Program-made: the position numbers and the translations under genes
Source: Sedimentisphaerales bacterium
Lineage (GTDB): Bacteria > Planctomycetota > Phycisphaerae > Sedimentisphaerales > SM23-30
Length of the DNA: 64,000 nt
Reading direction: 5' to 3'
Assembly (NCBI GenBank): GCA_028281535.1
Contig: JANQJS010000019.1
Coordinates: forward strand, 124,001-188,000
Part shown: piece after piece, positions 1-64,000 of the stretch
Position numbering within the stretch: position 1 is the stretch's first letter
How the letters are laid out: the number at the start of each line of letters is the position of its first letter
Notes under the pieces: generated by a model
Database searches by the model: none
What the model was told of the DNA's origin: nothing
Seen by the model: the letters and a program-made list of their open reading frames with translations, nothing else

Positions 1-1503
1 CATACACCAGGGCAAGATTTATATTTTGAGAACTTCAATGAACGGGGTTTTGAGCCTGCGCCAGGTGAATATTTAGGTCCAGATGGTTTTACTAAAAATG
101 ATTTTGAAGATCTACATAACTTTTTTGGTAAAATTTCATACGAAAACTTTACCTTAACCGTTTCGCATAAAGAACGTGAAAAAGGAAATCCAACGGCGCC
201 ATTAGGTTTCATTTTCGAAGATTACAGGCACAATAAAATTGAGAATGAATCAAGCTTTATTAGCTTAGCCTACAACGAAAACTTTTCAGAGTCTTTATCC
301 ATGCGAGGTCGTGTTGTCTTTAATCGAGCAGACCGTTTTGTTAATTATTGGATTGCACATGAAGTCGTCGAAATTGATGGACAAGAAAAACTGCAGACGT
401 CACCCCAAAAAGATAACCGACAAGGACATTGGTGGGACGCCGAATGGCAAATTATCTCTCAACCTTTTGATCGTCATAAAATCACCGTTGGGACTGAGGT
501 AAGGATTAATACCAAGCAGAAACAAAAATTATCTCGTAAAGAGGAATTTGCAAATCCTACACTCATCATTCTGGATGACAATCGTCATCAACAGAACTGG
601 GGTGTTTATATTCAGGATGAAATTGAAGTGGCGGACGACACCACTTTTATTGCTGGCCTTCGACATGATCATTATGATAGTTTTGGCAGTACTACAAATC
701 CACGGCTTGCATTGGTTCACAATCACTCACCTCAAACCATGATAAAGTTTATGTATGGTCAAGCATTTCGTGCACCGAGTATCAATGAAATTTATTTTGA
801 TGATCGAACAGCACGGTTTGCCGCTGATAATCTTGGCCCAGAGGAAATTGAAACCTATGAAGCAGACATTACGCATTATTTCAATAAGAATATTAATGCA
901 AATGTAACAGGTTTTTATTATCGCATTGAAGATATTATTAAACAGAACAGTGCTATTGGTGAGATTGATCCTTTAGTTTATGCCAATTCAGGATCTGTTG
1001 AGGCCAGAGGCGTTGAATTGGCAATGAATGGTCAATGGGATAATGGTATAAAATTTCGAACCAGTTATTCCTATGTTGACACTGAAAACGAAGGCAGCGG
1101 CAGTCGGTTGCTCAACTCGCCATTTCATTTAGCAAAATTTAATATTTTGATTCCTGTGGTTAAAGATAAAATTATCATTGGATTCGAAAACATTTATAAT
1201 AGTAAACGAAATACACTTCGAGCTGAAACCGGTACTGTGACAGATGCCGGTGCGGGTGATGATGATGAAGGTGATGATGACGATGAGATTGTCGTTGGAG
1301 AATCTCAAAAACGCTCCGATGATCTGTTTGTCAGTAATTTAACTATTAGCTTTTTGGATGTTCGGCCCGGTATGGATATTGCCGCGGGCATTTTTAACCT
1401 TTTTGATGTCGAACACTCTGTACCTGCTTATGGCGAAAATGAAATCGCCGTGATCCCTCAGGATGGCCCATTCTTCTGGTTTAGATTAACCCAGAAATTC
1501 TGA
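1..1503 (+). CDS. TonB-dependent outer-membrane receptor, C-terminal part (5' end outside window)
   Basis: The frame is open from base 1 to the TGA at 1501-1503, giving about 500 residues with the N-terminus (signal, TonB box, most of the plug) missing. The translation has the alternating aromatic and polar beta-strand pattern of a barrel, the receptor-typical stretches GQAFRAPSINEIYF and NLGPEEIETYEADI, and a final strand ending in FWFRLTQKF, the terminal-Phe signature of outer-membrane barrels. By family such proteins import siderophores, vitamins or glycans using TonB energy; the substrate cannot be read here. One predicted loop carries a strongly acidic Asp/Glu tract (about 1253-1290). 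The family call is firm, the ligand unknown. Confidence 0.88.
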   Translation, partial: HTPGQDLYFENFNERGFEPAPGEYLGPDGFTKNDFEDLHNFFGKISYENFTLTVSHKEREKGNPTAPLGFIFEDYRHNKIENESSFISLAYNENFSESLSMRGRVVFNRADRFVNYWIAHEVVEIDGQEKLQTSPQKDNRQGHWWDAEWQIISQPFDRHKITVGTEVRINTKQKQKLSRKEEFANPTLIILDDNRHQQNWGVYIQDEIEVADDTTFIAGLRHDHYDSFGSTTNPRLALVHNHSPQTMIKFMYGQAFRAPSINEIYFDDRTARFAADNLGPEEIETYEADITHYFNKNINANVTGFYYRIEDIIKQNSAIGEIDPLVYANSGSVEARGVELAMNGQWDNGIKFRTSYSYVDTENEGSGSRLLNSPFHLAKFNILIPVVKDKIIIGFENIYNSKRNTLRAETGTVTDAGAGDDDEGDDDDEIVVGESQKRSDDLFVSNLTISFLDVRPGMDIAAGIFNLFDVEHSVPAYGENEIAVIPQDGPFFWFRLTQKF

Positions 1504-1658
1504 TGGGTACATGTTCTTTATCGAAAGCCTTCCCTCTATTTGATGCTCAAATTCTTCAGAGAATAATTCATGTCTCAAGACATCTTGTTCCGATAACTAA
1601 TTAGTCGAGCCTAGAGATAGTCTAAAACAGATCCGATTGTCAATAAAGGAGTAAGACA

Positions 1659-4600
1659 GTGGTTCAACGTTGGTTTTTCCTCAAACGTCTTTTCTATTAT
1701 CAACTTATAATCCTCAGTTGCTTACTTTTTCCACAAATCTGCATAGCTCAGTTTGGCGGTGGCAGCGGAACTGAGGAAGATCCCTATTTGCTCTATACTC
1801 CCGAGCACCTCCAAGCAATTGGAGAAAACCAACAGGAAAATGCCTTCTTTCATTACAAAATGATGAATGATATCGATCTAAGCGGCTATGATGGCAAAGA
1901 GGGCAGGCCCGAGTTTAATATGATTACTTATTGGGCAGCAAATTCAAATGATGATGGGTTTCGAGGTGTCTTTGATGGTAATGGGTTTCTAATTCACAAT
2001 TTTTCTTATGAATTTGATCAGCCTAATACGAACATATTTAATGGAACATTTGCTCTATTTAAGCGAATCGCAGTAACAGGTGTCGTTAAAAATGTAGGTC
2101 TATCGAATACGACTCTGAACACCATACACTTTGGAAATACAGATGTTTTTATGGGGGCATTATGTGGAGTAAATAAAGGGATCATTGAAAATTGCTATGT
2201 TGTAGATAGCTCCGTAACTAATCATGAAATTAGTCGAAGTGCATTTAATTCCGCACTAGGAGGGCTTGTTAGTTTAAATTATGGCACGATTCATAATAGT
2301 TTTGTCCAGAATACTTTAATAACAAGTGCTGGTGATGGTCACGATGGAAAGGTAGGGGGGGTCGTAGGGGAAAATTTAGGAGACATTAGTAAATCGTTTT
2401 CCCAGACAACGGTAAACGCTAGTCTTGTAGGAGGTTTTGTAGGGAAAAATTCGGGAGGACAGATTGATAATTGTTATACCAGTTCCACCGTGACGACTGA
2501 TATTGTAAATATAAGTAATCAGAAAAATGCTGGTGGGTTAGCAGCGTGGACGTCTGGTAAGATTGTGAATTGTTATTCCACAAGTTCTGTTGCCAGTTCA
2601 ATTAATGTAGGGGGTATGTTTGGAATTAATCATGGTGAAATTTATAATTGTTTTTGGAATACTGATGTGGCCGGGCAAACATCGAGTGACGGCGGAATCG
2701 GTGTCACCACGGCTCAAATGCAATCTGCATCGACATTTACTGACTGGTATTGTGGTTGGAAGATTGATGAAGGTATAGATTACCCGCGGTTGGAATGGGA
2801 AAACTTACCCGGTACCCTCATTTCTCCAAGTTATTCTGGGCAAGGGACCGCCAGCGATCCTATTCAAATTGAATCGATCGATCATTGGTATCAGCTTGGA
2901 CTATGTCCTTGTGATTGGGATTCCCATATAGAATTTACGAATGATTTAGATTTCAATGATTATCCTGGATTTGATCCCAATCGTCATCCGCAACCGATTT
3001 ACTATCAAATCGAAAATTTTGGTGGTACTATAAATGGTAATCATCACGCGATCTCAAATTTCTCGTATCAATCTTCACAAGATAATATTGGGTTGATTGG
3101 TTCAAGTAAAGTTGATTCAGAGATTAAAAATATCAGCATGGTTGACCCGAATGTTATGGGGATCGATAATGAAAATACAGGTGCTTTAATAGGAGAATTA
3201 AAAGGGAGCATTGAGAACTGCCATATTATTGGTGGCTCAGTCGTTGGTAATAAGTATGTTGGTGGATTAGTAGGAGGCAGGCAGGGAAGTAAGATACTAC
3301 ATAGCTCTGCAATATCTTGTGCTGTAAGTGGCATTGAATATGTTGGAGGATTGATAGGTTTTTCGTCATATACTCAATCTTGTCATTCTTCGTGTAATGT
3401 GGATGGTCAAAAAAATATAGGAGGAATTGCGGGGTATTCTCAATTTATTAAAAATTGTTTTAGTGATAGTCGTATACATGGGTCAGATCGATATGTTGGT
3501 GGTATTATTGGTACAGGAAATGCTTTTCAATGTTATTCTTCAGGAGAAATCACTGGGCTATATGAAGTTGGAGGAATTGTTGGATCGCATGCAAATGTTG
3601 TTTCTTGCTATTCAACAGCAGATGTTTCTGGAGAAATTAGCGTTGGAGGTATTGCAGGAAGCAGCGAAACAGGAGCGTTCTATAGTGTTAGATCCTGTTA
3701 TGCGAATGGACTGATTACAGGCGATAGCCATGTAGGTGGATTAGTTGGAGCTAATGGAAATATCATCAATAGTTATTTTTACGGCCAATTGTTTGGTAGT
3801 ACGAATGTAGGTGGATTAGTAGGGAGTAATTCTGATCCTGGTAAGGTTCAAAATAGTTTTTGGGACACAGATGTTAGTGGTGTATTGGTTAGTGCTGGCG
3901 GTACAGGTAAAACCACTATTGAAATGTTAGATCCTAATTTATATCTAAATGCTGGTTGGGATGTGGTTGGATATGAAGATCAACTTCCTAGTGATGATTG
4001 GGTGTTACAATCAGGTAATTACCCTCAGGTTTGGTGGCAAGCGGATCCCAACCATCTTGCTGAATTACCAGTATTTTCTGGAGGAATAGGGGGACTAGAA
4101 GATCCATTTTTGATTTCAACATATCAACAATGGAATCAAATTGGTGACAATCCTCGTTTAATGGATAAACATTTTTCTTTAATTAATGATATTGATGTTA
4201 ATTATCAGGAATTAATTTCCGTTGGTTCTGAAGAAAATCCATTTATAGGAGTATTCGATGGTAATGGGTTTGTGTTATCTAATATCACTCGAGATCAAGT
4301 TTTATTTCCGAAGATTGGTATACAATGTTCACCGGGTGGTATACTCAAGAACTTAAAGATTAAAAACATTCAGATGGGTGATGATGATCTTGATGTTGTT
4401 TCTTTGGTTGAAAATTCTTATGGAATGATAAAAAATGTTTCAATGAAAAATGTTCAATTGCAGGGCCAAGCCGTGTCTGGGTTTGTTAAAAATAATTATG
4501 GCTATATTTCCAATTGTAGTATTCGAGGTTTATTTTCAAGAGCTTTTTATAGGCAGCATGGATTAGTCGAATACAATTCAGGAAAAATTTTGGATTGTTA

Positions 4601-5267
4601 TGTAGTAGACGCTGATTTTGAATTATTTATATTTCATACAACAGATATTGGTGGCTTAGTTGGGACTAATGAGGGCGAAATTAAAGGGTGCTATACAGAT
4701 ATTGATTTTGTTGGCAATAGTAATTCACCAAAGGATCATGCTTGTCTTGTTCTTTTTCAAAATGGCTTTCTTTCAGAATCCTATTTTGACCGCGAAGACA
4801 CAAATCCATATCTTGGTTCTAGAGGTTGCGATACTTCCTGGTTAATGGGTTGTAAGGATCGTGATCGATTAACGTCTGAAATGCAAACACAAAGTACTTT
4901 TGAAAATTGGGATTTTGATAATGTCTGGAAAATTTGTGAGGGGTTAAATTTTCCCATTTTGCAATGGGAATCGCTGCCTGGGGATATCGATTGTTCACTT
5001 TCTATCGGTACGCCTGATTTAACGGTTCTTGCAGATGTTTGGTTATCAAACGTTTTGCATCATGATCAACAGCAAGATGGTTTTATCGACATGAAAGATT
5101 GGGCTCTTTATGTTGCCAATCCATCGCAGCAAAATCTATCCGCTTCATTTGTCCAAGAGTGGCTTACTCCAGGTGTGAGTCTAAAAGATTGTGCACCCAA
5201 TGGAGGCGATAATATCTTTAACATGATTGATTTTTCTTTGCTATCATCCAACTGGCTGGAAGAGTAA
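1659..5267 (+). CDS. Very large secreted GLUG-repeat protein with dockerin-like C-terminus
   Basis: GTG start with the SD AAAGGAG a few bases upstream. Residues 1-31 form a signal peptide ending near CIAQ. The body is three modules, starting near residues 33, 390 and 804. Each opens with a G-T/S-x-x-DP-x-x-I block, a W/L-Q-x-IG motif and NDID/NDLD, followed by many GLUG repeats of the type VGGLVG...I.NCY/SFS. Each closes with an S-F-W/Y-F-D/N-T-D-like segment and a tryptophan-rich end (modules 1 and 3 share LEWENLPG/LQWESLPG). The last ~85 residues contain dockerin-like Asp-rich helices, including a final segment ending SLLSSNWLEE. Beta-solenoid GLUG proteins are usually surface or adhesive; that role is inferred. 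It is tail-to-tail with the next gene, 9 bases apart. Confidence 0.85.
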   Translation: MVQRWFFLKRLFYYQLIILSCLLFPQICIAQFGGGSGTEEDPYLLYTPEHLQAIGENQQENAFFHYKMMNDIDLSGYDGKEGRPEFNMITYWAANSNDDGFRGVFDGNGFLIHNFSYEFDQPNTNIFNGTFALFKRIAVTGVVKNVGLSNTTLNTIHFGNTDVFMGALCGVNKGIIENCYVVDSSVTNHEISRSAFNSALGGLVSLNYGTIHNSFVQNTLITSAGDGHDGKVGGVVGENLGDISKSFSQTTVNASLVGGFVGKNSGGQIDNCYTSSTVTTDIVNISNQKNAGGLAAWTSGKIVNCYSTSSVASSINVGGMFGINHGEIYNCFWNTDVAGQTSSDGGIGVTTAQMQSASTFTDWYCGWKIDEGIDYPRLEWENLPGTLISPSYSGQGTASDPIQIESIDHWYQLGLCPCDWDSHIEFTNDLDFNDYPGFDPNRHPQPIYYQIENFGGTINGNHHAISNFSYQSSQDNIGLIGSSKVDSEIKNISMVDPNVMGIDNENTGALIGELKGSIENCHIIGGSVVGNKYVGGLVGGRQGSKILHSSAISCAVSGIEYVGGLIGFSSYTQSCHSSCNVDGQKNIGGIAGYSQFIKNCFSDSRIHGSDRYVGGIIGTGNAFQCYSSGEITGLYEVGGIVGSHANVVSCYSTADVSGEISVGGIAGSSETGAFYSVRSCYANGLITGDSHVGGLVGANGNIINSYFYGQLFGSTNVGGLVGSNSDPGKVQNSFWDTDVSGVLVSAGGTGKTTIEMLDPNLYLNAGWDVVGYEDQLPSDDWVLQSGNYPQVWWQADPNHLAELPVFSGGIGGLEDPFLISTYQQWNQIGDNPRLMDKHFSLINDIDVNYQELISVGSEENPFIGVFDGNGFVLSNITRDQVLFPKIGIQCSPGGILKNLKIKNIQMGDDDLDVVSLVENSYGMIKNVSMKNVQLQGQAVSGFVKNNYGYISNCSIRGLFSRAFYRQHGLVEYNSGKILDCYVVDADFELFIFHTTDIGGLVGTNEGEIKGCYTDIDFVGNSNSPKDHACLVLFQNGFLSESYFDREDTNPYLGSRGCDTSWLMGCKDRDRLTSEMQTQSTFENWDFDNVWKICEGLNFPILQWESLPGDIDCSLSIGTPDLTVLADVWLSNVLHHDQQQDGFIDMKDWALYVANPSQQNLSASFVQEWLTPGVSLKDCAPNGGDNIFNMIDFSLLSSNWLEE

Positions 5268-5276
5268 TTTGATAAA

Positions 5277-6440
5277 TTAATAACTCCCAGGTTTGCCTCG
5301 AGTGGCGGCGGTTAAGCTACGCATTTCATCAATCGTGGTAGGAAGTTCATCAGGTGCAGAGGGCTTAGGAGCTTTTCGCTCGGGTTCTTTGTGATTGGTC
5401 GCTTGGCGATATTTCGCAATTGCCTCCAAAATCTTATCAGGTAAAATATCTTGGATTCCTTGATTGTTTTCTGAACTCACCATGGCTACTCCTTTCGTTG
5501 TGTCCAAATCTGGCTGGCGCTGCCGGCCATCATGTAACAAAACCAGGTTGCAATGCAAGGCTAAGGCGATCTCGCTGATCAAGCCGTCGCTGCTAATCAC
5601 GGTGTCGCATTGATGGATTAGTTTTATGGTATCTTCCAGGGTCATCCGGCCTGGATAAATGGCTCGACTTTTTTCGGCTATTTGCAAATTAAGTTGTTCA
5701 CTCATCTGGTCGCCCAGTAGAATGGGCATCCAACCTTGATTGGATAATGAATTCATCAGGTGAATCCAGCGAGCGGTTTCCCAATAGCTTACGCTACCTT
5801 CTTTTGGCAAAGTATAGATGCCTACTAATTGCCCTTCATAGTCGGGCCAGGGTTGGGTTGTTTTGGGAGGTGTTAAGTAGGGACGCTGTTGATGATAGGT
5901 CATGCCGCAAATATGAAAAAGATTCTGAACATAATGGATCGTTTTGTGAGGATCTTCCAGGTTCGGTTCTAGAATTTCCTGATAGACTTTTTCTGCGTCT
6001 TCATCCAGAGGTCTGCAAAAACCATCTCGCAAATAAAATCCTTTTTTCAAATCAGCTTGCAATACATTCGTGATACTGCAAGCCCGCTTATCCATATCCA
6101 GGTTATATAGTTCGTTGATTTGATCCAATTGCAATCGCATGATCGCCCCAATGTCATTCGGTAGGACCTCATCCACAAAACCATTTACCAGCGGAGCAAA
6201 AGGGGTCAGGTAAATAATATAAGATTGGGGATCTTGTTGTTTGATTTGCTCAACGATCGGTAGGCTGCGAATGACCTCAGCCCCAGACGATAGCTGGATA
6301 AACAAGTATTTTTTACTACGAGGGCTGTAGCCATCACATCGACAGGTCGCTGTCTGCAACTGGTGTGGCTGACAGGGTTTGTCACCTTTGAAGTAAATAC
6401 AATCCCAGGCAAATTCATTTGTTTTTCCTGCCGGTATCAT
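5277..6440 (-). CDS. Glycosyltransferase family 9-like (heptosyltransferase-type) protein with N-terminal cysteine cluster
   Basis: 387 residues, apparently cytoplasmic. After residue 45 the fold features of GT9 appear: an opening strand and helix with IRSLPIVEQIKQ, a hinge near WMPILLGD, and a nucleotide-sugar-site-like stretch (ISSDGLISEIALALHCNLVLLHDG) corresponding to the usual SxDSGxxH/AxALG region. The motif is degenerate, so the donor is unclear. Residues 14-35 hold four cysteines spaced C-x8-C-x9-C-x-C, which classical heptosyltransferases lack and which could bind a metal or Fe-S cluster (inference). A 13-base palindrome sits immediately upstream of the ATG. The C-terminal 40 residues are Pro/Lys-rich and probably disordered. 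Confidence 0.62.
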   Translation of the reverse strand: MIPAGKTNEFAWDCIYFKGDKPCQPHQLQTATCRCDGYSPRSKKYLFIQLSSGAEVIRSLPIVEQIKQQDPQSYIIYLTPFAPLVNGFVDEVLPNDIGAIMRLQLDQINELYNLDMDKRACSITNVLQADLKKGFYLRDGFCRPLDEDAEKVYQEILEPNLEDPHKTIHYVQNLFHICGMTYHQQRPYLTPPKTTQPWPDYEGQLVGIYTLPKEGSVSYWETARWIHLMNSLSNQGWMPILLGDQMSEQLNLQIAEKSRAIYPGRMTLEDTIKLIHQCDTVISSDGLISEIALALHCNLVLLHDGRQRQPDLDTTKGVAMVSSENNQGIQDILPDKILEAIAKYRQATNHKEPERKAPKPSAPDELPTTIDEMRSLTAATRGKPGSY

Positions 6441-6453
6441 GGTATACTATACC
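6441..6453. promoter_or_regulatory. Perfect 13-base palindrome abutting a start codon
   Basis: GGTATA-C-TATACC (6+1+6) lies directly against the ATG of the minus-strand GT9-like gene. It could be an operator, or an RNA hairpin masking the start region; an SD-like GAAAGG lies just outside it. No second copy was noticed in the window. Confidence 0.4.
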
Positions 6454-6610
6454 TTTCAAGGGTAGATTCGTGTGGCATCTTGATCGCTATCGGATCGATG
6501 ATGGCAGTGGCTTGATTTTCAGACACTGTCCTTAGTTATCACACTAACTCGCAAATTTCGGACTGCCCAAAGTAATGTGACGAAATAAAAAATTCTCGAA
6601 AGGAACCCAG

Positions 6611-7198
6611 ATGCGTTTTCTAATCATGGCATTGGTTATAGGAAGTACAACTCTCTTTCTCTCTTGCACTAAATCAGAAAAGCCTGCAGTGCAACAACAA
6701 GCTGCTGCCAACCCAGAACAAATCTATAATTTCCAAATGGATAATATTGATGGTCAGCCAATCAAGCTCGATAAATACAAAGGCAAAGTTTTACTCGTTG
6801 TCAATGTAGCTAGTGAGTGTGGTTATACCTATCAATACAAAGCCATGCAAAACCTTTACGAAATCTATAAAGATCGTGGCCTGGAAATTCTGGCGTTTCC
6901 TGCCAATGACTTCGGCGAGCAGGAACCAGGCAGCGATCAAGAAATCAAAGAATTTACCCAGGGGAGATTCGGCGTTACCTTTCCGATGTTTTCTAAAATT
7001 TCCGTCAATGGCGAAACTATCCATCCGCTCTTCGATTACCTCACTGATTCCATGCTGCATGGCAATCATGGCGGAAAACTCACCTGGAATTTCAATAAGA
7101 TCCTCCTCGACCGCGAAGGCAGCGTCATTCGCCGTTTTACCTCCGAAGTCGATCCTGATAGCGACGAAATGAAAGCTGCCATAGAAAGTGTTTTATAG
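6611..7198 (+). CDS. Glutathione peroxidase-family lipoprotein
   Basis: 195 residues with SD AAAGGA upstream. A lipoprotein signal ends at LFLSC, placing the lipidated Cys at residue 19. The rest is a complete thioredoxin-fold GPx: NVASECGYT gives the peroxidatic Cys70, and GVTFPMFSKI and LTWNFNKIL (Trp and Asn of the catalytic tetrad) are present. Two usual residues differ: the tetrad Gln of FPCNQFG is Asp100 (FPANDFG), and the resolving Cys position reads EFTQ with Thr116, so it is a one-Cys form. It probably reduces peroxides at the membrane using an unidentified reductant. It stands alone, with no obvious operon partner. Confidence 0.88.
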   Translation: MRFLIMALVIGSTTLFLSCTKSEKPAVQQQAAANPEQIYNFQMDNIDGQPIKLDKYKGKVLLVVNVASECGYTYQYKAMQNLYEIYKDRGLEILAFPANDFGEQEPGSDQEIKEFTQGRFGVTFPMFSKISVNGETIHPLFDYLTDSMLHGNHGGKLTWNFNKILLDREGSVIRRFTSEVDPDSDEMKAAIESVL

Positions 7199-7244
7199 CA
7201 AGAACTTAGCGTCTTGTTTTTCTTTCAATGTATTGAATAAGTCA

Positions 7245-7272
7245 TTGAATTTTTTCCCCTTTCTGATACAAT
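7245..7272 (+). promoter_or_regulatory. Candidate sigma70-type promoter for the 7356 gene
   Basis: TTGAAT (4/6) and TACAAT (5/6) are separated by 16 bases. The predicted 5' UTR is about 75 bases. Found by eye only. Confidence 0.42.
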
Positions 7273-7355
7273 AGTTCACGTAGAGAGCTGGTCGTTAGTC
7301 GAGATCAGCCAGGAACTTATTTCTCATTTAAATGATAAAGGTTAGGGGAAAATAG

Positions 7356-10300
7356 ATGCTCCCTCTGTTTCGCAAGTTAACAGTGATTCTCTTTCTAGCA
7401 ATTGGCACCTCCTTGTCGCAAGCGGCGATCCACTACGTAGATGATGATGCTCCAACTGGACAAAATGGCTCAAGCTGGCAGCTCGCGCATAAGTATTTGC
7501 AAGATGCCTTAGCTGCCGTCCAGCCTGGCGATCAAATCTGGGTTGCCGAAGGGACCTACAAACCTGACCAGGGTGCCAGTGCAACACCGTTCGATCGTAA
7601 CAGTACGTTTCTTTTAGTCGATACTGTTCATATGTATGGCAGTTTCGCCGGCAGCGAATCTGATCCCAACGAACGCGACATCGAAAACCACCCAACCATC
7701 CTTACGGGTGATCTCGTCGGTGATGATGACAACGATCCAAACCACTTCTCAAACAACAGCGATAATGCCTACCACGTTGTTACTATCCAAGATCCTAACA
7801 TCATCCTCGACGGATTCACCATCACCCGCGGTCACGCCGATGGCTCAAGTGGCGCAGGGATATTTTCTAATGTTACAGCTTCGGTAAATGAGATCGTACC
7901 TGAAATTCAAAATTGTACCTTTATAGAGAATTTAGCTACAGGTAAGGGAGGAGGGATGTATGTTGAGCAAGATTCTTGGGCACCAGTTATTCGCTCTTGT
8001 GTTTTTAGAAATAATCAAAGTGGGAGAGGCGGGGCAGTGGGATTATTGGGTAATTATAATGATATAGAGATTCTTAATTGTGATTTTTTTCAGAATACTA
8101 GTTATAAAAATATTGGAGGAGGAGGAGGAGGGATTTTTTCATACCAAAGCGATTTTTATAAATCTAAATTAATAGTTTCAAGTTGTCGTTTTCGTGAGAA
8201 TTTAGCTCAGGATTTTAATGCCCCTATTACTGGAGGTGGGGCAATCCTTTCTCATGGATCGAATGATATTTTTAGCTCAGAGTTTGTAGCCAATAATTCT
8301 ACCACTCAACATGGTGCTATATATACAAGTGGTTATAAAACATTGATAGATAATTGTATTTTTAGTTCTAATTACGCGCAATATTATTATGGTGTTGGGC
8401 GGTTTAGTTCAGATGTTTTGGTAATTAAGAATTCTACATTTACTGGTAATCATGCTTATGAAATTGGGGGTTTTCGAATAAATGGTAATGCAGAAATAAA
8501 AAATTCAATTTTTTGGAATAATACGAGTACTCCAGAATTTATATCAGTGAATTTTGGGCAACAAATTGTAAACTCTGGCAGTTTTACTTTATTTAATAAT
8601 AACTGTATAATTCGCAAATACCCTGATGAGGGAGGGGTTTTAGATGAGGATTTTGTAGCAGATGGCAATATTGAAATTGATCCATTATTTGTACGTGATC
8701 CGAATCATGGTGGTGATGGTTGGGGAGTGGGCTTAGATGATTATGGCGATGTACGTTTAAGGTCAGATTCGCCTTGTATTGATGCGGGTAGTTTGATCTA
8801 TAACCCAATGACGCCTAATGCTGGTGGTGTGGATTTGGATGGCAAATCACGTATTGCTGGAATTCGCAGTGATATGGGCGCCTATGAATATACGCCGACG
8901 CTTGTTGAATTGATTCCTGACGGCAGTGAAGTTTGGTCCAGTGGTAGTGTAAGAGAAATTACCTGGCGAAGTTCTGGTGTCGATGGGCCCGTCGATTTAT
9001 TCTTTAGTAGCGATGGGGGCAACGTTTGGCAATACATCGATTTTAATGTTCCCAATACCGGAAGCTATCTTTGGACATTGCCGTTTGTTGTTTTTTCTGA
9101 TCAGTGTTTAGTATCTGTAACGGCCTCTTCATTAGATCCATCTATTATATATTTTGAGCAAACCGAACCCTTTACGATGTTATTCAGTTTACCTGGCTCA
9201 GCGGTAGCATCTGATTGGCCTAACTTGCATGGGCCAGATCAACGTATCGGTGCCAGTGATTTTTCCGGTCCCGATTACGCTTGTATCAAATGGGAATTTC
9301 AGGCCGGTGATGATATTATCAATAGTGTCACGCTTGGTGAGAATGGTCAGGTATTTATTGGCAGTAGCGATGGAAAACTCTATTCACTCGATCCAAATGG
9401 GAACGAGCTTTGGCAATATGATGCCGGCTCGCCATTAACAACTGAAGCGGCCCTCTCAACAGATGGTTCATTAGTGATTGGAAGTGAAAATGGTAACGTT
9501 TACGTGGTCGATAAAAATGGCAATATTCGTTGGACGCATAAATCGAGCAATATGCCTTTGTTTGCTTCTCCTGTCATTGATGATGCTGACCGCATTTTCC
9601 TGGCGGATTTCGATGGTAAATTTTCGGCTTTGGATATTCAGGGCAATCTTCTCTGGGAATATGTCACGCCAGGTTTTGGCAAAATCTCTAATAGCTTTGT
9701 TGCTTCTCCTTCAATAGGTTTAGATGGTTCTGTCTTGGCAATTACATCGCATCCTGCGGTACTTTATAGTTTTCAGCCAGATACGGGAGCAGTAAATTGG
9801 ACACGCGAATTTTATGATATCAACGATCCAAATGAACCTGATCCTGATCCTTCAAAATGTTCTGTCAGCCCAGTCGTTGGCGGCGATGGCACGATCTATA
9901 TTTCTTTGGCCAGCGATCCACACCTGCATGCGATTGATCCGGCAACGGGTTTGGATATCTGGGCCAGCAATATGAAAGACAATTCAGGTCAGTGGTTTCC
10001 GCAAAGTTATCATGATGATTATCCAAACTCTGGCGGTTGGTCAGAAGTTGCGTTAGCTGATGATGGCACAATTTATGTTAGCTTCGATGATCCTTATTTA
10101 CGCAGCGTTGATCCAAACGGAAACATTAATTGGGTTGAACGAATCGGACAAGTCGGTGGTTTCACAATGACAATCGGTCAGGATGATATGATTTATGCCG
10201 CGAGCGATGATCATTCATTGTATATGATAGATTCTCAAGGTGTTCAGGTTTCTGTGCTAGATCGATTTGGACAAGATGACTATCTTGAAGGTCCAATTCA

Positions 10301-10712
10301 TGATCGAGCTAAGAATTATGCAGAACTGCTTTATCCTGTTATAAATAGTGATGGTACTTTATATGTTACGCAAAGAGATGGATCATTGCTTGCACTAACA
10401 AATCAAGAATGTGAAGGCCGGCCATACGAGTTACATTCATTGGGCGATATCAACAAAGATTTTTCAGTTACGTTATTAGATTTTGTAAAATTCGATGAAC
10501 AATGGAACGAATGCTTAGAAGAAGATGCAGAATATACTAGTCCATGTGATGACTTTTTAGATTACTTTTATGACGGTTCTCATTCCTCGAATGAAGTTGG
10601 CCTTTATCCAGGGCAATATAGAAATTATTTAGAGATGGATCTCAATCGTGACCATTCCATTGATATTTTAGATCTTGCGATTTTTTCAGAATTCTGGCTT
10701 ATTAGTGATTAA
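7356..10712 (+). CDS. Large secreted protein: beta-helix, cell-surface domain, PQQ-like propeller and dockerin-like repeats
   Basis: 1118 residues. A signal peptide (cut near SQAAIHY) is followed by IHYVDDDA...GSSWQLAHKYLQDAL, the usual opening of planctomycete right-handed beta-helix proteins, and helix coils to about residue 510. Residues about 520-610 match the GSEVW..G..REITW...DGGNVWQ...N.GSYLW.LP domain of the Ser-Thr-rich surface family. Residues about 625-1010 form a PQQ-like beta-propeller with repeats such as GKLYSLDPNGNELWQY and GNVYVVDKNGNIRW. The end has two dockerin-like units, GDINKDFSVTLLDFVKF and DLNRDHSIDILDLAIF. It is probably extracellular or surface-bound. The part around 7860-8700 is clearly AT-richer than its flanks. 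It ends 6 bases from the convergent pyrophosphorylase gene. Confidence 0.87.
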   Translation: MLPLFRKLTVILFLAIGTSLSQAAIHYVDDDAPTGQNGSSWQLAHKYLQDALAAVQPGDQIWVAEGTYKPDQGASATPFDRNSTFLLVDTVHMYGSFAGSESDPNERDIENHPTILTGDLVGDDDNDPNHFSNNSDNAYHVVTIQDPNIILDGFTITRGHADGSSGAGIFSNVTASVNEIVPEIQNCTFIENLATGKGGGMYVEQDSWAPVIRSCVFRNNQSGRGGAVGLLGNYNDIEILNCDFFQNTSYKNIGGGGGGIFSYQSDFYKSKLIVSSCRFRENLAQDFNAPITGGGAILSHGSNDIFSSEFVANNSTTQHGAIYTSGYKTLIDNCIFSSNYAQYYYGVGRFSSDVLVIKNSTFTGNHAYEIGGFRINGNAEIKNSIFWNNTSTPEFISVNFGQQIVNSGSFTLFNNNCIIRKYPDEGGVLDEDFVADGNIEIDPLFVRDPNHGGDGWGVGLDDYGDVRLRSDSPCIDAGSLIYNPMTPNAGGVDLDGKSRIAGIRSDMGAYEYTPTLVELIPDGSEVWSSGSVREITWRSSGVDGPVDLFFSSDGGNVWQYIDFNVPNTGSYLWTLPFVVFSDQCLVSVTASSLDPSIIYFEQTEPFTMLFSLPGSAVASDWPNLHGPDQRIGASDFSGPDYACIKWEFQAGDDIINSVTLGENGQVFIGSSDGKLYSLDPNGNELWQYDAGSPLTTEAALSTDGSLVIGSENGNVYVVDKNGNIRWTHKSSNMPLFASPVIDDADRIFLADFDGKFSALDIQGNLLWEYVTPGFGKISNSFVASPSIGLDGSVLAITSHPAVLYSFQPDTGAVNWTREFYDINDPNEPDPDPSKCSVSPVVGGDGTIYISLASDPHLHAIDPATGLDIWASNMKDNSGQWFPQSYHDDYPNSGGWSEVALADDGTIYVSFDDPYLRSVDPNGNINWVERIGQVGGFTMTIGQDDMIYAASDDHSLYMIDSQGVQVSVLDRFGQDDYLEGPIHDRAKNYAELLYPVINSDGTLYVTQRDGSLLALTNQECEGRPYELHSLGDINKDFSVTLLDFVKFDEQWNECLEEDAEYTSPCDDFLDYFYDGSHSSNEVGLYPGQYRNYLEMDLNRDHSIDILDLAIFSEFWLISD

Positions 10713-10718
10713 AATACT

Positions 10719-12149
10719 TTAGCCAAGATAGACCATGTCGCCGGATTGTAGTGGGCGGAGTTGGTTGCGTTTTTGGATGAGCGTGTTGGCGTCCACGGCA
10801 AAGAGGGGTGAGATTTCGATGATGAAATCGGGTGTACCATCTTCTTTGCGGGGGACCTCCATGCCCGCTTTTTCGATCCATGAGGCCGCACGTTCGATCT
10901 GTAATCTTTGACTGGATTGCAAACTATCTACTCCTTGAGCGTTTTTAATCGGGGCAAATTCTTCTTCGCGACTGGTAATTAAAATGACGGGATTTTCTGC
11001 CATTTCTAATGCGTCAAAAACAAAGGTTTCCAGTTTAATGGCGTTTGGATCTTCTGGCTGAACTAAATTACCATCGGTGTCAATGAATGGTACACGTTTA
11101 ACCGCTCTATGCCAGGGCATGGAAAAACCTTTACTATTAATTTTTTCAATGAACTGTCGACTTAAAATGTGAATGGCAATGCTACCCAATTCAAACGCCA
11201 GTTTTCCAGATTCATCTTTTTGATGGGCCAATTCATCAGGCAGGTCGCTGTATTCAATGACCATTTGCCTTCCATTATGCATCGCAAAGTTGCCAACTTT
11301 TTCGAGTGGTTCGCATTTAATCACTGCCTTACTGGACATGTCGGAGCCATCGATGGCATGCAAACCAATAAAAAGGGGATCGAGCACATTGACGAGCGGG
11401 TTATCAATTTGGAAATAGCTGATGTATTCAATGCCTCGTTTGGCCATATCACCACAGGCGCCACTTTGGTAGAGTGCACGTAATGAACCGCCATGACCAT
11501 CGGGAGACATGGAAAGTTGATGTTTTTCGCTCAAAAGTATTTTACCTTCAGTCGAAAAACAGGGCATCATGCCTTGAGGAAAATGCATGACGTTTGCTTT
11601 ATCCAACCCATAGTAATCATTGTCTTCAAAAATGCGAACGGTGTCTTCGTGGTTGGCCTTACTGGTCATGACATACCAGGGAACAATGCAATTGAACTTA
11701 TGTTGCGCGGCAAGAATGTTCTCTGCAAAAACACGAAAAAGCGACTTATTTCTCAGTGGGGTTGCCGCGACGTTGCCTTTCGGACCACTATAATTCAATC
11801 GTGTGCCAGCGCCACCAGCAACGGTGAAGGCGGCAACTTTATGTTCTGCGATGAGTTGTTCGCCGCGAGCAGTGGCTTTTTTATATTTATCTTCCAGATC
11901 TTCTGTAGGATCGGTGGGATAGGCAAAGGGCGGTTCAAGATTTTCGGGTGTTTTAATTTCGGGAGATTGTACGACAAACTCTTTAATGAGCGAGTCAATC
12001 AGATCCATATCGAGCGATTCAATTTGCTCAACCAGAGTGAGTTGCTCAGCTTGGCTTAATTCCTGGATAAAATTGACCAGATGTTCCTGGCCATGTTTGA
12101 CTAACTGTTTCCCGATTGAGTCAATTCTACTTTTAATGGTTCTAGCCAT
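10719..12149 (-). CDS. UTP-sugar-1-phosphate uridylyltransferase (UDP-GlcNAc/GalNAc pyrophosphorylase family)
   Basis: 476 residues, cytoplasmic. The nucleotide-binding motif is TVAGGAGTRLNYSGPKGN, followed by LFRVFAENI, the UTP-site region (ISYFQIDNPLVNVLDPLFIGLH), and KCEPLEKVGNFAMHNGRQMVIEYSDLP, the hallmark of eukaryote-type UAP1-like UDPGP enzymes. They make UDP-GlcNAc or related UDP-sugars from UTP and a sugar-1-phosphate, feeding peptidoglycan and glycans. The exact sugar is not settled, as UDP-glucose is also possible. A helical N-terminal region of about 100 residues precedes the catalytic fold, as usual for the family. Terminal YLG completes the gene. Confidence 0.88.
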   Translation of the reverse strand: MARTIKSRIDSIGKQLVKHGQEHLVNFIQELSQAEQLTLVEQIESLDMDLIDSLIKEFVVQSPEIKTPENLEPPFAYPTDPTEDLEDKYKKATARGEQLIAEHKVAAFTVAGGAGTRLNYSGPKGNVAATPLRNKSLFRVFAENILAAQHKFNCIVPWYVMTSKANHEDTVRIFEDNDYYGLDKANVMHFPQGMMPCFSTEGKILLSEKHQLSMSPDGHGGSLRALYQSGACGDMAKRGIEYISYFQIDNPLVNVLDPLFIGLHAIDGSDMSSKAVIKCEPLEKVGNFAMHNGRQMVIEYSDLPDELAHQKDESGKLAFELGSIAIHILSRQFIEKINSKGFSMPWHRAVKRVPFIDTDGNLVQPEDPNAIKLETFVFDALEMAENPVILITSREEEFAPIKNAQGVDSLQSSQRLQIERAASWIEKAGMEVPRKEDGTPDFIIEISPLFAVDANTLIQKRNQLRPLQSGDMVYLG

Positions 12150-12285
12150 GAGATTTCTGCACCTTCACTTGATTTCATTTTCCTCTTACCTCATCGGCAT
12201 GATGAACGAAAAAGTCCAATGCCCTTCACAAAATGTCAAATATTAGCCATTTAGGCATAATCTGGCAAGTGAAACTCAAAAAAGG

Positions 12286-13398
12286 ATGATTAAAAAATTG
12301 CTATTTTACCGATATAGGTATGGATTCAAATGTGCAGATGAATCTCTCGTTTTAGATGACAGGATTTTTAAGCTAAAAACACCCATGCAGCAAAAATATG
12401 CCATTTTTGGGAACATTTCTACGTCGCTGCTCAATCTAGCCTTTATGCTTTTTATTATCGGACAATCCAGTTGGGCACAAACCTACATTTATGAACATGC
12501 CATCGACGATCCGTTGGGTAAGCAAAAATCTCATGTTTACAATGTTTATGATAACTATGCTGTACGGGGAATTACGGTTGATCGCAATCAGTTAAAGTTG
12601 ATGCTGAATACAGGTATTCGTGAAATCAGTGGCCAAAAAGATATCTCAAAAGCCTGGCGAACATATATTCATGACCAGGATAAAGTGGCAATAAATTTTA
12701 CCCGAGTTGTGGGACAAAATTTGGGTATCGACAAAGAGATTGCCGCTGCGATGTTAGAAATTTTTGAGGAGATTGGATTTAAGAAAAGCCAGTTTATGTT
12801 GGTTGGCTTAATCGAATTACCTGAAAAAGAACTGGTTGCTGAAACGATCAAATGGGAATATGGCTGGCAGGAGACTCTAGTCGATTTTCAAAGTGGTAAG
12901 GATCAACTCGCCAAATGGTTGAAAGAAGTCACAGCAATCATTAATGTGCCTACCATGATGGATCATAATGTATATCAATTGCATGGTGCAATGGGTAATT
13001 TAACATGGGCGATGCTAAAACATCCTGGTCGTTTATATATTAATCAAGGGGATCCTTTTATCCCAGAGATATATGAGTTGCCGCAAATACGTGGTAAGGT
13101 TCGTCTTCATATAGCGAATTGTTTGCAAGTTCCTTACTATGGCGGTCCTGAAATCATGGGGAAATATCTTTATGAAAAAGGGTCATTGCTTTTTAGTACG
13201 GACCCTGTGGCACTGGATCGGGTTGGATTGGAACTAATTCGCCTTTACCGCCGCACTGAAGATATGCCTGATGATGTGACTGATGCATTATTTGCTGAAT
13301 ATTTAATCACTGCTCAAACGATGGGGTTAGGGTACTATGATTTAAATTACATAGACTACCATGATAAAATTCGAATTGATAAACATTTGATCAAATAG
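12286..13398 (+). CDS. DUF362 domain protein, probably exported
   Basis: The DUF362 core is visible: VAINFTRVVGQNLGIDKEIAAAMLE, INVPTMMDHNVYQLHGAMGNLTW, a PEIYELPQIRGKVRLHIAN segment and LLFSTDPVALDRVGLELI. No ferredoxin cysteines are present, so this is the stand-alone form of unknown activity. The 370-residue reading starts at 12286, where AGGATG leaves no SD spacing. An in-frame ATG at 12385 begins a normal signal peptide (ending SSWAQT) and may be the true start. DUF362 proteins recur in planctomycete secretomes; the role is unknown. Confidence 0.78.
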   Translation: MIKKLLFYRYRYGFKCADESLVLDDRIFKLKTPMQQKYAIFGNISTSLLNLAFMLFIIGQSSWAQTYIYEHAIDDPLGKQKSHVYNVYDNYAVRGITVDRNQLKLMLNTGIREISGQKDISKAWRTYIHDQDKVAINFTRVVGQNLGIDKEIAAAMLEIFEEIGFKKSQFMLVGLIELPEKELVAETIKWEYGWQETLVDFQSGKDQLAKWLKEVTAIINVPTMMDHNVYQLHGAMGNLTWAMLKHPGRLYINQGDPFIPEIYELPQIRGKVRLHIANCLQVPYYGGPEIMGKYLYEKGSLLFSTDPVALDRVGLELIRLYRRTEDMPDDVTDALFAEYLITAQTMGLGYYDLNYIDYHDKIRIDKHLIK

Positions 13399-13642
13399 CC
13401 TCTCTTAAACCTTTCTTTTTACTGATTTACCACCATTTAGGATTTTTGTTCCGATAATTTTTGGGTTTCCTGGGGATTATTTAGGTATAGAATTCTTGTA
13501 ACTGTTTTAATCGTTAATATTTAACAGAATATTCTGCCCGGTTGATACTTTTTCACAAAGTTATTTGCCTATGGCGAAATCGAATCGTATGTTTGAGTTA
13601 GTCGTAAATAATAATAGTCAGCCAAAACCAGGGATTTTTCTT

Positions 13643-13894
13643 ATGAAAAAGCATAGAAAACGTCTAGCTATAATGCCCATCTTTATAGCATTTTTCTCAG
13701 GGGTGATTTTAACCTTGTTCCTGCTCGTTCCGGGCAAAACAGGCCCTACCATTTTGGTCAGTGGTGATCATCAAGTACAAGTTGAGGGATTGAATCAAGC
13801 GGCAGATAGAGTTGAAGCCGTTGGTGACAAGCTCTTTCACTTCGCATTTAATGCGAAAGAAAAGATAATGATGGGATTTGACGAGGGCGGCTAG
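13643..13894 (+). CDS. Small single-pass membrane protein of unknown function
   Basis: The chosen ATG has an SD-like AGGGA about nine bases upstream and gives 83 residues. The frame also has an ATG at 13571 and a TTG at 13565, without an SD, which would add 24-26 residues. A basic start (KKHRKRLA) precedes one hydrophobic helix (MPIFIAFFSGVILTLFLLVP), then a hydrophilic outer tail with the amphipathic stretch VEGLNQAADRVEAVGDKLFHF. I do not recognise a family. A strong terminator follows directly, which supports it being a real transcription unit. Confidence 0.55.
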   Translation: MKKHRKRLAIMPIFIAFFSGVILTLFLLVPGKTGPTILVSGDHQVQVEGLNQAADRVEAVGDKLFHFAFNAKEKIMMGFDEGG

Positions 13895-13925
13895 TGGATG
13901 CGTTAACGTTTGATATATGATTTTA

Positions 13926-13956
13926 CCTGTCAGAGTAATATCTGGCAGGTTTTTTT
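13926..13956 (+). terminator. Rho-independent terminator
   Basis: A nine-pair stem (CCTGTCAGA with TCTGGCAGG, one G-T pair) encloses a short loop and is followed by seven T. It ends the small membrane-protein gene. Confidence 0.85.
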
Positions 13957-14015
13957 ATGCGCTCAGTTTTAGATCCTTGACGACGGTTCCTGCTAAGGGT
14001 AGGCTGATATCAATT

Positions 14016-14028
14016 AATGATAATCATT
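14016..14028. promoter_or_regulatory. Palindromic operator candidate, Fur-box-like
   Basis: AATGAT-A-ATCATT, a perfect 6+1+6 palindrome, lies 10 bases before the TetR start codon. With its flanks it matches 14 of 19 positions of the classical E. coli Fur consensus. It may be the TetR autoregulatory site or an iron-regulator site; sequence alone cannot separate these. Confidence 0.5.
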
Positions 14029-14038
14029 CGGGTATGTT

Positions 14039-14638
14039 ATGAAAAAAGCAGAGCAAGGTAAACAGACAAAAAATGACCTTTTGAAACTTGGGGCTAATCT
14101 GTTTGCATTGCATGGTTATCATCTTACAAGTACAAATGATCTTCTTGAATCTGCCTCAATCAGCAAGGGGGCTTTTTACTATCATTTCAATAGTAAGGAA
14201 GACTTTGCACTTGCGATACTTTCACAGTTACAAGAGGACTGCCGTGATTTCATTGTCACCCCTGTTAACCAACTTGCACCTGACAAAAGGTTGAAAATGC
14301 TTCTCGATAAGATGATCGAGTTGAATGTGTCAGGAGATTGGGTTCATTGTTTGTTGTTATCGCGTTTTACTCAGGAGCTTGGTCAGAAACAATCAAACTT
14401 ATCTGAAAAAGTAAATGAGATTGTTCAGTGGCTGATGAATTTTATAGCTGAGTGCATTCGTGAAGCGCAAAAGTCTGGGCAAGTTTCATTATCGCATGAT
14501 GCCGATCAATTAGGACAGATTATATTGATGGCATTGTTAGGCGCATTAAGCTTCAATGAACTGGAGGATAGCCAGGTAGAATTGAAACCACTTTTAGGAC
14601 AATTACAATCTCTGATATTTACTGATAGGCCATCTTAA
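14039..14638 (+). CDS. TetR/AcrR-family transcriptional regulator
   Basis: 199 residues. The N-terminal HTH reads LLKLGANLFALHGYHLTSTNDLLESASISKGAFYYHFNSKEDF, here described as residues ~18-57, with the TetR signature SKGAFYYHFNSKEDF. The C-terminal half is a divergent helical ligand-binding domain similar in layout to TetR_C of the AcrR type. It stops 4 bases inside the convergent purH 3' end. No adjacent efflux pump or enzyme reveals its ligand. The palindrome just upstream suggests autoregulation. Confidence 0.88.
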   Translation: MKKAEQGKQTKNDLLKLGANLFALHGYHLTSTNDLLESASISKGAFYYHFNSKEDFALAILSQLQEDCRDFIVTPVNQLAPDKRLKMLLDKMIELNVSGDWVHCLLLSRFTQELGQKQSNLSEKVNEIVQWLMNFIAECIREAQKSGQVSLSHDADQLGQIILMALLGALSFNELEDSQVELKPLLGQLQSLIFTDRPS

Positions 14639-16293
14639 TGTTTAAAGTGACGTTTGCCTGTAAACACCATCGTCATGTCATTCCTATTGGCTTCGTCAAT
14701 ACTTAATTGATCATTTTTAGAGCCACCAGGTTGAGCTATCGCTGTAATTCCTGCTTTGGCTGCCTGAGTCACATTGTCAGGGAATGGGAAGAAAGCATCG
14801 GATGCCATAGCAGCACCTTCGGTATTTTCTCCCGCTTGTCGAATCGCGAGCATACCAGAATCGACTCGATTCATTTGGCCTGCGCCGACACCAACCACGG
14901 CATTGTCTTTCGCTAAGACAATGGTATTGCTTTTAACATGTTTAGCAACAATCCAGGCAAGTTCCAGGTCTTTGAGTTGTTGGCTCGTGGGTTTGCGCAT
15001 TGTTGCAACGCTGACTTGGTCAGGTTCCCAGGCGATTAAGTCTCGTTCTTGGAGAAGCAGGCCACCAGTAACACACCGAACATCGTATTCTGTTTTTTCA
15101 ATAGCCTCACGATTGATCGGGCCTGTTTCCAGGAGACGAACATCTTCGCGGCCCCAGCGTTTTCTTGTGCGGATTAATTCAACCGCTGCTGGTTCAAACG
15201 ATGGTGCAATGATCACTTCAGCAAAAAAGCCTCCAGCACCTAATTCTTTACCCCATCTGCTAAATGATTCAACGATGGCATCTGCGAGTGCTTCTGTGAC
15301 AGTGTGGTTTAAGGCAATGATGCCGCCGAAAGCACTTGTGACATCTGCGATGTATGCTTTGCGATATGCTTCAACGATGTCCTGGTCCAAAGCACAACCA
15401 CATGGGTTCATATGTTTGACGATGACCGCGGCAGGTTTTTCAAATTCTTTGACCAGTTCAAATGCTGCGTTGGTATCCATGTAATTATTAAAGCTGAGTT
15501 GTTTTCCACCTTCAAGTTGGCGGGCATTGGCAACACAGGGTTCTTTAGTTGATTTCGCTAATTTGTAAAATGCAGCTGATTGGTGAGGATTTTCGCCATA
15601 ACGAAGTTCACTGTTTTTCTCAATGGCGATTGATACTTTTTGAGGGTAAGGTTCATTCGCCTGACTGGCAAGATAGCTGCTAATGGCGGCATCGTAGCCG
15701 GCGGTTTTTGCAAAAGCACTCGCGGCCAATTGATTGCGAGTTGCTTGAGTCGTTGCCCCTTGATTGTCTTTCATTTCATCAATAATCGTTTGGTATTGGT
15801 CAGGACTGGTAACAATGGTTACGAATTTATGGTTTTTCGCTGCACTGCGAACCATGCTTGGGCCACCAATATCAATGTTTTCAATGGCATCTTCAAAGCG
15901 GCATCCTTCTTTGGCAATGGTTGCTTCAAAGGGGTAAAGATTGACACAGACCAGGTCGATTCCTTCGATTTGGTGATCGTGCATTGCTTGGGTATGTTGG
16001 TCATTGTCTCGTAGTGCGAGTAGGCCGCCATGTATTTTAGGGTGGAGTGTTTTGACACGCCCATCCATCATTTCAGGGAAACCTGTGACCGATTCTATGC
16101 CTATGACATCAATGCCAGCTTCGTGAAGGGTTTTGGCTGTTCCTCCTGTGCTGATGATATCGACGCCCATTTTTGAAAGGGCTTGAGCGAATTCGACAAT
16201 ACCCGTTTTATCTGAAACGGATACCAGAGCGCGTTTAATTTTATTTTGAGATGATGTGTTTTTCGGATTGCTTTGAGAAATAGTTGATTCCAT
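14635..16293 (-). CDS. purH: Bifunctional AICAR formyltransferase / IMP cyclohydrolase
   Basis: 552 residues, full length. The N-terminal MGS-like cyclohydrolase domain (about 20-170) shows ALVSVSDKTGIVEFA, IISTGGTAKTL, and GFPEMMDGRVKTLHPKIHGG. The transformylase domain carries LRYGENPHQSAAFYK, KHMNPCGCA, a D-V-T-S-A-F-G-G-I segment, and the C-terminal FFPFPDNV...AQPGGSKND and FTGKRHFKH. It performs the last two steps of de novo purine synthesis in the cytoplasm. An AGGGA lies very close to the ATG. No other pur gene is in the window. Confidence 0.97.
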   Translation of the reverse strand: MESTISQSNPKNTSSQNKIKRALVSVSDKTGIVEFAQALSKMGVDIISTGGTAKTLHEAGIDVIGIESVTGFPEMMDGRVKTLHPKIHGGLLALRDNDQHTQAMHDHQIEGIDLVCVNLYPFEATIAKEGCRFEDAIENIDIGGPSMVRSAAKNHKFVTIVTSPDQYQTIIDEMKDNQGATTQATRNQLAASAFAKTAGYDAAISSYLASQANEPYPQKVSIAIEKNSELRYGENPHQSAAFYKLAKSTKEPCVANARQLEGGKQLSFNNYMDTNAAFELVKEFEKPAAVIVKHMNPCGCALDQDIVEAYRKAYIADVTSAFGGIIALNHTVTEALADAIVESFSRWGKELGAGGFFAEVIIAPSFEPAAVELIRTRKRWGREDVRLLETGPINREAIEKTEYDVRCVTGGLLLQERDLIAWEPDQVSVATMRKPTSQQLKDLELAWIVAKHVKSNTIVLAKDNAVVGVGAGQMNRVDSGMLAIRQAGENTEGAAMASDAFFPFPDNVTQAAKAGITAIAQPGGSKNDQLSIDEANRNDMTMVFTGKRHFKH

Positions 16294-16341
16294 TGTCCCT
16301 ATGTTTCTAGTGAATAAATATTCAAATTAATTGTAAAAATC

Positions 16342-17481
16342 TTACAGAGGTTTTAACGCTAAAATATTTCCTGATTTGGTTGCCAGGTAGATTATATCAT
16401 TCTCGGTATTGACCGCAAACAAATCAATTTCAGGCATATAAAATGAATTGATGCGTTTGGCTTTTTTATTATCAAATACACTGATTTGATTATCGTGTGT
16501 GATGGCGTAAACCATATCATTGTTTTGAGATAAGAAGCTTTTGCCATCTTTCAGTTCCCATTTCAATGCCCCGTCCGCTCGATCGATGCAGAGCAGCGCC
16601 TTATGTTCAACAGGCTGATAGACAAATTCGTTTTTGATGGTTGGCAATACTTCCAGACGCCCACCCGTTAAATGCTTCCAGAGCATCGTTCCTTGATTTG
16701 TTTCGAAGCAATAGAGAGTGGTGTCAAAGCAAGGCAGAAAACATTGCTGCGTGTCGACAACAGTGCCTATCAGATTGTCAATCGTTGTTTTTTGCCAGAT
16801 TATTTGTTTTTCAGTGATGTCAGAGACAAACAGTTTGTTACGGTTTTTTTTGTCATTCGTTACATAATAAACCTTCTCATCCGCTACGGATATATGGCCT
16901 GTGGGCTGATTTTTTAGGACAGCTTTCCAAATAGGAACTTTATCTGTTAGGCGGATAGAATAAAAACGCTTGTCTTCTCCGCCGACGACAACACGTTCTT
17001 TATTGCGATGTGCCGATGTCGTTGCGTTAAAAGTAAAATCAAATTCATGTTCTGTATTACCATTGGTTGCATTTACCTGCAAGTATCTGTTACCTACAAC
17101 AAATAATAAAGACCCTTCGTAAAAATTAACCGGTGCGGGTGGTGCATGATATTTAGATAATGTTTTTGTCCAAAGGATTGTTCCGTTGTCTCCATTGATT
17201 GCATAGAGTACATTATGATTATTTAAAACATAGAGCTGTTTGTTATTAAAAAAGATTCGGGAAATTTCTGTTGCCTTACCCAGAGGTAGATTTGAAAAAT
17301 ACCAATGAGTTTTTAGGCCAGATTTGCTGACCAGTTCCTGCGGTGCACCTAAAATGCTATGTGTACTTGTTGCAGTAGACTGCTCTTGGTTTTTTGCAGC
17401 ATGACATGGGATGTTAGTTACAAAGACCAGTAAGGCTATCGCCAGACCTTTTTGTAGCGATCTTTTATTAATAAGTTGCAC
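16342..17481 (-). CDS. Secreted PQQ-like beta-propeller protein
   Basis: A GTG start is fixed by a strong SD (GGAGG, five bases ahead). Residues 1-28 are a signal peptide ending PCHA. The remaining ~350 residues are PQQ/BamB-like propeller repeats, for example NVLYAINGDNGTILWTKTL, TTLYCFETNQGTMLWKHL and KALLCIDRADGALKWEL. No cofactor or catalytic residues are recognisable. It resembles the outer-membrane assembly factor BamB in fold but lacks a lipobox, so the role (scaffold, sensor or enzyme) is open. It lies in the same orientation as the small gene at 17567-17896, 85 bases downstream of it, and may be cotranscribed. Confidence 0.8.
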   Translation of the reverse strand: MQLINKRSLQKGLAIALLVFVTNIPCHAAKNQEQSTATSTHSILGAPQELVSKSGLKTHWYFSNLPLGKATEISRIFFNNKQLYVLNNHNVLYAINGDNGTILWTKTLSKYHAPPAPVNFYEGSLLFVVGNRYLQVNATNGNTEHEFDFTFNATTSAHRNKERVVVGGEDKRFYSIRLTDKVPIWKAVLKNQPTGHISVADEKVYYVTNDKKNRNKLFVSDITEKQIIWQKTTIDNLIGTVVDTQQCFLPCFDTTLYCFETNQGTMLWKHLTGGRLEVLPTIKNEFVYQPVEHKALLCIDRADGALKWELKDGKSFLSQNNDMVYAITHDNQISVFDNKKAKRINSFYMPEIDLFAVNTENDIIYLATKSGNILALKPL

Positions 17482-17566
17482 ACGGACCTCCAGGAAAATT
17501 AGTTAAAGTTCATAACCGTAAACCGTATTGGGGGGTAACGGGGTTTGTTTATTCGTTGTTTGTTCG

Positions 17567-17896
17567 TTACGCGTTAGGCGTTTGAACATACTGTGTTAAG
17601 TCAATGTTGTGTGATGTTTCAAAAGTTTGTAATGCTTGGATTCGTTCAATATCATCTTTAATTCGGTTGGCCAGCTTAAAAATATAAGGTTTGCCATCCA
17701 AGCGATTATTCAAATCGTTGAGCATTGCATCCCAGGAATTTTCATACAACTCTTTTTTGAGAAGAACCAGCATTTTTTGTTCTTCAGACAGCCCGTTGAC
17801 GAAGGCTTCAATCTCAGCAGGTTGTACCTGACGGGATTGTGAAGACTCGTAGGAATCGTTTTTTTCCGATCCTTTTGCCGTTTGTTTTTCGGCCAT
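17567..17896 (-). CDS. Small hypothetical cytoplasmic protein
   Basis: 109 residues; family not recognised. The first ~27 residues are polar and low-complexity (Lys/Ser/Gln/Glu). The rest is predicted helical, with EIEAFVNGLSEEQKMLVLLKKEL and NDLNNRLDGKPYIFKLANRI, and has no membrane segment or cysteines. Upstream are a plausible promoter and three palindromes within 100 bases, so it may be tightly controlled. The gene at 16342-17481 follows in the same direction. Confidence 0.6.
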   Translation of the reverse strand: MAEKQTAKGSEKNDSYESSQSRQVQPAEIEAFVNGLSEEQKMLVLLKKELYENSWDAMLNDLNNRLDGKPYIFKLANRIKDDIERIQALQTFETSHNIDLTQYVQTPNA

Positions 17897-17910
17897 AATG
17901 TCACCGGATA

Positions 17911-17930
17911 TTCGGGTTTCGAAATTCCCC
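17911..17930. repeat. Palindrome i upstream of the 17567-17896 gene
   Basis: CGGG and CCCG arms flank an inner 8-base palindrome TTTCGAAA, 15-34 bases before the start codon. It is the first of three successive palindromes sharing CGGG/CCCG arms. Confidence 0.4.
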
Positions 17931-17958
17931 CGAACGTTGCTTCAGTTCATTGCGTTCG
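17927..17958. repeat. Palindrome ii: CCCGAACG...CGTTCGGG inverted repeat
   Basis: Perfect 8-base arms with a 16-base spacer. It lies in the probable 5' UTR of the minus-strand gene. It could act as an operator pair or as an RNA stem. Confidence 0.5.
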
Positions 17959-17972
17959 GGCCTTTTGTCTCT

Positions 17973-17996
17973 GCCCCGAAATTTGTACAAATGTCG
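17973..17996. promoter_or_regulatory. Palindrome iii: 24-base near-perfect operator candidate
   Basis: CCCGA, an inner perfect 12-mer ATTTGTACAAAT and TCGGG are arranged symmetrically, with 11 of 12 pairs complementary. It lies just downstream of the predicted minus-strand transcription start, a position suited to a repressor. The binding protein is unknown. Confidence 0.5.
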
Positions 17997-18013
17997 GGTA
18001 TTTCTAATGTTAA

Positions 18014-18042
18014 ATTTTAGCAAGATCGCAGCAAATCATCAA
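18014..18042 (-). promoter_or_regulatory. Candidate sigma70 promoter for the 17567-17896 gene
   Basis: On the minus strand TTGATG (4/6) and TAAAAT (5/6) are separated by 17 bases. The implied start is near 18007, so the palindromes at 17911-17996 lie in the leader. The rest of 17897-18341 shows nothing recognisable. Confidence 0.45.
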
Positions 18043-18341
18043 TAGAAATTCCCATACGGGCTTTCTAGGGCCTTCAAATGGGCTTATTCTTGCATTTTAT
18101 CCATCGAAAAACGGTGATTTTGCCCTTTTTTAGCCTTAAAACTTGATCAGATGATACTTGCATCTCGATAGCCAATTTAGTAAACTGGTGAATCTAACTG
18201 AATTTTACGTATAGAGTTAGAGAAAAATCCGACTTTAATTAACAGTCAATATATCAACTGGAAATCTTACACGAGCTGCATTTGCCCTACGACCCAGCAG
18301 CAGAATGGGAAACTTTTTTGGACAAGCAATTGAATTCAGAG

Positions 18342-20417
18342 ATGTTATGGTTGAAAAGTAAAATTTGGGTGCTTTTAAGTTTGTGGGTATCTTTGTCGCC
18401 CCAATTATATGCACAGTCGCATGGTTTCAGCGAAGATCCTCTTGTGTCGCTGCAGACCAATTTTGGAGAAATTCAGGTTCAGCTGGATCCAAATAATGCT
18501 CCCTTTTCCACACAAAATTTTATCGATTATGTCGAATCAGGTTTTTACGATGGCTTGATTTTTCATCGCGTAGAATCACAACCTAGTTTTTCAGTAGTGC
18601 AAGGTGGCGGGTTTGATCCAAACCTCAATTTTGTTACGCCGCCTAATCCGCCTGTACCATATGAAGGGGATAATGGATTAAGTAATTTGCGTGGAACCAT
18701 TGGCATGGCGCGTACCAGTGACCCGAATTCTGCAACGTCTCAGTTTTATTTTAATGTCACTGACAATCCGGCGTTTGATCCCAATGCACAGCCTAGTGGA
18801 TTTGGTTTTGCTGTGTTTGGTCAAGTCGTTAGTGGTCTAGATAATCTTGATACGATTTCCAATGTTCCTGTCTCAACACAAAATATTCCAGGTGGAGGTT
18901 CACTGACCAATGTTCCAGACCCAAATAATCAGGTCATTATCCAATCAACAGTTTGGTTAAATCCACCTCCAGAGACATTGAATATAAACCAGTCATCTAG
19001 TCCTTTTGAAATACTTACACTTGATGGCGATCGTTTGCAATTGGAGATTCAAGGGCCTGGCCAGGTGGTATGGGAGGTGGTTCGGGATCAAAAAACCAAT
19101 CGAATCATATCTTCGAAATCATTGGGCATTCAAGGAACTGATAAAAATAGCCAATTTACTTTTAAAAACCTTGATCAGCCAGGAGAGATTTCTTCGGATG
19201 AATTGACTATAGATAACTCGTTGATGAGTTTGTCTTATCAGGGACATGTTGATGAAGTTAAAAGTCTATCTGGCAGTAAAGGGACTTTGGAGCTATTGGA
19301 TGTTGGCAGTGCGATTGCTATCGATTTGCCCGAATTTAATATAAAGCAGTTGGATGCAGATAATTTAGGTGATCCTAATTTTATGGCGAACGATCCCAAT
19401 TTTATTGAGCCAATATTATTTGCGAAAAGTTTGCCTGTCTTGAATGTGTCGCAGGATATTGATCAGTTGCAATTAATGGATGCCAATAGTCGCAATCGGT
19501 TCAAGTCGATACATATTGGTGGTGTTATTAATGATAGTTTTGTTTTCGGGTTGGGCATTGATTCACTTGTTGTAGACAACTCCTCTGATCTGGCCAGTGC
19601 GATTTTTAGAACAGAATTCGATTTTATTTTACCAGGTAGTCGGATTGAGCATGTCCAGGTCAAGCAGGGCAGTGTTGTTAGTAGTGATTTTAATTGCCGA
19701 GCAAGGGTGGGTCGATTTGAAATCTTAAATGGTGATTTGTTTTCCAGCGAGATCATCGTTTCTCAAAAAGGCGGTGAGATTCGATCAGTGATGGTGCATA
19801 GTGACCCTGTATTAGATCCGAATGATACACGCGGCAATATACAATTTAGTACAATTTCTGCCGCGAGACGTATCCTTCGAATTCATGCAGATAATGTATT
19901 GAATGTTTCTCAGTTCAATACTTTAATTGCAACACGGAAAGCTTCTATTAACCTGGTGACGGCAAAGCAGATGAGTGGTACAAACGTTTCAAGTTTGAAT
20001 ATTCGTGAGATTTTGATCGGTGTTGATAAAAATGCCGAAAGGTTGGCTGAGCCGGAAGGTGGCAATTTCACTGGAGGAGATATTTCTGGCGGTTCGATTA
20101 GTAGTTCTTTTACGCTTAAAAAAGTGAGCGCTACTGGCCAGATCATCGGAGTAGGTATATCAAGTGGAAGACATGTTACTAATGTATTTGCAGAGGATGG
20201 TTTGATCAATTCGACAGTTTCTGCAGGCATAAATGTCTCCAAGATTCATATTGGATATCTTGATGGCAACCGGAAAAACATCGTAAACGAGAATGCCGAT
20301 GCCATTGCCACCATTAATGCCCGAAGACTCGGGCGAGTATTTTATACTGGAACGCGAGATTTGAATCTGTCAAATACGCGTCGTATCGGCACTATTCGAG
20401 ATGATGTTCCCGATTGA
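18342..20417 (+). CDS. Secreted cyclophilin-type peptidyl-prolyl isomerase fused to a long beta-rich domain
   Basis: The ATG at 18342 gives a clean signal peptide (ending QLYAQ). A TTG at 18282 would add 20 residues that spoil it. The cyclophilin domain occupies about residues 28-190: LQTNFGEIQVQLDPNNAP, FYDGLIFHRV with the catalytic Arg, IGMARTSDPNSATSQFYFNV and FAVFGQVVSGLDNLD. The remaining ~500 residues are beta-rich and repetitive (SSFTLKKVSATGQIIGVGI and similar), resembling solenoid surface domains, with no known family recognised. It is probably exported and may fold or anchor extracellular proteins; the C-terminal function is unknown. Many DPN motifs, as in neighbouring secreted proteins, occur in the first half. 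Confidence 0.83.
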   Translation: MLWLKSKIWVLLSLWVSLSPQLYAQSHGFSEDPLVSLQTNFGEIQVQLDPNNAPFSTQNFIDYVESGFYDGLIFHRVESQPSFSVVQGGGFDPNLNFVTPPNPPVPYEGDNGLSNLRGTIGMARTSDPNSATSQFYFNVTDNPAFDPNAQPSGFGFAVFGQVVSGLDNLDTISNVPVSTQNIPGGGSLTNVPDPNNQVIIQSTVWLNPPPETLNINQSSSPFEILTLDGDRLQLEIQGPGQVVWEVVRDQKTNRIISSKSLGIQGTDKNSQFTFKNLDQPGEISSDELTIDNSLMSLSYQGHVDEVKSLSGSKGTLELLDVGSAIAIDLPEFNIKQLDADNLGDPNFMANDPNFIEPILFAKSLPVLNVSQDIDQLQLMDANSRNRFKSIHIGGVINDSFVFGLGIDSLVVDNSSDLASAIFRTEFDFILPGSRIEHVQVKQGSVVSSDFNCRARVGRFEILNGDLFSSEIIVSQKGGEIRSVMVHSDPVLDPNDTRGNIQFSTISAARRILRIHADNVLNVSQFNTLIATRKASINLVTAKQMSGTNVSSLNIREILIGVDKNAERLAEPEGGNFTGGDISGGSISSSFTLKKVSATGQIIGVGISSGRHVTNVFAEDGLINSTVSAGINVSKIHIGYLDGNRKNIVNENADAIATINARRLGRVFYTGTRDLNLSNTRRIGTIRDDVPD

Positions 20418-20432
20418 TGAGTCATTGACGAT

Positions 20433-21812
20433 CTAATGTTCGACAGGTTCACCTAACTCTTCTTTGAGTTCGTCGAGTTTTTCCGCCAGGATGTCTGCCG
20501 AGGTGGCCTCGACATTTAATCGTAATAGGGGTTCTGTGTTGCTGGCACGGCAATTAAACCACCAATCTTTGTATTGTATGGTGATGCCATCGAGATGATC
20601 AATTTCACCATCGCTATACTTTTCTCCCATATGTTTCATCATGGCATCTTTGTCTTCGACTTCAAAGTTGATTTCACCACTACTATGATAATGTAGGAGT
20701 GGATCGATCAGTTCGCTTATTGGGGTTTCTGATTCGGTGAGAATATTTAATAGATGTACTAGTGTAATCATGCCGCTGTCAGCATAGAAGTTGTCTCGGT
20801 AGTAGAAGTGGCCACTCAATTCGCCACCGAAAATGGCTTGTGTATCTTTGAGTGTTTTTTTCATGAAGGCGTGACCCACGCGTTCACGTTTGGCTTGACC
20901 ACCTAATTTTGTGACGACTTCTTTGACGGCCCAGCTGGAACGTAAATCATAGACAATCGTTGAGCCAGGGTTTTTCTCCAGGAAATATTGTGCCATGAGT
21001 GCGGTTAGAATATCGCAGCTAACCGTTTCACCTTTTTCATTCACGACAATCAATCGATCGGCGTCGCCATCAAAGCAGATGCCCAAATGGGCTTCTTTGC
21101 CAAGGACTTCTGCCTTTAGTGCGGTTAAATTTGATTCGACCAAAGGGTTAGGATCGTGGACAAAGGTGCCATTATGTTCAAAGTTAATTGCTGAGATATC
21201 CAGGCCTAAATGACCAAAGAGCATGGGCACCATTTTGCCTGCCATGCCATTCGATGCATCAATCACGAGTTTTAATTTGCGAGGGCTGTTTTTTAGAAAA
21301 CTTAAAACATGCAATTGATACGGATCCGTTAGATCTCTTTCGGTAATTTTCCCCTTAGGAAATGTTGTTTCCTGATGGCGTAAGCTTACCGCAATTTTTT
21401 GGATTTCTTTCAGGCCGGTATCACCACCGATTGGGCGAGCCTGCTGGCCGCTGATTTTGCAGCCATTGTATTGTTCCGGATTGTGGCTGGCCGTGACTTG
21501 AACACCGCCACAAGCACCTAAATGGTTGATCGCGAAATAAATCTGTGGCGTATCAATCATACCAATATCAACGACATCTGCTCCGGCACTGGTCATACCT
21601 TCCATGAGTGCTTTGGCAACGGATGGGCTATGGCTGCGCATGTCTCTACCGACAACGATAGATCGGGCTGCGGGCTGGCCTTTATCAAAACCTTCCAGTT
21701 TTGAATGTAGAAAAAGTGCAGTTGCATGTCCGATGCTCCAGGCTGCTTCTTCATTGATCTGTTCGGGATAGAGGCCGCGAATATCATACGCTTTGAATAT
21801 TTTTTCATCCAT
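20433..21812 (-). CDS. Phosphomannomutase / phosphoglucomutase
   Basis: 459 residues in the four-domain alpha-D-phosphohexomutase layout: FKAYDIRGLYP at the N-terminus, the phosphoserine loop VTASHNPEQYNG, the metal loop FDGDADRL, the sugar-binding FGGELSGHFY, and the phosphate-binding end CRASNTEPLLRLNVEA. It interconverts hexose-6- and hexose-1-phosphates for GDP-mannose or UDP-glucose supply. The match is closest to the ManB/AlgC type. It is convergent with the cyclophilin gene, 15 bases apart. It fits the envelope-sugar theme with the pyrophosphorylase at 10719. Confidence 0.94.
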   Translation of the reverse strand: MDEKIFKAYDIRGLYPEQINEEAAWSIGHATALFLHSKLEGFDKGQPAARSIVVGRDMRSHSPSVAKALMEGMTSAGADVVDIGMIDTPQIYFAINHLGACGGVQVTASHNPEQYNGCKISGQQARPIGGDTGLKEIQKIAVSLRHQETTFPKGKITERDLTDPYQLHVLSFLKNSPRKLKLVIDASNGMAGKMVPMLFGHLGLDISAINFEHNGTFVHDPNPLVESNLTALKAEVLGKEAHLGICFDGDADRLIVVNEKGETVSCDILTALMAQYFLEKNPGSTIVYDLRSSWAVKEVVTKLGGQAKRERVGHAFMKKTLKDTQAIFGGELSGHFYYRDNFYADSGMITLVHLLNILTESETPISELIDPLLHYHSSGEINFEVEDKDAMMKHMGEKYSDGEIDHLDGITIQYKDWWFNCRASNTEPLLRLNVEATSADILAEKLDELKEELGEPVEH

Positions 21813-21911
21813 TTTAGGCTGTTTCCTGTAAAAGGGTTGTTTTGGGTTATCAGAAAGTCATGCTACGCGAATCGATGTGAGAAATCAAGCTGAAGGGCAT
21901 CAAATGCGCAT

Positions 21912-21944
21912 AAAAAAAGCAAGCCATGCTGACCTGCTTTTTTT
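21912..21944. terminator. Terminator downstream of flgM (possibly bidirectional)
   Basis: An A7-GCA...TGC-T7 inverted repeat with a GC-containing interior. It sits between the flgM stop and the phosphohexomutase start on the minus strand, so flgM probably ends here. The stem is AT-rich. Confidence 0.6.
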
Positions 21945-21969
21945 AGTACCCATTTATTAACTATCATTG

Positions 21970-22263
21970 TTATTCAAAGAGGTTTTCCTCTAAGAAATTA
22001 TCGAGCGCCTCTGAGAGGTTCCCGTCAATATCATATGTTCCATTGTTGATTGCTTGGCGAATGCTTTCAACTTTGTCGGCGCGAACCTCGGGCAATTCTG
22101 ATATTTGATTAAAATACTGTGCCATGCTTGAGATTTCCACTTGGTCGTCGCTTTCTAGACTATTAGAACTCGACGGCGTCGCCTGCGCATTCGTGTTGTT
22201 GGTGCTGTTCGTCCGGAGCACCTGGGGACTCTGATAGCCATTAATTCCATTAATGTTATTCAT
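21970..22263 (-). CDS. flgM: Anti-sigma-28 factor FlgM
   Basis: 97 residues from the ATG at 22263, which has TAGGAT about eight bases ahead; an upstream frame start at 22293 adds ten basic residues and is less likely. The disordered Asn/Ser-rich N-terminus is followed by the FlgM core: DDQVEISSMAQYFNQI, VRADKVESIRQAINNGTYDI and a final helix NLSEALDNFLEE. FlgM holds FliA (sigma-28) inactive until the flagellar hook is complete. No other flagellar gene lies in the window. Confidence 0.85.
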   Translation of the reverse strand: MNNINGINGYQSPQVLRTNSTNNTNAQATPSSSNSLESDDQVEISSMAQYFNQISELPEVRADKVESIRQAINNGTYDIDGNLSEALDNFLEENLFE

Positions 22264-22327
22264 AATAAATCCTACCCTTCGTTTATTCTGCATTAAATGT
22301 TAGGGTGTGTGTGGTCCACCTTGAACC

Positions 22328-22355
22328 ACTATATCTTGTATGCTCGGCAGATCAA
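22328..22355 (-). promoter_or_regulatory. Candidate promoter for flgM
   Basis: TTGATC (4/6) and TATAGT (5/6) on the minus strand, 16 bases apart, about 65 bases before the ATG. No clear sigma-28 motif was noticed. The stretch 22356-22670 holds nothing I can identify. Confidence 0.35.
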
Positions 22356-22673
22356 GTTTTTTTCTCTTTCTGCCTTACAATGAGTATATCGTCGCGGGGT
22401 TTAAAGAAACTTGAGAAATTCCAGCCTTTGCAGCTAAGCCGTTAAAAAAACTCTTATTAGTATTGATAGCAAGGATATATGAAAATTATCGGACGTTATT
22501 TGTGTGCTTAGATTTGGGGGTCCAAGGCGGTGCTTTACCTATTTTAACTATCACGTCCATCTTGCCAAAATGTCATGTCCTATAATTGCCTCTACTAGAT
22601 GTTGTGTTCGTAAACCCCTTATTTTTATGAGTTAAGAAGAATAAAAATGTGTCAAACGATGGGATCTATTCGT

Positions 22674-22701
22674 TTGCAAGTCTGACTAATCGGCGTATAA
22701 T
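22674..22701 (+). promoter_or_regulatory. Candidate sigma70 promoter for the dnaJ-like gene
   Basis: TTGCAA (4/6) and a perfect TATAAT are separated by 16 bases. The predicted leader is about 20 bases. No CIRCE or HrcA-type inverted repeat is seen. Confidence 0.55.
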
Positions 22702-22727
22702 CTTTTGGGTCAAACTTACCAAATATT

Positions 22728-23696
22728 ATGGCAAAAGAAGATTATTACACAGTATTGGGCGTATCTCGCAAAGCCTCAAGTGAAGAGATTAAAAAGGCTT
22801 ACCGTCGTCTTGCGCGTAAATTCCATCCTGATGTGACGGGCAATGATGAGGCGGCAGCTGAGAAATTCAAGCAGGTGCAGGAAGCCTACGATGTTTTGCA
22901 TGATGCGAAAAAACGCCAAACATATGACCAATTTGGCCATGCTGGAGATTTTCGCGATACACAAGGCGGCTGGCCGGGCGGCCCAGGTGGATTTCGGTCT
23001 AAAGCGGGTGGTCAGAATATTAATTTTGATTTTTCTGATATTTTTGGCGGCCAGGGAGGTGGTGGCGGCTTTGGTGATATCTTTGAGCAGCTTCGCCAGC
23101 GTCAAGGCGGCGGGCATCCTCGTCAGCAAGCCCAACCTCAGCGAGGCAAGGATATTGAGCATAAAGTTCAGTTGAGTTTTATGGAGGCGATTGAAGGGAC
23201 TTCGCGGGATGTGATTATTTCATCGAGAGGGCCTGATGGAAAGGCTGGCCGCGAGCGGTTGTCGGCAAAGATTCCGGCGGGCGTGGATCATGGCAGTAAA
23301 ATTCGGCTTCGTGGCAAAGGTGAACCCGGCTCGGGAGGGCATGGAGATCTAATTATTCAGGTGGATGTTCGGGCTCACGATTATTTTGAGCGTGAGGGCA
23401 ATGATATTTATCTGGATGTACCATTGACGATTTTTGAGGCCGCCAATGGAACCAAGTTAGATGTGCCGACGTTATCAGGTACAACAACGGTAACGGTACC
23501 GGCTGGTACTGGGCATGATAAGAAATTACGTCTTAAAGGCAAGGGTGTATCTTCTCAAAAAGGTAAGGTCGGTGATATGTATTTGAATTTGAAAATCACC
23601 TTGCCAGAAAAAATAGATAAAGCATCACTCCAATTACTTGAAGAGTTTTCACAAAAGAATCCTCAGGATGATTTGCGTCAACATTGGCAGTTATAA
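22728..23696 (+). CDS. DnaJ-class co-chaperone of the CbpA type (no zinc finger)
   Basis: 322 residues. The J domain (1-70) has DYYTVLGV, the HPD motif in RKFHPDVT, and the usual helix IV end. A G/F-rich linker (about 85-145) contains FDFSDIFGG and [11 protein letters not shown]. The two C-terminal substrate-binding domains follow ([20 protein letters not shown]...[18 protein letters not shown]). The CxxCxGxG zinc repeats of type I DnaJ are absent. It stimulates DnaK and holds unfolded proteins. The next gene starts 2 bases after its stop and rnpA follows, suggesting an operon. Confidence 0.93.
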
Positions 23697-23698
23697 GT

Positions 23699-24100
23699 AT
23701 GGCTGACTTAAAATATCGAAACCTGTTTTTTATGAAACAACATTCTCATCATATTTTATTGATCCTTTGTCTTGGAATGGTATTTGGATTTTTTGCGTCC
23801 ATATTACAGGCTCAAACGTCTGAGCCTGTAGCTAGTGAGGCGATCGTTGAGGTTGATAAGTCAAAACAAGAGCAGTCGCGTCAAGAACTTCGTTTGATGC
23901 TATGGCTGAGTATCATTGTTTTGACATTGTTTGTTTTGTTCGTAGCGATTCTTTCCTTTTTTCGGTGGCGACGAGCGGTGCGTCATAGTTTGAATGTGGG
24001 TAAGAAAAATGAACCAACTGAGGTAACAGATCTTTGGAGTAAGTATCGCATAGACGAAAAAGAAATCGATGCATTTTTTGAAGATGAAAAGGGAAGTTAA
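23699..24100 (+). CDS. Small bitopic membrane protein of unknown function between dnaJ-like gene and rnpA
   Basis: 133 residues from the ATG 2 bases after the dnaJ-like stop; another ATG at 23732 is possible. There is a signal-like first helix (ILLILCLGMVFGFFASI, then QAQT), a polar stretch, then a second helix (LMLWLSIIVLTLFVLFVAIL) and a basic plus acidic C-terminus. No family is recognised. The tight spacing with both neighbours implies cotranscription with the CbpA-like gene and rnpA. Confidence 0.65.
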   Translation: MADLKYRNLFFMKQHSHHILLILCLGMVFGFFASILQAQTSEPVASEAIVEVDKSKQEQSRQELRLMLWLSIIVLTLFVLFVAILSFFRWRRAVRHSLNVGKKNEPTEVTDLWSKYRIDEKEIDAFFEDEKGS

Positions 24101-24117
24101 ACAAGCTCGAGGTTGAG

Positions 24118-24495
24118 TTGGTAGATCAAAACAATAGTAAAAAACGATTTGGTTTTTCCAGTCAATATCGATTGAAGAGTTCGCTTCAATTTGACAAAGT
24201 GTTTCAGGCACGCCGCAGTATTTCTGATGGCCATTTAATCCTGTTTGCCCGGCCGAACAATCTGGGGCATTGCCGTATTGGTTTAGGTGTCGGTAAGAAA
24301 GTTGGCGGGGCGGTGCAGAGAAATGATTATAAGCGACGGTTGCGAGAAGCTTTTCGATTGTCTCAGCATGAATTGAAAGGATCTTTTGATTTGGTGGTTG
24401 TGCCACGTGCCAAAAAGAGAATATGTGTTTCGCAATATCAAAAATCAATTGTTCACTTGTTCAGGCGTCTTCAAAAAAGAATAGAGAAAAAATAG
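24118..24495 (+). CDS. rnpA: Ribonuclease P protein component
   Basis: 125 residues. The TTG start is supported by GAGG six bases upstream, and no nearby in-frame ATG exists. It shows the family pattern: RLKSSLQFDKVFQARR, RIGLGVGKKVGGAVQRNDYKRRLREAFR (the RNR-like basic motif reads RND here), and FDLVVVPRAKK. It binds RNase P RNA to mature tRNA 5' ends. In many bacteria rnpA follows rpmH and precedes yidD; here it follows a dnaJ-like gene, and a canonical yidD lies about 23 kb away. Confidence 0.93.
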   Translation: MVDQNNSKKRFGFSSQYRLKSSLQFDKVFQARRSISDGHLILFARPNNLGHCRIGLGVGKKVGGAVQRNDYKRRLREAFRLSQHELKGSFDLVVVPRAKKRICVSQYQKSIVHLFRRLQKRIEKK

Positions 24496-24573
24496 TATTT
24501 CTCTATAATAGCAGTGAAAGTATATGTTCTCGGTTGAGTTGAAGTTATTCTATTTTTTAAGGAGCATTCGGTC

Positions 24574-25785
24574 GTGAATATTTTAAGGCATTGGATTGTT
24601 GTTGGGGTGTTATTACTTTTATGTCTCCCAGGATTGGTTTTTGGTGATTTAAATGCATTTCTTGCGAAAGGTGATTTCTCTGGGGGCAGTAAGACCTATT
24701 TGGAAAAGGTGCAAAAGACACCTGCGTCTCAGGAAGATCTTTTTTCATTAGGCGTTCTCCAATTTTTAGGTGGCGTTGAAGGTCTGATCCAATCATTTCA
24801 TCGGTATGGTATGGGGGGGGATTCGATTGCTGGTATGCATGTGCCTTTTTTGCGGCTGCCCATTCCTCCGAATAAGAATCCTGAAAAAATCACTTATGAT
24901 CAGCTTAGAAATATATTTGAGACATTTTATCAAGATATGCAACAGGTTGATAAAACGTTATCTCGTATTGGGGCCGAAGAGTTTCATGTGTCAGTAGATT
25001 TTACTATGATCAAACTGGATTTTGATGGTGATAGTAAGATCTCCGACGATGATTATTTTTATAATGTCTATTTGGCTTATAATTGGGAGGCGAGCTGGTT
25101 GTATGAAAGCGATCAACCATTTATCATTACGTTTGATCGCGGAGATGCTTATTGGTTGAGGGGGTATGCCAATTTGTTGATGGCGTTTTGCGATGTGATT
25201 TTGGCGTTTGATGGTCAGGAGTTGTTTGATGATTTTGGTTACTTGTTTTTTGCTAAGCCAGAGAAAAAAGTAATGGAAGTGAGTTCTGATGGTATGCTTC
25301 AAATCGCAGATATTGTCGCATTTTTACATTCGGTTCGTCTTGATATATCAGATTCTAAACGACTCAGCCGTTCTAGAGAGCATGTCTTGAAGACAATTGA
25401 ATTAAGTCGTTTGTCATGGGATGCAATAATCAATGAGACCGATGATTTGAATGAATGGGTTCCCAATGCGAATCAAGCATCTGTCACGGGGCTTTCAATG
25501 ACGGAAGAAAGGATTGCTGGTTGGTCAGATTTTCTTGATGAGGCGAGTGGGATATTAGAGGGGAAAACATTAATCCCACACTGGCGTTTTAAGGATCCTG
25601 ACAAAGGCATTAATTTGAAGAAAACGTTGAATGGTTTAAAACATTTTGATCTTATTCTGTGGGTACAGGGAAGCGGGGCGATTGATTATATGGAGAAAGG
25701 GGATGTGTCTTCGCGGGAAACATGGAGACGATTACAAAATCTATTTCAAGGTGATTTTGTTGGGTTTATGATTTGGATCAATTAA
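24574..25785 (+). CDS. Secreted protein of unknown function with an EF-hand-like loop
   Basis: 403 residues. GTG start with AAGGAG about nine bases ahead. A signal peptide ends near LVFGDL. The body is soluble and mostly helical. A calcium-loop-like segment DFDGDSKISDDD (about residues 149-160) matches the EF-hand D-x-D-x-D-x-x-I spacing; this is the only functional hint. The gene heads a same-strand run of membrane proteins (25805-27822). Confidence 0.68.
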   Translation: MNILRHWIVVGVLLLLCLPGLVFGDLNAFLAKGDFSGGSKTYLEKVQKTPASQEDLFSLGVLQFLGGVEGLIQSFHRYGMGGDSIAGMHVPFLRLPIPPNKNPEKITYDQLRNIFETFYQDMQQVDKTLSRIGAEEFHVSVDFTMIKLDFDGDSKISDDDYFYNVYLAYNWEASWLYESDQPFIITFDRGDAYWLRGYANLLMAFCDVILAFDGQELFDDFGYLFFAKPEKKVMEVSSDGMLQIADIVAFLHSVRLDISDSKRLSRSREHVLKTIELSRLSWDAIINETDDLNEWVPNANQASVTGLSMTEERIAGWSDFLDEASGILEGKTLIPHWRFKDPDKGINLKKTLNGLKHFDLILWVQGSGAIDYMEKGDVSSRETWRRLQNLFQGDFVGFMIWIN

Positions 25786-25804
25786 TCTGAAAGTGAGGCC
25801 AGAC

Positions 25805-26656
25805 ATGTTTGGAAAAATATCGGATACCTGGGAATTGATGGGCAGTAGTTGGGAAGTGATCAAAAAAGATAAGGAGCTTCTGATCTTCCCATTGGTTTCA
25901 CTGATTGCGTGTTTGCTTGTGTTTGCGTCATTTGCGATTCCGATTGTGAACTCGGGGGCTTTGGATAGAATCGATGAGCAAACACTCAATGATCCTGGGG
26001 TTTGGGCAACGACCTTTATGTTTTATTTTTGTAATTACTTTATCATCATCTTTTTTAATACCGCGTTGATTACCTGCGCGACGATTCGGTTCAATGGCGG
26101 CGATCCAACATTGGCAGATGGGTTTCGTGGTGCGATGCGTCGGTTTCATTCGATTTTTGGTTGGGCTCTGGTAAGTGCAACTGTTGGGATGATTTTGCGA
26201 ATGATTGAAGAGCGAAGCGAGAAGGTGGGAACGATCATTACCAGTATTTTAGGAATGATCTGGACCGCGGTCAGTTTTCTGGTGATCCCGGTGATGGTGG
26301 TAGAAGATAAATCGCCTTTGCAAGCGTTAAAAGAATCGACAGTCTTATTAAAGAAAACTTGGGGTGAACAGCTCGTGAGTAATTTTAGTTTTGGGTTGGT
26401 TTATTTTCTTTTGGGATTGCCTGGGTATCTTCTGATAGGGTTTGGTGTCTTTATGTTTAGTTCTTCGATCGTGTTGGCGGTGAGTTTAATTGCCATTGCG
26501 GTGATTTATTTGATCATTGTCGGATTGATTAATTTTGCACAGCAGTCGATTTTTCAAGCCGCTCTTTATTTTTATGCTAAAGATGGTCGCATGCCCGAAG
26601 CCGCGGGAGATTTATTTGATGCGTCGGCATTGTCGAATGCTTATTCAGCGAAATAA
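25805..26656 (+). CDS. DUF6159-family multi-pass membrane protein
   Basis: 283 residues from the ATG at 25805, which has GAGG seven bases ahead (a GTG at 25793 lies within the SD region). The start MFGKISDTWELMGSSWEVIKKDKELLIFP followed by helix ACLLVFASFAIPIV (quoted here in parts) is the family pattern. About six membrane helices follow. The function of the family is unknown. It ends 27 bases before the next gene. Confidence 0.76.
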   Translation: MFGKISDTWELMGSSWEVIKKDKELLIFPLVSLIACLLVFASFAIPIVNSGALDRIDEQTLNDPGVWATTFMFYFCNYFIIIFFNTALITCATIRFNGGDPTLADGFRGAMRRFHSIFGWALVSATVGMILRMIEERSEKVGTIITSILGMIWTAVSFLVIPVMVVEDKSPLQALKESTVLLKKTWGEQLVSNFSFGLVYFLLGLPGYLLIGFGVFMFSSSIVLAVSLIAIAVIYLIIVGLINFAQQSIFQAALYFYAKDGRMPEAAGDLFDASALSNAYSAK

Positions 26657-26683
26657 ATGAATAGTTTATATAAGGAGAATTTT

Positions 26684-26992
26684 ATGGCAGTTAACATCAA
26701 AAGGATTTCAGTATTGCAGACAGGAAAATTTTTAGCACTGATTTATGGCATGTTGGGACTGATCTATATTCCATTTCTTCTTTTTGGATCGATAGTAGGT
26801 GTTGATGCTGGAATGCATATCGCAGAATTACTGTTTTTGGTTATCTTGTATCCAATTATTGGTTTCGTTAGCGGTGTGATTTTTGCCGCATTGTATAAAC
26901 TTGTTGCCAATTATATCGGGGGTATTGAGATGACACTTGAAAGTGAATATCTAAGCACCTCTTTAGATACCGTTAGGTCGCAATCAACATGA
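26684..26992 (+). CDS. Small two-helix membrane protein, DUF3566-like
   Basis: 102 residues. AAGGAG seven bases ahead of ATG 26684 fixes the start and rules out the upstream ATG at 26657. It begins VNIKRISVLQTGKFLALIYG, has two membrane helices, and ends with a helix and LVANYIGGIEMTLES, a layout seen in DUF3566-like transmembrane proteins. Function unknown. It sits between two other small membrane genes in the same direction. Confidence 0.66.
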   Translation: MAVNIKRISVLQTGKFLALIYGMLGLIYIPFLLFGSIVGVDAGMHIAELLFLVILYPIIGFVSGVIFAALYKLVANYIGGIEMTLESEYLSTSLDTVRSQST

Positions 26993-27022
26993 TGATGAAA
27001 GGTTTAAAAGGGATTAAAGTTG

Positions 27023-27523
27023 ATGAACAAGGTAGCATATAACAAAAGCCTCTATTGGGCGATATTAATATTTTTACCAGTCGTGATTTACTGTTTTGCG
27101 ATGAGTGTTTTTGCGTTTATGTCAGGTAGTATGTTTTTTCATTTTGAAGTTTCTGAGGGATTTGCTAAAGGAATGATAAGCGCTTTTAAGGTGACTAGTG
27201 TACTTTGCTCAATCATAGGGTGTTGGTATTTTTACAAGAAATATATTGTTTATGATAATAGGCTAGGTCTCATTCCAGTAAAAACGATTATGGTTTGGGT
27301 TGGTACTATTGTTGTAGCGATAGTCTTATACATCATTGCAAGGATGATGGTTGGTTTTGTTTGGGGTTTTTTAATAAGCTCAGACACTGTTGGGAGTGGA
27401 TCTGAATCTTTTCGGCAAATGTTCCTTGTTAGTGAAATAGTCGGTTTAGTTTGCGCCTTATTTGGGAGCGTCTTTTTTTATAAAAGTAAATCAAAAAAAA
27501 TTAAAACGGCTGAGAATCTTTAG
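27023..27523 (+). CDS. Hypothetical four-helix membrane protein
   Basis: About 166 residues from ATG 27023; AGGGA lies about nine bases upstream, and a TTG precedes it by one codon. Hydrophobic segments appear near residues 9-35, 50-62, 88-115 and 140-155, and the C-terminus is Lys-rich (YKSKSKKIKT). I recognise no family. Part of the membrane-gene run 25805-27822. Confidence 0.55.
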   Translation: MNKVAYNKSLYWAILIFLPVVIYCFAMSVFAFMSGSMFFHFEVSEGFAKGMISAFKVTSVLCSIIGCWYFYKKYIVYDNRLGLIPVKTIMVWVGTIVVAIVLYIIARMMVGFVWGFLISSDTVGSGSESFRQMFLVSEIVGLVCALFGSVFFYKSKSKKIKTAENL

Positions 27524-27567
27524 TTTTATTGTGATAATGGTGCGTGCTGATTGTAGCAGATAGATCT

Positions 27568-27822
27568 ATGGCCGACTTAAAAAGTAAACAATTAATCTAT
27601 TTGAAAGGGTGGCTGTTTTTGGTTGGGGCTCTCCTTTCGGTTGGTCTGATTTTAATGGAGCATCCCAGCTGGAAATTGTTTGGGTTGCTTATACTAGCGA
27701 TATGGTGTGGGGCTCGGTTTTATTATTTTATGTTTTATGTGATTGAGCATTATGTGGATAGGGAGTTTAAGTTCACTGGAGTGGGGTCGTTTCTGGTTTA
27801 TTTGTTTCGGAAGAAGAAGTAA
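27568..27822 (+). CDS. Hypothetical small membrane protein
   Basis: 84 residues from ATG 27568; a GTG at 27544 would add eight. Two hydrophobic helices (LKGWLFLVGALLSVGLIL and WKLFGLLILAIWCGARFYYF) are followed by a basic end, LFRKKK. No family is recognised. Last gene of the membrane run; a dense repeat region follows. Confidence 0.55.
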   Translation: MADLKSKQLIYLKGWLFLVGALLSVGLILMEHPSWKLFGLLILAIWCGARFYYFMFYVIEHYVDREFKFTGVGSFLVYLFRKKK

Positions 27823-27830
27823 CCTACATA

Positions 27831-27875
27831 GTTATTTCGACTGAAGCTCCCGTAGGGAGCGTAACGGGGAAATCT
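27831..27875 (+). repeat. Dispersed palindromic repeat family A, plus-orientation copy
   Basis: Starts GTTATTTCGACTGAAGC and ends GGGGAAATCT, the ends seen in reverse at 27926-27952. Together the two face each other as an inverted pair. Its interior (CTCCCGTAGGGAG) is itself palindromic. Confidence 0.6.
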
Positions 27876-27925
27876 TAAATTCAACGTTTTGAGATAAGAT
27901 GGTTTTGTGTAAACCATAGGTTTTT

Positions 27926-27957
27926 AGATTTCTCGACTGCGCTCGAGATGACTTGGG
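27926..27957 (-). repeat. Dispersed palindromic repeat family A, minus-orientation copy
   Basis: Agrees with 38663-38694 at 28 of 32 positions. The core TCGACTGCGCTCGA is an imperfect palindrome. It faces the copy at 27831-27875. Confidence 0.7.
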
Positions 27958-27991
27958 TGGGATAGTAGTATTCGTTTTTTTATAACGCTAG

Positions 27992-28084
27992 GGTGCCATG
28001 CTCACGCTTGTGTGAGCATGTATTGAATAACCTTTTTCGTTTATTATTATTTTTGCATGCCCACGCGAGCGTGGGCATGGCACC
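27992..28084. repeat. Composite palindromic element (family B) with two hairpins inside 9-base inverted ends
   Basis: Outer ends GGTGCCATG (27992-28000) and CATGGCACC (28076-28084) are perfect inverted repeats. Inside are a 9-pair hairpin CATGCTCAC/GTGAGCATG (27997-28020) and an 11-pair hairpin CATGCCCACGC/GCGTGGGCATG (28056-28079). The layout resembles REP pairs. Confidence 0.8.
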
Positions 28085-28118
28085 GATGATGGTTAGGGGA
28101 GGTTTCATTTGTGTTCGC

Positions 28119-28158
28119 CATCCCCATTTCGCCTGTGGCGAACTGAGGCTGCCACCCA
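28119..28158 (-). repeat. Dispersed repeat family C, intergenic copy
   Basis: Its reverse complement matches 54757-54796 at 38 of 40 bases. It contains the hairpin core TTCGCC/GGCGAA. Confidence 0.85.
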
Positions 28159-28190
28159 ATCTTTATATTCTTAACATTGTTTGTGGTCTC

Positions 28191-28219
28191 TTGTTGGCTG
28201 GGGGGAAATCCATTATAAT
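28191..28219 (+). promoter_or_regulatory. Candidate promoter for uup
   Basis: A perfect TATAAT with TTGTTG 17 bases upstream (3/6). The predicted leader is about 40 bases. This and the repeats account for most of the 27823-28266 gap. Confidence 0.42.
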
Positions 28220-28266
28220 GCTGGTTTCGAAATGATTTAGAATTCTCAATAAGGTGTAACTGTTTT

Positions 28267-30159
28267 ATGGCATTGATTGGCATGCATGATGTAAGTGTGG
28301 GGTTTGGCGGTCCGCCATTGTTGGAGCATATGCATTTGCAGATAGAAGCGGGTGAGCGGATTTGTTTGATTGGTCGTAATGGGGTGGGAAAATCGACGCT
28401 GATGAAATTATTTTTGGGAGAGATTCAGCCGCAAAGTGGGGATTTGACAAAATCGCCTTCGCTGAAAGTTGCCAAGCTGGCGCAAACGGTACCGAGTGAA
28501 TCTGCCGGGACGGTGTTTGATCAGGTGTCGGTTGGGTTGGGCGCTGCGGGTGGGCTTGTGGCCAAATATCATGAATTGAGCCATCGATTAGCGACGGAGT
28601 CCCATGATGAAAAACTGATGGAGCAGCTTGATAAAACGCAGCAGGAAATCGATGCCAAGAATGCCTGGCAACTCAATGTTCAGGTGGAAACGATCATCGA
28701 GAAAATGTCGCTCGACCCTGATGCTCAATTTGCCAGTTTGTCTGCCGGGATGAAGCGGCGTGTTTTGTTAGCGCAAGCCATGGCCAGCGAACCGGATCTT
28801 CTATTGCTGGATGAACCGACCAACCACCTTGATATCGAAGCGATTGCCTGGATTGAAGATTTTCTTTTGAAATATCCCGGGACGTTGGTGTTTGTCAGTC
28901 ACGATCGAGCCTTTTTGAAAAAACTTTCCACACGCATTTTGGAATTAGATCGTGGACAGTTGACCAGTTATACCTGTAATTATGAAACCTATCTTGAGCG
29001 TAAGGAGGCTGCACTTCAGGTTGAAGCCACTGAGAATAAATTATTTGATAAGAAACTGGCTCAGGAGGAAGTCTGGATCCGTAAGGGTATTCAAGCGCGT
29101 CGCACACGCAACGAAGGACGCGTTCGGGCTTTAAAGAAAATGCGTAAAGAACGCAGTGAACGCAAAGAGCAAATGGGCACTGCTATGCTTCAACAAAATA
29201 CGGCTCAGCAATCTGGGCGTTTGATTGTCGAAGCGAAGAAAGTACATTTTTCTTATGAGCCTGATAAGCCGATTATCAAAGATCTCAATGTGGCTATTAT
29301 GCGAGGCGATAAGATCGGGATCATTGGTCCCAATGGTTCGGGTAAAACAACGCTATTGCGTGTTTTGCTTAAGGAGTTGGAAGCTCAATCGGGAACGCTT
29401 CGACAAGGTGTTAACCTGGAGATTGCCTATTTCGACCAGTTGCATGCTCAGCTGGATGAAAATAAAACGGTCTATGAAAATATCTCAGATGGCTCTGAAA
29501 ATATTATGATTAATGGCAGGCCAAAAAATATTGTTGGCTACTTGCAGGATTTTCTTTTTACACCCACTCAATCTCGTAATCCGGTGAGTAATCTGTCAGG
29601 GGGAGAACGTAATCGGCTTTTACTTGCACGTTTATTTATGCATCCTTCGAATGTTTTGGTATTAGATGAACCGACAAATGATCTAGATATTGAAACATTG
29701 GATTTGCTGGAAGAATTTGTGGTGGATTATCCAGGTTCCGTTTTGATGGTCAGTCACGATCGTGAATTTTTAAATAATACCATTACCAGCACTTTGGCTC
29801 TGGAAGGTGATGGGGTGGTCAAAGAATATGTGGGTGGCTACGACGATTGGTTGCGACAAAGCAAGAAAGACTCAGAGCCTGTTGAAGCCAAAGTTGAACC
29901 GAAGAGTAAGTCCAAATCTGAAAAAGAAAAGGTTCGCAAGATCACTTATAAAGAGCAAAAAGAACTCGAGGCTTTACCTGCGTTAATTGAGGATTTGGAA
30001 AATAAGCAAGCAACGTTGCATGAAACCATGGCCGATCCAGATTTTTATAAGCAGGGCTCAGACGTTGCTGTCACAACAGAGCAGCTTAAAGAGATAACGC
30101 AAAAGCTCGAATCCGCATATGCCCGCTGGGAAGAATTAGAAACGTTGCCTAAGAAGTAG
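28267..30159 (+). CDS. uup: ABC-F family ATPase (Uup type)
   Basis: 630 residues with AAGGTG about ten bases upstream. Two ABC domains: Walker A GRNGVGKST and GPNGSGKTT, signatures LSAGMKRR and LSGGERNR, Walker B LLLDEPTNHLD and LVLDEPTNDLD, and the ABC-F linker with Arg/Lys-rich helices (RRTRNEGRVRALKKMRKER). The C-terminal ~100 residues, after a Lys-rich linker, form a coiled coil as in Uup. There are no membrane segments. Family members act on ribosomes or DNA-related substrates, not transport. The specific function is inferred from the C-terminal coiled coil. Confidence 0.93.
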   Translation: MALIGMHDVSVGFGGPPLLEHMHLQIEAGERICLIGRNGVGKSTLMKLFLGEIQPQSGDLTKSPSLKVAKLAQTVPSESAGTVFDQVSVGLGAAGGLVAKYHELSHRLATESHDEKLMEQLDKTQQEIDAKNAWQLNVQVETIIEKMSLDPDAQFASLSAGMKRRVLLAQAMASEPDLLLLDEPTNHLDIEAIAWIEDFLLKYPGTLVFVSHDRAFLKKLSTRILELDRGQLTSYTCNYETYLERKEAALQVEATENKLFDKKLAQEEVWIRKGIQARRTRNEGRVRALKKMRKERSERKEQMGTAMLQQNTAQQSGRLIVEAKKVHFSYEPDKPIIKDLNVAIMRGDKIGIIGPNGSGKTTLLRVLLKELEAQSGTLRQGVNLEIAYFDQLHAQLDENKTVYENISDGSENIMINGRPKNIVGYLQDFLFTPTQSRNPVSNLSGGERNRLLLARLFMHPSNVLVLDEPTNDLDIETLDLLEEFVVDYPGSVLMVSHDREFLNNTITSTLALEGDGVVKEYVGGYDDWLRQSKKDSEPVEAKVEPKSKSKSEKEKVRKITYKEQKELEALPALIEDLENKQATLHETMADPDFYKQGSDVAVTTEQLKEITQKLESAYARWEELETLPKK

Positions 30160-30166
30160 ATCTGGC

Positions 30167-30757
30167 TTAGTCTCCACAGTCGCCACAATCACTTACAGTA
30201 TCACAAGCATCACAGAAATCTCCAATGCCATCACAACTGAAGATGTCTGAGAAGCAGCCTCCAGCGTTGCTTGTTGTTGGTTCGGCTGAATCCAATGCGT
30301 CCGTCCCCATTGTATTTCCTTTGCTACTGTTTTCTAGATCAGGTGAGTTATTTGTTGTCTCGGCATTACTTGAGCTACCGAAACCGAAGCAGCTTGATGG
30401 CAAACAGATCACAGGCAAGCAGTAACCGCTATTATTACTGCGGCCCCAGCAGCAGAATCTGACACACTTTTTCCGTTTGGCTTGACAATCATTGTTCCAA
30501 TCCTTTGATTGCTGCCGCAATTCTTCTCCCGCTTGTTTGCATTGGGCGAATTGATGTTTGATGTAAGGCTTCGCGGCGAAAAACCCTTTTTCCCAAATCA
30601 AGTTCTTGACGATGGTGGAGCAGGAGTCACCTTTGTGGCGAATTCGGTAGGAACAGGAGTAGCCTTTGTAGGGAGAAATAAACTTTTGATAAAATTTTAT
30701 GCAGCCTATGGCTAAATACTTCATTTTGGTACTCGCTTTTGTTTTGAGGGATTCCAT
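30167..30757 (-). CDS. YidD-like membrane protein with a long cysteine-rich C-terminal extension
   Basis: 196 residues from ATG 30757; other starts (30817, 30724) are possible and none has a good SD. The N-terminal ~60 residues match the YidD pattern in altered form: AIGCIKFYQKFISPYKGYSC, then HKGDSCST. The remaining ~130 residues have no counterpart in canonical YidD: a polar helical stretch, clustered cysteines (KKCVRFCCWG), a Ser/Asn-rich linker and an end with CDACDTVSDCGDCGD. About 17 cysteines in all. YidD aids insertion of membrane proteins with YidC; whether this form does is unknown. A canonical YidD is at 47012-47260. Confidence 0.66.
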   Translation of the reverse strand: MESLKTKASTKMKYLAIGCIKFYQKFISPYKGYSCSYRIRHKGDSCSTIVKNLIWEKGFFAAKPYIKHQFAQCKQAGEELRQQSKDWNNDCQAKRKKCVRFCCWGRSNNSGYCLPVICLPSSCFGFGSSSNAETTNNSPDLENSSKGNTMGTDALDSAEPTTSNAGGCFSDIFSCDGIGDFCDACDTVSDCGDCGD

Positions 30758-30996
30758 ACCCGCGACAAAGATTACTATAGCGATATCTTGGAGAATTTCA
30801 AATGAATCCATAGGCATTTTATGTTGTACGGCCTGACATAATATGACTATGTGGAATGTGGTGTGTGTTTACTCTCTACATAAGTTATTGATAAAAATAT
30901 ATTTATTTTTATGGAACTTTTTGGCATGCCTTTTGACTTAATAGTTATTCAGTGAAATAAGTTTATATGAATAACATGACGCAAAAGGAGATTTTT

Positions 30997-31743
30997 ATGG
31001 TTTGGTTAAGGTGTAGTTCTTTATGTTTATTGTTGGGACTTGTTGGATGTTCCAACTATGTGACGCCAGGCGGGGGGGCAAAAATGTATCATTTTACAGG
31101 TGGGCAGTATAATGAGCAGGGGATCAAGTTGGATGCTGATATTGATGAGATTTTACAGCGAAAACCTGTTGCTGAATTTCCCGCGCACTTTATGGTCGCA
31201 CGTGTACAGGCACCCGGCTATCAATCTTACTCTGGAAAAGGATATGGGCGTGGAAATTATAGTGTTCTAACCGTACGCGATATTGAAGCGGAAGAGGATT
31301 TTTTACGGTTGCGTCAGCTACCTCAGGTTGCAGGGGTTGCGCCATTGAACCGGTTGCTTTTACCGAGTGAGCTTAAATCAGATAAGCAGCTTCGTCAAGC
31401 CGCCGCGGCATTGCACGCGGATGTGATTTTACTTTATACGATTGAGACGGAGTTTGTGAAAGAGGATACTGCAACACCGGTGAGTGTTATTACGTTAGGG
31501 CTTTCTCCCACGATTAATACGTATGTCTATACAACAGCGTCGGGATTGTTGTTGGATGCAAAAACTGGGTATGTCTATGCCGCGGTTGAACAGACGGCCA
31601 AAGAGCAAAAGCGTGCTGCTGCCTGGACGGATCGCGATGCGATTGATCAGAGTCGACGAATCACTGAGCGTAAAGCGTTTGTCGGATTGCTTGATGAATT
31701 TACAAAAGCCTGGCCATCAGTTGTCATGGAATATAAATCATAG
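30997..31743 (+). CDS. Putative lipoprotein of unknown function
   Basis: AAAAGGAG eight bases ahead fixes ATG 30997 (248 residues). The lipobox is LGLVGC. The soluble part has a motif-like stretch YSVLTVRDIEAEEDFLRL and LHADVILLYTIETEF, followed by ITLGLSPT and a DAKTGYVYAAVE strand, reminiscent of periplasmic lipoproteins predicted to be surface-associated. I do not recognise a family. It opens a same-strand set of envelope genes up to 35915. Confidence 0.68.
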   Translation: MVWLRCSSLCLLLGLVGCSNYVTPGGGAKMYHFTGGQYNEQGIKLDADIDEILQRKPVAEFPAHFMVARVQAPGYQSYSGKGYGRGNYSVLTVRDIEAEEDFLRLRQLPQVAGVAPLNRLLLPSELKSDKQLRQAAAALHADVILLYTIETEFVKEDTATPVSVITLGLSPTINTYVYTTASGLLLDAKTGYVYAAVEQTAKEQKRAAAWTDRDAIDQSRRITERKAFVGLLDEFTKAWPSVVMEYKS

Positions 31744-31825
31744 GGTCGGTCGAGAACGATGTTATGGTGATTTAAAATAATACGTATATATGATTTTTGT
31801 TGATGAATTTCAAAATGTTAAAGAC

Positions 31826-31854
31826 TTGTCGCTCTGGATGATTTGTGGTATTCT
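31826..31854 (+). promoter_or_regulatory. Weak candidate promoter for the 31914 gene
   Basis: TTGTCG and TATTCT with 17 bases between, 4/6 each. Supported only by spacing and position. Confidence 0.28.
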
Positions 31855-31913
31855 CCCGTAAAGTCCTAGTGTTGAGGAGACGAATAAACAGCTAATGAAT
31901 AAGGGAGCTAATA

Positions 31914-32438
31914 ATGAAATCGTTCAAAAGAATCATGATCGTTTTTGTTGGGTTGTTGTGCCTGGCAGTGGCTTTACCGGGTTGTGGTAAATCAGAGTCT
32001 TCTTCTGCGGATAAATCTACTGCGCCTACCGCACCGAAATCTGATTTGACAGGTTCAGGTGCTGTGCCGACCGTTGACGCAGAGGCGATGAAGAAAGAAG
32101 CAGAAAAAGTGGTCAAAGCCGTTGCCGCGAGCGTGGAAGAAGATCTGAAAAAATCGGTGGCCGAAATTAAAAAGCAGGTTGCAGATATGCCGGTCGAGCA
32201 GATTAAGGAAACTGCACTGAAGTACAAAAAGCTATTGACTCAAAACGAAGATAAATTGAAAGGGCTTATGGCATCTTTAAAAGAAATTCCTGCCTTGGAA
32301 TTGTTAGGTGCGGAAGCCAAAAAATTGCAATCTGAAATTGATACGATCTCTAAGTCTGTGAAAAATCTTAAAGATCGTTTTGACGTTTATTATAAAAAAT
32401 TGGTAGATACCAAGGCTGATCTAACTGGATTGAAGTAA
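31914..32438 (+). CDS. Lys/Glu-rich helical lipoprotein
   Basis: 174 residues; AGGGAG seven bases ahead. Signal peptide with lipobox ALPGC; a Ser/Thr/Ala-rich linker follows, then about 120 residues of continuous amphipathic helix rich in Lys, Glu and Ala (EEDLKKSVAEIKKQVADM, KKLQSEIDTISKSVKNL). It looks like a coiled-coil lipoprotein, possibly a spacer between membrane and wall; that role is speculative. The next gene begins 18 bases on. Confidence 0.7.
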   Translation: MKSFKRIMIVFVGLLCLAVALPGCGKSESSSADKSTAPTAPKSDLTGSGAVPTVDAEAMKKEAEKVVKAVAASVEEDLKKSVAEIKKQVADMPVEQIKETALKYKKLLTQNEDKLKGLMASLKEIPALELLGAEAKKLQSEIDTISKSVKNLKDRFDVYYKKLVDTKADLTGLK

Positions 32439-32456
32439 GCTTTCTGTAGGCTTAAA

Positions 32457-33239
32457 ATGAAACCATCCTTAAGCTTATTTTTGGTTCTATTGAGTGGTTT
32501 ATTTTATCTGGGCTGTGAGACACATGATAAGGTGTTGGATGCCCTGATAGAATTAACGGCTGATAAAGATGTCTCAACACCGCCTGTTAAGACAGAGCCT
32601 GTCTCTAGGAAAATAGCAGGTAGTGAGGACGTCTCTGGTGAGTTTCGAATTGATCGGGTTGATTTTAAATTTCACAAGGAAACCAAAAAAGAAGTTTGCG
32701 GTGACTGGGACTATTTTATTTATAATGGTTCGTTTAAAATCGAAGGTGTCCTGAAATCAGGCCACCTTTTTAATATGACCCAGGCGGGATTTGTATTGGA
32801 TTTGTCCACACCGTTTGATACGTATACCCTGGAAGCTTTTCGTGATGTGGATACGCTGGGTGACGAAGCAGTGACAGTGCAAACGTTCAGGTCGAAAAGA
32901 AGGGCGACTGTTTTTGAGGTCGATGATTACAAAGTGATGGCCGATGATATTGTGTATCGCAACGAGAATGATGATCGCGGATACTTAAAAAACTTTGGTC
33001 CAATTCTTAATGCTGAATTTGATTTAGCTAGCGGTCGTTTTGAATTGAAAGTATCGCGAGGCGAATTTATTGCCAACGATATGGAAACCGGCGACGAGAT
33101 GGGTTTTCAGATCACACTCTACTCTGAACAAGCCAATAAATCTTTCGATGGTGAATTTACCTACATCTATCGTGGTCGCAATATCAATTCAGATAGCTAT
33201 CTCTACGATGGTGATTGTGATAGTTTTTTCTCATTCTGA
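32457..33239 (+). CDS. Hypothetical lipoprotein
   Basis: 260 residues, 18 bases after the previous gene and probably cotranscribed. Lipobox FYLGC near residue 20. The mature part is beta-rich with many charged residues, e.g. FRIDRVDFKFHKETKK and NAEFDLASGRFELKVSRGEF; a strand pattern suggests a small beta-barrel or jelly roll. No family is recognised. Confidence 0.66.
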   Translation: MKPSLSLFLVLLSGLFYLGCETHDKVLDALIELTADKDVSTPPVKTEPVSRKIAGSEDVSGEFRIDRVDFKFHKETKKEVCGDWDYFIYNGSFKIEGVLKSGHLFNMTQAGFVLDLSTPFDTYTLEAFRDVDTLGDEAVTVQTFRSKRRATVFEVDDYKVMADDIVYRNENDDRGYLKNFGPILNAEFDLASGRFELKVSRGEFIANDMETGDEMGFQITLYSEQANKSFDGEFTYIYRGRNINSDSYLYDGDCDSFFSF

Positions 33240-33352
33240 TAAAGATTGTGTTACTATTTGATTTTTTGAATCTAACACAGATATAATTACTAGGTGTCAG
33301 CTCTATTGCATTTAATTAAGTTTTTGTCTTGATGGTGAGGTCTTTAGGTGAC

Positions 33353-33895
33353 ATGACAAATATTATAACACTTAGACGATTCTTTTTTTTGGTATTGTTT
33401 TTAGTTTGGTGTGTTGCGGTGTGGGGCTATTACCATCGTTCTCTTTTTCAGGATCCTGCTGGCGTTGAGTTTGTTGTAGGAGGGTTTTTCTGGTTTTTTC
33501 TCGGCGCCATTCTATGCATTATTTTATTTTGGGATTCTTCTATAAAAAACAAAATTTCTTTGTTCTTACTTTTCTTTATTATGTATGTGATGATTTCTGG
33601 TGATGTTAGAAAAGAATATAAACATAGAACTAAGGAGTTTGTTTATAATTTTTTTCTCTGGGGGGCTCATGGCGAATTCCCAGAGAATGCTGATATTCGT
33701 TTCAGTGATTATTTGTCAGAAGAAACGTTTTTTCAATGTGTTAGTCGGGAGTATCATTTAAGGTATCTAGATTATTTTTTTGGCGAATGGGAATACTATA
33801 TTGAGTTTCCTAGCGGTTTAGATGTTTTCATGTTAGTGCGTGAAACCTCACCGGGGCAATGGCGAGTCATTTTAGGCAGAGATAATTACTATTAG
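33353..33895 (+). CDS. Hypothetical membrane protein
   Basis: ATG 33353 is preceded by AGGTGA; an ATG at 33332 lacks an SD. About 181 residues with three hydrophobic segments in the first ~90 residues, then a soluble domain of ~90 residues rich in aromatics (REYHLRYLDYFFGEWEYYIEF). AT-rich, with a high Phe/Tyr content. Family not recognised. Confidence 0.55.
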   Translation: MTNIITLRRFFFLVLFLVWCVAVWGYYHRSLFQDPAGVEFVVGGFFWFFLGAILCIILFWDSSIKNKISLFLLFFIMYVMISGDVRKEYKHRTKEFVYNFFLWGAHGEFPENADIRFSDYLSEETFFQCVSREYHLRYLDYFFGEWEYYIEFPSGLDVFMLVRETSPGQWRVILGRDNYY

Positions 33896-33924
33896 ATTAT
33901 TAAAAAACTAACATAACGCAAATA

Positions 33925-33953
33925 GTGACTTTTTCATTTTCATTTACTATAAT
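33925..33953 (+). promoter_or_regulatory. Candidate promoter for the beta-helix lipoprotein gene
   Basis: GTGACT (4/6) and a perfect TATAAT with a 17-base spacer. The leader would be about 30 bases, ending in the SD AGGAG. Confidence 0.5.
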
Positions 33954-33992
33954 TCTCATTATTCATAACCTCTAAATGTTAGGAGAATGTTA

Positions 33993-35915
33993 GTGAAATT
34001 ATTTCAAGTTATGATGTTTTCAAGTCTATGGTTATTCGTGGGTTGTACGATCCAAGTTCAGCCAATCGTAGTTAAGGACCTTCCGATATTCCAAGAGAAA
34101 GAGCCTGATCGTTCCCCCATTCTATTGCCAGATGGCGATGAGTTTGATTTTTGGGAACGTCCGATGATTTTTTCTAAGACCTATCATGTGGACAATCGTC
34201 ACCCTTATGCCTCTGATGAAAATCCAGGAACAGAAGATCAGCCATTTAAAACAATTAATCATGCGGCTCAGATTCTTCAGTCTGGCGAACGCGTTATTGT
34301 ACATGAAGGCATCTATCGTGAACGTGTCATCCCTAAACGCGGCGGTGATTCCCCTGAGATGATGATTAGTTATGAAGTGGCGAAAGATGAAAGAGTGGTG
34401 CTTCGTGGTTCACGTGTGTTCAGGCAGCTATGGAAAGCGAAAGAGGCTCCGGTGACAGGTAAAAAAGTTTTGGTCTGGACTGCTTCACTTGCGAGTGAAT
34501 CATTTGATAGTGATAATCCATTTAAAAAAATTAATTTGCCTGAAGAGCAGATTGATACCTATATGCCCTGGGCCGTTTGGCAAAAAGAAAATCCTGGATT
34601 AAAGCTTAAACGTGGATTGGTATTCCAGAATGGCCAGAGGCTTACTCAAGTTTCCAATCCGGATGAACTTTCTCGTATGGCTGGAACTTATTATATTGAA
34701 CCCGATGGTTCTCAGATTCATATGCATCCTTTTTATAGTTTGAACCCGAATCATCAGGAAATTGAAATTACAGAACGAGATCATATTTTTGCTCCGGAAA
34801 AATTCCAGTTGGGTTACATTCGCGTGAAAGGATTTGTTATTGAGCGAGCCGCTAATGGTTTTCCATTGCCTCAAGAAGGAGCCCTGTCGGTGCGAGGTGG
34901 GCATCATTGGATTATCGAAAATAATACCATTCGTCAGTGTAATTCGTTAGCAATGGATATTGGTGGGCAATATTTTAATGAGCATTCACGCCTGGCTCAA
35001 GGTGGTCAGCATGTGGTTCGTGGTAATACGATTTACGATTGTGGTATTAGTGGGATTCAAGGTTATGGCGTTTGCTTTACGCTGCTGGAAAATAATAGTA
35101 TCAGCAATATAGGTTGGCACAGGGTGGAAGGCACTTTCGAGACGGGTGGCATAAAGCTGCATCGTACCGTCAATACTGTCGTTCGAAATAATAAAGTGTT
35201 TGATACGATTGACGCCGCGGGGATCTGGATGGATTATGCCATCGTCAATTCGCGTGTGACACGAAATTTGATTTATAATATTTCGACGATTTTCCATGGT
35301 GGCATTTTTATGGAAGCATCTCAAAAACCTAATCTTGTCGACCATAATGTGATTTGGGGTGTTCATGGCAAGCAAGGTGTTGGGATTTATCAGCATGACT
35401 GCGATGATCTGATCATTGCTCATAATCTCATTGGTGGCTGTAAAGATGAAGCCATCAAGATGCGAGCCAATGAAGATCGCAAGGTGTTAGGCCGCATGGC
35501 AACCTGTTTGCAGAATAATATTTTTAATAATGTATTCGTTGATAATGGTGGGGTGCTTTATATTCCTTATCAATCAAATAGCTCTGATTATAACGTGATA
35601 GGCTTGCCACCTAAAGGTTTTATGTTGGATCAATGGCAAGCGGCTCATGGTTGGGATCAGAATAGTTCCATCGTTAAAATGAAAGTAAAATTTGATGAGC
35701 CTGCACAGAAATTGACTTTCTCTACTAGTGAGAAGATGCCTCAAGTGCCACGATATGATTTGCTGTTGTCTGATTACTGGCATAATCCTCGTGAAAATGC
35801 TTTAACCAATGCCGGCCCCTTTGAATCTAAATTCCGCAAGATTCATTTCAATCTTGCTAAAAGATGGAAGACCGATTCCGCTACGATTGTGACAGAAATT
35901 TTAGATAAATTTTAG
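33993..35915 (+). CDS. Right-handed beta-helix lipoprotein, polysaccharide-active type
   Basis: 640 residues. The SD AGGAG lies seven bases before GTG 33993, but only one base before the ATG at 33987, so the GTG is preferred. Lipobox LFVGC. Near residue 70: YHVDNRHPYASDENPGTEDQ then PFKTINHAAQIL and IVHEGIYRERV, the DUF1565 opening of parallel beta-helices. Coils carry NNTIRQCNS, GNTIYDCGISGIQGYG, HNVIWGVHGKQGVGIYQHD and similar Asn ladders. Such proteins often cleave or bind pectin- or alginate-like glycans; no catalytic residues can be assigned here. Confidence 0.82.
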   Translation: MKLFQVMMFSSLWLFVGCTIQVQPIVVKDLPIFQEKEPDRSPILLPDGDEFDFWERPMIFSKTYHVDNRHPYASDENPGTEDQPFKTINHAAQILQSGERVIVHEGIYRERVIPKRGGDSPEMMISYEVAKDERVVLRGSRVFRQLWKAKEAPVTGKKVLVWTASLASESFDSDNPFKKINLPEEQIDTYMPWAVWQKENPGLKLKRGLVFQNGQRLTQVSNPDELSRMAGTYYIEPDGSQIHMHPFYSLNPNHQEIEITERDHIFAPEKFQLGYIRVKGFVIERAANGFPLPQEGALSVRGGHHWIIENNTIRQCNSLAMDIGGQYFNEHSRLAQGGQHVVRGNTIYDCGISGIQGYGVCFTLLENNSISNIGWHRVEGTFETGGIKLHRTVNTVVRNNKVFDTIDAAGIWMDYAIVNSRVTRNLIYNISTIFHGGIFMEASQKPNLVDHNVIWGVHGKQGVGIYQHDCDDLIIAHNLIGGCKDEAIKMRANEDRKVLGRMATCLQNNIFNNVFVDNGGVLYIPYQSNSSDYNVIGLPPKGFMLDQWQAAHGWDQNSSIVKMKVKFDEPAQKLTFSTSEKMPQVPRYDLLLSDYWHNPRENALTNAGPFESKFRKIHFNLAKRWKTDSATIVTEILDKF

Positions 35916-35992
35916 ATCGTTTGGTTGGATGTGAACCAAAAAGTTTTAAAATGATTCAGTAAATTACTTACTGATATTTAAAGAAGGCAAAT

Positions 35993-36024
35993 AAAAAGCC
36001 GGTTAATGATTAACCGGCTTTTTT
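35993..36024. terminator. Strong bidirectional terminator
   Basis: A5-GCCGGTTAAT, one-base loop, ATTAACCGGC-T6 gives a stem of up to 15 pairs flanked by A and T tracts. It serves both the beta-helix gene (plus) and the DUF1080 gene (minus), which converge here. Confidence 0.9.
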
Positions 36025-36043
36025 AGTCTTTCTAATAAATTAA

Positions 36044-36829
36044 TTATTTCAATTCTTTAATTTTAATGTTTCTGTAGAAGATTTTTTGAGGGCCGCCTTC
36101 GTGAACTTGTAGGGCTATTTTGCCTTCCAGTGGGGCGGTTGGATCGTTGTCAACATAGTCGACTGTTTGAAATCCGTTCATCCAGTGTTGGACCCGATTG
36201 CCTTCGGCGCGAATGACAAAATGATTCCAGCCATTCAAGTTGGTGTAATCATCGATTTTGGTTTGATCGCCAATAATGCGTAGTGGGCGACGATAGGAAT
36301 CATGCAATGTGCCCCAGTAATTATTTTGTGGTTCGGCGGGATCATCTTCCATAAAAAGATCGCATTCATATCCTGTAATGAGGGCCACTTCTGGGTAGTT
36401 ATCGCCATCTTCTTCGCCATCGTCTTCAATATCTTCCTCTTCATCCATTTCTTCTTCTGCATCTTCTTCATCTCCCTCGTCTGGTTCAGGGAAATAAGGT
36501 CTGCATCGGTACCAAATGCCTGTGTTTTTGGTGATGCCGCCAAGAAGTTTTACTTCAACGTGTAATTCAAAGTCGGAATAGGATTTTTTGGAATAGAGAA
36601 AACTGTCGTGCGGGAATGTGGTTTTCAGATCACCTGCTACCAGGCAGCCATCTTCGACTGACCAGCGACCAAATTCATCTTCCCAGCCGGCAAGTGATTT
36701 GCCATTAAACAAATCTTTGTAGCCATCGGTGTCCCAAACAGGCACCGGAATAGAAACGGTTTTACAACCGGACGTTGTAAAACAAAGCAATAATAAACAT
36801 ACGTGTGAAGCGATCAATTTTTTTAACAT
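36044..36829 (-). CDS. DUF1080 (3-keto-disaccharide hydrolase fold) lipoprotein with an acidic insert
   Basis: 261 residues; SD AAAGGA ahead of the ATG. Lipobox TTSGC. The domain opens KDLFNGKSLAGWEDEFGRWS, continues YSDFELHVEVKLLG and NTGIWYR, and ends WNHFVIRAEGNRVQHWMNG and GKIALQVHEGG, typical of the concanavalin-like DUF1080. A run of about 28 almost purely acidic residues interrupts it after YFPEPDE (about 36400-36490), an unusual insertion. DUF1080 members act on keto-sugars or bind glycans; the substrate is unknown. A second member is at 46247. Confidence 0.87.
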   Translation of the reverse strand: MLKKLIASHVCLLLLCFTTSGCKTVSIPVPVWDTDGYKDLFNGKSLAGWEDEFGRWSVEDGCLVAGDLKTTFPHDSFLYSKKSYSDFELHVEVKLLGGITKNTGIWYRCRPYFPEPDEGDEEDAEEEMDEEEDIEDDGEEDGDNYPEVALITGYECDLFMEDDPAEPQNNYWGTLHDSYRRPLRIIGDQTKIDDYTNLNGWNHFVIRAEGNRVQHWMNGFQTVDYVDNDPTAPLEGKIALQVHEGGPQKIFYRNIKIKELK

Positions 36830-36995
36830 CTGTTTTCCTTTCTGTTGGTAAGAATTGATAATCTAATTAGGGTGATTTTTCAAGGTCATAATTTTGTGTG
36901 TGAGGTTTGGAGTTTGAAGAAGTATGTTTACGTATAATTGTAATGCCTTTTTAGTAAAGAGTTTATCATTGCCGTTGTTGTTGGGTATAGAGTGG

Positions 36996-37024
36996 TTGAC
37001 ATTTTGATCGCTAATAGCTAGACT
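36996..37024 (+). promoter_or_regulatory. Candidate promoter for the MopE-like gene
   Basis: A perfect TTGACA, a 17-base spacer and TAGACT (4/6). The leader would be about 65 bases. Confidence 0.45.
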
Positions 37025-37095
37025 TAGATAAGTAGGGTAATTTAAATTGGTTATCCTCCCCTTTCACATTTTCTGATCTTGCTTGAGGAGGCAAA

Positions 37096-38565
37096 ATGAT
37101 CGATCGAAAAATGTCTAGAATTGTCTTGGTGCTTGTCTTTGTTTTGTGCCAGGCGGTCATTGCTGTTGATAATGACGGTGACGGTTTTCATGTTCCTGCT
37201 GATTGTCATGATGGTAACTCATCCATTTATCCAGGTGCTCCTGAGATTCTCTGTAATGGCGTTGATGAAAATTGCAATGGCTTAAGTGATGACGATATCA
37301 ATAACGATGGCGATCCCGTATCCTTTTGCAGTGGTGATTGTGATGATAATAATTCCAATCGTTATCCAGGCAATGCGGAAGTTCTATGTAACAACTTTGA
37401 TGAAAACTGCAATGGCAATGGCGATGATGATAAAAACACTGATGGCGATCCTGTGACATTTTGTAATGGGGATTGTAATGATAATAATTTCAATATATGG
37501 CCTGGTAATGTAGAAACTTTATGCAATGGCGTGGATGATAATTGCAATGGTTTGGGCGATGATGATTTAAACCTTGATGGCGATCCTGTGACTTTTTGCA
37601 GCGGCGATTGCGATGATAATGACCCTGCTCGCTATCCAGGAGCAACAGAAATTTGTGATAGCGTAGACAATAATTGTAATGGGTCCGTTGATGAGGGAAT
37701 CACGGACGATATTGATAATGATGGTTTCACGATTTGTGATGGGGATTGTGATGATTTAGATCCAGCCATTTATCCGGGTGCTCCTGAGGTCTGTGACGAG
37801 ATCGATAATAATTGTGATGGCACTATTGATAACGATTGTATTTGTCTTGGGCCAATCACCCCATGTGATTATGATTTGCCCGGCGATTTAAATAATGATT
37901 GTTATGTCGATATTATTGACTTTTCTATTTTTTCATCAAATTGGCTACAATGTTGTCCTGGCCCATCTTGCACACTCATTGATAATGATGGCGATGGCTA
38001 TCCACCAAGTCAGGATTGTGATGAATGTGATCCCAATGTTCATGTTGGTATGAATGAAATCTGCAACGATGGTATTGACAATAACTGTGATGGTCAAATT
38101 GATGAAGAAGCATGTGAATGCGAAACACATGTTCAATGTGATGATAATAGTTTATGTACCATAGATTCATGTGTTGCTGGAGCTTGTCTCTATATTGAAC
38201 AGCAGTGCATTGATGATAACAATCCATGTACAACTGATTTGGGTTGTAATCCTACGACGGGTCTATGTGAAACCGGATTTAATAACGGGGCTGTTTGCGA
38301 TGATGGCGATCCTTGCACAAATAATGATTCATGCCTTAACGGCAGTTGTCAAGGTTCCTTTGCTTGCGATGATGGCAATGAATGCACGATCGACGATTGT
38401 GTACCGCAAAGCGGTCAGTGTATATATTCTTCCGTTCCGATAGGCGATCCATGTACTGGTGGACTGTGTAATTCGAATAATGAATGTGTCGAATGCATTG
38501 ATAATAGTGATTGCCTGTCAGGTCAAGTTTGTACGGATGGCGATTGCGGTTTTCCAGCCAGTTAA
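37096..38565 (+). CDS. Secreted cysteine-rich MopE-like metal-binding repeat protein with dockerin-like unit
   Basis: 489 residues; GAGGAGG four bases ahead; signal peptide ends near AVIAVD. Five N-terminal repeats follow the putative metal-binding motif D-x-D-G-D...D-C-D-D-x-x-P-x-x-Y-P-G-A-x-E-x-C-x-x-x-D-x-N-C-x-G (Pfam MopE-type). Then GDLNNDCYVDIIDFSIFSSN is a dockerin-like unit, another DG-repeat follows, and the last ~170 residues have about 20 cysteines in repeats such as CDDGDPCTNNDSC and CDDGNECTIDDC. Many disulfides and Ca2+ or other metal sites are expected; role unknown, probably surface or extracellular. Confidence 0.87.
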   Translation: MIDRKMSRIVLVLVFVLCQAVIAVDNDGDGFHVPADCHDGNSSIYPGAPEILCNGVDENCNGLSDDDINNDGDPVSFCSGDCDDNNSNRYPGNAEVLCNNFDENCNGNGDDDKNTDGDPVTFCNGDCNDNNFNIWPGNVETLCNGVDDNCNGLGDDDLNLDGDPVTFCSGDCDDNDPARYPGATEICDSVDNNCNGSVDEGITDDIDNDGFTICDGDCDDLDPAIYPGAPEVCDEIDNNCDGTIDNDCICLGPITPCDYDLPGDLNNDCYVDIIDFSIFSSNWLQCCPGPSCTLIDNDGDGYPPSQDCDECDPNVHVGMNEICNDGIDNNCDGQIDEEACECETHVQCDDNSLCTIDSCVAGACLYIEQQCIDDNNPCTTDLGCNPTTGLCETGFNNGAVCDDGDPCTNNDSCLNGSCQGSFACDDGNECTIDDCVPQSGQCIYSSVPIGDPCTGGLCNSNNECVECIDNSDCLSGQVCTDGDCGFPAS

Positions 38566-38594
38566 AAGATAACTATTTAATTTGCACCTCAGAG

Positions 38595-38630
38595 ACCCTT
38601 GAGTGTTTTTATAGCATTTGAGGGTTTTTC
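38595..38630 (+). terminator. Terminator of the MopE-like gene
   Basis: ACCCTTGAGTG pairs with CATTTGAGGGT (including G-T pairs) around a T-rich loop and is followed by five T. Confidence 0.75.
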
Positions 38631-38662
38631 CTTTTTTAGGGTTTTCCCATTTGAAGGCCCTA

Positions 38663-38694
38663 AGATTTTTCGACTTCGCTCGAAATAACTTGGG
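38663..38694 (-). repeat. Dispersed palindromic repeat family A, third copy
   Basis: 28 of 32 bases agree with 27926-27957, same orientation. It lies between the MopE-like terminator and the family D repeat. Confidence 0.7.
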
Positions 38695-38745
38695 AAAGAT
38701 TTTAAATATTTTGAAAAGGAAATTATTATCAACCAAACACCAAGT

Positions 38746-38820
38746 CTCGCTAAAAAATCAGCGACCAACGGGAGCGGATTACTGAATAATGGTCGCGGCG
38801 GTAGATCAGGCGAATGCCTG
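38746..38820 (-). repeat. Dispersed repeat family D, copy 1, just past the pstB stop
   Basis: Shares with 54824-54900 the blocks CTCGCTAA, AGCGA-N-CAACG-N-GAGCGG and CGCGGCGGTA in the same order, followed by a short hairpin, here CAGGC-gaat-GCCTG, ending at the stop side of the neighbouring minus-strand gene. Confidence 0.75.
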
Positions 38821-38822
38821 CG

Positions 38823-39590
38823 TCACCCCTGGAGGCCTTTGATGTAGGCGATGGTGTCTGGGTGGGTGGGACTTTCAAAGATTTTTTTGGTTTGGTCGTG
38901 TTCGATGAGTTTGCCACATTGATTGTGATTCCAGAAGACGGCCGTTTGATCTGACAGGCGTTTTGCTTGTGCCAGGTTATGAGTGACAATGACAATGGTG
39001 ATTTCATGCCGGATCTGGTTGATGAGATTTTCTATAATTTCTGTCGATAGAGGATCCAATGCACTACAGGGTTCATCCATCAGTAGTACTTTAGGGTTGA
39101 GTGTCAACGCTCGGGCAATGCAAAGACGTTGTTGTTGACCTCCGGATAGACTGAGGGCTGGTTTGGTCAATCGATTTTCAACTTCTTGCCATAGACCAAC
39201 ACGTTTGAGTAGATCTTCCGAAATACCTAGCTGTTCGGATTTACTGAGCTTGGCATGTTCTCGAAGAGGAAGATGTATGTTCTCCTGGATTGATAAAGGA
39301 AACGGATTCGGTTTTTGGAAAATCATACCAACGTTTTGTCTGAGTTGGTTGACATCGATATTTGAGTTGACCAGTTCGAGTTGCTCTAATTGAATACTTC
39401 CTGTAACCAGGCAATCGGGGATTAGGTCAGTCATTCTATTCAAGCAATTCAGTAGGCTGGTTTTTCCACATCCAGAAGGGCCTATGAGTGCCAGAATTTT
39501 CCCTGAAAAAATATCCAAATTAACATGTTGCAAGGCAAACTTCTGTTTGTAGGAAATACTTAGATTTTTGATAGAGATCAATGGAGTCAT
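38823..39590 (-). CDS. pstB: Phosphate ABC transporter ATP-binding protein PstB
   Basis: 255 residues from the ATG at 39590, whose A is also the last base of the pstA stop (TGATG overlap); a longer frame start at 39632 lies inside pstA. Walker A GPSGCGKTS, Q-loop FQKPNPFPLSI, signature LSGGQQQRLCIARAL, Walker B VLLMDEPCSALDP, and switch His in VTHNLAQA. The NPFP motif after the Q-loop is characteristic of PstB. It powers phosphate import through PstCA. A family D repeat immediately follows its stop. Confidence 0.96.
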   Translation of the reverse strand: MTPLISIKNLSISYKQKFALQHVNLDIFSGKILALIGPSGCGKTSLLNCLNRMTDLIPDCLVTGSIQLEQLELVNSNIDVNQLRQNVGMIFQKPNPFPLSIQENIHLPLREHAKLSKSEQLGISEDLLKRVGLWQEVENRLTKPALSLSGGQQQRLCIARALTLNPKVLLMDEPCSALDPLSTEIIENLINQIRHEITIVIVTHNLAQAKRLSDQTAVFWNHNQCGKLIEHDQTKKIFESPTHPDTIAYIKGLQG

Positions 39591-40435
39591 CACAATTGAA
39601 CTTTTCTGTAAAGGAATCGATGGCTTAGCCATTGAGCGACCAAGTTAATAACTAAAAGTAAAACCAATAAGATCAAAGCCGTGGCATAAGCATTGGTCTC
39701 TCCGCCGCTGACATTCATTGCAAGATCATAAATATGAATGGAGAGTGCGCGACCAGAATCCAGTAGTGATCCAGGCATTCGGTCGACGTAACCGCTGGTG
39801 AATATGAGAGCGGCTGTTTCTGCAAGAGCTCTGCCAATGCCAAGCATCAGCCCGGCAACCAGCCCGGGTGTTGCTGCTGGCAAAATGATCCGCCAAAGAA
39901 GTTTAACGCGTGGTATTGCTAACGCTGCACCTGCTAAACGGTAATCATCGGAAACAGATCTGAGGCCGATTTCGATGGAACGTGTTAATATTGGTAATAC
40001 CATGCAGGCTAATGTTAATCCACCTGACAAAATGGAAAATCCCAAGCCGCAAATGATGCAGAAAAAGGCATTACCAAAAAGACCAAAGACAATAGAAGGT
40101 ATGCCTGCCAATATTTCCAGACTTGTACTTATTAGGCGGGTAAATCGTTGGTGTGAATTTGAAAACTCGGACAATAAAATAGCGGTCGCCAAAGCGAGTG
40201 GAATGGAAACACAGAGGCATACAAGTAAAATCAATAATGTCGATATAATAATTGGGCCAATACCGCCACTGCGTCCGGCTTGCTGAACGGAAGAGGTTAA
40301 AAACGTCCAGGATATTTCTGGAATGCCATGTGAAATAATATCGAATAGTATCCAGCAAAACATGAAGGTGATCCCAAGTGCGACGCACCAGATGAATCCA
40401 CAAATGAGATCTTGCGATAATGTTTTATCAGTCAC
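39590..40435 (-). CDS. pstA: Phosphate ABC transporter permease PstA
   Basis: 281 residues, about six membrane helices. The permease (EAA-type) loop is LAGAALAIPRVKLLWRIILP, followed by GLVAGLMLGIGRALAETAALIFT. Characteristic PstA motif ILAGIPSIVFGLFG is present. Its start overlaps the end of pstC by 8 bases and its stop overlaps the pstB ATG, indicating translational coupling. Confidence 0.95.
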   Translation of the reverse strand: MTDKTLSQDLICGFIWCVALGITFMFCWILFDIISHGIPEISWTFLTSSVQQAGRSGGIGPIIISTLLILLVCLCVSIPLALATAILLSEFSNSHQRFTRLISTSLEILAGIPSIVFGLFGNAFFCIICGLGFSILSGGLTLACMVLPILTRSIEIGLRSVSDDYRLAGAALAIPRVKLLWRIILPAATPGLVAGLMLGIGRALAETAALIFTSGYVDRMPGSLLDSGRALSIHIYDLAMNVSGGETNAYATALILLVLLLVINLVAQWLSHRFLYRKVQL

Positions 40436-41294
40436 GTATGGCCTCCGATTTGAGTTTTTCGGAGATCAGTACCATCATCGTTATGATGCCAAGTAAAAGT
40501 AAGCCGCTGAAAAAAAGCGAGCTGCGATGTTGCCCGGTTGCATAGCCAAGTTCTAAAGCAATATTAGCTGTTAATGTTCGAATAGGGTCAAATAGGCTGT
40601 TAGGTATTTGGGCAATATTACCACAAACCATGACAACGGCCATGGTTTCTCCAATAGCCCGGCCAGTCGCTAACATGATAGCATTTGATAGGCCTTCTTT
40701 GCTTGCTCTGATGACAATGCTTTTGATCGTACTCCAGCGAGAAAGGCCCAATGCCGCAGCACCCTCTATATATTTTTTAGGAATGTTCTTAATCGCTGCA
40801 TCACTTAATAGTACAACGGTAGGTAGAATCATCATTGTTAGAATTATTATACCGGCACACAAGCTTGGTCCTGGTGGCGCAAGGTTGCGAATGATAGGGG
40901 CAAGCGTGACAAGTCCCCAGAAACCAAAGACGACCGAAGGGATGCCTGCGAGTAATTCGATCATACGGCGAAATAAGTAGGCAATCTGTTTGGGGGCATA
41001 AAAATGACAAAAGATGGCTGCGAGTATACCTAATGGGCCAGCAAAGATGATGGCTCCCAGGGTTGCGGCTAGGGTGCCAACGAGCATCGCTGATAAGTTA
41101 AAGCTGCCAGTTGATGGATCTGGTGTTGGGTGCCAGCTTGAATCGTTGAAAAAACGTTCCAGGCCGATTGATTGTATGGCAGGGATTGATTCAACAAATA
41201 GAAAAAGGATAATAAAGCAAATAATGAGTGCGCATGTGAAAGCAAAAAAGCGGCACAGCCAAAACCATCGTTTATCGAGTGGTGATAGAGACAA
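40428..41294 (-). CDS. pstC: Phosphate ABC transporter permease PstC
   Basis: 288 residues with about six membrane helices. Motifs: LLAGIPSVVFGFWGL, GAAALGLSRWSTIKSIVI (EAA loop) and MLATGRAIGETMAVVMV. The start overlaps the pstS 3' end by 23 bases. Partners PstA and PstB follow directly. Confidence 0.95.
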   Translation of the reverse strand: MSLSPLDKRWFWLCRFFAFTCALIICFIILFLFVESIPAIQSIGLERFFNDSSWHPTPDPSTGSFNLSAMLVGTLAATLGAIIFAGPLGILAAIFCHFYAPKQIAYLFRRMIELLAGIPSVVFGFWGLVTLAPIIRNLAPPGPSLCAGIIILTMMILPTVVLLSDAAIKNIPKKYIEGAAALGLSRWSTIKSIVIRASKEGLSNAIMLATGRAIGETMAVVMVCGNIAQIPNSLFDPIRTLTANIALELGYATGQHRSSLFFSGLLLLGIITMMVLISEKLKSEAIRD

Positions 41295-42144
41295 AGGAGT
41301 GATCCTTAATCAAATCATTGACCTGAGGGGATTGAGCAAATTCAATAAATTTTGAAACCAGTTGTGAGGGGTGAGATTGGGTGACAAAAATAAGTGGTCT
41401 AGAAAGCGGGTAGTCACCTTTGGCCACATTTTCAGCAGTAGCAGGTATGGATTTTAATGGGAGTAATTTTATGGGGGTGCCACGCGATACTTCATATTCT
41501 GATGTGCCTACAGACATATAGACGATGGCACTTTCATCGTTAGCGACCATTTTGATACCTTGTTGATTTTCTCCGGCAATGAGGTCTGCTTTGATGTCAG
41601 ATGGTTTGACATCAAAATATTGGCACACTAACGAAACTTCAGATCGCCCTTGAGCTCTTTGGATGACAGTGATCTCTTTGTCGAGGCCTCCCAATTGTTT
41701 CCAATTGGTGGTTTTTCCGGTATAAATATTTTTTAGTTGTTTATTTGTTATTTTTTGGATCGGATTATTCTTGTGAATCAGAAAGCATACCCCATCTTGT
41801 GCTAAGGTGTGGCACTGTAATATTTCTTTTTCATTGAGAGTGAGTGCTCTGGAGGATAAACCGATATCTGCCAGGCCATTTCCTGCATCGGTGATGCCAC
41901 GAGATGAGCCACCTGTTTGGATATCAATGCGAATGTCTGGTTGCGATTGTTCAAATCGCTTTGCAATATCTGAGACCAATGGAGCTGCGGTGCTGCTTCC
42001 TGTGACAATGAGGCGTTGGATTGAAGGTTGTTCTTGCATTCCCGTTTTATCTGAGCATCCCATAAACGTGGTGGGCAAACAGGTTGCTAGGCAAAACAAA
42101 AATAGATGTAAATTGTTTAGAGAATATTGAATAGTCTTTGCCAT
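41272..42144 (-). CDS. pstS: Phosphate-binding lipoprotein PstS
   Basis: 290 residues. A long signal ends at lipobox TTFMGC with Cys30. The ligand-binding pattern is PstS-like: VTGSSTAAPLVSDIAKRF, IQTGGSSRGITDAGNGLADIGLSSRAL, and IQRAQGRSEVSLVCQYF. The Thr-Gly-Ser-Ser loop and the GGSSRGI loop supply oxyanion contacts. It lies 58 bases downstream of an ArsR gene and heads the pst genes. No phoU or phoBR is adjacent. Selectivity for phosphate over arsenate cannot be judged from sequence. Confidence 0.92.
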   Translation of the reverse strand: MAKTIQYSLNNLHLFLFCLATCLPTTFMGCSDKTGMQEQPSIQRLIVTGSSTAAPLVSDIAKRFEQSQPDIRIDIQTGGSSRGITDAGNGLADIGLSSRALTLNEKEILQCHTLAQDGVCFLIHKNNPIQKITNKQLKNIYTGKTTNWKQLGGLDKEITVIQRAQGRSEVSLVCQYFDVKPSDIKADLIAGENQQGIKMVANDESAIVYMSVGTSEYEVSRGTPIKLLPLKSIPATAENVAKGDYPLSRPLIFVTQSHPSQLVSKFIEFAQSPQVNDLIKDHSFVSITTR

Positions 42145-42202
42145 GTCAAAATAGTGGTTGTTGTGCTATTGGCTTATGGTGCCACACACGTAAAAGAGAT
42201 TT

Positions 42203-42496
42203 TTAATCAAATACTAACTTACAACAACCAAGGTTGATCGTTTGTCCTTTTCGGTGAGCTTCAAAGCCAGATGCCAGGCTATAGAGCACTGCTTTACCAT
42301 TGCGTTGGGTATCAACAATGCCTGCTTCGCGAAGCACTTTGAGATGATGTGAAAGCAAGCTTTGTTCGATTTGCAATTCTTCATTCATCTCGTTGACCTG
42401 TTTTGGCTTTTTCATCAATTGCTGAACAACAGCCAGCCGTGTTTCATCGGCCAAAACTTTAAGGATCTCAGAGCATTCGGTTGTTTTTTCTGTCAT
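42203..42496 (-). CDS. ArsR/SmtB-family repressor heading the pst operon
   Basis: 97 residues. Winged helix: LKVLADETRLAVVQQL, VNEMNEELQIEQSLLSHHLK, VLREAGIVDTQRNGKAVLY. Recognition helix QSLLSHHLKVL. The classical alpha-3 ELCVCDL metal site is absent; instead a vicinal Cys91-Cys92 pair occurs near the C-terminus (INLGCCKLVFD), with Cys8 near the N-terminus. C-terminal Cys pairs sense As(III) in some ArsRs. It is 58 bases upstream of pstS on the same strand, so it likely autoregulates and controls Pst. A 26-base palindrome overlaps its start codon. Confidence 0.9.
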   Translation of the reverse strand: MTEKTTECSEILKVLADETRLAVVQQLMKKPKQVNEMNEELQIEQSLLSHHLKVLREAGIVDTQRNGKAVLYSLASGFEAHRKGQTINLGCCKLVFD

Positions 42497-42521
42497 TGAT
42501 ATTAATACTCATTCATATCAA
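42496..42521. promoter_or_regulatory. Operator candidate for the ArsR repressor, overlapping its start codon
   Basis: TTGATAT-N12-ATATCAA has perfect seven-base arms, and three further inner pairs (AAT/ATT) match, so 10 of 13 pairs are complementary in a 26-base palindrome. Its edge includes the first base of the ArsR ATG. A smaller palindrome TTCA-TG-TGAA follows at 42528-42537. The size fits ArsR-family operators. Confidence 0.6.
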
Positions 42522-42617
42522 AATTTGTTCATGTGAACCACTATTTTTTTCTCTTTTTATGCTAAAAAGCACAAAAAGTATACCATGGGATTCATTTTAT
42601 TTTCCAGGCATTTTTGA

Positions 42618-42623
42618 TATAAT
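42618..42623 (+). promoter_or_regulatory. Possible -10 element for the 42663 gene
   Basis: Perfect TATAAT 40 bases before the ATG; no convincing -35 lies at 16-18 bases. Confidence 0.25.
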
Positions 42624-42662
42624 ATCCATCAACGTAAGTAAAGTGTGTAATATTATCTAATT

Positions 42663-45269
42663 ATGGGGTCATCCATCATGGCATGTCGGAAAATCTATGT
42701 GTGTACGATCTATTTATTTTTATTTCAACTAGTTAACGCTGGAGAGTTTAAAGCTTACTATACCCGTTTGGATTACCAGGATTCTATCAGTGGTAAATAT
42801 GCGGATATCGTTGTAGAGTTAGGGTCTGATCGTCGGGTGGTCTTTAGTCGTGAATACAGCTTTTTACCCTATTGGCAAACGGACAAAGGGCGATGGTTTT
42901 TTGAAGAAATGGTTGAGCGGCAAGGCGATGGCACAGATAAACAGCCGGATAAAATTAATCGTTATACCTATGTTCGATTGATCAAAGATTCAAAAAATGA
43001 AGTCATTGTTCATTGGCGCTATTTTCCATCATTTGAAAAAATTGGGTTTACAGATGTGGTTCATGAATATTTTAAGATCGATAAGTTCGGTAAGGTCACA
43101 CGTAAGATTTACCCAGGTACAGAAACATATCATCAATGGCAGAATCGATATTTGCTGCCTGAGCACAAATTAGAATTGAGCCCTGAGGGTATTCATCTTA
43201 TTTCGACGGATTTACGTCAAACAGCTGAGCGTAAGAGAAGGCCTGGTTCTCGAAGTAAAGCGTATCAAACGAATGTACCTGCAAAACCTAGGGCAAGGAT
43301 AAACCGGAGTACAAAACTTGATTTTACGTTTGATGTCAGGACAGAAAACACTGTGAAAGAATGGATTACTGGTGAAGATTATGAATTACTGGGAAATGGA
43401 AATTTATTTGTCCAGGGGGTTTGGGGAAATGCCATACATTGTGATGGGTATACTACAGGAGTAAAAATTCCTGCATTAAAGATGCCTAAGCTGGATGAAA
43501 GTTTTTCCATTGATGGATGGGTTGCCTTAGGAGCTTACCCGTTCGATTGGGCGCCAATGTTTCATCAATCACAGTGGTCCAACGCTGGATATTATTTAGG
43601 GATAGATCAACAAGGGCGAGCGGGTTTCCATGTCATGGTCAATGATCAATGGCAGATGCTAATAGCACCTCAGTCATTAACATTATTTCATTGGCATCAT
43701 ATCGCTGGTGTTTTTGATCATAAACATGCGAAACTTTCACTCTATGTGGATGGAAAGTTGATTACTCAAAAAGATGTAGGGCAGGGCAAGGTCCATTTGT
43801 CTGATACGGATGGTTTCGTGGGATTAAATCGTGAAAAGATGCCTGTCGCAGAAGGGCGAATTCGCAAAGGAAAATGGCCGAGCCTTTTTGGCATAGATGG
43901 TTTACTTGATGATGTGCGTGTTTGTGGAGAACCGCTCGATGCTGCCACTGTTCTTAGGATGTCAAAAATGTTGTCTCAAAATGTTAATCGTGTCAAACCA
44001 GATTTAGAGATAAGGCGATTTCCCGCACATCCGGAAAATCAGGTCGCAAATCATTTTGGTGCATACTATACACGGTTTAACTATCATCATTCATGGGATC
44101 AGCTTTGGCGTGTGGGTGAAGATCCAGATATTTTGGTTGAGTTTGACCAGTTGCCTACACATCTGATTTTCTGGCGTGGGATTAGTAGTGGACCGGCATT
44201 GATTACAGAAAATGGTAAGTGGGGTGGAGACCAGAGCAGTGAAAATTATCGTGAGATTGATATGCCTGGTTTAGCGGAAGGTTGTTGTGAATTTATGTCT
44301 GACAAGCAATGTCGTCATTCACATGTCAGAATCATTGAAAATCATGATGCGCGCGTTGTTGTGCATTGGCGGTATGGCTTAGTCGATTCTAAATATCATT
44401 TTGTCACTGAGACCAAACCAGAAGGCGATTGGGCGGATGAGTATTGGACGGTATATCCGGATGGCGTGATGGTTCGACATTTAGCACGCGGGAAAATTTG
44501 GGGAGATAGTTGGGTTGAAACGCTTTTTTACAATCCGCCGGGAACCAAACCGGAAGATAATATTGAAACCCAGGCGTTAACCATCATTAATGAAGAAGGC
44601 AAGTCATTAAAGTTATCCTGGCAGAATGGATCACCCAATAACCAACTCATAGAAGATCATGGTGAGCCTGTCATTACGATGACCAATCTTAAATCAAAAT
44701 ATCGTCCTTTTAATGTCTATCCGACGGGATCAGGGGTGGAAATTTTTGGTGGTCATGCTCGCCGGTCAAAGTTCCATTGGTGGAATCATTTTCCTGTAAG
44801 CCAGATTGCCAGTGATGGCCGTGAGGCTAGATTTAAAGATCGCTCATCCCATTCCTCTTTGGTTTGGGGCGCACCCTCAAAAGATTGGTTGATGTATGGA
44901 TTTTCAAATCAATCCCCGCAAAGCTTAATGCCATTGGCCAAAAGCTGGAACGCACCTGCTGAAATTAAAAATACAAAAGGGTGTAAAGTGATTGATTATC
45001 TCCAGCAAGAAAGAGCGTATCATATGGAATCGAAATCTAACTCGCTCGAATTTTTAATTGCTGGATCTGTTGAAACGCCCATACTCAATCCTTGTTTTGT
45101 TATCCAAAATTGGGGTAAGGTACCAGTGACACTTGAATTAGATGGCAAAAGGGTTGAAAAAGGAGAAACCTTGCGTTATGGCTATCGAACGACGGACGAC
45201 GGCATCGATTTGGTTGTTTGGCTTAAATTAAGCAAGAAAGATTTGGGCAAGATTAAGATGTATCAATAA
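42663..45269 (+). CDS. Secreted protein with a LamG-like domain between two related modules
   Basis: 868 residues, signal peptide to about residue 27 (LVNAGEF). Module 1 (about 28-200): FKAYYTRLDYQDS, VRLIKDSKNEVIVHWRYFP, then a KIDKFGKVTRKIYPG strand. Residues ~215-430 form a concanavalin/LamG jelly roll: SFSIDGWVALGAYPFDWAP, HWHHIAGVFDHKHAKLSLYV, DGLLDDVRVCGEPLD. Module 2 (about 460 to end) begins FGAYYTRFNYHHSWDQLW and repeats VRIIENHDARVVVHWRYG and WTVYPDGVMVRHLARG, so modules 1 and 2 are homologous. The substrate is unknown; LamG-containing planctomycete proteins often bind glycans. No SD is evident at the chosen ATG; an in-frame ATG at 42678 is an alternative. Confidence 0.78.
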   Translation: MGSSIMACRKIYVCTIYLFLFQLVNAGEFKAYYTRLDYQDSISGKYADIVVELGSDRRVVFSREYSFLPYWQTDKGRWFFEEMVERQGDGTDKQPDKINRYTYVRLIKDSKNEVIVHWRYFPSFEKIGFTDVVHEYFKIDKFGKVTRKIYPGTETYHQWQNRYLLPEHKLELSPEGIHLISTDLRQTAERKRRPGSRSKAYQTNVPAKPRARINRSTKLDFTFDVRTENTVKEWITGEDYELLGNGNLFVQGVWGNAIHCDGYTTGVKIPALKMPKLDESFSIDGWVALGAYPFDWAPMFHQSQWSNAGYYLGIDQQGRAGFHVMVNDQWQMLIAPQSLTLFHWHHIAGVFDHKHAKLSLYVDGKLITQKDVGQGKVHLSDTDGFVGLNREKMPVAEGRIRKGKWPSLFGIDGLLDDVRVCGEPLDAATVLRMSKMLSQNVNRVKPDLEIRRFPAHPENQVANHFGAYYTRFNYHHSWDQLWRVGEDPDILVEFDQLPTHLIFWRGISSGPALITENGKWGGDQSSENYREIDMPGLAEGCCEFMSDKQCRHSHVRIIENHDARVVVHWRYGLVDSKYHFVTETKPEGDWADEYWTVYPDGVMVRHLARGKIWGDSWVETLFYNPPGTKPEDNIETQALTIINEEGKSLKLSWQNGSPNNQLIEDHGEPVITMTNLKSKYRPFNVYPTGSGVEIFGGHARRSKFHWWNHFPVSQIASDGREARFKDRSSHSSLVWGAPSKDWLMYGFSNQSPQSLMPLAKSWNAPAEIKNTKGCKVIDYLQQERAYHMESKSNSLEFLIAGSVETPILNPCFVIQNWGKVPVTLELDGKRVEKGETLRYGYRTTDDGIDLVVWLKLSKKDLGKIKMYQ

Positions 45270-45288
45270 TAAAATTGGTATGAAGTCT

Positions 45289-46068
45289 TTACTGAATTGA
45301 ATTTAATGACCAATCGTATTCCATGTATTCAATACGATAGTTTTTTTCAATCGGATCCATTCGAAATTGATTGGCATATTCGAAAACGGTGCTTGAAACC
45401 TGTTGGAAATCTTTCGCATAGAATTTAATAATTTTTGAAAACGTCACTGTTTTTGTTTTGTCATCCACTTTTGTGAATGCCTCACTATTAAAAAAATCTT
45501 TGGCCGCATTGTTCAATTGTTCGTCCAAAGTTTCAGCAAGATATGGCTTATTAAGTAGGCGTGGACAAGAACGAACCATACAGTTCAGGGCAAAGTGTAT
45601 CCTGGGATCATTAAGAGGTCGAATCTGAAATGTTTCAAATTCATGAAGCGAATAATACTCTCCGCCAATGTTATAATTTTGCAGAGCAAAAAAATGAAGG
45701 CGTTGTTTAGGCAGGTAGTTTGTGTTGATCACGTTATACATCGCCAATGCATTATAGCAATTAATGTAATGAGCTAATTTTTTTTGAGGATCTGTGAAAA
45801 TGTCAGGGTGAGTTGACTGCGTTGTTGTTGCGATGTAAGAAACATAGTGTTTAAGAGGATCCGCATTAATTGCCAGACCTTGAAAATCCACCTCTCCTTG
45901 TTCATTGACATAATTGCTTAATACCGATTCCCAGCTTTCATGAGGTGTTTTTTGTGTAGGGGGAAATTCTGGGACAGGGTGGTTTTTCGCACCAGAGATG
46001 ACATAGATGATGCCTAGGATAGTCAGAATAATCACTGTAATTGCGATGACTTTTTTACGCATAAACAT
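45289..46068 (-). CDS. DUF547 domain protein, membrane-anchored
   Basis: 259 residues; AAAGG just ahead of the ATG. An N-terminal signal-anchor (VIAITVIILTILGIIYVI) is followed by the DUF547 pattern: VNEQGEVDFQGLAIN, AHYINCYNALAMYNVI, DPRIHFALNCMVRSCPRL (conserved His and two Cys) and AAKDFFNS. The family is papain-fold-like in outline, with Cys and His in conserved places, but its activity is not established. It is convergent with the 42663 gene. Confidence 0.86.
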   Translation of the reverse strand: MFMRKKVIAITVIILTILGIIYVISGAKNHPVPEFPPTQKTPHESWESVLSNYVNEQGEVDFQGLAINADPLKHYVSYIATTTQSTHPDIFTDPQKKLAHYINCYNALAMYNVINTNYLPKQRLHFFALQNYNIGGEYYSLHEFETFQIRPLNDPRIHFALNCMVRSCPRLLNKPYLAETLDEQLNNAAKDFFNSEAFTKVDDKTKTVTFSKIIKFYAKDFQQVSSTVFEYANQFRMDPIEKNYRIEYMEYDWSLNSIQ

Positions 46069-46246
46069 TTGCCTTTATTGCTAAATAGTATTATCTAAAC
46101 GGACTGTTTAGTGGGTTTTTAAGCTTAACATATCGTCTATATCTTTAAAAGTGTAATATTCCATGGCCAGGCCCTGTTAAGGCTGTTATAATAGAGTCCC
46201 AACTACTAAAATTCATAAACTTTTTAATTCTGTAAAGGTGGTTCAG

Positions 46247-46891
46247 ATGCGGTTACTTATTTTAGTTGTTTGTATATTTTTCAATATCGTAGGGTGTCAA
46301 TCAAAGCAATCATTATTTAATGGCCATGATTTTTCTGGTTGGGAAGGGCCACTCGATTATTTTCATATTGAGAAGGACGCGATCGTTGGTGGACATCTGG
46401 ATCGAGAGATTCCTGAGAACTTTTTTGTTTGTACGGAAAAACGTTTTCAAAATTTTGACTTAAAACTTCAAGCAAAACTGGTTGGCGAAGGCGCCAATGC
46501 AGGGATTCAATTTCGCACAAAACGCATTCCCAATGATAATGAAGTGATCGGCTACCAGGCCGATATGGGAACAGTTGATGAGGATATGCCGCCCGTCATG
46601 GCAGGTGATTTGATTTGGGGTTCGATCTACGACGAATCAAGAAGAAATAAATTTATCGCCTGGGCCGATCAGCAGCTCATCAAAAAAGTGTTTAAACCGG
46701 GTGACTGGAATGATTATCGAATCCGTTGCCAAGGCAATCACATCGAAATTTGGCTCAATGGTGCTAAGACCATCGATTACTTTGAAGAAGATCCAGACAT
46801 AGAAGATTCTGGAATCATTTGCTTGCAAATCCATAGCGGCCCACCTTGCCAAGCCTGGTATCGAAATATTGCCATCGAGCCATTGGATTGA
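46247..46891 (+). CDS. DUF1080 (3-keto-disaccharide hydrolase fold) lipoprotein
   Basis: 214 residues; AAAGG eight bases ahead supports ATG 46247 over GTG 46238. Lipobox FNIVGC. Domain motifs: SLFNGHDFSGWEGPLDYFHI, KLVGEGANAGIQFRTKRI, GYQADMG, GDWNDYRIRCQGNHIEIWLN and IICLQIHSGPPCQAWYRNI. It is a compact DUF1080 without the acidic insert of the 36044 paralogue. It probably acts on sugars or binds glycans in the periplasm. Confidence 0.88.
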   Translation: MRLLILVVCIFFNIVGCQSKQSLFNGHDFSGWEGPLDYFHIEKDAIVGGHLDREIPENFFVCTEKRFQNFDLKLQAKLVGEGANAGIQFRTKRIPNDNEVIGYQADMGTVDEDMPPVMAGDLIWGSIYDESRRNKFIAWADQQLIKKVFKPGDWNDYRIRCQGNHIEIWLNGAKTIDYFEEDPDIEDSGIICLQIHSGPPCQAWYRNIAIEPLD

Positions 46892-47011
46892 TATAGGATG
46901 AGTATGCCGAAAATAAAAAATATAAAACAACAAGTTTAAGCTCCCAAATTATCTCTAAGTCATTATACTTAAATGTTTGTAAACGTAAGAGTATAGTGAT
47001 TGGATCTCTGC

Positions 47012-47260
47012 ATGGCTTATAGTCAAAGCCCATATAAATTAAGCAATATTGGTCGTTTAGCCGCCATTGGTTTTGTGAAGTTGTATCAATTAGTGATTTC
47101 ACCGATCAAGCCGGCTTGCTGTCGATATCAACCGACTTGTAGTGCCTATGCCATCGCGGCTTTTAGTCGTTATGGTCTGTTTAAGGGGTTTTATTTGACT
47201 GTTCGGCGTTTAATGCGATGTCATCCATGGGGCGGCCATGGGTATGATCCGCTGCCATAA
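47012..47260 (+). CDS. yidD: Membrane protein insertion efficiency factor YidD
   Basis: 82 residues from the ATG at 47012; a TTG 12 bases earlier is possible. Canonical motifs: AAIGFVKLYQLVISPIKP, CCRYQPTCSAYAIAAFSRYG, and LMRCHPWGGHGYDPLP. It assists YidC-dependent membrane insertion. It is not next to rnpA (24118) as in many bacteria. mgtE follows after 33 bases. Confidence 0.95.
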   Translation: MAYSQSPYKLSNIGRLAAIGFVKLYQLVISPIKPACCRYQPTCSAYAIAAFSRYGLFKGFYLTVRRLMRCHPWGGHGYDPLP

Positions 47261-47293
47261 GGCAATTCTAGTAATTTCTCCATTTGGTCTATC

Positions 47294-48733
47294 ATGTCTG
47301 AAAAAGAAAGAAAACAACTACTTGAGCAAATTGAAGGTCTGATTGAATCACAAGATTCTGAGACGCTCAAGGAGCTTTTGTCTGAATCGCGAAGCTCCGA
47401 TGTGGCAGAAGTCGTTGAAGTGCTTGATGAGGTTGCTCGTCAGATTCTTTTTGATGTGTTGGATCCCAAAGAAGCTGGGGAAGTGCTGGAAAAAATCGAC
47501 GAAGCCACACGTAGTGAAGTCGTTGATGATATGACCAGCGATGAGTTAATCGAAATCGTCGAAACCTTGCCTCCTGATGAAGCAGCTGACGTGGTCGGCG
47601 AATTAGATGAGCAGCAGGCTGAAGAAGTTTTAGAGCAGATCGATAAAGAAGAATCTGATCAAATCGAAAAGCTCATGAGCTATGATGAGGATACCGCTGG
47701 TGGTATTATGACCTCGGTTTTGGTCAAGGTTCGTTTAGAAGATACCATTAGTGATGCCTTAGAGCAGATCCGAAATGCGGATCCGGATGATGAGTTTTTC
47801 CATGTTTTTGTCGTTGGTAAAAATGACATTTTACGCGGAACCGTAAAGGTTCATACGTTACTCAGAAGGGCTCCTAGCACTAAAATTGTTGATGTGTTGG
47901 ATGAAGAGTTACCTACAGTGGAAGTGTCAGCCGATCAGGAGCATATCGCTAATACATTTAGAAAGAACGACTTGATTGTGATGCCTGTGGTCGATTCAAA
48001 TGGTATCTTGTTGGGGCGTATTACTGTTGATGATGTCGTTGACGTGATGGAAGAAGAGGCCGAAGAAGATGTTCTTGTCATGGCTGGTACCCGTCCAGAG
48101 GAGCTGGATACACACCGAGCGTTGAAGGCGGCATCCATTCGTTTGCCTTGGTTATTGACATGTATGTTAGGTGCCCTGCTTTCAGCGATTATTTTCTACC
48201 CGCCTTTTGAAAAGTTATTTCAAGATAGTTTTGGTGTGAATGTCTGGCATTATATTATTTATTTTATTCCGGCCATCGCGGCGATGGGCGGCAATAGTGG
48301 TATGCAGACATCAACCGTTGTGGTTCGTGGTTTAGCGACGGGTGATCTCGCGGCACTCAAGCTCGCCCAGGTTTTTTGGCGTGAAGCCCGCGTTGCTTTT
48401 ATTGTGGCCTTAGCTTGTGCGATTATTGCTGGTATTGTTGCTGTGGGATTTTTGACGATGCAGTCTGACGATTTAATCGCGTCGTCTCCGAAAATGGATG
48501 TAGAAAAACTTGCCATGGTGTTAGGGGTGTCGGTGGGGATTTCTATGTTTTTTGCTATTTTGCTTTCGACCTTATTGGGATTATTTTTACCCTATATTTT
48601 TCGAAGAGTGGGGGTTGATCCAGCTGTTAGTTCTGGCCCGTTGGTTACAACGGCAAATGATATTGTCAGCTTTGTGACTTATTTCAGTTTGACCTTTTTT
48701 CTACTTAAACTGTATAGTGGTGTAAGTGGTTGA
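47294..48733 (+). CDS. mgtE: Magnesium transporter MgtE
   Basis: 479 residues. The cytosolic N-domain helices run to about 135 (LPPDEAADVVGELDEQQAEEVL). Paired CBS domains follow (about 140-265), with YDEDTAGGIMTSVLVKV and a GRITVDDVVDVMEEEAEED helix. Five membrane helices occur from about residue 285: LPWLLTCMLGALLSAIIF, and the pore region AAMGGNSGMQTSTVVVRGLA. By family it is a Mg2+-gated channel. The 33-base gap before it leaves no room for an M-box riboswitch. Confidence 0.95.
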   Translation: MSEKERKQLLEQIEGLIESQDSETLKELLSESRSSDVAEVVEVLDEVARQILFDVLDPKEAGEVLEKIDEATRSEVVDDMTSDELIEIVETLPPDEAADVVGELDEQQAEEVLEQIDKEESDQIEKLMSYDEDTAGGIMTSVLVKVRLEDTISDALEQIRNADPDDEFFHVFVVGKNDILRGTVKVHTLLRRAPSTKIVDVLDEELPTVEVSADQEHIANTFRKNDLIVMPVVDSNGILLGRITVDDVVDVMEEEAEEDVLVMAGTRPEELDTHRALKAASIRLPWLLTCMLGALLSAIIFYPPFEKLFQDSFGVNVWHYIIYFIPAIAAMGGNSGMQTSTVVVRGLATGDLAALKLAQVFWREARVAFIVALACAIIAGIVAVGFLTMQSDDLIASSPKMDVEKLAMVLGVSVGISMFFAILLSTLLGLFLPYIFRRVGVDPAVSSGPLVTTANDIVSFVTYFSLTFFLLKLYSGVSG

Positions 48734-48764
48734 ATTCAAACGGTTTGCGGGTCTAATAAAAGTC

Positions 48765-48792
48765 TTGACAATATTCATTTCACATATATAAT
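48765..48792 (+). promoter_or_regulatory. Consensus sigma70 promoter of rplM-rpsI
   Basis: Perfect TTGACA and perfect TATAAT with a 16-base spacer. The predicted leader of ~100 bases is AT-rich and has no obvious conserved structure. Confidence 0.85.
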
Positions 48793-48897
48793 GTTGCGTT
48801 TCGTATATACTAATTCAAGAAAATGTACATTTTAATAGAGTTACTTTTTCTTTTAAGTCTTTTTGAAATAATACTTTAAGTAAAGAGCAGGGATAAA

Positions 48898-49347
48898 ATG
48901 CCAGCTAAGCTTCAAAAAACAACGTTGATGACTAACGATTCTGTTGAGCAGGATTGGTTTATTGTGGATGCCCAGGATCAGATTTTAGGTCGCCTGGCAG
49001 ATAAAGTTGCCGTCATCCTGATGGGAAAACATAAGCCAACCTATACTCAGCATGTCGATACCGGCGATTTTGTCGTTATCACCAATGCGGAAAAAATCAA
49101 ATTGACCGGCTCCAAAGCGGATGTCAAAGAATATGATCACTACACTTACTACCCTGGCGGTCGTAAAGTGGTTAGTTATGCTGATATGATGGAGCGGAAA
49201 CCTGAAAAAATCGTTTCTGAAGCCGTCCGACGTATGTTGCCAAAAAATAAGCTTGGCAAAAAGATGTTTTCAAAATTAAAAGTTTACGCCGGTTCAGAGC
49301 ATCCCCATGCTCCACAGCGGCCACAAGAACTCAAAGTTAATAATTAG
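48898..49347 (+). CDS. rplM: 50S ribosomal protein L13
   Basis: 149 residues; CAGGGA ahead of the ATG. Family motifs: WFIVDAQDQILGRLADKVAVIL, GKHKPTYTQHVDTGDFVVI, HYTYYPGGRK, and VRRMLPKNKLGKKMFSKLKVYAG (given in parts). L13 assembles early on 23S rRNA. It is cotranscribed with rpsI, which starts 17 bases after its stop. Confidence 0.97.
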   Translation: MPAKLQKTTLMTNDSVEQDWFIVDAQDQILGRLADKVAVILMGKHKPTYTQHVDTGDFVVITNAEKIKLTGSKADVKEYDHYTYYPGGRKVVSYADMMERKPEKIVSEAVRRMLPKNKLGKKMFSKLKVYAGSEHPHAPQRPQELKVNN

Positions 49348-49364
49348 AGAAAGAGGATTTGCCG

Positions 49365-49889
49365 GTGTCTGAAGAACAATCATCACCATTAATTGATCCC
49401 GGACTGGTTGGCTCACAAGCCGAGGGGCCTGTAACGGCTGCTCCTGTGGATGTCACCAGTGTTGCTACCAAAAAGAAACCTACGGCGGAAGAGCTGGGCC
49501 CTAAAGAATATTGCTGGGGTGTCGGTCGTCGTAAAAGCAGTGTTGCTCGTGTGCGGGTAAGACCGGGTGAAGGTAAAATTTCTGTTAACGGCAAAACCTT
49601 GGAAGATTATTTTCCAAAGCTGGATAATCAGCGTGGCATTATTGCTCCACTGAAAGCCGCTGAGAAAGATAAAGTGTACGATGTCCATGTGAACGTCAAA
49701 GGTGGCGGTTCAACAGGACAAGCGGGCGCCGCATGCATGGGCTTGGCTCGTGCGTTGGTAGTTGCTGATCCTGCATCGTTCCAGATTTTAAGAGATAGAG
49801 GATTCCTGACCAGAGATGGCCGTATGGTTGAACGTAAAAAATATGGTCAAAAAGGAGCCAGAAAACGCTTCCAGTTCTCAAAACGTTAA
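49365..49889 (+). CDS. rpsI: 30S ribosomal protein S9 with N-terminal extension
   Basis: 174 residues. AGAGGA is seven bases before GTG 49365 and only one base before a TTG at 49359, so GTG is preferred. The S9 domain starts at about residue 45 (WGVGRRKSSVARVRVRPGEG) and ends with KKYGQKGARKRFQFSKR, with the usual basic tail that reaches the P site. The first ~44 residues (Ser/Pro/Val/Ala-rich, then KKKPTAEELGPKEY) are an extension absent from E. coli S9. Confidence 0.97.
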   Translation: MSEEQSSPLIDPGLVGSQAEGPVTAAPVDVTSVATKKKPTAEELGPKEYCWGVGRRKSSVARVRVRPGEGKISVNGKTLEDYFPKLDNQRGIIAPLKAAEKDKVYDVHVNVKGGGSTGQAGAACMGLARALVVADPASFQILRDRGFLTRDGRMVERKKYGQKGARKRFQFSKR

Positions 49890-49910
49890 GCGTTTTATTT
49901 TCGCATTTTC

Positions 49911-49946
49911 AAGGCTCCTGTTCAGAAACAACAGGAGCCTTTTTTT
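49911..49946 (+). terminator. Terminator of the rplM-rpsI operon
   Basis: A 12-pair stem AAGGCTCCTGTT/AACAGGAGCCTT with a seven-base loop followed by a run of T. Confidence 0.95.
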
Positions 49947-50052
49947 ATGGTTCAAAGGATGGATGCCGGTTTTGGGGCGAGCCTTTGATTTTTCTAGTTT
50001 CAAAATTATCCAGATCGGATAAGATACAAATTCATTTTGAAGGAAGAGACCT

Positions 50053-51063
50053 ATGATACGTGTTGCCATAATAGGGGCTACTGGATATACGGCATACGAG
50101 GCGATTCAAATATTATTGCGACATCCCTATGCTGAAGCAACTTATCTAACCGCTCGCGGAGATAAGTGTGGTCCTGTTGCGAATATTTTTCCCTCGCTTA
50201 CAGACCGTTTATCTTTAGATCTTGAACCGTTGGATTTAGGGCGTTTGTCAGAACGTGCCGATGTGGCTTTTTGTTGTTTGCCGCACAAGGAATCGATGAG
50301 CGTGGTACCGCAATTATTGGATGCGGGTCTGAAAGTGGTCGATTTAAGTGCCGATTATCGCTTGCATGATGTCAAGCTATACGAGTCGGTCTATGATGTA
50401 CCGCATACGGATGCGGGAAATCTTTCCAATGCGGCCTTTGGTTTGCCGGAATTGTTTCGTGATCAAATTAAAGGTGCTTCTTTGGTTGCAAATCCTGGGT
50501 GTTATCCCACAGCAGCGAGTTTGGCTTTAGCACCGCTCTTGAAAGAAAAATTAATCTCATCTAATGATATTGTCGTGAATGCGGTGTCTGGTGTTTCAGG
50601 GGCAGGGCGAAAGCCAAAGCAGGTTTTTCATTTTCCCGAAATGAACCAGAATTATTTTGCGTATGGCGTAGGGACTCATCGTCATCAGCCTGAGATTGAA
50701 CAGATATTATCTGATGCCAGCGGTGAGCCTGTAGAAATTCTCTTTCAGCCGCATGTTTTAAATATTGATCGTGGGATTTCTGAGAGTATTTATGCGAAGC
50801 CTACCAGGGAGATTAGTCAGGCGTCATTGAATGATTTATACCAAGAGGTTTATGCGGATGAACCATTCGTTCGACTCTTTACCTCGCCACCTTTACTGAA
50901 AGATGTAGCCTGCACGAATTTTTGTGATATTTGTCCAATGGTGGTCAAAGATAAGATCGTGCTTTTTTCCAATATTGATAATCTCATCAAAGGTGCTTCA
51001 GGTCAGGCGATACAAAATATGAATCTGGTCTGTGAGCTATCAGAAACGAGTGGATTACTATAA
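50053..51063 (+). CDS. argC: N-acetyl-gamma-glutamyl-phosphate reductase
   Basis: 336 residues; GAAGGAAGAG upstream. NADP-binding GATGYTAYEAIQIL at the N-terminus, VVDLSADYRL, and the catalytic NPGCYPTAA with Cys150; a GVSGAGRKP loop and HRHQPEIEQ follow. It carries out the third step of arginine synthesis. The gene at 51067 begins 3 bases after the stop, and argJ follows that gene, so the three probably form an operon. Confidence 0.96.
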   Translation: MIRVAIIGATGYTAYEAIQILLRHPYAEATYLTARGDKCGPVANIFPSLTDRLSLDLEPLDLGRLSERADVAFCCLPHKESMSVVPQLLDAGLKVVDLSADYRLHDVKLYESVYDVPHTDAGNLSNAAFGLPELFRDQIKGASLVANPGCYPTAASLALAPLLKEKLISSNDIVVNAVSGVSGAGRKPKQVFHFPEMNQNYFAYGVGTHRHQPEIEQILSDASGEPVEILFQPHVLNIDRGISESIYAKPTREISQASLNDLYQEVYADEPFVRLFTSPPLLKDVACTNFCDICPMVVKDKIVLFSNIDNLIKGASGQAIQNMNLVCELSETSGLL

Positions 51064-51066
51064 GAA

Positions 51067-52932
51067 GTGAATCCATATGGTCGTAACGAAATGAGTAAAA
51101 TGTCAAGCAATCATATGAAAGTGACGCCAGCGTTGAATGGGTTGGATACCAGTGATGGTGTCTCCAGTTTAGCGCAAACGTTGAATCAACGAATGTTTTG
51201 CTTGATGATGTTTATCGGGATCTTTCTTTTGGCTTTGGCGATTCGATTGTTATATTTATATGATATTTCTGGTACACCTGCCTTTTTACCGATTACGATT
51301 GATGCCAATGGGTATCACAAAGTGGCCAAAGAATTTTCTGAAACAGGTAATATGCCTATTCGTTTTTTCTATCAACCGATTTTTTATCCCTTGTTTTTGT
51401 CTTATATTTATAAAGTGTCTGGTGCCTCCATACTTGCAGCAAAAGTGATTCAAGCAATTATTGGTGCATTCGCTTGTTCATTTGGAGCCCTCTTAGGTGT
51501 GAAGCTCTTTAATCGGGCGACAGGTGTGATTGCCGGTTTGATGCTTTCCTTGTATGGCCCCATTATCTTTTTCCAAATGCAACTAGTGGGTGAAAGCCTG
51601 GCGATTTTCTGGGCCTTGCTGCTCATTTTCCTGTTTCTAAAATTAGAAGAAAAAACAACCTGGTTTCGCGGCCTTATGCTAGGGTTATGCTGTGGTCTGT
51701 CTGTAGTGACGCGTCCAACCTTTGCATTGTTCATCCTGTTTGCCGGGATCTGGCTTATTGTTCGTTGGGTTCAGAAAAAAGAAGCGATTAGGCCCTTAGT
51801 GGTATGCTTGGTTTTGAGTATCGTTGGTTTGTTATCAATCCTTTTGCCGATAGGTTTTTTGACACTCGAGCAAACCGGGAGTTTTACCTTCTTGCCGGGT
51901 AATGGTGGTTTGGCATTATATTTAGGTAACAACCCTGAGTCGGATAAGACTTTAACCGCACGGCCAGGACCTGATTACAAATATGTGACAGACTTACCGC
52001 AACGTGAAGGGCTTGAAGAATTTAAAGCGCAGGGTATCACGAAAATTACACCCAAGCATCAAGAAGCCTACTTTTATCAAAAAGTTAAAGACTACATGAA
52101 TAATGATCCGGTGGGATATTTTAAAGGTTTGGCCAGTAAGGGAGTGCAGTTTGTTTGCCCTCGTGAAATACCCAACAGTGAAGATATTTATCTTTTTCAC
52201 GAGTGGTCATTTTTACTCAAAGTATTAACTTGGAAAATCGGTGGTTTTGGTTTTCCTTTTGGAATCGCTTTTCTGTTTGCTTTGATAGGTATGATTTATT
52301 ATTGGCGAACTTTATTAGGCCCACTTTTGATCATGATCTTATTTTATTCACTTTCAATTATCCTCGTGAATGTTTGTGGACGCTATCGTATTCCTATGGT
52401 AGGTCCCATGTTGATTTTTAGCGCGGCAGGTGTTGTTGCCTTTAGTGTGATGTTAAAACATAAACAATGGCTTCGGTTGTTAGCGACAGTCGTTTTGCCA
52501 GTTGTCGTTGTTATTTTATTAAGTTTTTCCGGCCCATATGCATTGGAAAAGATTAATCATAAATCTGAATTAATGAACTACATAGCAAACTATCAACAAA
52601 CGCAAGGAGAGACCGAAGCTGCCTTTTTGAATTTTAAAAAGTCGGTTGAACTGAATCCAGATTATGCCAAAGGGCATCAGGATTTGGCGGTGGCTTATTA
52701 TTTAAAAAATCAAGTCGCTGAATCCATGAAGCATTTGAAAAAAGCCGTTGAAATTACACCTTATTTTACAACGGCTCGAATGAACCTTGCGGCAATGTAT
52801 GAGATGAATCAACAAATCAATGAAGCGGAGGCTCAGTATAGACAGGTGCTCAAGCATGAGCCTTACCATACCCAAGCCAAAGAGAAATTGAAAAAGATTC
52901 TCCAATATAAAAAAGATAACTTCCTGCAATAA
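51067..52932 (+). CDS. Membrane glycosyltransferase (GT39-like) with C-terminal TPRs
   Basis: 621 residues from GTG 51067, with AAGAAG touching it; ATG 51091 is an alternative. About ten membrane helices (37-480). The first periplasmic loop has DANGYHKVAKEF and FYQPIFYPLFL, the Asp and aromatic pattern of PMT/ArnT-type lipid-linked-sugar transferases. VVTRPTFALFI and GRYRIPMVGPMLIF are also typical of them. Residues ~515-610 are TPR-like: AAFLNFKKSVELNPDYAKGH, ESMKHLKKAVEITPYF and EAEAQYRQVLKHEPYH. It is probably a cell-envelope or protein glycosyltransferase. Placed between argC and argJ; 12 bases to argJ. Confidence 0.77.
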   Translation: MNPYGRNEMSKMSSNHMKVTPALNGLDTSDGVSSLAQTLNQRMFCLMMFIGIFLLALAIRLLYLYDISGTPAFLPITIDANGYHKVAKEFSETGNMPIRFFYQPIFYPLFLSYIYKVSGASILAAKVIQAIIGAFACSFGALLGVKLFNRATGVIAGLMLSLYGPIIFFQMQLVGESLAIFWALLLIFLFLKLEEKTTWFRGLMLGLCCGLSVVTRPTFALFILFAGIWLIVRWVQKKEAIRPLVVCLVLSIVGLLSILLPIGFLTLEQTGSFTFLPGNGGLALYLGNNPESDKTLTARPGPDYKYVTDLPQREGLEEFKAQGITKITPKHQEAYFYQKVKDYMNNDPVGYFKGLASKGVQFVCPREIPNSEDIYLFHEWSFLLKVLTWKIGGFGFPFGIAFLFALIGMIYYWRTLLGPLLIMILFYSLSIILVNVCGRYRIPMVGPMLIFSAAGVVAFSVMLKHKQWLRLLATVVLPVVVVILLSFSGPYALEKINHKSELMNYIANYQQTQGETEAAFLNFKKSVELNPDYAKGHQDLAVAYYLKNQVAESMKHLKKAVEITPYFTTARMNLAAMYEMNQQINEAEAQYRQVLKHEPYHTQAKEKLKKILQYKKDNFLQ

Positions 52933-52944
52933 GGATTTAATATA

Positions 52945-54147
52945 ATGAAAAATCATACACTCACTGGTCCAAAAGGATTTCGTGTTTCTGCCGTTAAAGC
53001 GGGTATCAAAGCCAGCGGCAAACTCGATCTGGGCCTGATCATTGCGGACAAACCTTGCGTCGCGGTAGGGATGTTCACACAAAATAAAATCGTTGCCTCG
53101 GCTGTGACTGTTAGCAAGGAGCATCTTTCCAATAACAAAGCACAAGCGATTTATGTCAATGCGGGCAACGCCAATGCCTGCACTGGCCAAAAAGGCCATA
53201 ACGATTCGGTGACCATCGCCGAAAAAGTCGCCGAGCTGTTTGAACTGACACCAGAAAATGTATTAGTCGCATCGACTGGAATTATTGGCGAAATGCTGCC
53301 GATGGGTAACGTTCTTAATGGCATCGAAAAAGCCGCTGAGAAAATTGATCAAGGTTCGCGTGGTGCTAAGCGTTTTGCCAAGGCAATTATGACCACTGAT
53401 ACTAAAGTGAAAACCGCTTATGCCGAGGTCAAGCTGGGAAGCAAAATCGTTCGTTTAGCCGCGACGGTTAAAGGTGCTGGTATGATTGCTCCTAATATGG
53501 CGACCATGCTCTGTTTTATAACGACCGATGTTAATATCTCTCCAGCATTATTAAAACGTGCCCTTAAAGATACGGTCGAAATCACATTTAATAAAGTGAC
53601 AATCGATAAACATGAAAGTACCAACGATTCCATTTTTGCTTTAGCTTCCGGTTTAGCTGAAAATAACAAGATCAGCAAACAAGACCTGAATTATCGAAAA
53701 TTTGCCAAAGCCCTTTGGGAGATTTGCGATGACTTGGCCCAGCAAATGGCCGCCGATGGCGAAGGTGCCAATAACGCTGTGACTGTTAAAGTGGCTGGTG
53801 CTGCTAATGCAACTGACGCTCACAATGCTGTGCGAGCCATTGTCGATAGTCCACTCGTGCGTTGTGCATTTCATGGCGCCGATCCAAACTGGGGACGTAT
53901 CGTCAGTGCAGTAGGTTTTAGCGGCGCAAAATTCAACGAATCCAAACTAAGCTGCAAAATCGCAGATACGTTTGTGTATCGTAATGGCAAACCCGCAGAC
54001 TTTGATTTCAAGGCCCTCTCCAAACAAATGAAAGAAAAAGAGTGGCAAGTCCTTGTCAACCTTGGTGCAGGCAAACACGAAGACTTCTGCTACACTTGTG
54101 ATTTATCGCGTGACTATATCACCATCAATGCAGATTATCATACATGA
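52945..54147 (+). CDS. argJ: Bifunctional ornithine acetyltransferase / N-acetylglutamate synthase
   Basis: 400 residues; AAGGA ahead of the ATG. Self-processing site AGMIAPNMATMLCF, with nucleophile Thr187, then FNKVTIDKHESTNDSIFALA and FHGADPNWGRIVSAVGFS. It recycles the acetyl group from N-acetylornithine to glutamate in the cyclic arginine pathway. Complete, and it goes with argC; no argB or argD is in view. Confidence 0.97.
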   Translation: MKNHTLTGPKGFRVSAVKAGIKASGKLDLGLIIADKPCVAVGMFTQNKIVASAVTVSKEHLSNNKAQAIYVNAGNANACTGQKGHNDSVTIAEKVAELFELTPENVLVASTGIIGEMLPMGNVLNGIEKAAEKIDQGSRGAKRFAKAIMTTDTKVKTAYAEVKLGSKIVRLAATVKGAGMIAPNMATMLCFITTDVNISPALLKRALKDTVEITFNKVTIDKHESTNDSIFALASGLAENNKISKQDLNYRKFAKALWEICDDLAQQMAADGEGANNAVTVKVAGAANATDAHNAVRAIVDSPLVRCAFHGADPNWGRIVSAVGFSGAKFNESKLSCKIADTFVYRNGKPADFDFKALSKQMKEKEWQVLVNLGAGKHEDFCYTCDLSRDYITINADYHT

Positions 54148-54160
54148 TTTTTTTCTCTCT

Positions 54161-54230
54161 GTAGGCTGACCAGCTTCTGGCCGGCACTATTGGTTAAATG
54201 AAATGCCGGGCAAGCAGCTGCCCGGCCTAC
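54161..54230. repeat. REP-like inverted repeat pair
   Basis: GTAGGCTGACCAGC... (54161-54186) and ...GCAGCTGCCCGGCCTAC (54204-54230) are imperfect inverted copies. The right unit has an inner hairpin GCCGGGCA/TGCCCGGC. It follows argJ within 15 bases, filling most of the gap before the P-loop gene. Confidence 0.65.
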
Positions 54231-54249
54231 TTGGTCGAGATTACGTAAA

Positions 54250-54804
54250 ATGAACCGGATAATTGTGGTTGGAACAACAGGAAGTGGGAAATCTACTTTA
54301 GCAAAGAAGATTTCTCGTGAATTGAATTATAAATATATTCAGCTCGATGCTCTTTTTTGGAAACCGAATTGGACGCAGCCGTCTAATGAAGAGTTTTTGG
54401 AAAAATTACAAATAGAAATATCTAGTGATTGTTGGATAATAGATGGCAATTATGGACAAACCCATCCTCTAACCTGGGCAAAAGCAGATTGTGTTATATG
54501 GATTGATCTGCCTTTATGGAAGACCTTATATCATAATATCATCAGGTCTGTTAAACGATCTATCAGGCGAGAAGAACTTTGGCAAGGCACGGGTAATAGA
54601 GAGTCCTTCAAAAGAATGTTTTCCAAAGATTCAATCATTCTCTGGCTTTTGAAAACCTATAAATCTAATATTAAGTTATACGAAAGCAGAATGAAAGACG
54701 CTGCTTACTCACATATCAAATTTGTTAGATTAAAGTCACGTAAGGAAATCAAAAACTGGGTGGCCGCCTCAGTTCGCCAAAGGCGAAATGGGGATGAAGA
54801 ATAG
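54250..54804 (+). CDS. P-loop nucleoside-kinase-like protein (FlaR/adenylate-kinase-like) ending in a dispersed repeat
   Basis: 184 residues. Walker A VVGTTGSGKSTLAKKI, YIQLDALFWKPNWTQ, a C-W-I-I-D-G-N-Y segment, DCVIWIDLPLWKTLY and a lid-like RSIRREELWQGTGNRESFK: the pattern of AAA_18/FlaR-type adenylate-kinase-like proteins of unsettled substrate. The 40 bases 54757-54796 are a copy of dispersed repeat C, so the last ~16 residues (WVAASVRQRRNGDEE) are largely repeat-encoded, possibly after the native end was replaced. Confidence 0.8.
   Translation: MNRIIVVGTTGSGKSTLAKKISRELNYKYIQLDALFWKPNWTQPSNEEFLEKLQIEISSDCWIIDGNYGQTHPLTWAKADCVIWIDLPLWKTLYHNIIRSVKRSIRREELWQGTGNRESFKRMFSKDSIILWLLKTYKSNIKLYESRMKDAAYSHIKFVRLKSRKEIKNWVAASVRQRRNGDEE
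54757..54796 (+). repeat. Dispersed repeat family C, copy within a coding sequence
   Basis: 38 of 40 bases match the reverse complement of 28119-28158, including the TTCGCC/GGCGAA hairpin. It encodes the C-terminus of the P-loop protein. Confidence 0.85.
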
Positions 54805-54823
54805 TTGGAGTGACTAATCATGA

Positions 54824-54900
54824 CTCGCTAATGGCTAGCGAGCAACGCGAGCGGGTAAGTGACCACAAGATCGCGGCGGTAAAAGGTGCCTTTGGCACCT
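54824..54900 (-). repeat. Dispersed repeat family D, copy 2, just past the topA stop
   Basis: Same block order as 38746-38820. It has an internal hairpin CTCGCTA/TAGCGAG and ends with hairpin AGGTGCC-ttt-GGCACCT, which overlaps the last two bases of the topA stop codon. Confidence 0.75.
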
Positions 54901-57562
54901 AGGAGGCTTTTTTTCGGGCGGTGGTTTTCTTTTTAGTAGTTTTTTTCTTGGTCGCTTTTTTCGTGGTTTTTTTGGCTACAGCTTTCTTGGTAGTGGTTCC
55001 GCCTTTGGCTTCTTTTTCGGCTTTCTTTTTGCGTTGAGCTGCACCTTCAGCTGAAACCACGCGGATCTTTTTGCCTTTCGCGGCAAACTCATCGGCAATT
55101 TCTAAAGCCTTGGCAACTTTGTTTTCTTTGGCTTTGATCGTGGCGTCAGGTAAACCCTTTGTGTCACGGATTAGAACAAAACCGCCGCCATGGTATTGTT
55201 TTGAAATGCGTTTTTTGACCTTGGTGGTTTCATCCAGCATTGTCTGGCATTCTTCCAGTGTCAATTTTGATGGATCCGTTTCTTTTGGAACCTTGGCATT
55301 TTTCAAACCGTCCGTAATAAAAGGTCCCCAGCGGCCATCGATCACTTGAATTGGTGACCCTTCAAACAACGCGAATTCTTTTTCTGCATCCGCTTTTTTC
55401 TTTTCTTCGATAATACCCAAAACATCATCCATCATCGCGGTGTGCGGATCCAAAGGTTCGATGGAGACATTGTGTGGAAATAGATCAATACCTTTGACGA
55501 CATTTTCCTCAAAGTACATATCGATTTCTTTATTCATATACTTGGCATATGGCCCAAAGCGTCCCGTATTGACATAGACTTCTTCGCCGTCAGGCGTTTC
55601 ACCCAAGCAGCGAGGTAAATCAAACAGCGGCAGCACTTCTTCCAGTGTGACCGTGCTCATTTTCTGATCAGGTCGCAGGCCAGCAAATTGTGGTTTTTCT
55701 TCATCATCGCGATGACCAATTTGAGCATACGGACCAAAGCGTCCAATTTTTACTGAAATTGGTTTACCCGTTTTGGGATCGGTGCCTAATTCACGCGTTT
55801 GCGATGCTTCTTCGCGCGAGACATCTTCAGCTTTGATGACATCTTTGTGGAATGGATCGTAAAACTCTGCGATCATATCCTGCCATTTCATTTTACCTTC
55901 AGCAATCTGGTCAAACTCGGCTTCCACATTAGCGGTAAAGTTATAATCAATCACTTCGGTAAAGTGTTTCACCAGGAAATCGGTGACAACGCCAGCAATA
56001 TCCAGTGGAAAAAGTTTTCCTTTATCCGCGCCGGTGATTTCTGTTTTATCTTCACGATTAATGGCATCGTTTTGCAATGCCAAGATGCGTATTTCGCGTT
56101 CAGTGCCAGGGCGTTCTGCTTTTTCAACATAACCTCGATCCTGGATCGTTGAAATCGTCGGGGCATAGGTCGAAGGACGACCAATACCCATTTCTTCCAA
56201 CTTTTTAACTAGAGCTGCTTCAGTATAACGAGCGGGTGGCCGGCTAAAGCTTTCCTGGGCACGCATTACGTCCAGATCCAGTGTTTGTCCAACTTCTAAT
56301 GTTGGCAGTTTTTTGTCATCTGCACCATTGTCCTGGTACACTTTGAGGAAACCATCAAAAGTGATGACTTCGCCTTTTGCGACCAGTTGTTCGTCAACGG
56401 TTGAAACATTGATCTTAGCCGTGGTACGTTCGAATTCCGCTTCAGCCATCTGTGACGCCATGGTGCGTTGCCAGATCAACTCATATAAACGTTGTTCATT
56501 TTTTTCGCCCTTGACTTCCGGTTTACTCAAGTCGGTTGGACGAATCGCTTCGTGAGCTTCCTGAGCATCTGCTTTGTTCGTTTTATAACGACGGGTGTTC
56601 ACATAGCGATCGCCATATTGTCCGCCGATATAATTTGAAGCTTGTTCGAGTGCCAATTCAGATAAATTCACCGAATCGGTTCGCATGTAAGTGATTTTAC
56701 CTGACTCATATAAACGTTGTGCAACGACCATGGTTTGCTTAACAGAAAATCCCAATTTCTGGGATGCGGCCTGTTGCAGCGTTGATGTTGTAAAAGGGGG
56801 TCTGGGCGAGCGTTTGGCTGGCTTTTGTTCCAGGCTATCAACGGTATAAGTCGCACCTTTGACACTTTCCAAAAAGCCGTTCGCTTCATCGAATGACTCT
56901 TTGTTTTTAGGCAGTCCTGCTAGCAGGGTTTCTTTTTTGCCGTTGTCAAATTCGGCCGTTACTTTGAAGGTTGATTCAGATGTAAACGCTTCAATTTCGC
57001 GTTCACGCTCCACAACGATTCGGACAGCAACGGATTGTACACGTCCTGCAGAAAGGCCTGTTTGGATCTTTTTCCAGAGGATCGGCGAAAGTTCATAGCC
57101 CACCAATCGATCCAATACGCGCCGCGCCTGTTGGGCATTGACCAGATCTAAATCGATGTTGCGAGGGTTCTCGATCGCATTCAAGATGGCCGGCTTGGTA
57201 ATTTCATGAAAGACAATACGCTTGGTGTTGGATTCATCCAATTCGAGCGCTTCGACCAGGTGCCAGGCGATGGCTTCTCCTTCGCGATCTTCATCGCTTG
57301 CGAGCCAGACGGTTTGGCATTTGGTTACTTCTTTTTGCAACTCTTTTATATTGTCTTCTTTATTTTGGCTGATCTCGTAGGTGGGCTCAAATCCATTCTC
57401 AATATCGATGGAAATGCCCTTTTTGGGTAGATCTCGTATGTGGCCAAAGCTCGACTTCACGGTAAAGTCTTTGCCTAGAAATTTCTCGATTGTTTTGGCT
57501 TTCGCTGGTGATTCCACGATCACCAGTGATTTTCCATTGCCTGAGGCTTTTGAGCTTGCCAT
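54899..57562 (-). CDS. topA: DNA topoisomerase I
   Basis: 887 residues. Toprim domain: LVIVESPAKAKTIEKFL and WLASDEDREGEAIAWHL. Active Tyr292 in ITYMRTDSVNLS. GRPSTYAPTISTIQDRGYVEK marks domain III-IV. The C-terminal part has topo-C repeats (RFGPYAQIGHRD, TGRFGPYAKYM, DGRWGPFITDGL) instead of Cys zinc fingers, and a Lys/Thr-rich tail (KKTTKKATKKKTTKKKTTAR) of histone-like character that would bind DNA. It relaxes negative supercoils. A long intergenic region (57563-57956) precedes it. Confidence 0.97.
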   Translation of the reverse strand: MASSKASGNGKSLVIVESPAKAKTIEKFLGKDFTVKSSFGHIRDLPKKGISIDIENGFEPTYEISQNKEDNIKELQKEVTKCQTVWLASDEDREGEAIAWHLVEALELDESNTKRIVFHEITKPAILNAIENPRNIDLDLVNAQQARRVLDRLVGYELSPILWKKIQTGLSAGRVQSVAVRIVVEREREIEAFTSESTFKVTAEFDNGKKETLLAGLPKNKESFDEANGFLESVKGATYTVDSLEQKPAKRSPRPPFTTSTLQQAASQKLGFSVKQTMVVAQRLYESGKITYMRTDSVNLSELALEQASNYIGGQYGDRYVNTRRYKTNKADAQEAHEAIRPTDLSKPEVKGEKNEQRLYELIWQRTMASQMAEAEFERTTAKINVSTVDEQLVAKGEVITFDGFLKVYQDNGADDKKLPTLEVGQTLDLDVMRAQESFSRPPARYTEAALVKKLEEMGIGRPSTYAPTISTIQDRGYVEKAERPGTEREIRILALQNDAINREDKTEITGADKGKLFPLDIAGVVTDFLVKHFTEVIDYNFTANVEAEFDQIAEGKMKWQDMIAEFYDPFHKDVIKAEDVSREEASQTRELGTDPKTGKPISVKIGRFGPYAQIGHRDDEEKPQFAGLRPDQKMSTVTLEEVLPLFDLPRCLGETPDGEEVYVNTGRFGPYAKYMNKEIDMYFEENVVKGIDLFPHNVSIEPLDPHTAMMDDVLGIIEEKKKADAEKEFALFEGSPIQVIDGRWGPFITDGLKNAKVPKETDPSKLTLEECQTMLDETTKVKKRISKQYHGGGFVLIRDTKGLPDATIKAKENKVAKALEIADEFAAKGKKIRVVSAEGAAQRKKKAEKEAKGGTTTKKAVAKKTTKKATKKKTTKKKTTARKKAS

Positions 57563-57624
57563 ATCTTAAGTGTTTCCCAGTAAAAAGGTTATGTTTTTAC
57601 TTGTTCCTACTATCGTTTCGTACT

Positions 57625-57654
57625 ATTTTACGACTGTTGATTCCTATCGGTCAA
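57625..57654 (-). promoter_or_regulatory. Candidate sigma70 promoter for topA
   Basis: TTGACC (5/6) and TAAAAT (5/6) on the minus strand with 18 bases between; leader about 55 bases. The rest of 57655-57956 shows no other element I could support. Confidence 0.52.
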
Positions 57655-57956
57655 ATGAATCACAAACCTGACAATTAATTTGTGAATGGGATTATCACTC
57701 CAGCAAGATATTGTCAAGGTCTTTTATCCGGACGGGTTGGAAAATGTTTTATGACATGTGTTGTAATGCTTTGTTAAATAAGGGGTTATAAATATTGGAA
57801 AAATATTGCCTTGCCAAAATTATCATGATAGAATTAAGGATTCTTGACTTTGAAAAAAAATAAGTCTGTCCTATATTCTTTTCAATTCCAGGGCTATCTG
57901 GTAGGGATGATTCGATAGATTTATACTTAAATACTTGATTTATATGGAGTTGTAGT

Positions 57957-60140
57957 ATGTCGGCAATGAAATGGTTTCGCAAGCATAACAAAAAGTTACT
58001 CGTCGGTTTGGGAGGACTCTTGATGGTCTGTTTCTCAATTCCTCAATTGGGAAGTGGCGGTGGTGCTTCGAGAAAAGATCTCACGATTGGAAGTTATGTC
58101 GATTTGTTTGGAGATAAAAATGAGTTGACAACTGAAATGGTGAGCCAGGCAGGGCGTGAATTGCTTGTCTTGCAAGAGTTGAATTATTATGTTCTTTTTC
58201 TTTGCTCTCAGCAAGTATTAGGAGTGGACAATGCTTCATTGTTCGCGATTTCAAGTCATGTTTTCTATCCGCATCAACAAAAAGCAGATAGCATTGTCGC
58301 AGATCTGAAACGCTTAACGACAGACTTGGACCTTGAGGATACGAGTTTGGTTGATGGTTACATTGAGTCGTATAGTAATACCGATAGTTCCAGTGCCGTT
58401 AGGCATTATTTGCTTTTAAGCCAGGAAGCTAACCAGGCTGGTTTTATTGCTTCGCAATCTCAGGTAACAGAGTTGTTAAAGCTTCGCGAGCAGTTTATTT
58501 CTCAGCAGCAAGGGTTGCCAGCTGTTAGTGCTATCAAGCGGCGTCACAGACTGACAGATAAGCAATTAGTCCAAGTTGTTGGAAATTATATTTCGGTCAT
58601 GCAGTATGCCATGTCTGTGACGAATGATCTTTCAATTAGCGAGCAGCAACTTAAGCATGCAGTGAATAATGTGACCAGCTTTGATAAAATTTTAGGTGAA
58701 TATGCTGAATTCCCAGTCAATCAGTTTGTCTCAAAAGTTACTGAGCCAACAGAGGCTGATTTGCAAGCTCAATTTGAATCGTATAAAGCTGTCGCACCAA
58801 GTCCTGGTGATGATGAAAACCCATTTGGTTTTGGTTACTTATTACCGGATCGTGTACAGATTGAAGTTTTGGGTGTGGATGTTTCAAAATTTAACACCAG
58901 AGAAAAAGAGGCGTTTAAGCAACTTTCTGTGGTAGAGCAGGAAGAGCAGTTGCAAGCTTTCTGGTCAGATAATCGTGCTAATTATACGAAAGTTCCTGTC
59001 GCTGACCCAGAAAACCCAAATGCCCCTCGGACCCCAATTGAAAAGAGCTTTGATGAAGCCATCAATGAAGTACGGACTGGTTTAATCGAACAAAAAGCTT
59101 ATAACGCTGCCAGTGACTTTTTGGCGAACGTTAAAGCAGAATTTGATAAAATGCCAGCAAGTGATTTGGGTGTCTTTTCAAAATTGAATAAATCGTTTAA
59201 TACAGAGCAGACACCTTTAGTGTATAAAAAAACGGATTATTTATCACGCCAAACGATTTCAAGAAATGTGACTCATATTAATCAGGTCAGCTATGATGGG
59301 AAACCCGTCGTCGAAGCGTTATTTTCGGCTAAGCTGTTGCAGGAGGACGGTGCTGTTGCGGCTTCAAACGCATTGCAGCTTAATGATGTTATAGGGCCTT
59401 TAGAAGCACAAAGTTTTGGTAATAGTGCACCTTATGGCATCTACATGTATCGTCTAATTGGAGTGGATAAGTCTCGTTTAGCCACTGGGCTTTATGATGA
59501 TGGCAGTAAAGGGCAATCCGCTTTGGACAGCGAAACCCCTGAAGCGTCATCCTTATATACGCGTGTGACATCAGATTGGAAAAATGTTCAGGCCATGGAG
59601 CTTGCAAAGCAGGCCGCGGATAACTTCGCTAAAGATGCCAAGGAAAATTGGGAGCAAGCCTGGGCTGCGGTCAATGATTCATTGAAGCCTGATGATAAAA
59701 AAGGAGATGCATCAGCTCCTAATCCTTTAAGAACGGCAACCTTGACTTCCATACGTCAAAAAATTGATAGCTTAAGACAGCAGGCTGGATCAAACCGGCA
59801 ATTTGCATCTTATTTCCAATCGATGATCCAGCAAGATCAGAACTTTTTAACGAAAGTTGTCAAGGCCGCTCAGAGCTATCTGAACGATTCAGCGGATGCC
59901 TTGTTGACCATTGACAATACCACAAATATGCAGTCCCGATCATTTTTGGTATTTAAATCTATTGATTTGCCAGAAACATCGTTGAATGACTATCTTCAAC
60001 GTAAAGCCCGTGTGTCCAAAGAATTGATTATTAGTCAACAGTCTGTAGCGATTCTTGGGCTCTTGAGCCCTGCCGGTATTGATCAGCGTCATCAGTATGC
60101 TGCCTTACAAGTTGAAGAAACAGCTGAAGCCGGCCAGTAG
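57957..60140 (+). CDS. SurA/PpiD-like membrane-anchored periplasmic protein
   Basis: 727 residues; GGAG seven bases before the ATG. An N-terminal anchor (KLLVGLGGLLMVCFSIPQL) precedes a long helical region of SurA/PpiD N-domain type: LVLQELNYYVLF, a DKQLVQVVGNYISVMQ helix, SVTNDLSISEQQLKHA and PTEADLQAQFESYKAV. No clear parvulin signature could be found, so isomerase activity is doubtful. The C-terminus is Gln/Ala-rich. It likely chaperones exported proteins. murJ follows closely. Confidence 0.6.
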   Translation: MSAMKWFRKHNKKLLVGLGGLLMVCFSIPQLGSGGGASRKDLTIGSYVDLFGDKNELTTEMVSQAGRELLVLQELNYYVLFLCSQQVLGVDNASLFAISSHVFYPHQQKADSIVADLKRLTTDLDLEDTSLVDGYIESYSNTDSSSAVRHYLLLSQEANQAGFIASQSQVTELLKLREQFISQQQGLPAVSAIKRRHRLTDKQLVQVVGNYISVMQYAMSVTNDLSISEQQLKHAVNNVTSFDKILGEYAEFPVNQFVSKVTEPTEADLQAQFESYKAVAPSPGDDENPFGFGYLLPDRVQIEVLGVDVSKFNTREKEAFKQLSVVEQEEQLQAFWSDNRANYTKVPVADPENPNAPRTPIEKSFDEAINEVRTGLIEQKAYNAASDFLANVKAEFDKMPASDLGVFSKLNKSFNTEQTPLVYKKTDYLSRQTISRNVTHINQVSYDGKPVVEALFSAKLLQEDGAVAASNALQLNDVIGPLEAQSFGNSAPYGIYMYRLIGVDKSRLATGLYDDGSKGQSALDSETPEASSLYTRVTSDWKNVQAMELAKQAADNFAKDAKENWEQAWAAVNDSLKPDDKKGDASAPNPLRTATLTSIRQKIDSLRQQAGSNRQFASYFQSMIQQDQNFLTKVVKAAQSYLNDSADALLTIDNTTNMQSRSFLVFKSIDLPETSLNDYLQRKARVSKELIISQQSVAILGLLSPAGIDQRHQYAALQVEETAEAGQ

Positions 60141-60170
60141 AACGACGTAACTAAATTTGGAACAGTGCAT

Positions 60171-60189
60171 CTGGCAGGCGTCCTGCCAG
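60171..60189. repeat. Perfect hairpin between the SurA-like gene and murJ
   Basis: CTGGCAGG-cgt-CCTGCCAG, an eight-pair stem, without a T tract. It lies seven bases before the likely murJ GTG and may reduce expression or be a REP-like unit. Confidence 0.6.
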
Positions 60190-60195
60190 TTGTCA

Positions 60196-61803
60196 GTGAT
60201 AAAAAGAGCGGATCCCATCGCAAGCGGTAAACATTTTTTATCATCAGCACGTCTTATTTCCGTTGTGACGTTACTCAGTCGAATTCTTGGCTTGGTGCGA
60301 GATGTCGTTTGTTTTCGATATTTCGGTCCCAAGATCATGGATTGTTTCACCATTGGCTTTGTCATTCCTAACTTGTTTCGTCGTTTATTTGGTGAAGGGG
60401 CTTTGTCGGTAGCCTTAATTCCTGTCTATACCGAAACACTTCAAGAGGATCGACAAAAGGCAGATCGTTTGGCAAGAAGCGTTATGACCTTATTACTGGG
60501 TGTGCTTGCTGTCATAACCCTGCTGGGATTGGGGTTGATTTATCTCTCTACCCTTGCTTTTGACTTGTCAGCAAGAACAGAGCAGGTCCTAATTCTTACG
60601 GCGATCATGCTGCCCTACATGATTTTGATATGTACTGTTGCTACTCTGGGTGGCCTACTCAATGTGCATCGTTTCTTTTTCTCACCTGCGATTGCGCCTG
60701 TTGTCTTAAATCTCAGCATGATTGTAGCGGTGTTTATTTTACAACGTCATCCAGAGGCTGGTCTGGTTCAGCAAAGTTATCAGTTAGGATTCTCAGTGGT
60801 GATTGCTGGAGTGCTTCAATGTTTGGTTCAATGGCCATCACTTAAGAAAGCGGGCATCCCTTTAAAACCTCGAATTGACTCTTCAGATCCGGGCCTGAGA
60901 AAAATATTTAAACTCATGTTACCGATGTTGGTGGGACTTTCAGCTATGCAGATTAATACCTGCTTCGATTGGCTTATTGCATTTGTCTTAACCGCGACAG
61001 AGCAAACGGGGTCCCATTTTGAATTATGGGGAAGATCCATTGCTTACCCGATTGAAGAGGGGGCCGTTTCATGTCTTTATATGTCTCAACGATTGTATCA
61101 ATTTCCATTGGGGGTATTTGGTATAGCACTCGCAACGGCAATTTTTCCTCACTTGAGTGACTATGCCAGTCGACATGAGTTGAGTGGATTTTCAAAAACG
61201 ATGGCGCAGGGTATTCGAATGGTGGTTTTTATTTCTTTTCCTGCTCTGATCGGTTTGATCATGGTACGGACTCCGCTGATACAGTCTGTGTTTGAGGGTA
61301 GAGAGTCTCGTTTTACTGCGGTGCATACTCAATTAGCTTCTGAAATACTTTTTTATTATGCCTTAGGAATCGGAGCCTATTTTTTACAACAGTTAATCGC
61401 TCGAGGATTTTACTCCTTTAAGGATTCTACCACACCCGTTAAAGTGGCGGTATGGTTTATCGGTATCAATTTTATTTTAAATCTAATTTTAATTTGGCCA
61501 CTTGGTGCCGCCGGATTGGCGTTGGGAACCGCTATTACCGCGACACTTCAGGTATTGATTTTATTAAAATGTTTAATGAAAAAATATCAATTGAAACTCA
61601 TATCAGGCTTGAGTGGGGCATTGATTAAAACCATTATCTCTTCTGTAGGGATGGTCGTGGGGTGTCAGATCGTTTTGTTCTTTGTTGGGCAGATATCTCC
61701 GATTATTGAAGTGATGCTGATCGTGCTTGTATCGGTCATTTTGTATAGTGGCATTTCCTGGGTTTTAAAAAGTTCTGAACTTTCAGCTTTATTAAAACGA
61801 TAA
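60196..61803 (+). CDS. murJ: Lipid II flippase MurJ
   Basis: The GTG at 60196 (535 residues) follows a hairpin; TTG 60157 gives 548 residues. Neither has an SD. MurJ motifs: SARLISVVTLLSRILGLVRD, PNLFRRLFGEGALSVALIPV, QRLYQFPLGVFGIALATAIFPHLS, and ARGFYSFKDSTTPVK; about 14 membrane helices. It moves lipid II outward for peptidoglycan. The last 139 bases are antisense to the TSUP gene. Confidence 0.93.
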   Translation: MIKRADPIASGKHFLSSARLISVVTLLSRILGLVRDVVCFRYFGPKIMDCFTIGFVIPNLFRRLFGEGALSVALIPVYTETLQEDRQKADRLARSVMTLLLGVLAVITLLGLGLIYLSTLAFDLSARTEQVLILTAIMLPYMILICTVATLGGLLNVHRFFFSPAIAPVVLNLSMIVAVFILQRHPEAGLVQQSYQLGFSVVIAGVLQCLVQWPSLKKAGIPLKPRIDSSDPGLRKIFKLMLPMLVGLSAMQINTCFDWLIAFVLTATEQTGSHFELWGRSIAYPIEEGAVSCLYMSQRLYQFPLGVFGIALATAIFPHLSDYASRHELSGFSKTMAQGIRMVVFISFPALIGLIMVRTPLIQSVFEGRESRFTAVHTQLASEILFYYALGIGAYFLQQLIARGFYSFKDSTTPVKVAVWFIGINFILNLILIWPLGAAGLALGTAITATLQVLILLKCLMKKYQLKLISGLSGALIKTIISSVGMVVGCQIVLFFVGQISPIIEVMLIVLVSVILYSGISWVLKSSELSALLKR

Positions 61804-62663
61804 GTGACTATCTCGACAGGTGTTGGTTTTCTGATAGCCTCGAGTGACCGTTTGTATGTTTGATATGCCATGAATGCCAGGAATAGAGCAAACAGTAATC
61901 TCAATTTTTTTATGGGTAAGGCATGAACGACTTTTGCTCCAAGGAAACTTCCAATAATGGCAGATGGAATTAGCGTGGCTGCTAACTTAACAGACGTTGC
62001 TATTTCTATATTATGTAATGGCAAGCTTGCATTTTTATAGATCGCTCCAAAAAAGGCAATAAAGGTAATCGTTGTTGCTGAGTTCGCAATGGCTTTTTTT
62101 AAAGGGATTCGTAATACCAGCTGTTGAGCTGGAACACAAAAGACACCACCGCCAACACCTAATAATCCTGCCATGAGTCCCATCGTTAGGCCAACAGCAA
62201 TAATGCCAATAAGTGAATACTCCCTATTGGGCGAGTCCTCTTCAGACTCATCCTTTTTTTTCTTTATAAGTTGGTAAAAATTATAGGTAGCGACATAGAT
62301 TAGAAACAACGAGAAAAATGCTGCCAGATACACGCCTTTCTCTCGAGCTAGCAAGGTACTGTTGCTTAAGAAAACACCTAGAAGAATGCCTGCAATCGCA
62401 GAGGGGATCAGTTTAATGATGATGGGTTTAATAATCGCTTTGGCTTTTTTATGTGTAATTAAAGCCGTGAGGGATACGAAAAAATTACAAATCATTGCGG
62501 AGGCTTGTAGAAGATGTTGTGTTTCACCGCCATAGCTATTTTTTAAATGGCTAAAATAAACGATCAAACATGGGATAATAACAATGGAGCCGCCAATACC
62601 AAGGAGTCCTCCGGCAAATCCTGCAAATAATCCAATGATTGATTGTATGATGATGTCTGTCAT
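61665..62663 (-). CDS. TauE/SafE (TSUP) family permease
   Basis: 332 residues with 8-9 membrane helices. The two TSUP halves have GLFAGFAGGLLGIGGSIVIIP and GLMAGLLGVGGGVFCVPA. The usual family end (LFALFLAFMAYQTYK) lies at about residue 270; about 60 further soluble residues are encoded antisense to the end of murJ. Members export sulfite, sulfoacetate or similar anions; the substrate is not inferable. The start overlaps the rhomboid stop by 4 bases. Confidence 0.87.
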   Translation of the reverse strand: MTDIIIQSIIGLFAGFAGGLLGIGGSIVIIPCLIVYFSHLKNSYGGETQHLLQASAMICNFFVSLTALITHKKAKAIIKPIIIKLIPSAIAGILLGVFLSNSTLLAREKGVYLAAFFSLFLIYVATYNFYQLIKKKKDESEEDSPNREYSLIGIIAVGLTMGLMAGLLGVGGGVFCVPAQQLVLRIPLKKAIANSATTITFIAFFGAIYKNASLPLHNIEIATSVKLAATLIPSAIIGSFLGAKVVHALPIKKLRLLFALFLAFMAYQTYKRSLEAIRKPTPVEIVTYRFNKAESSELFKTQEMPLYKMTDTSTISITSIIGDICPTKNKTI

Positions 62664-63532
62664 AGTTCTACGGCGTTAGGGATTCGTATTAGGCTGGAAC
62701 AGTCTGGGCATTTCGTCATTTTGCCTGCATGCTCTAATTCAAAGCGAAGTTTTTTTCCGCATTGACAATAGATAACAATCTGGTCAACCTTGGATTTTTT
62801 CTTTTTGCCAAACAATGGTTTTTTATCAGGTTGTGTATCGTTTGTGGATATTTCATCTGATGAGGATTGTCGGTGTTCAATAGGTATTCCCAGAATATCC
62901 AAGAGTGAACTTTCATATCTTGTCATGGTAACATGTCCTGATTTTAACAGAAAAACAGCGATGCCAAAGCCAGTGATAAATCCTGTTAGGTGAGCCATGT
63001 AAGCAATTCCCTGGCCATCGCTGATGATCCCGTAAAGATCAAAACAAACAAAAACAATAATGACCCAGAAACTATCTACAGAAATACTTTTTAGAATAAA
63101 AAGTACCCAAACAAAACAGGAAATTTCATTCAACGCAAACCAAACAACATACATGCCCACGATACCATTGATCACACCGCTGGCGCCGATAACGGGGCTG
63201 CCATCGATCAGCATATATACTGTTCCTGCGATGATACAAATAGCAATGTATATGATCGGGTAAATGATATTGCCTAGTTTGGCGCAGACCGCATTTCCAA
63301 AAACTAAAAGAAAAATCATATTGCCAAGCAAGTGAAGTAAATCAGCATGTAACCAGCAACTGCCAATCATTTTGGTGATCGAAAATGAGTTGAGCACAAA
63401 AGGTTCAAGTAATTGCTTGGGATTACTCCAGCTGACAAAAAACATGATAATACAAGATGCGATAATCAGGTAGTTGGCAATTGGGAACCGTTCTTGCGGC
63501 ACATCAACTCGATATGGAATAATGGCAAGCAT
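62660..63532 (-). CDS. Rhomboid intramembrane serine protease with C-terminal zinc ribbon
   Basis: 290 residues, about six membrane helices. Catalytic Ser118 in GASGVING and His181 in YMAHLTGF; HLLGNMIFLLVFGN at 67-80 gives the conserved His and Asn of the second helix. After the membrane part, a polar linker and a four-Cys zinc-ribbon-like tail (YCQCGKKL...TKCPDC). It cleaves membrane proteins within the bilayer. It is coupled to the TSUP gene by a 4-base overlap. The start sits just 3 bases beyond an upstream terminator's T tract, so no SD is present. Confidence 0.88.
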   Translation of the reverse strand: MLAIIPYRVDVPQERFPIANYLIIASCIIMFFVSWSNPKQLLEPFVLNSFSITKMIGSCWLHADLLHLLGNMIFLLVFGNAVCAKLGNIIYPIIYIAICIIAGTVYMLIDGSPVIGASGVINGIVGMYVVWFALNEISCFVWVLFILKSISVDSFWVIIVFVCFDLYGIISDGQGIAYMAHLTGFITGFGIAVFLLKSGHVTMTRYESSLLDILGIPIEHRQSSSDEISTNDTQPDKKPLFGKKKKSKVDQIVIYCQCGKKLRFELEHAGKMTKCPDCSSLIRIPNAVEL

Positions 63533-63535
63533 GAT

Positions 63536-63568
63536 AAAAAAATGGCTATGATATTAACTCATAGCCAT
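63536..63568 (-). terminator. Terminator after the aminotransferase gene, touching the rhomboid start
   Basis: ATGGCTATGA/TCATAGCCAT is a perfect ten-pair stem with a seven-base loop; read on the minus strand it is followed by six or seven T. It ends only 3 bases before the rhomboid ATG. Confidence 0.88.
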
Positions 63569-63598
63569 GATGTATCCTGATATTGATTGGTTTTACAA

Positions 63599-64000
63599 TT
63601 ATTCAAGAACCTCTTTAATGGCATTACAGAGTCGGGGCATATTACTTGATGTCATACCAGCAACATTAATTCTACCTGACCGAACGACATAAATCGAATG
63701 TTTTTCTCTTAGCTGTTGAACTTGATTGTCGGTCAGACCAGAAAAAGAAAACATGCCTTTTTGATCTTTTATGAAAGAGAAATCTTGTTGAACACCCAAG
63801 TCTTTGAGTGTTTCGACAAAAAGTTCTCTCAAATGTTGGATACGTTCTCTCATTTTAGCTAATTCAGCTTCCCAGTCAGTGCGAAGTTTTTCGTCGTTCA
63901 TGATGGTTGCAATAATTAATCCGCCATGAGCTGGCGGGTTTGAATAACATTGACGAACGGTTGTTTTTAATTGGCTTAAGACTTTTTGGGTGACCTCAGG
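63599..64000 (-). CDS. Aromatic/aspartate aminotransferase, C-terminal part (5' end outside window)
   Basis: About 133 residues, open to the window edge. The translation runs QLKTTVRQCYSNPPAHGG, LRTDWEAELAKMRERIQHLR, DFSFIKDQKGMFSFSGLT and SGRINVAGMTSSNMPRLC, closely like E. coli AspC/TyrB. The Arg in SGRINVAG contacts the substrate carboxylate. The catalytic Lys lies outside the window. It is a PLP-dependent class I enzyme for aspartate or aromatic amino acids. A terminator follows. Confidence 0.93.
   Translation of the reverse strand, partial: PEVTQKVLSQLKTTVRQCYSNPPAHGGLIIATIMNDEKLRTDWEAELAKMRERIQHLRELFVETLKDLGVQQDFSFIKDQKGMFSFSGLTDNQVQQLREKHSIYVVRSGRINVAGMTSSNMPRLCNAIKEVLE

Follow-up and report, generated by a model that had tools for sequence, protein, structure and literature searches.

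A GTGG-headed palindromic repeat encodes the C-terminus of a P-loop kinase-like protein in a Sedimentisphaerales bacterium

In a Sedimentisphaerales bacterium, the C-terminus of a P-loop kinase-like protein is encoded by a dispersed palindromic repeat, here termed REP1. We consider it probable that REP1 is a GT(A/G)G-headed REP that is spread by a cognate RAYT, and that one copy entered the 3' end of the kinase-like gene, displaced the tail of the encoded protein and became its last codons. The window, i.e. the whole stretch of 64,000 nucleotides that was analyzed, contains the following relevant features:

52945 to 54147, + strand: upstream neighbor, which we take to be argJ-like; homologues in 10 of the 12 other genomes of the family
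54161 to 54185, + strand: REP2-like unit with GTAG head that opens an inverted pair; pattern match with at most 3 substitutions; further relatives in other parts of the genome
54205 to 54230, − strand: REP2 unit with GTAG head that completes this pair; same pattern; relatives elsewhere in the genome
54250 to 54804, + strand: 184-aa P-loop kinase-like protein; in NCBIfam closest to PRK08118 (DNA topology modulation protein), with a score under the cut-off
54757 to 54799, + strand: REP1 copy of 43 nt, forming codons 170-183 of the kinase-like ORF in frame; 38 of 40 bases in common with the other copy
54888 to 54914, + strand: hairpin with T run behind the kinase-like gene, resembling a terminator; consensus match only
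54899 to 57562, − strand: convergent downstream neighbor from the ORF list, presumably topA-like
28116 to 28158, − strand: the other REP1 copy of the window, between genes; covariance model match

The repeat within the coding frame

A preliminary description of this DNA had noted that 38 of the 40 bases at 54757-54796 match the reverse complement of 28119-28158, and direct reading of both stretches indeed gives two differing bases. It was likewise right in that the other copy is intergenic, as this copy lies outside the called genes, and in that the coding frame passes through the repeat and stops 8 bases after position 54796, where TAG at 54802-54804 ends the ORF. REP1 begins exactly at codon 170, with position 54757 as first base. 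The tail is thus REP-coded as claimed, but the given number of about 16 repeat-derived residues was slightly high: 15 residues (W170-E184) lie between the repeat start and the stop, and 14 of these (W170-E183) are coded wholly inside the 43-nt unit. In the window, a 22-nt core pattern with up to 3 mismatches occurs only at the sites of the two copies, with 0 matches in 100 shuffles. The covariance model detected the copies at 54757 and 28116 with E-values of 2.4e-14 and 1.9e-17, respectively, and the next best site with 0.62, all of which are rough values, and both copies are among the 23 that were used for building the model. When folded as DNA, the two window copies have z-scores of -3.0 and -5.0.

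REP1 is a dispersed family with a conserved head

The repeat had been described as dispersed and palindromic, and the genome-wide count agrees with this: in the 4.44 Mb of the host genome (67 contigs), the covariance model found 61 matches of the 43-nt imperfect palindrome at E<=10 and 51 at E<=0.01, these E-values again being rough. A DNA search with REP1 in the same genome returned 37 sites at E<=10, including the query, and for 22 of these the E-value was below 1e-3. The model was built from 23 copies that were chosen by their arm pattern with the inner stem left free, and its structure was specified by us. In these copies, the inner stem covaries, with changes on both sides in 26 cells as compared to 7.5 in shuffles, a value that was reached by none of 500 shuffles. 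Pairing is found in 97.7% of the cells, and in at most 52.6% when the partners are slid against each other. Two of the five covariation measures, namely pairs changed on both sides and further pair types, were not above the shuffles in this set, and the hairpin keeps mismatches as well as covarying pairs. The head at columns 4-7 is GTGG in 46 and GTAG in one of the 51 copies, which places GT(A/G)G directly before the palindrome in 47 of them. Several copies are arranged as inverted pairs.

According to a rough codon-usage caller, 32 of the 51 copies lie between genes of the same direction, six between convergent and five between divergent genes, three overlap genes, and the remaining five are near contig or stretch edges with a gene-free side. 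The copy at the end of the kinase-like gene was counted as convergent because the caller missed this gene. After revision, we judge four of the 51 copies to be coding, in three genes (the kinase-like gene, the gene of a DUF3987 protein and that of a 227-aa protein). Copies at four further loci (L090, L101, L109, L119) first seemed to overlap ORFs and were dropped as N-terminal over-extensions, since the starts suggested by codon scores fall past the repeat, which is a judgement and not a proof. By eye, a repeat-like stretch with a GGGCGAGA-like motif at its end adjoins several REP1 copies (L006, L008, L016, L017, L018), and this stretch and REP1 perhaps form a composite repeat.

One RAYT lineage is associated with the repeat

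The host genome contains two Y1_Tnp matches, RAYT1 on contig C66 and RAYT2 on contig C34. Three REP1 copies surround RAYT1 within about 730 bp (83619 on the + strand, 84249 on the − strand, 84304 on the + strand), and under random placement of copies such a clustering has a p of about 1e-7. RAYT1 scores 33.1 bits against Y1_Tnp, above the cut-off of 23 bits. Its frame is interrupted in the host genome, where two open parts of 145 and 66 aa do not lie in the same frame, and the interruption is either decay or an assembly error. The 145-aa piece reaches 55.1 bits against NF047646 (REP-associated tyrosine transposase) and remains under the 80-bit cut-off, which RAYT2 exceeds with 178.3 bits. RAYT2 is flanked by a separate family, REP2, with a GTAG head. 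The RAYT2 gene (L075, ORF 2010-2582, − strand) also carries a REP2 unit at 2262-2306 inside its own coding frame.

Homologues of RAYT1 at E<=1e-8 occur in 30 of the 161 genomes of the order, including the host, and several of those in relatives have long uninterrupted frames. With the best locus taken per genome, this gave 30 loci, or 29 without the host. All of these 29 loci contain the sequence GGGTGGC, 25 of them at two or more sites, and the total of 89 sites compares with 15.9 in shuffled sequences. At other Y1_Tnp loci, GGGTGGC was present in only 9 of 29, with 11 sites versus 10.2 shuffled, in a comparison in which all controls are from the host's family and the RAYT1-clade loci are mostly from two other families of the order, and in which a few control loci are truncated or in very long ORFs and thus may not be RAYTs. 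Of the 29 non-host RAYT1-clade loci, 18 were matched by the REP1 covariance model at E<=0.05, and at other Y1_Tnp loci of the host's family (28 loci and the host RAYT2, out of 40 Y1_Tnp matches listed) it had no match better than an E-value of 0.22. The loci L190-L216 share the GGGTGGC head, and the hairpins behind it differ widely among genomes. A joint divergence of repeat and transposase would lead to such a variation, and the RAYT1-clade loci are a set that is suited for studying this co-divergence.

The association is incomplete at the genome level. REP1-like matches at E<=0.001 were found in 17 of 29 RAYT1-bearing and in 35 of 131 other genomes, without the host (p 0.002, not corrected for kinship), and many genomes therefore hold only the repeat or only RAYT1. 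In the host's family, REP1-like copies at E<=0.01 occur without a RAYT1 homologue in the genomes G007 (20), G002 (15) and G010 (9), and G009 has RAYT1 homologues without any REP1 match.

The kinase-like protein and its surroundings

The label “kinase-like” of the preliminary description proved credible, as family and fold matches point to a P-loop kinase-like protein. The ORF scores 109.8 bits against PRK08118 over residues 1-173, with a cut-off of 215, and by that cut-off its sequence makes the protein a relative and not a member of this family. The best matches in a fold search were adenylate-kinase-like, and a sequence search of solved structures gave weak P-loop matches and nothing stronger. 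Only the host and G005 have a full-length homologue among the 40 genomes searched, the one of G005 being 48-49% identical with a different tail, and six other genomes match the P-loop part alone. Relatives were also found in 202 plasmid and seven phage records. The REP2 inverted pair ends 19 bp before the ATG of the kinase-like gene, which thus is bracketed by two REP families, REP2 upstream and REP1 at the 3' end.

In total, 34 homologue loci were found, 32 were taken into one comparison and 16 were aligned; early-ending frames (among them L043, L044, L070), fusions (L051, L054) and close duplicates were left out, as were others for brevity. It had been predicted that REP-free homologues end before WVAASV, and this was not the case: all 16 continue for 5-20 residues past N169 (median 8). 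Residue 170 is hydrophobic in all of them (W in five, F or Y in six, L in five). Past residue 171, the homologues agree in isolated residues only, for example in the Ala that L040 has at position 172, and this is also all that the 16 share with the VAASVRQRRNGDEE-like ending. REP-free homologues with the same terminal residues, which would have spoken against an acquired end, were thus not among them, and REP1 had no match at E<=1 in 18 loci that contain the aligned homologues and the G005 gene. As the homologues run past N169 with a hydrophobic residue 170, it is probable that a short variable tail was replaced, and W170 may be either ancestral or REP-made.

In the AlphaFold model, the last helix spans residues 164-181, compared to 165-174 in the REP-free homologue L039, and the REP-coded residues are therefore predicted to finish and lengthen this helix. 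The mean pLDDT in the tail is 90 for residues 171-180 and 67 for residues 181-184. Relative to the REP1 consensus, the copy has GCC instead of GCA at A172, a synonymous change that nevertheless breaks a stem pair, and the lowest stem pairs are eroded. The change at A172 is a single site and proves nothing about selection.

How the repeat may have become the gene end

REP1 would be a non-autonomous hairpin that is mobilized by its cognate RAYT. One copy would have moved into the P-loop kinase gene, an accessory gene, at its 3' end and displaced the short and variable native tail. Without a stop in the kinase frame, the repeat would then have become the last 14-15 codons, with the stop just past the repeat edge. 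It would likely have entered next to N169/W170. There, the GG-GTGG head is directly preceded by a CT, whose C belongs to AAC (N169) and whose T belongs to TGG (W170). In 34 of the 51 REP1 copies, which are not independent of each other, both bases before GG-GTGG are pyrimidines; CT precedes it in 13, CA in six and CC in five copies. In the excerpted text of PMC8266576, the cleavage site of the E. coli TnpA-REP is a CT on the 5' or the 3' side of the REP, and the GTGG head of a Marinomonas system is associated with cutting at CA or CC, so that we infer the cut site of the kinase copy. We think that the REP-coded tail is tolerated rather than selected.

In the preliminary description, this was a case of repeat insertion altering a gene end. 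It holds that REP1 forms the gene end and that the tails are unrelated; the insertion event itself is what we infer, as no empty site was found. Other evidence against our account of REP1 and its insertion is that the host RAYT1 is interrupted, that repeat and RAYT1 are often separate, that RAYT1-clade and control loci are largely from different families, that the GTGG head of the Marinomonas system went with CA or CC and not with CT, and that the position of W170 is hydrophobic in the homologues.

What alternatives exist for such an insertion into the gene? REP1 could have landed just past the native stop codon, and a later stop loss could have extended translation into the repeat. REP1 copies often follow gene ends shortly, for example after 2, 7, 7, 8, 8, 9 or 10 bases, and since the proteins without REP1 terminate 5-20 residues after N169, the native stop could have been close to the left edge of the repeat. 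However, REP1 starts at codon 170, where all 16 homologues still have 5-20 residues left, and a native stop before this codon would have made the protein shorter than any of them, which renders such a read-through unlikely.

It is also rather doubtful that the repeat has been exapted, i.e. that the end completes the last helix, adds a basic helical extension and is now used by the enzyme, and that repeats of an order-wide GGGTGGC RAYT lineage repeatedly become protein. The kinase end, the linker of the DUF3987 protein and the second gene end would be the instances of this.

The kinase-like gene could further be a decaying or untranslated passenger, in which case the REP-coded end would have no consequence for any protein. 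The gene is AT-rich, with a GC content of 0.36-0.37 in internal windows as compared to 0.39-0.51 in argJ and 0.41-0.52 in topA, and the codon-usage scorer did not call it. Neither the gene nor topA was present next to argJ in relatives (11 loci from 10 relatives, with at most 1.5 kb on either side and in some cases less because of contig ends). But homology extends over the full length, the P-loop and other invariant residues are conserved, there is no internal stop, and the predicted fold is confident (mean pLDDT 90.6), all of which makes a passenger improbable.

An origin of REP1 as cellular RNA or terminator element that spread by recombination is hardly credible: the covarying hairpin, the mostly intergenic copies and the occurrence of REP1-like repeats in some genomes without RAYT1 homologue would fit, but no Rfam family matched in the window at gathering score, the 43-nt unit has no T run, and the strand-specific GTGG head, the inverted pairs and the clear association with one RAYT clade argue for a mobile REP.

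Relation to known repeats

In the excerpted accounts of REPs (PMC2817692, PMC8266576), a GTGG or GTAG head is followed by an imperfect palindrome, and the numerous, mostly extragenic units include inverted copies around the RAYT gene. REP1 resembles these: it has the head, a foldable, covarying imperfect palindrome, many dispersed and mostly extragenic copies, and inverted copies flanking RAYT1, and it fits the GT(A/G)G class. As compared to the REPs in these excerpts, REP1 has 51 and not hundreds of copies, the common head is longer (GGGTGGC), and the host RAYT is interrupted.

Intragenic REPs and REPs at the ends of genes have already been published, as the excerpted text of PMC3733652 reports, and the kinase-end REP1 thus is a well-bounded new example and not a new phenomenon. 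Like the intragenic REPs of that excerpt, it is translated in frame; unlike them, it resides in a kinase-like protein, and the stop is not in the head but 3 bases beyond the 43-nt unit. The palindromic elements of Rickettsia, also treated there, are palindromic repeats like REP1 that are translated within unrelated proteins. In contrast to REP1 with its GTGG head and linked RAYT, the R. conorii repeats are described in that text as CGTC-tagged and without dedicated transposase (PMC3733652). The kinase-end copy ties a translated repeat to a likely transposase lineage and to an order-wide head sequence, and it is well bounded enough to serve for tests of how protein ends are edited by the copying of REPs. 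Should the tail have a function, a selfish hairpin would clearly have turned into protein here; otherwise the copy is one more tolerated insertion. The GGGTGGC-headed family that is shared across an order is the more useful by-product.

Further copies within reading frames

On contig C51 of the host genome (G000), an inverted REP1 pair and two REP2-like units together form about 220 nt (L141, 3433-3653) that are in frame within an ORF at 1805-4453 (− strand). This REP stretch runs through the linker between a Toprim-like part, which is below the cut-off, and the DUF3987 domain. At L107 (1501-1542; C53:163445-163486), REP1 in reversed orientation supplies the stop codon of a gene for a 227-aa uncharacterized protein, together with roughly the 7-8 codons before it. 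Within the window, a 45-nt direct repeat occurs four times at 37201-37788 with spacings of 135, 270 and 138, all of which are multiples of 3, and we presume that it is perhaps coding and of a metal-binding kind.
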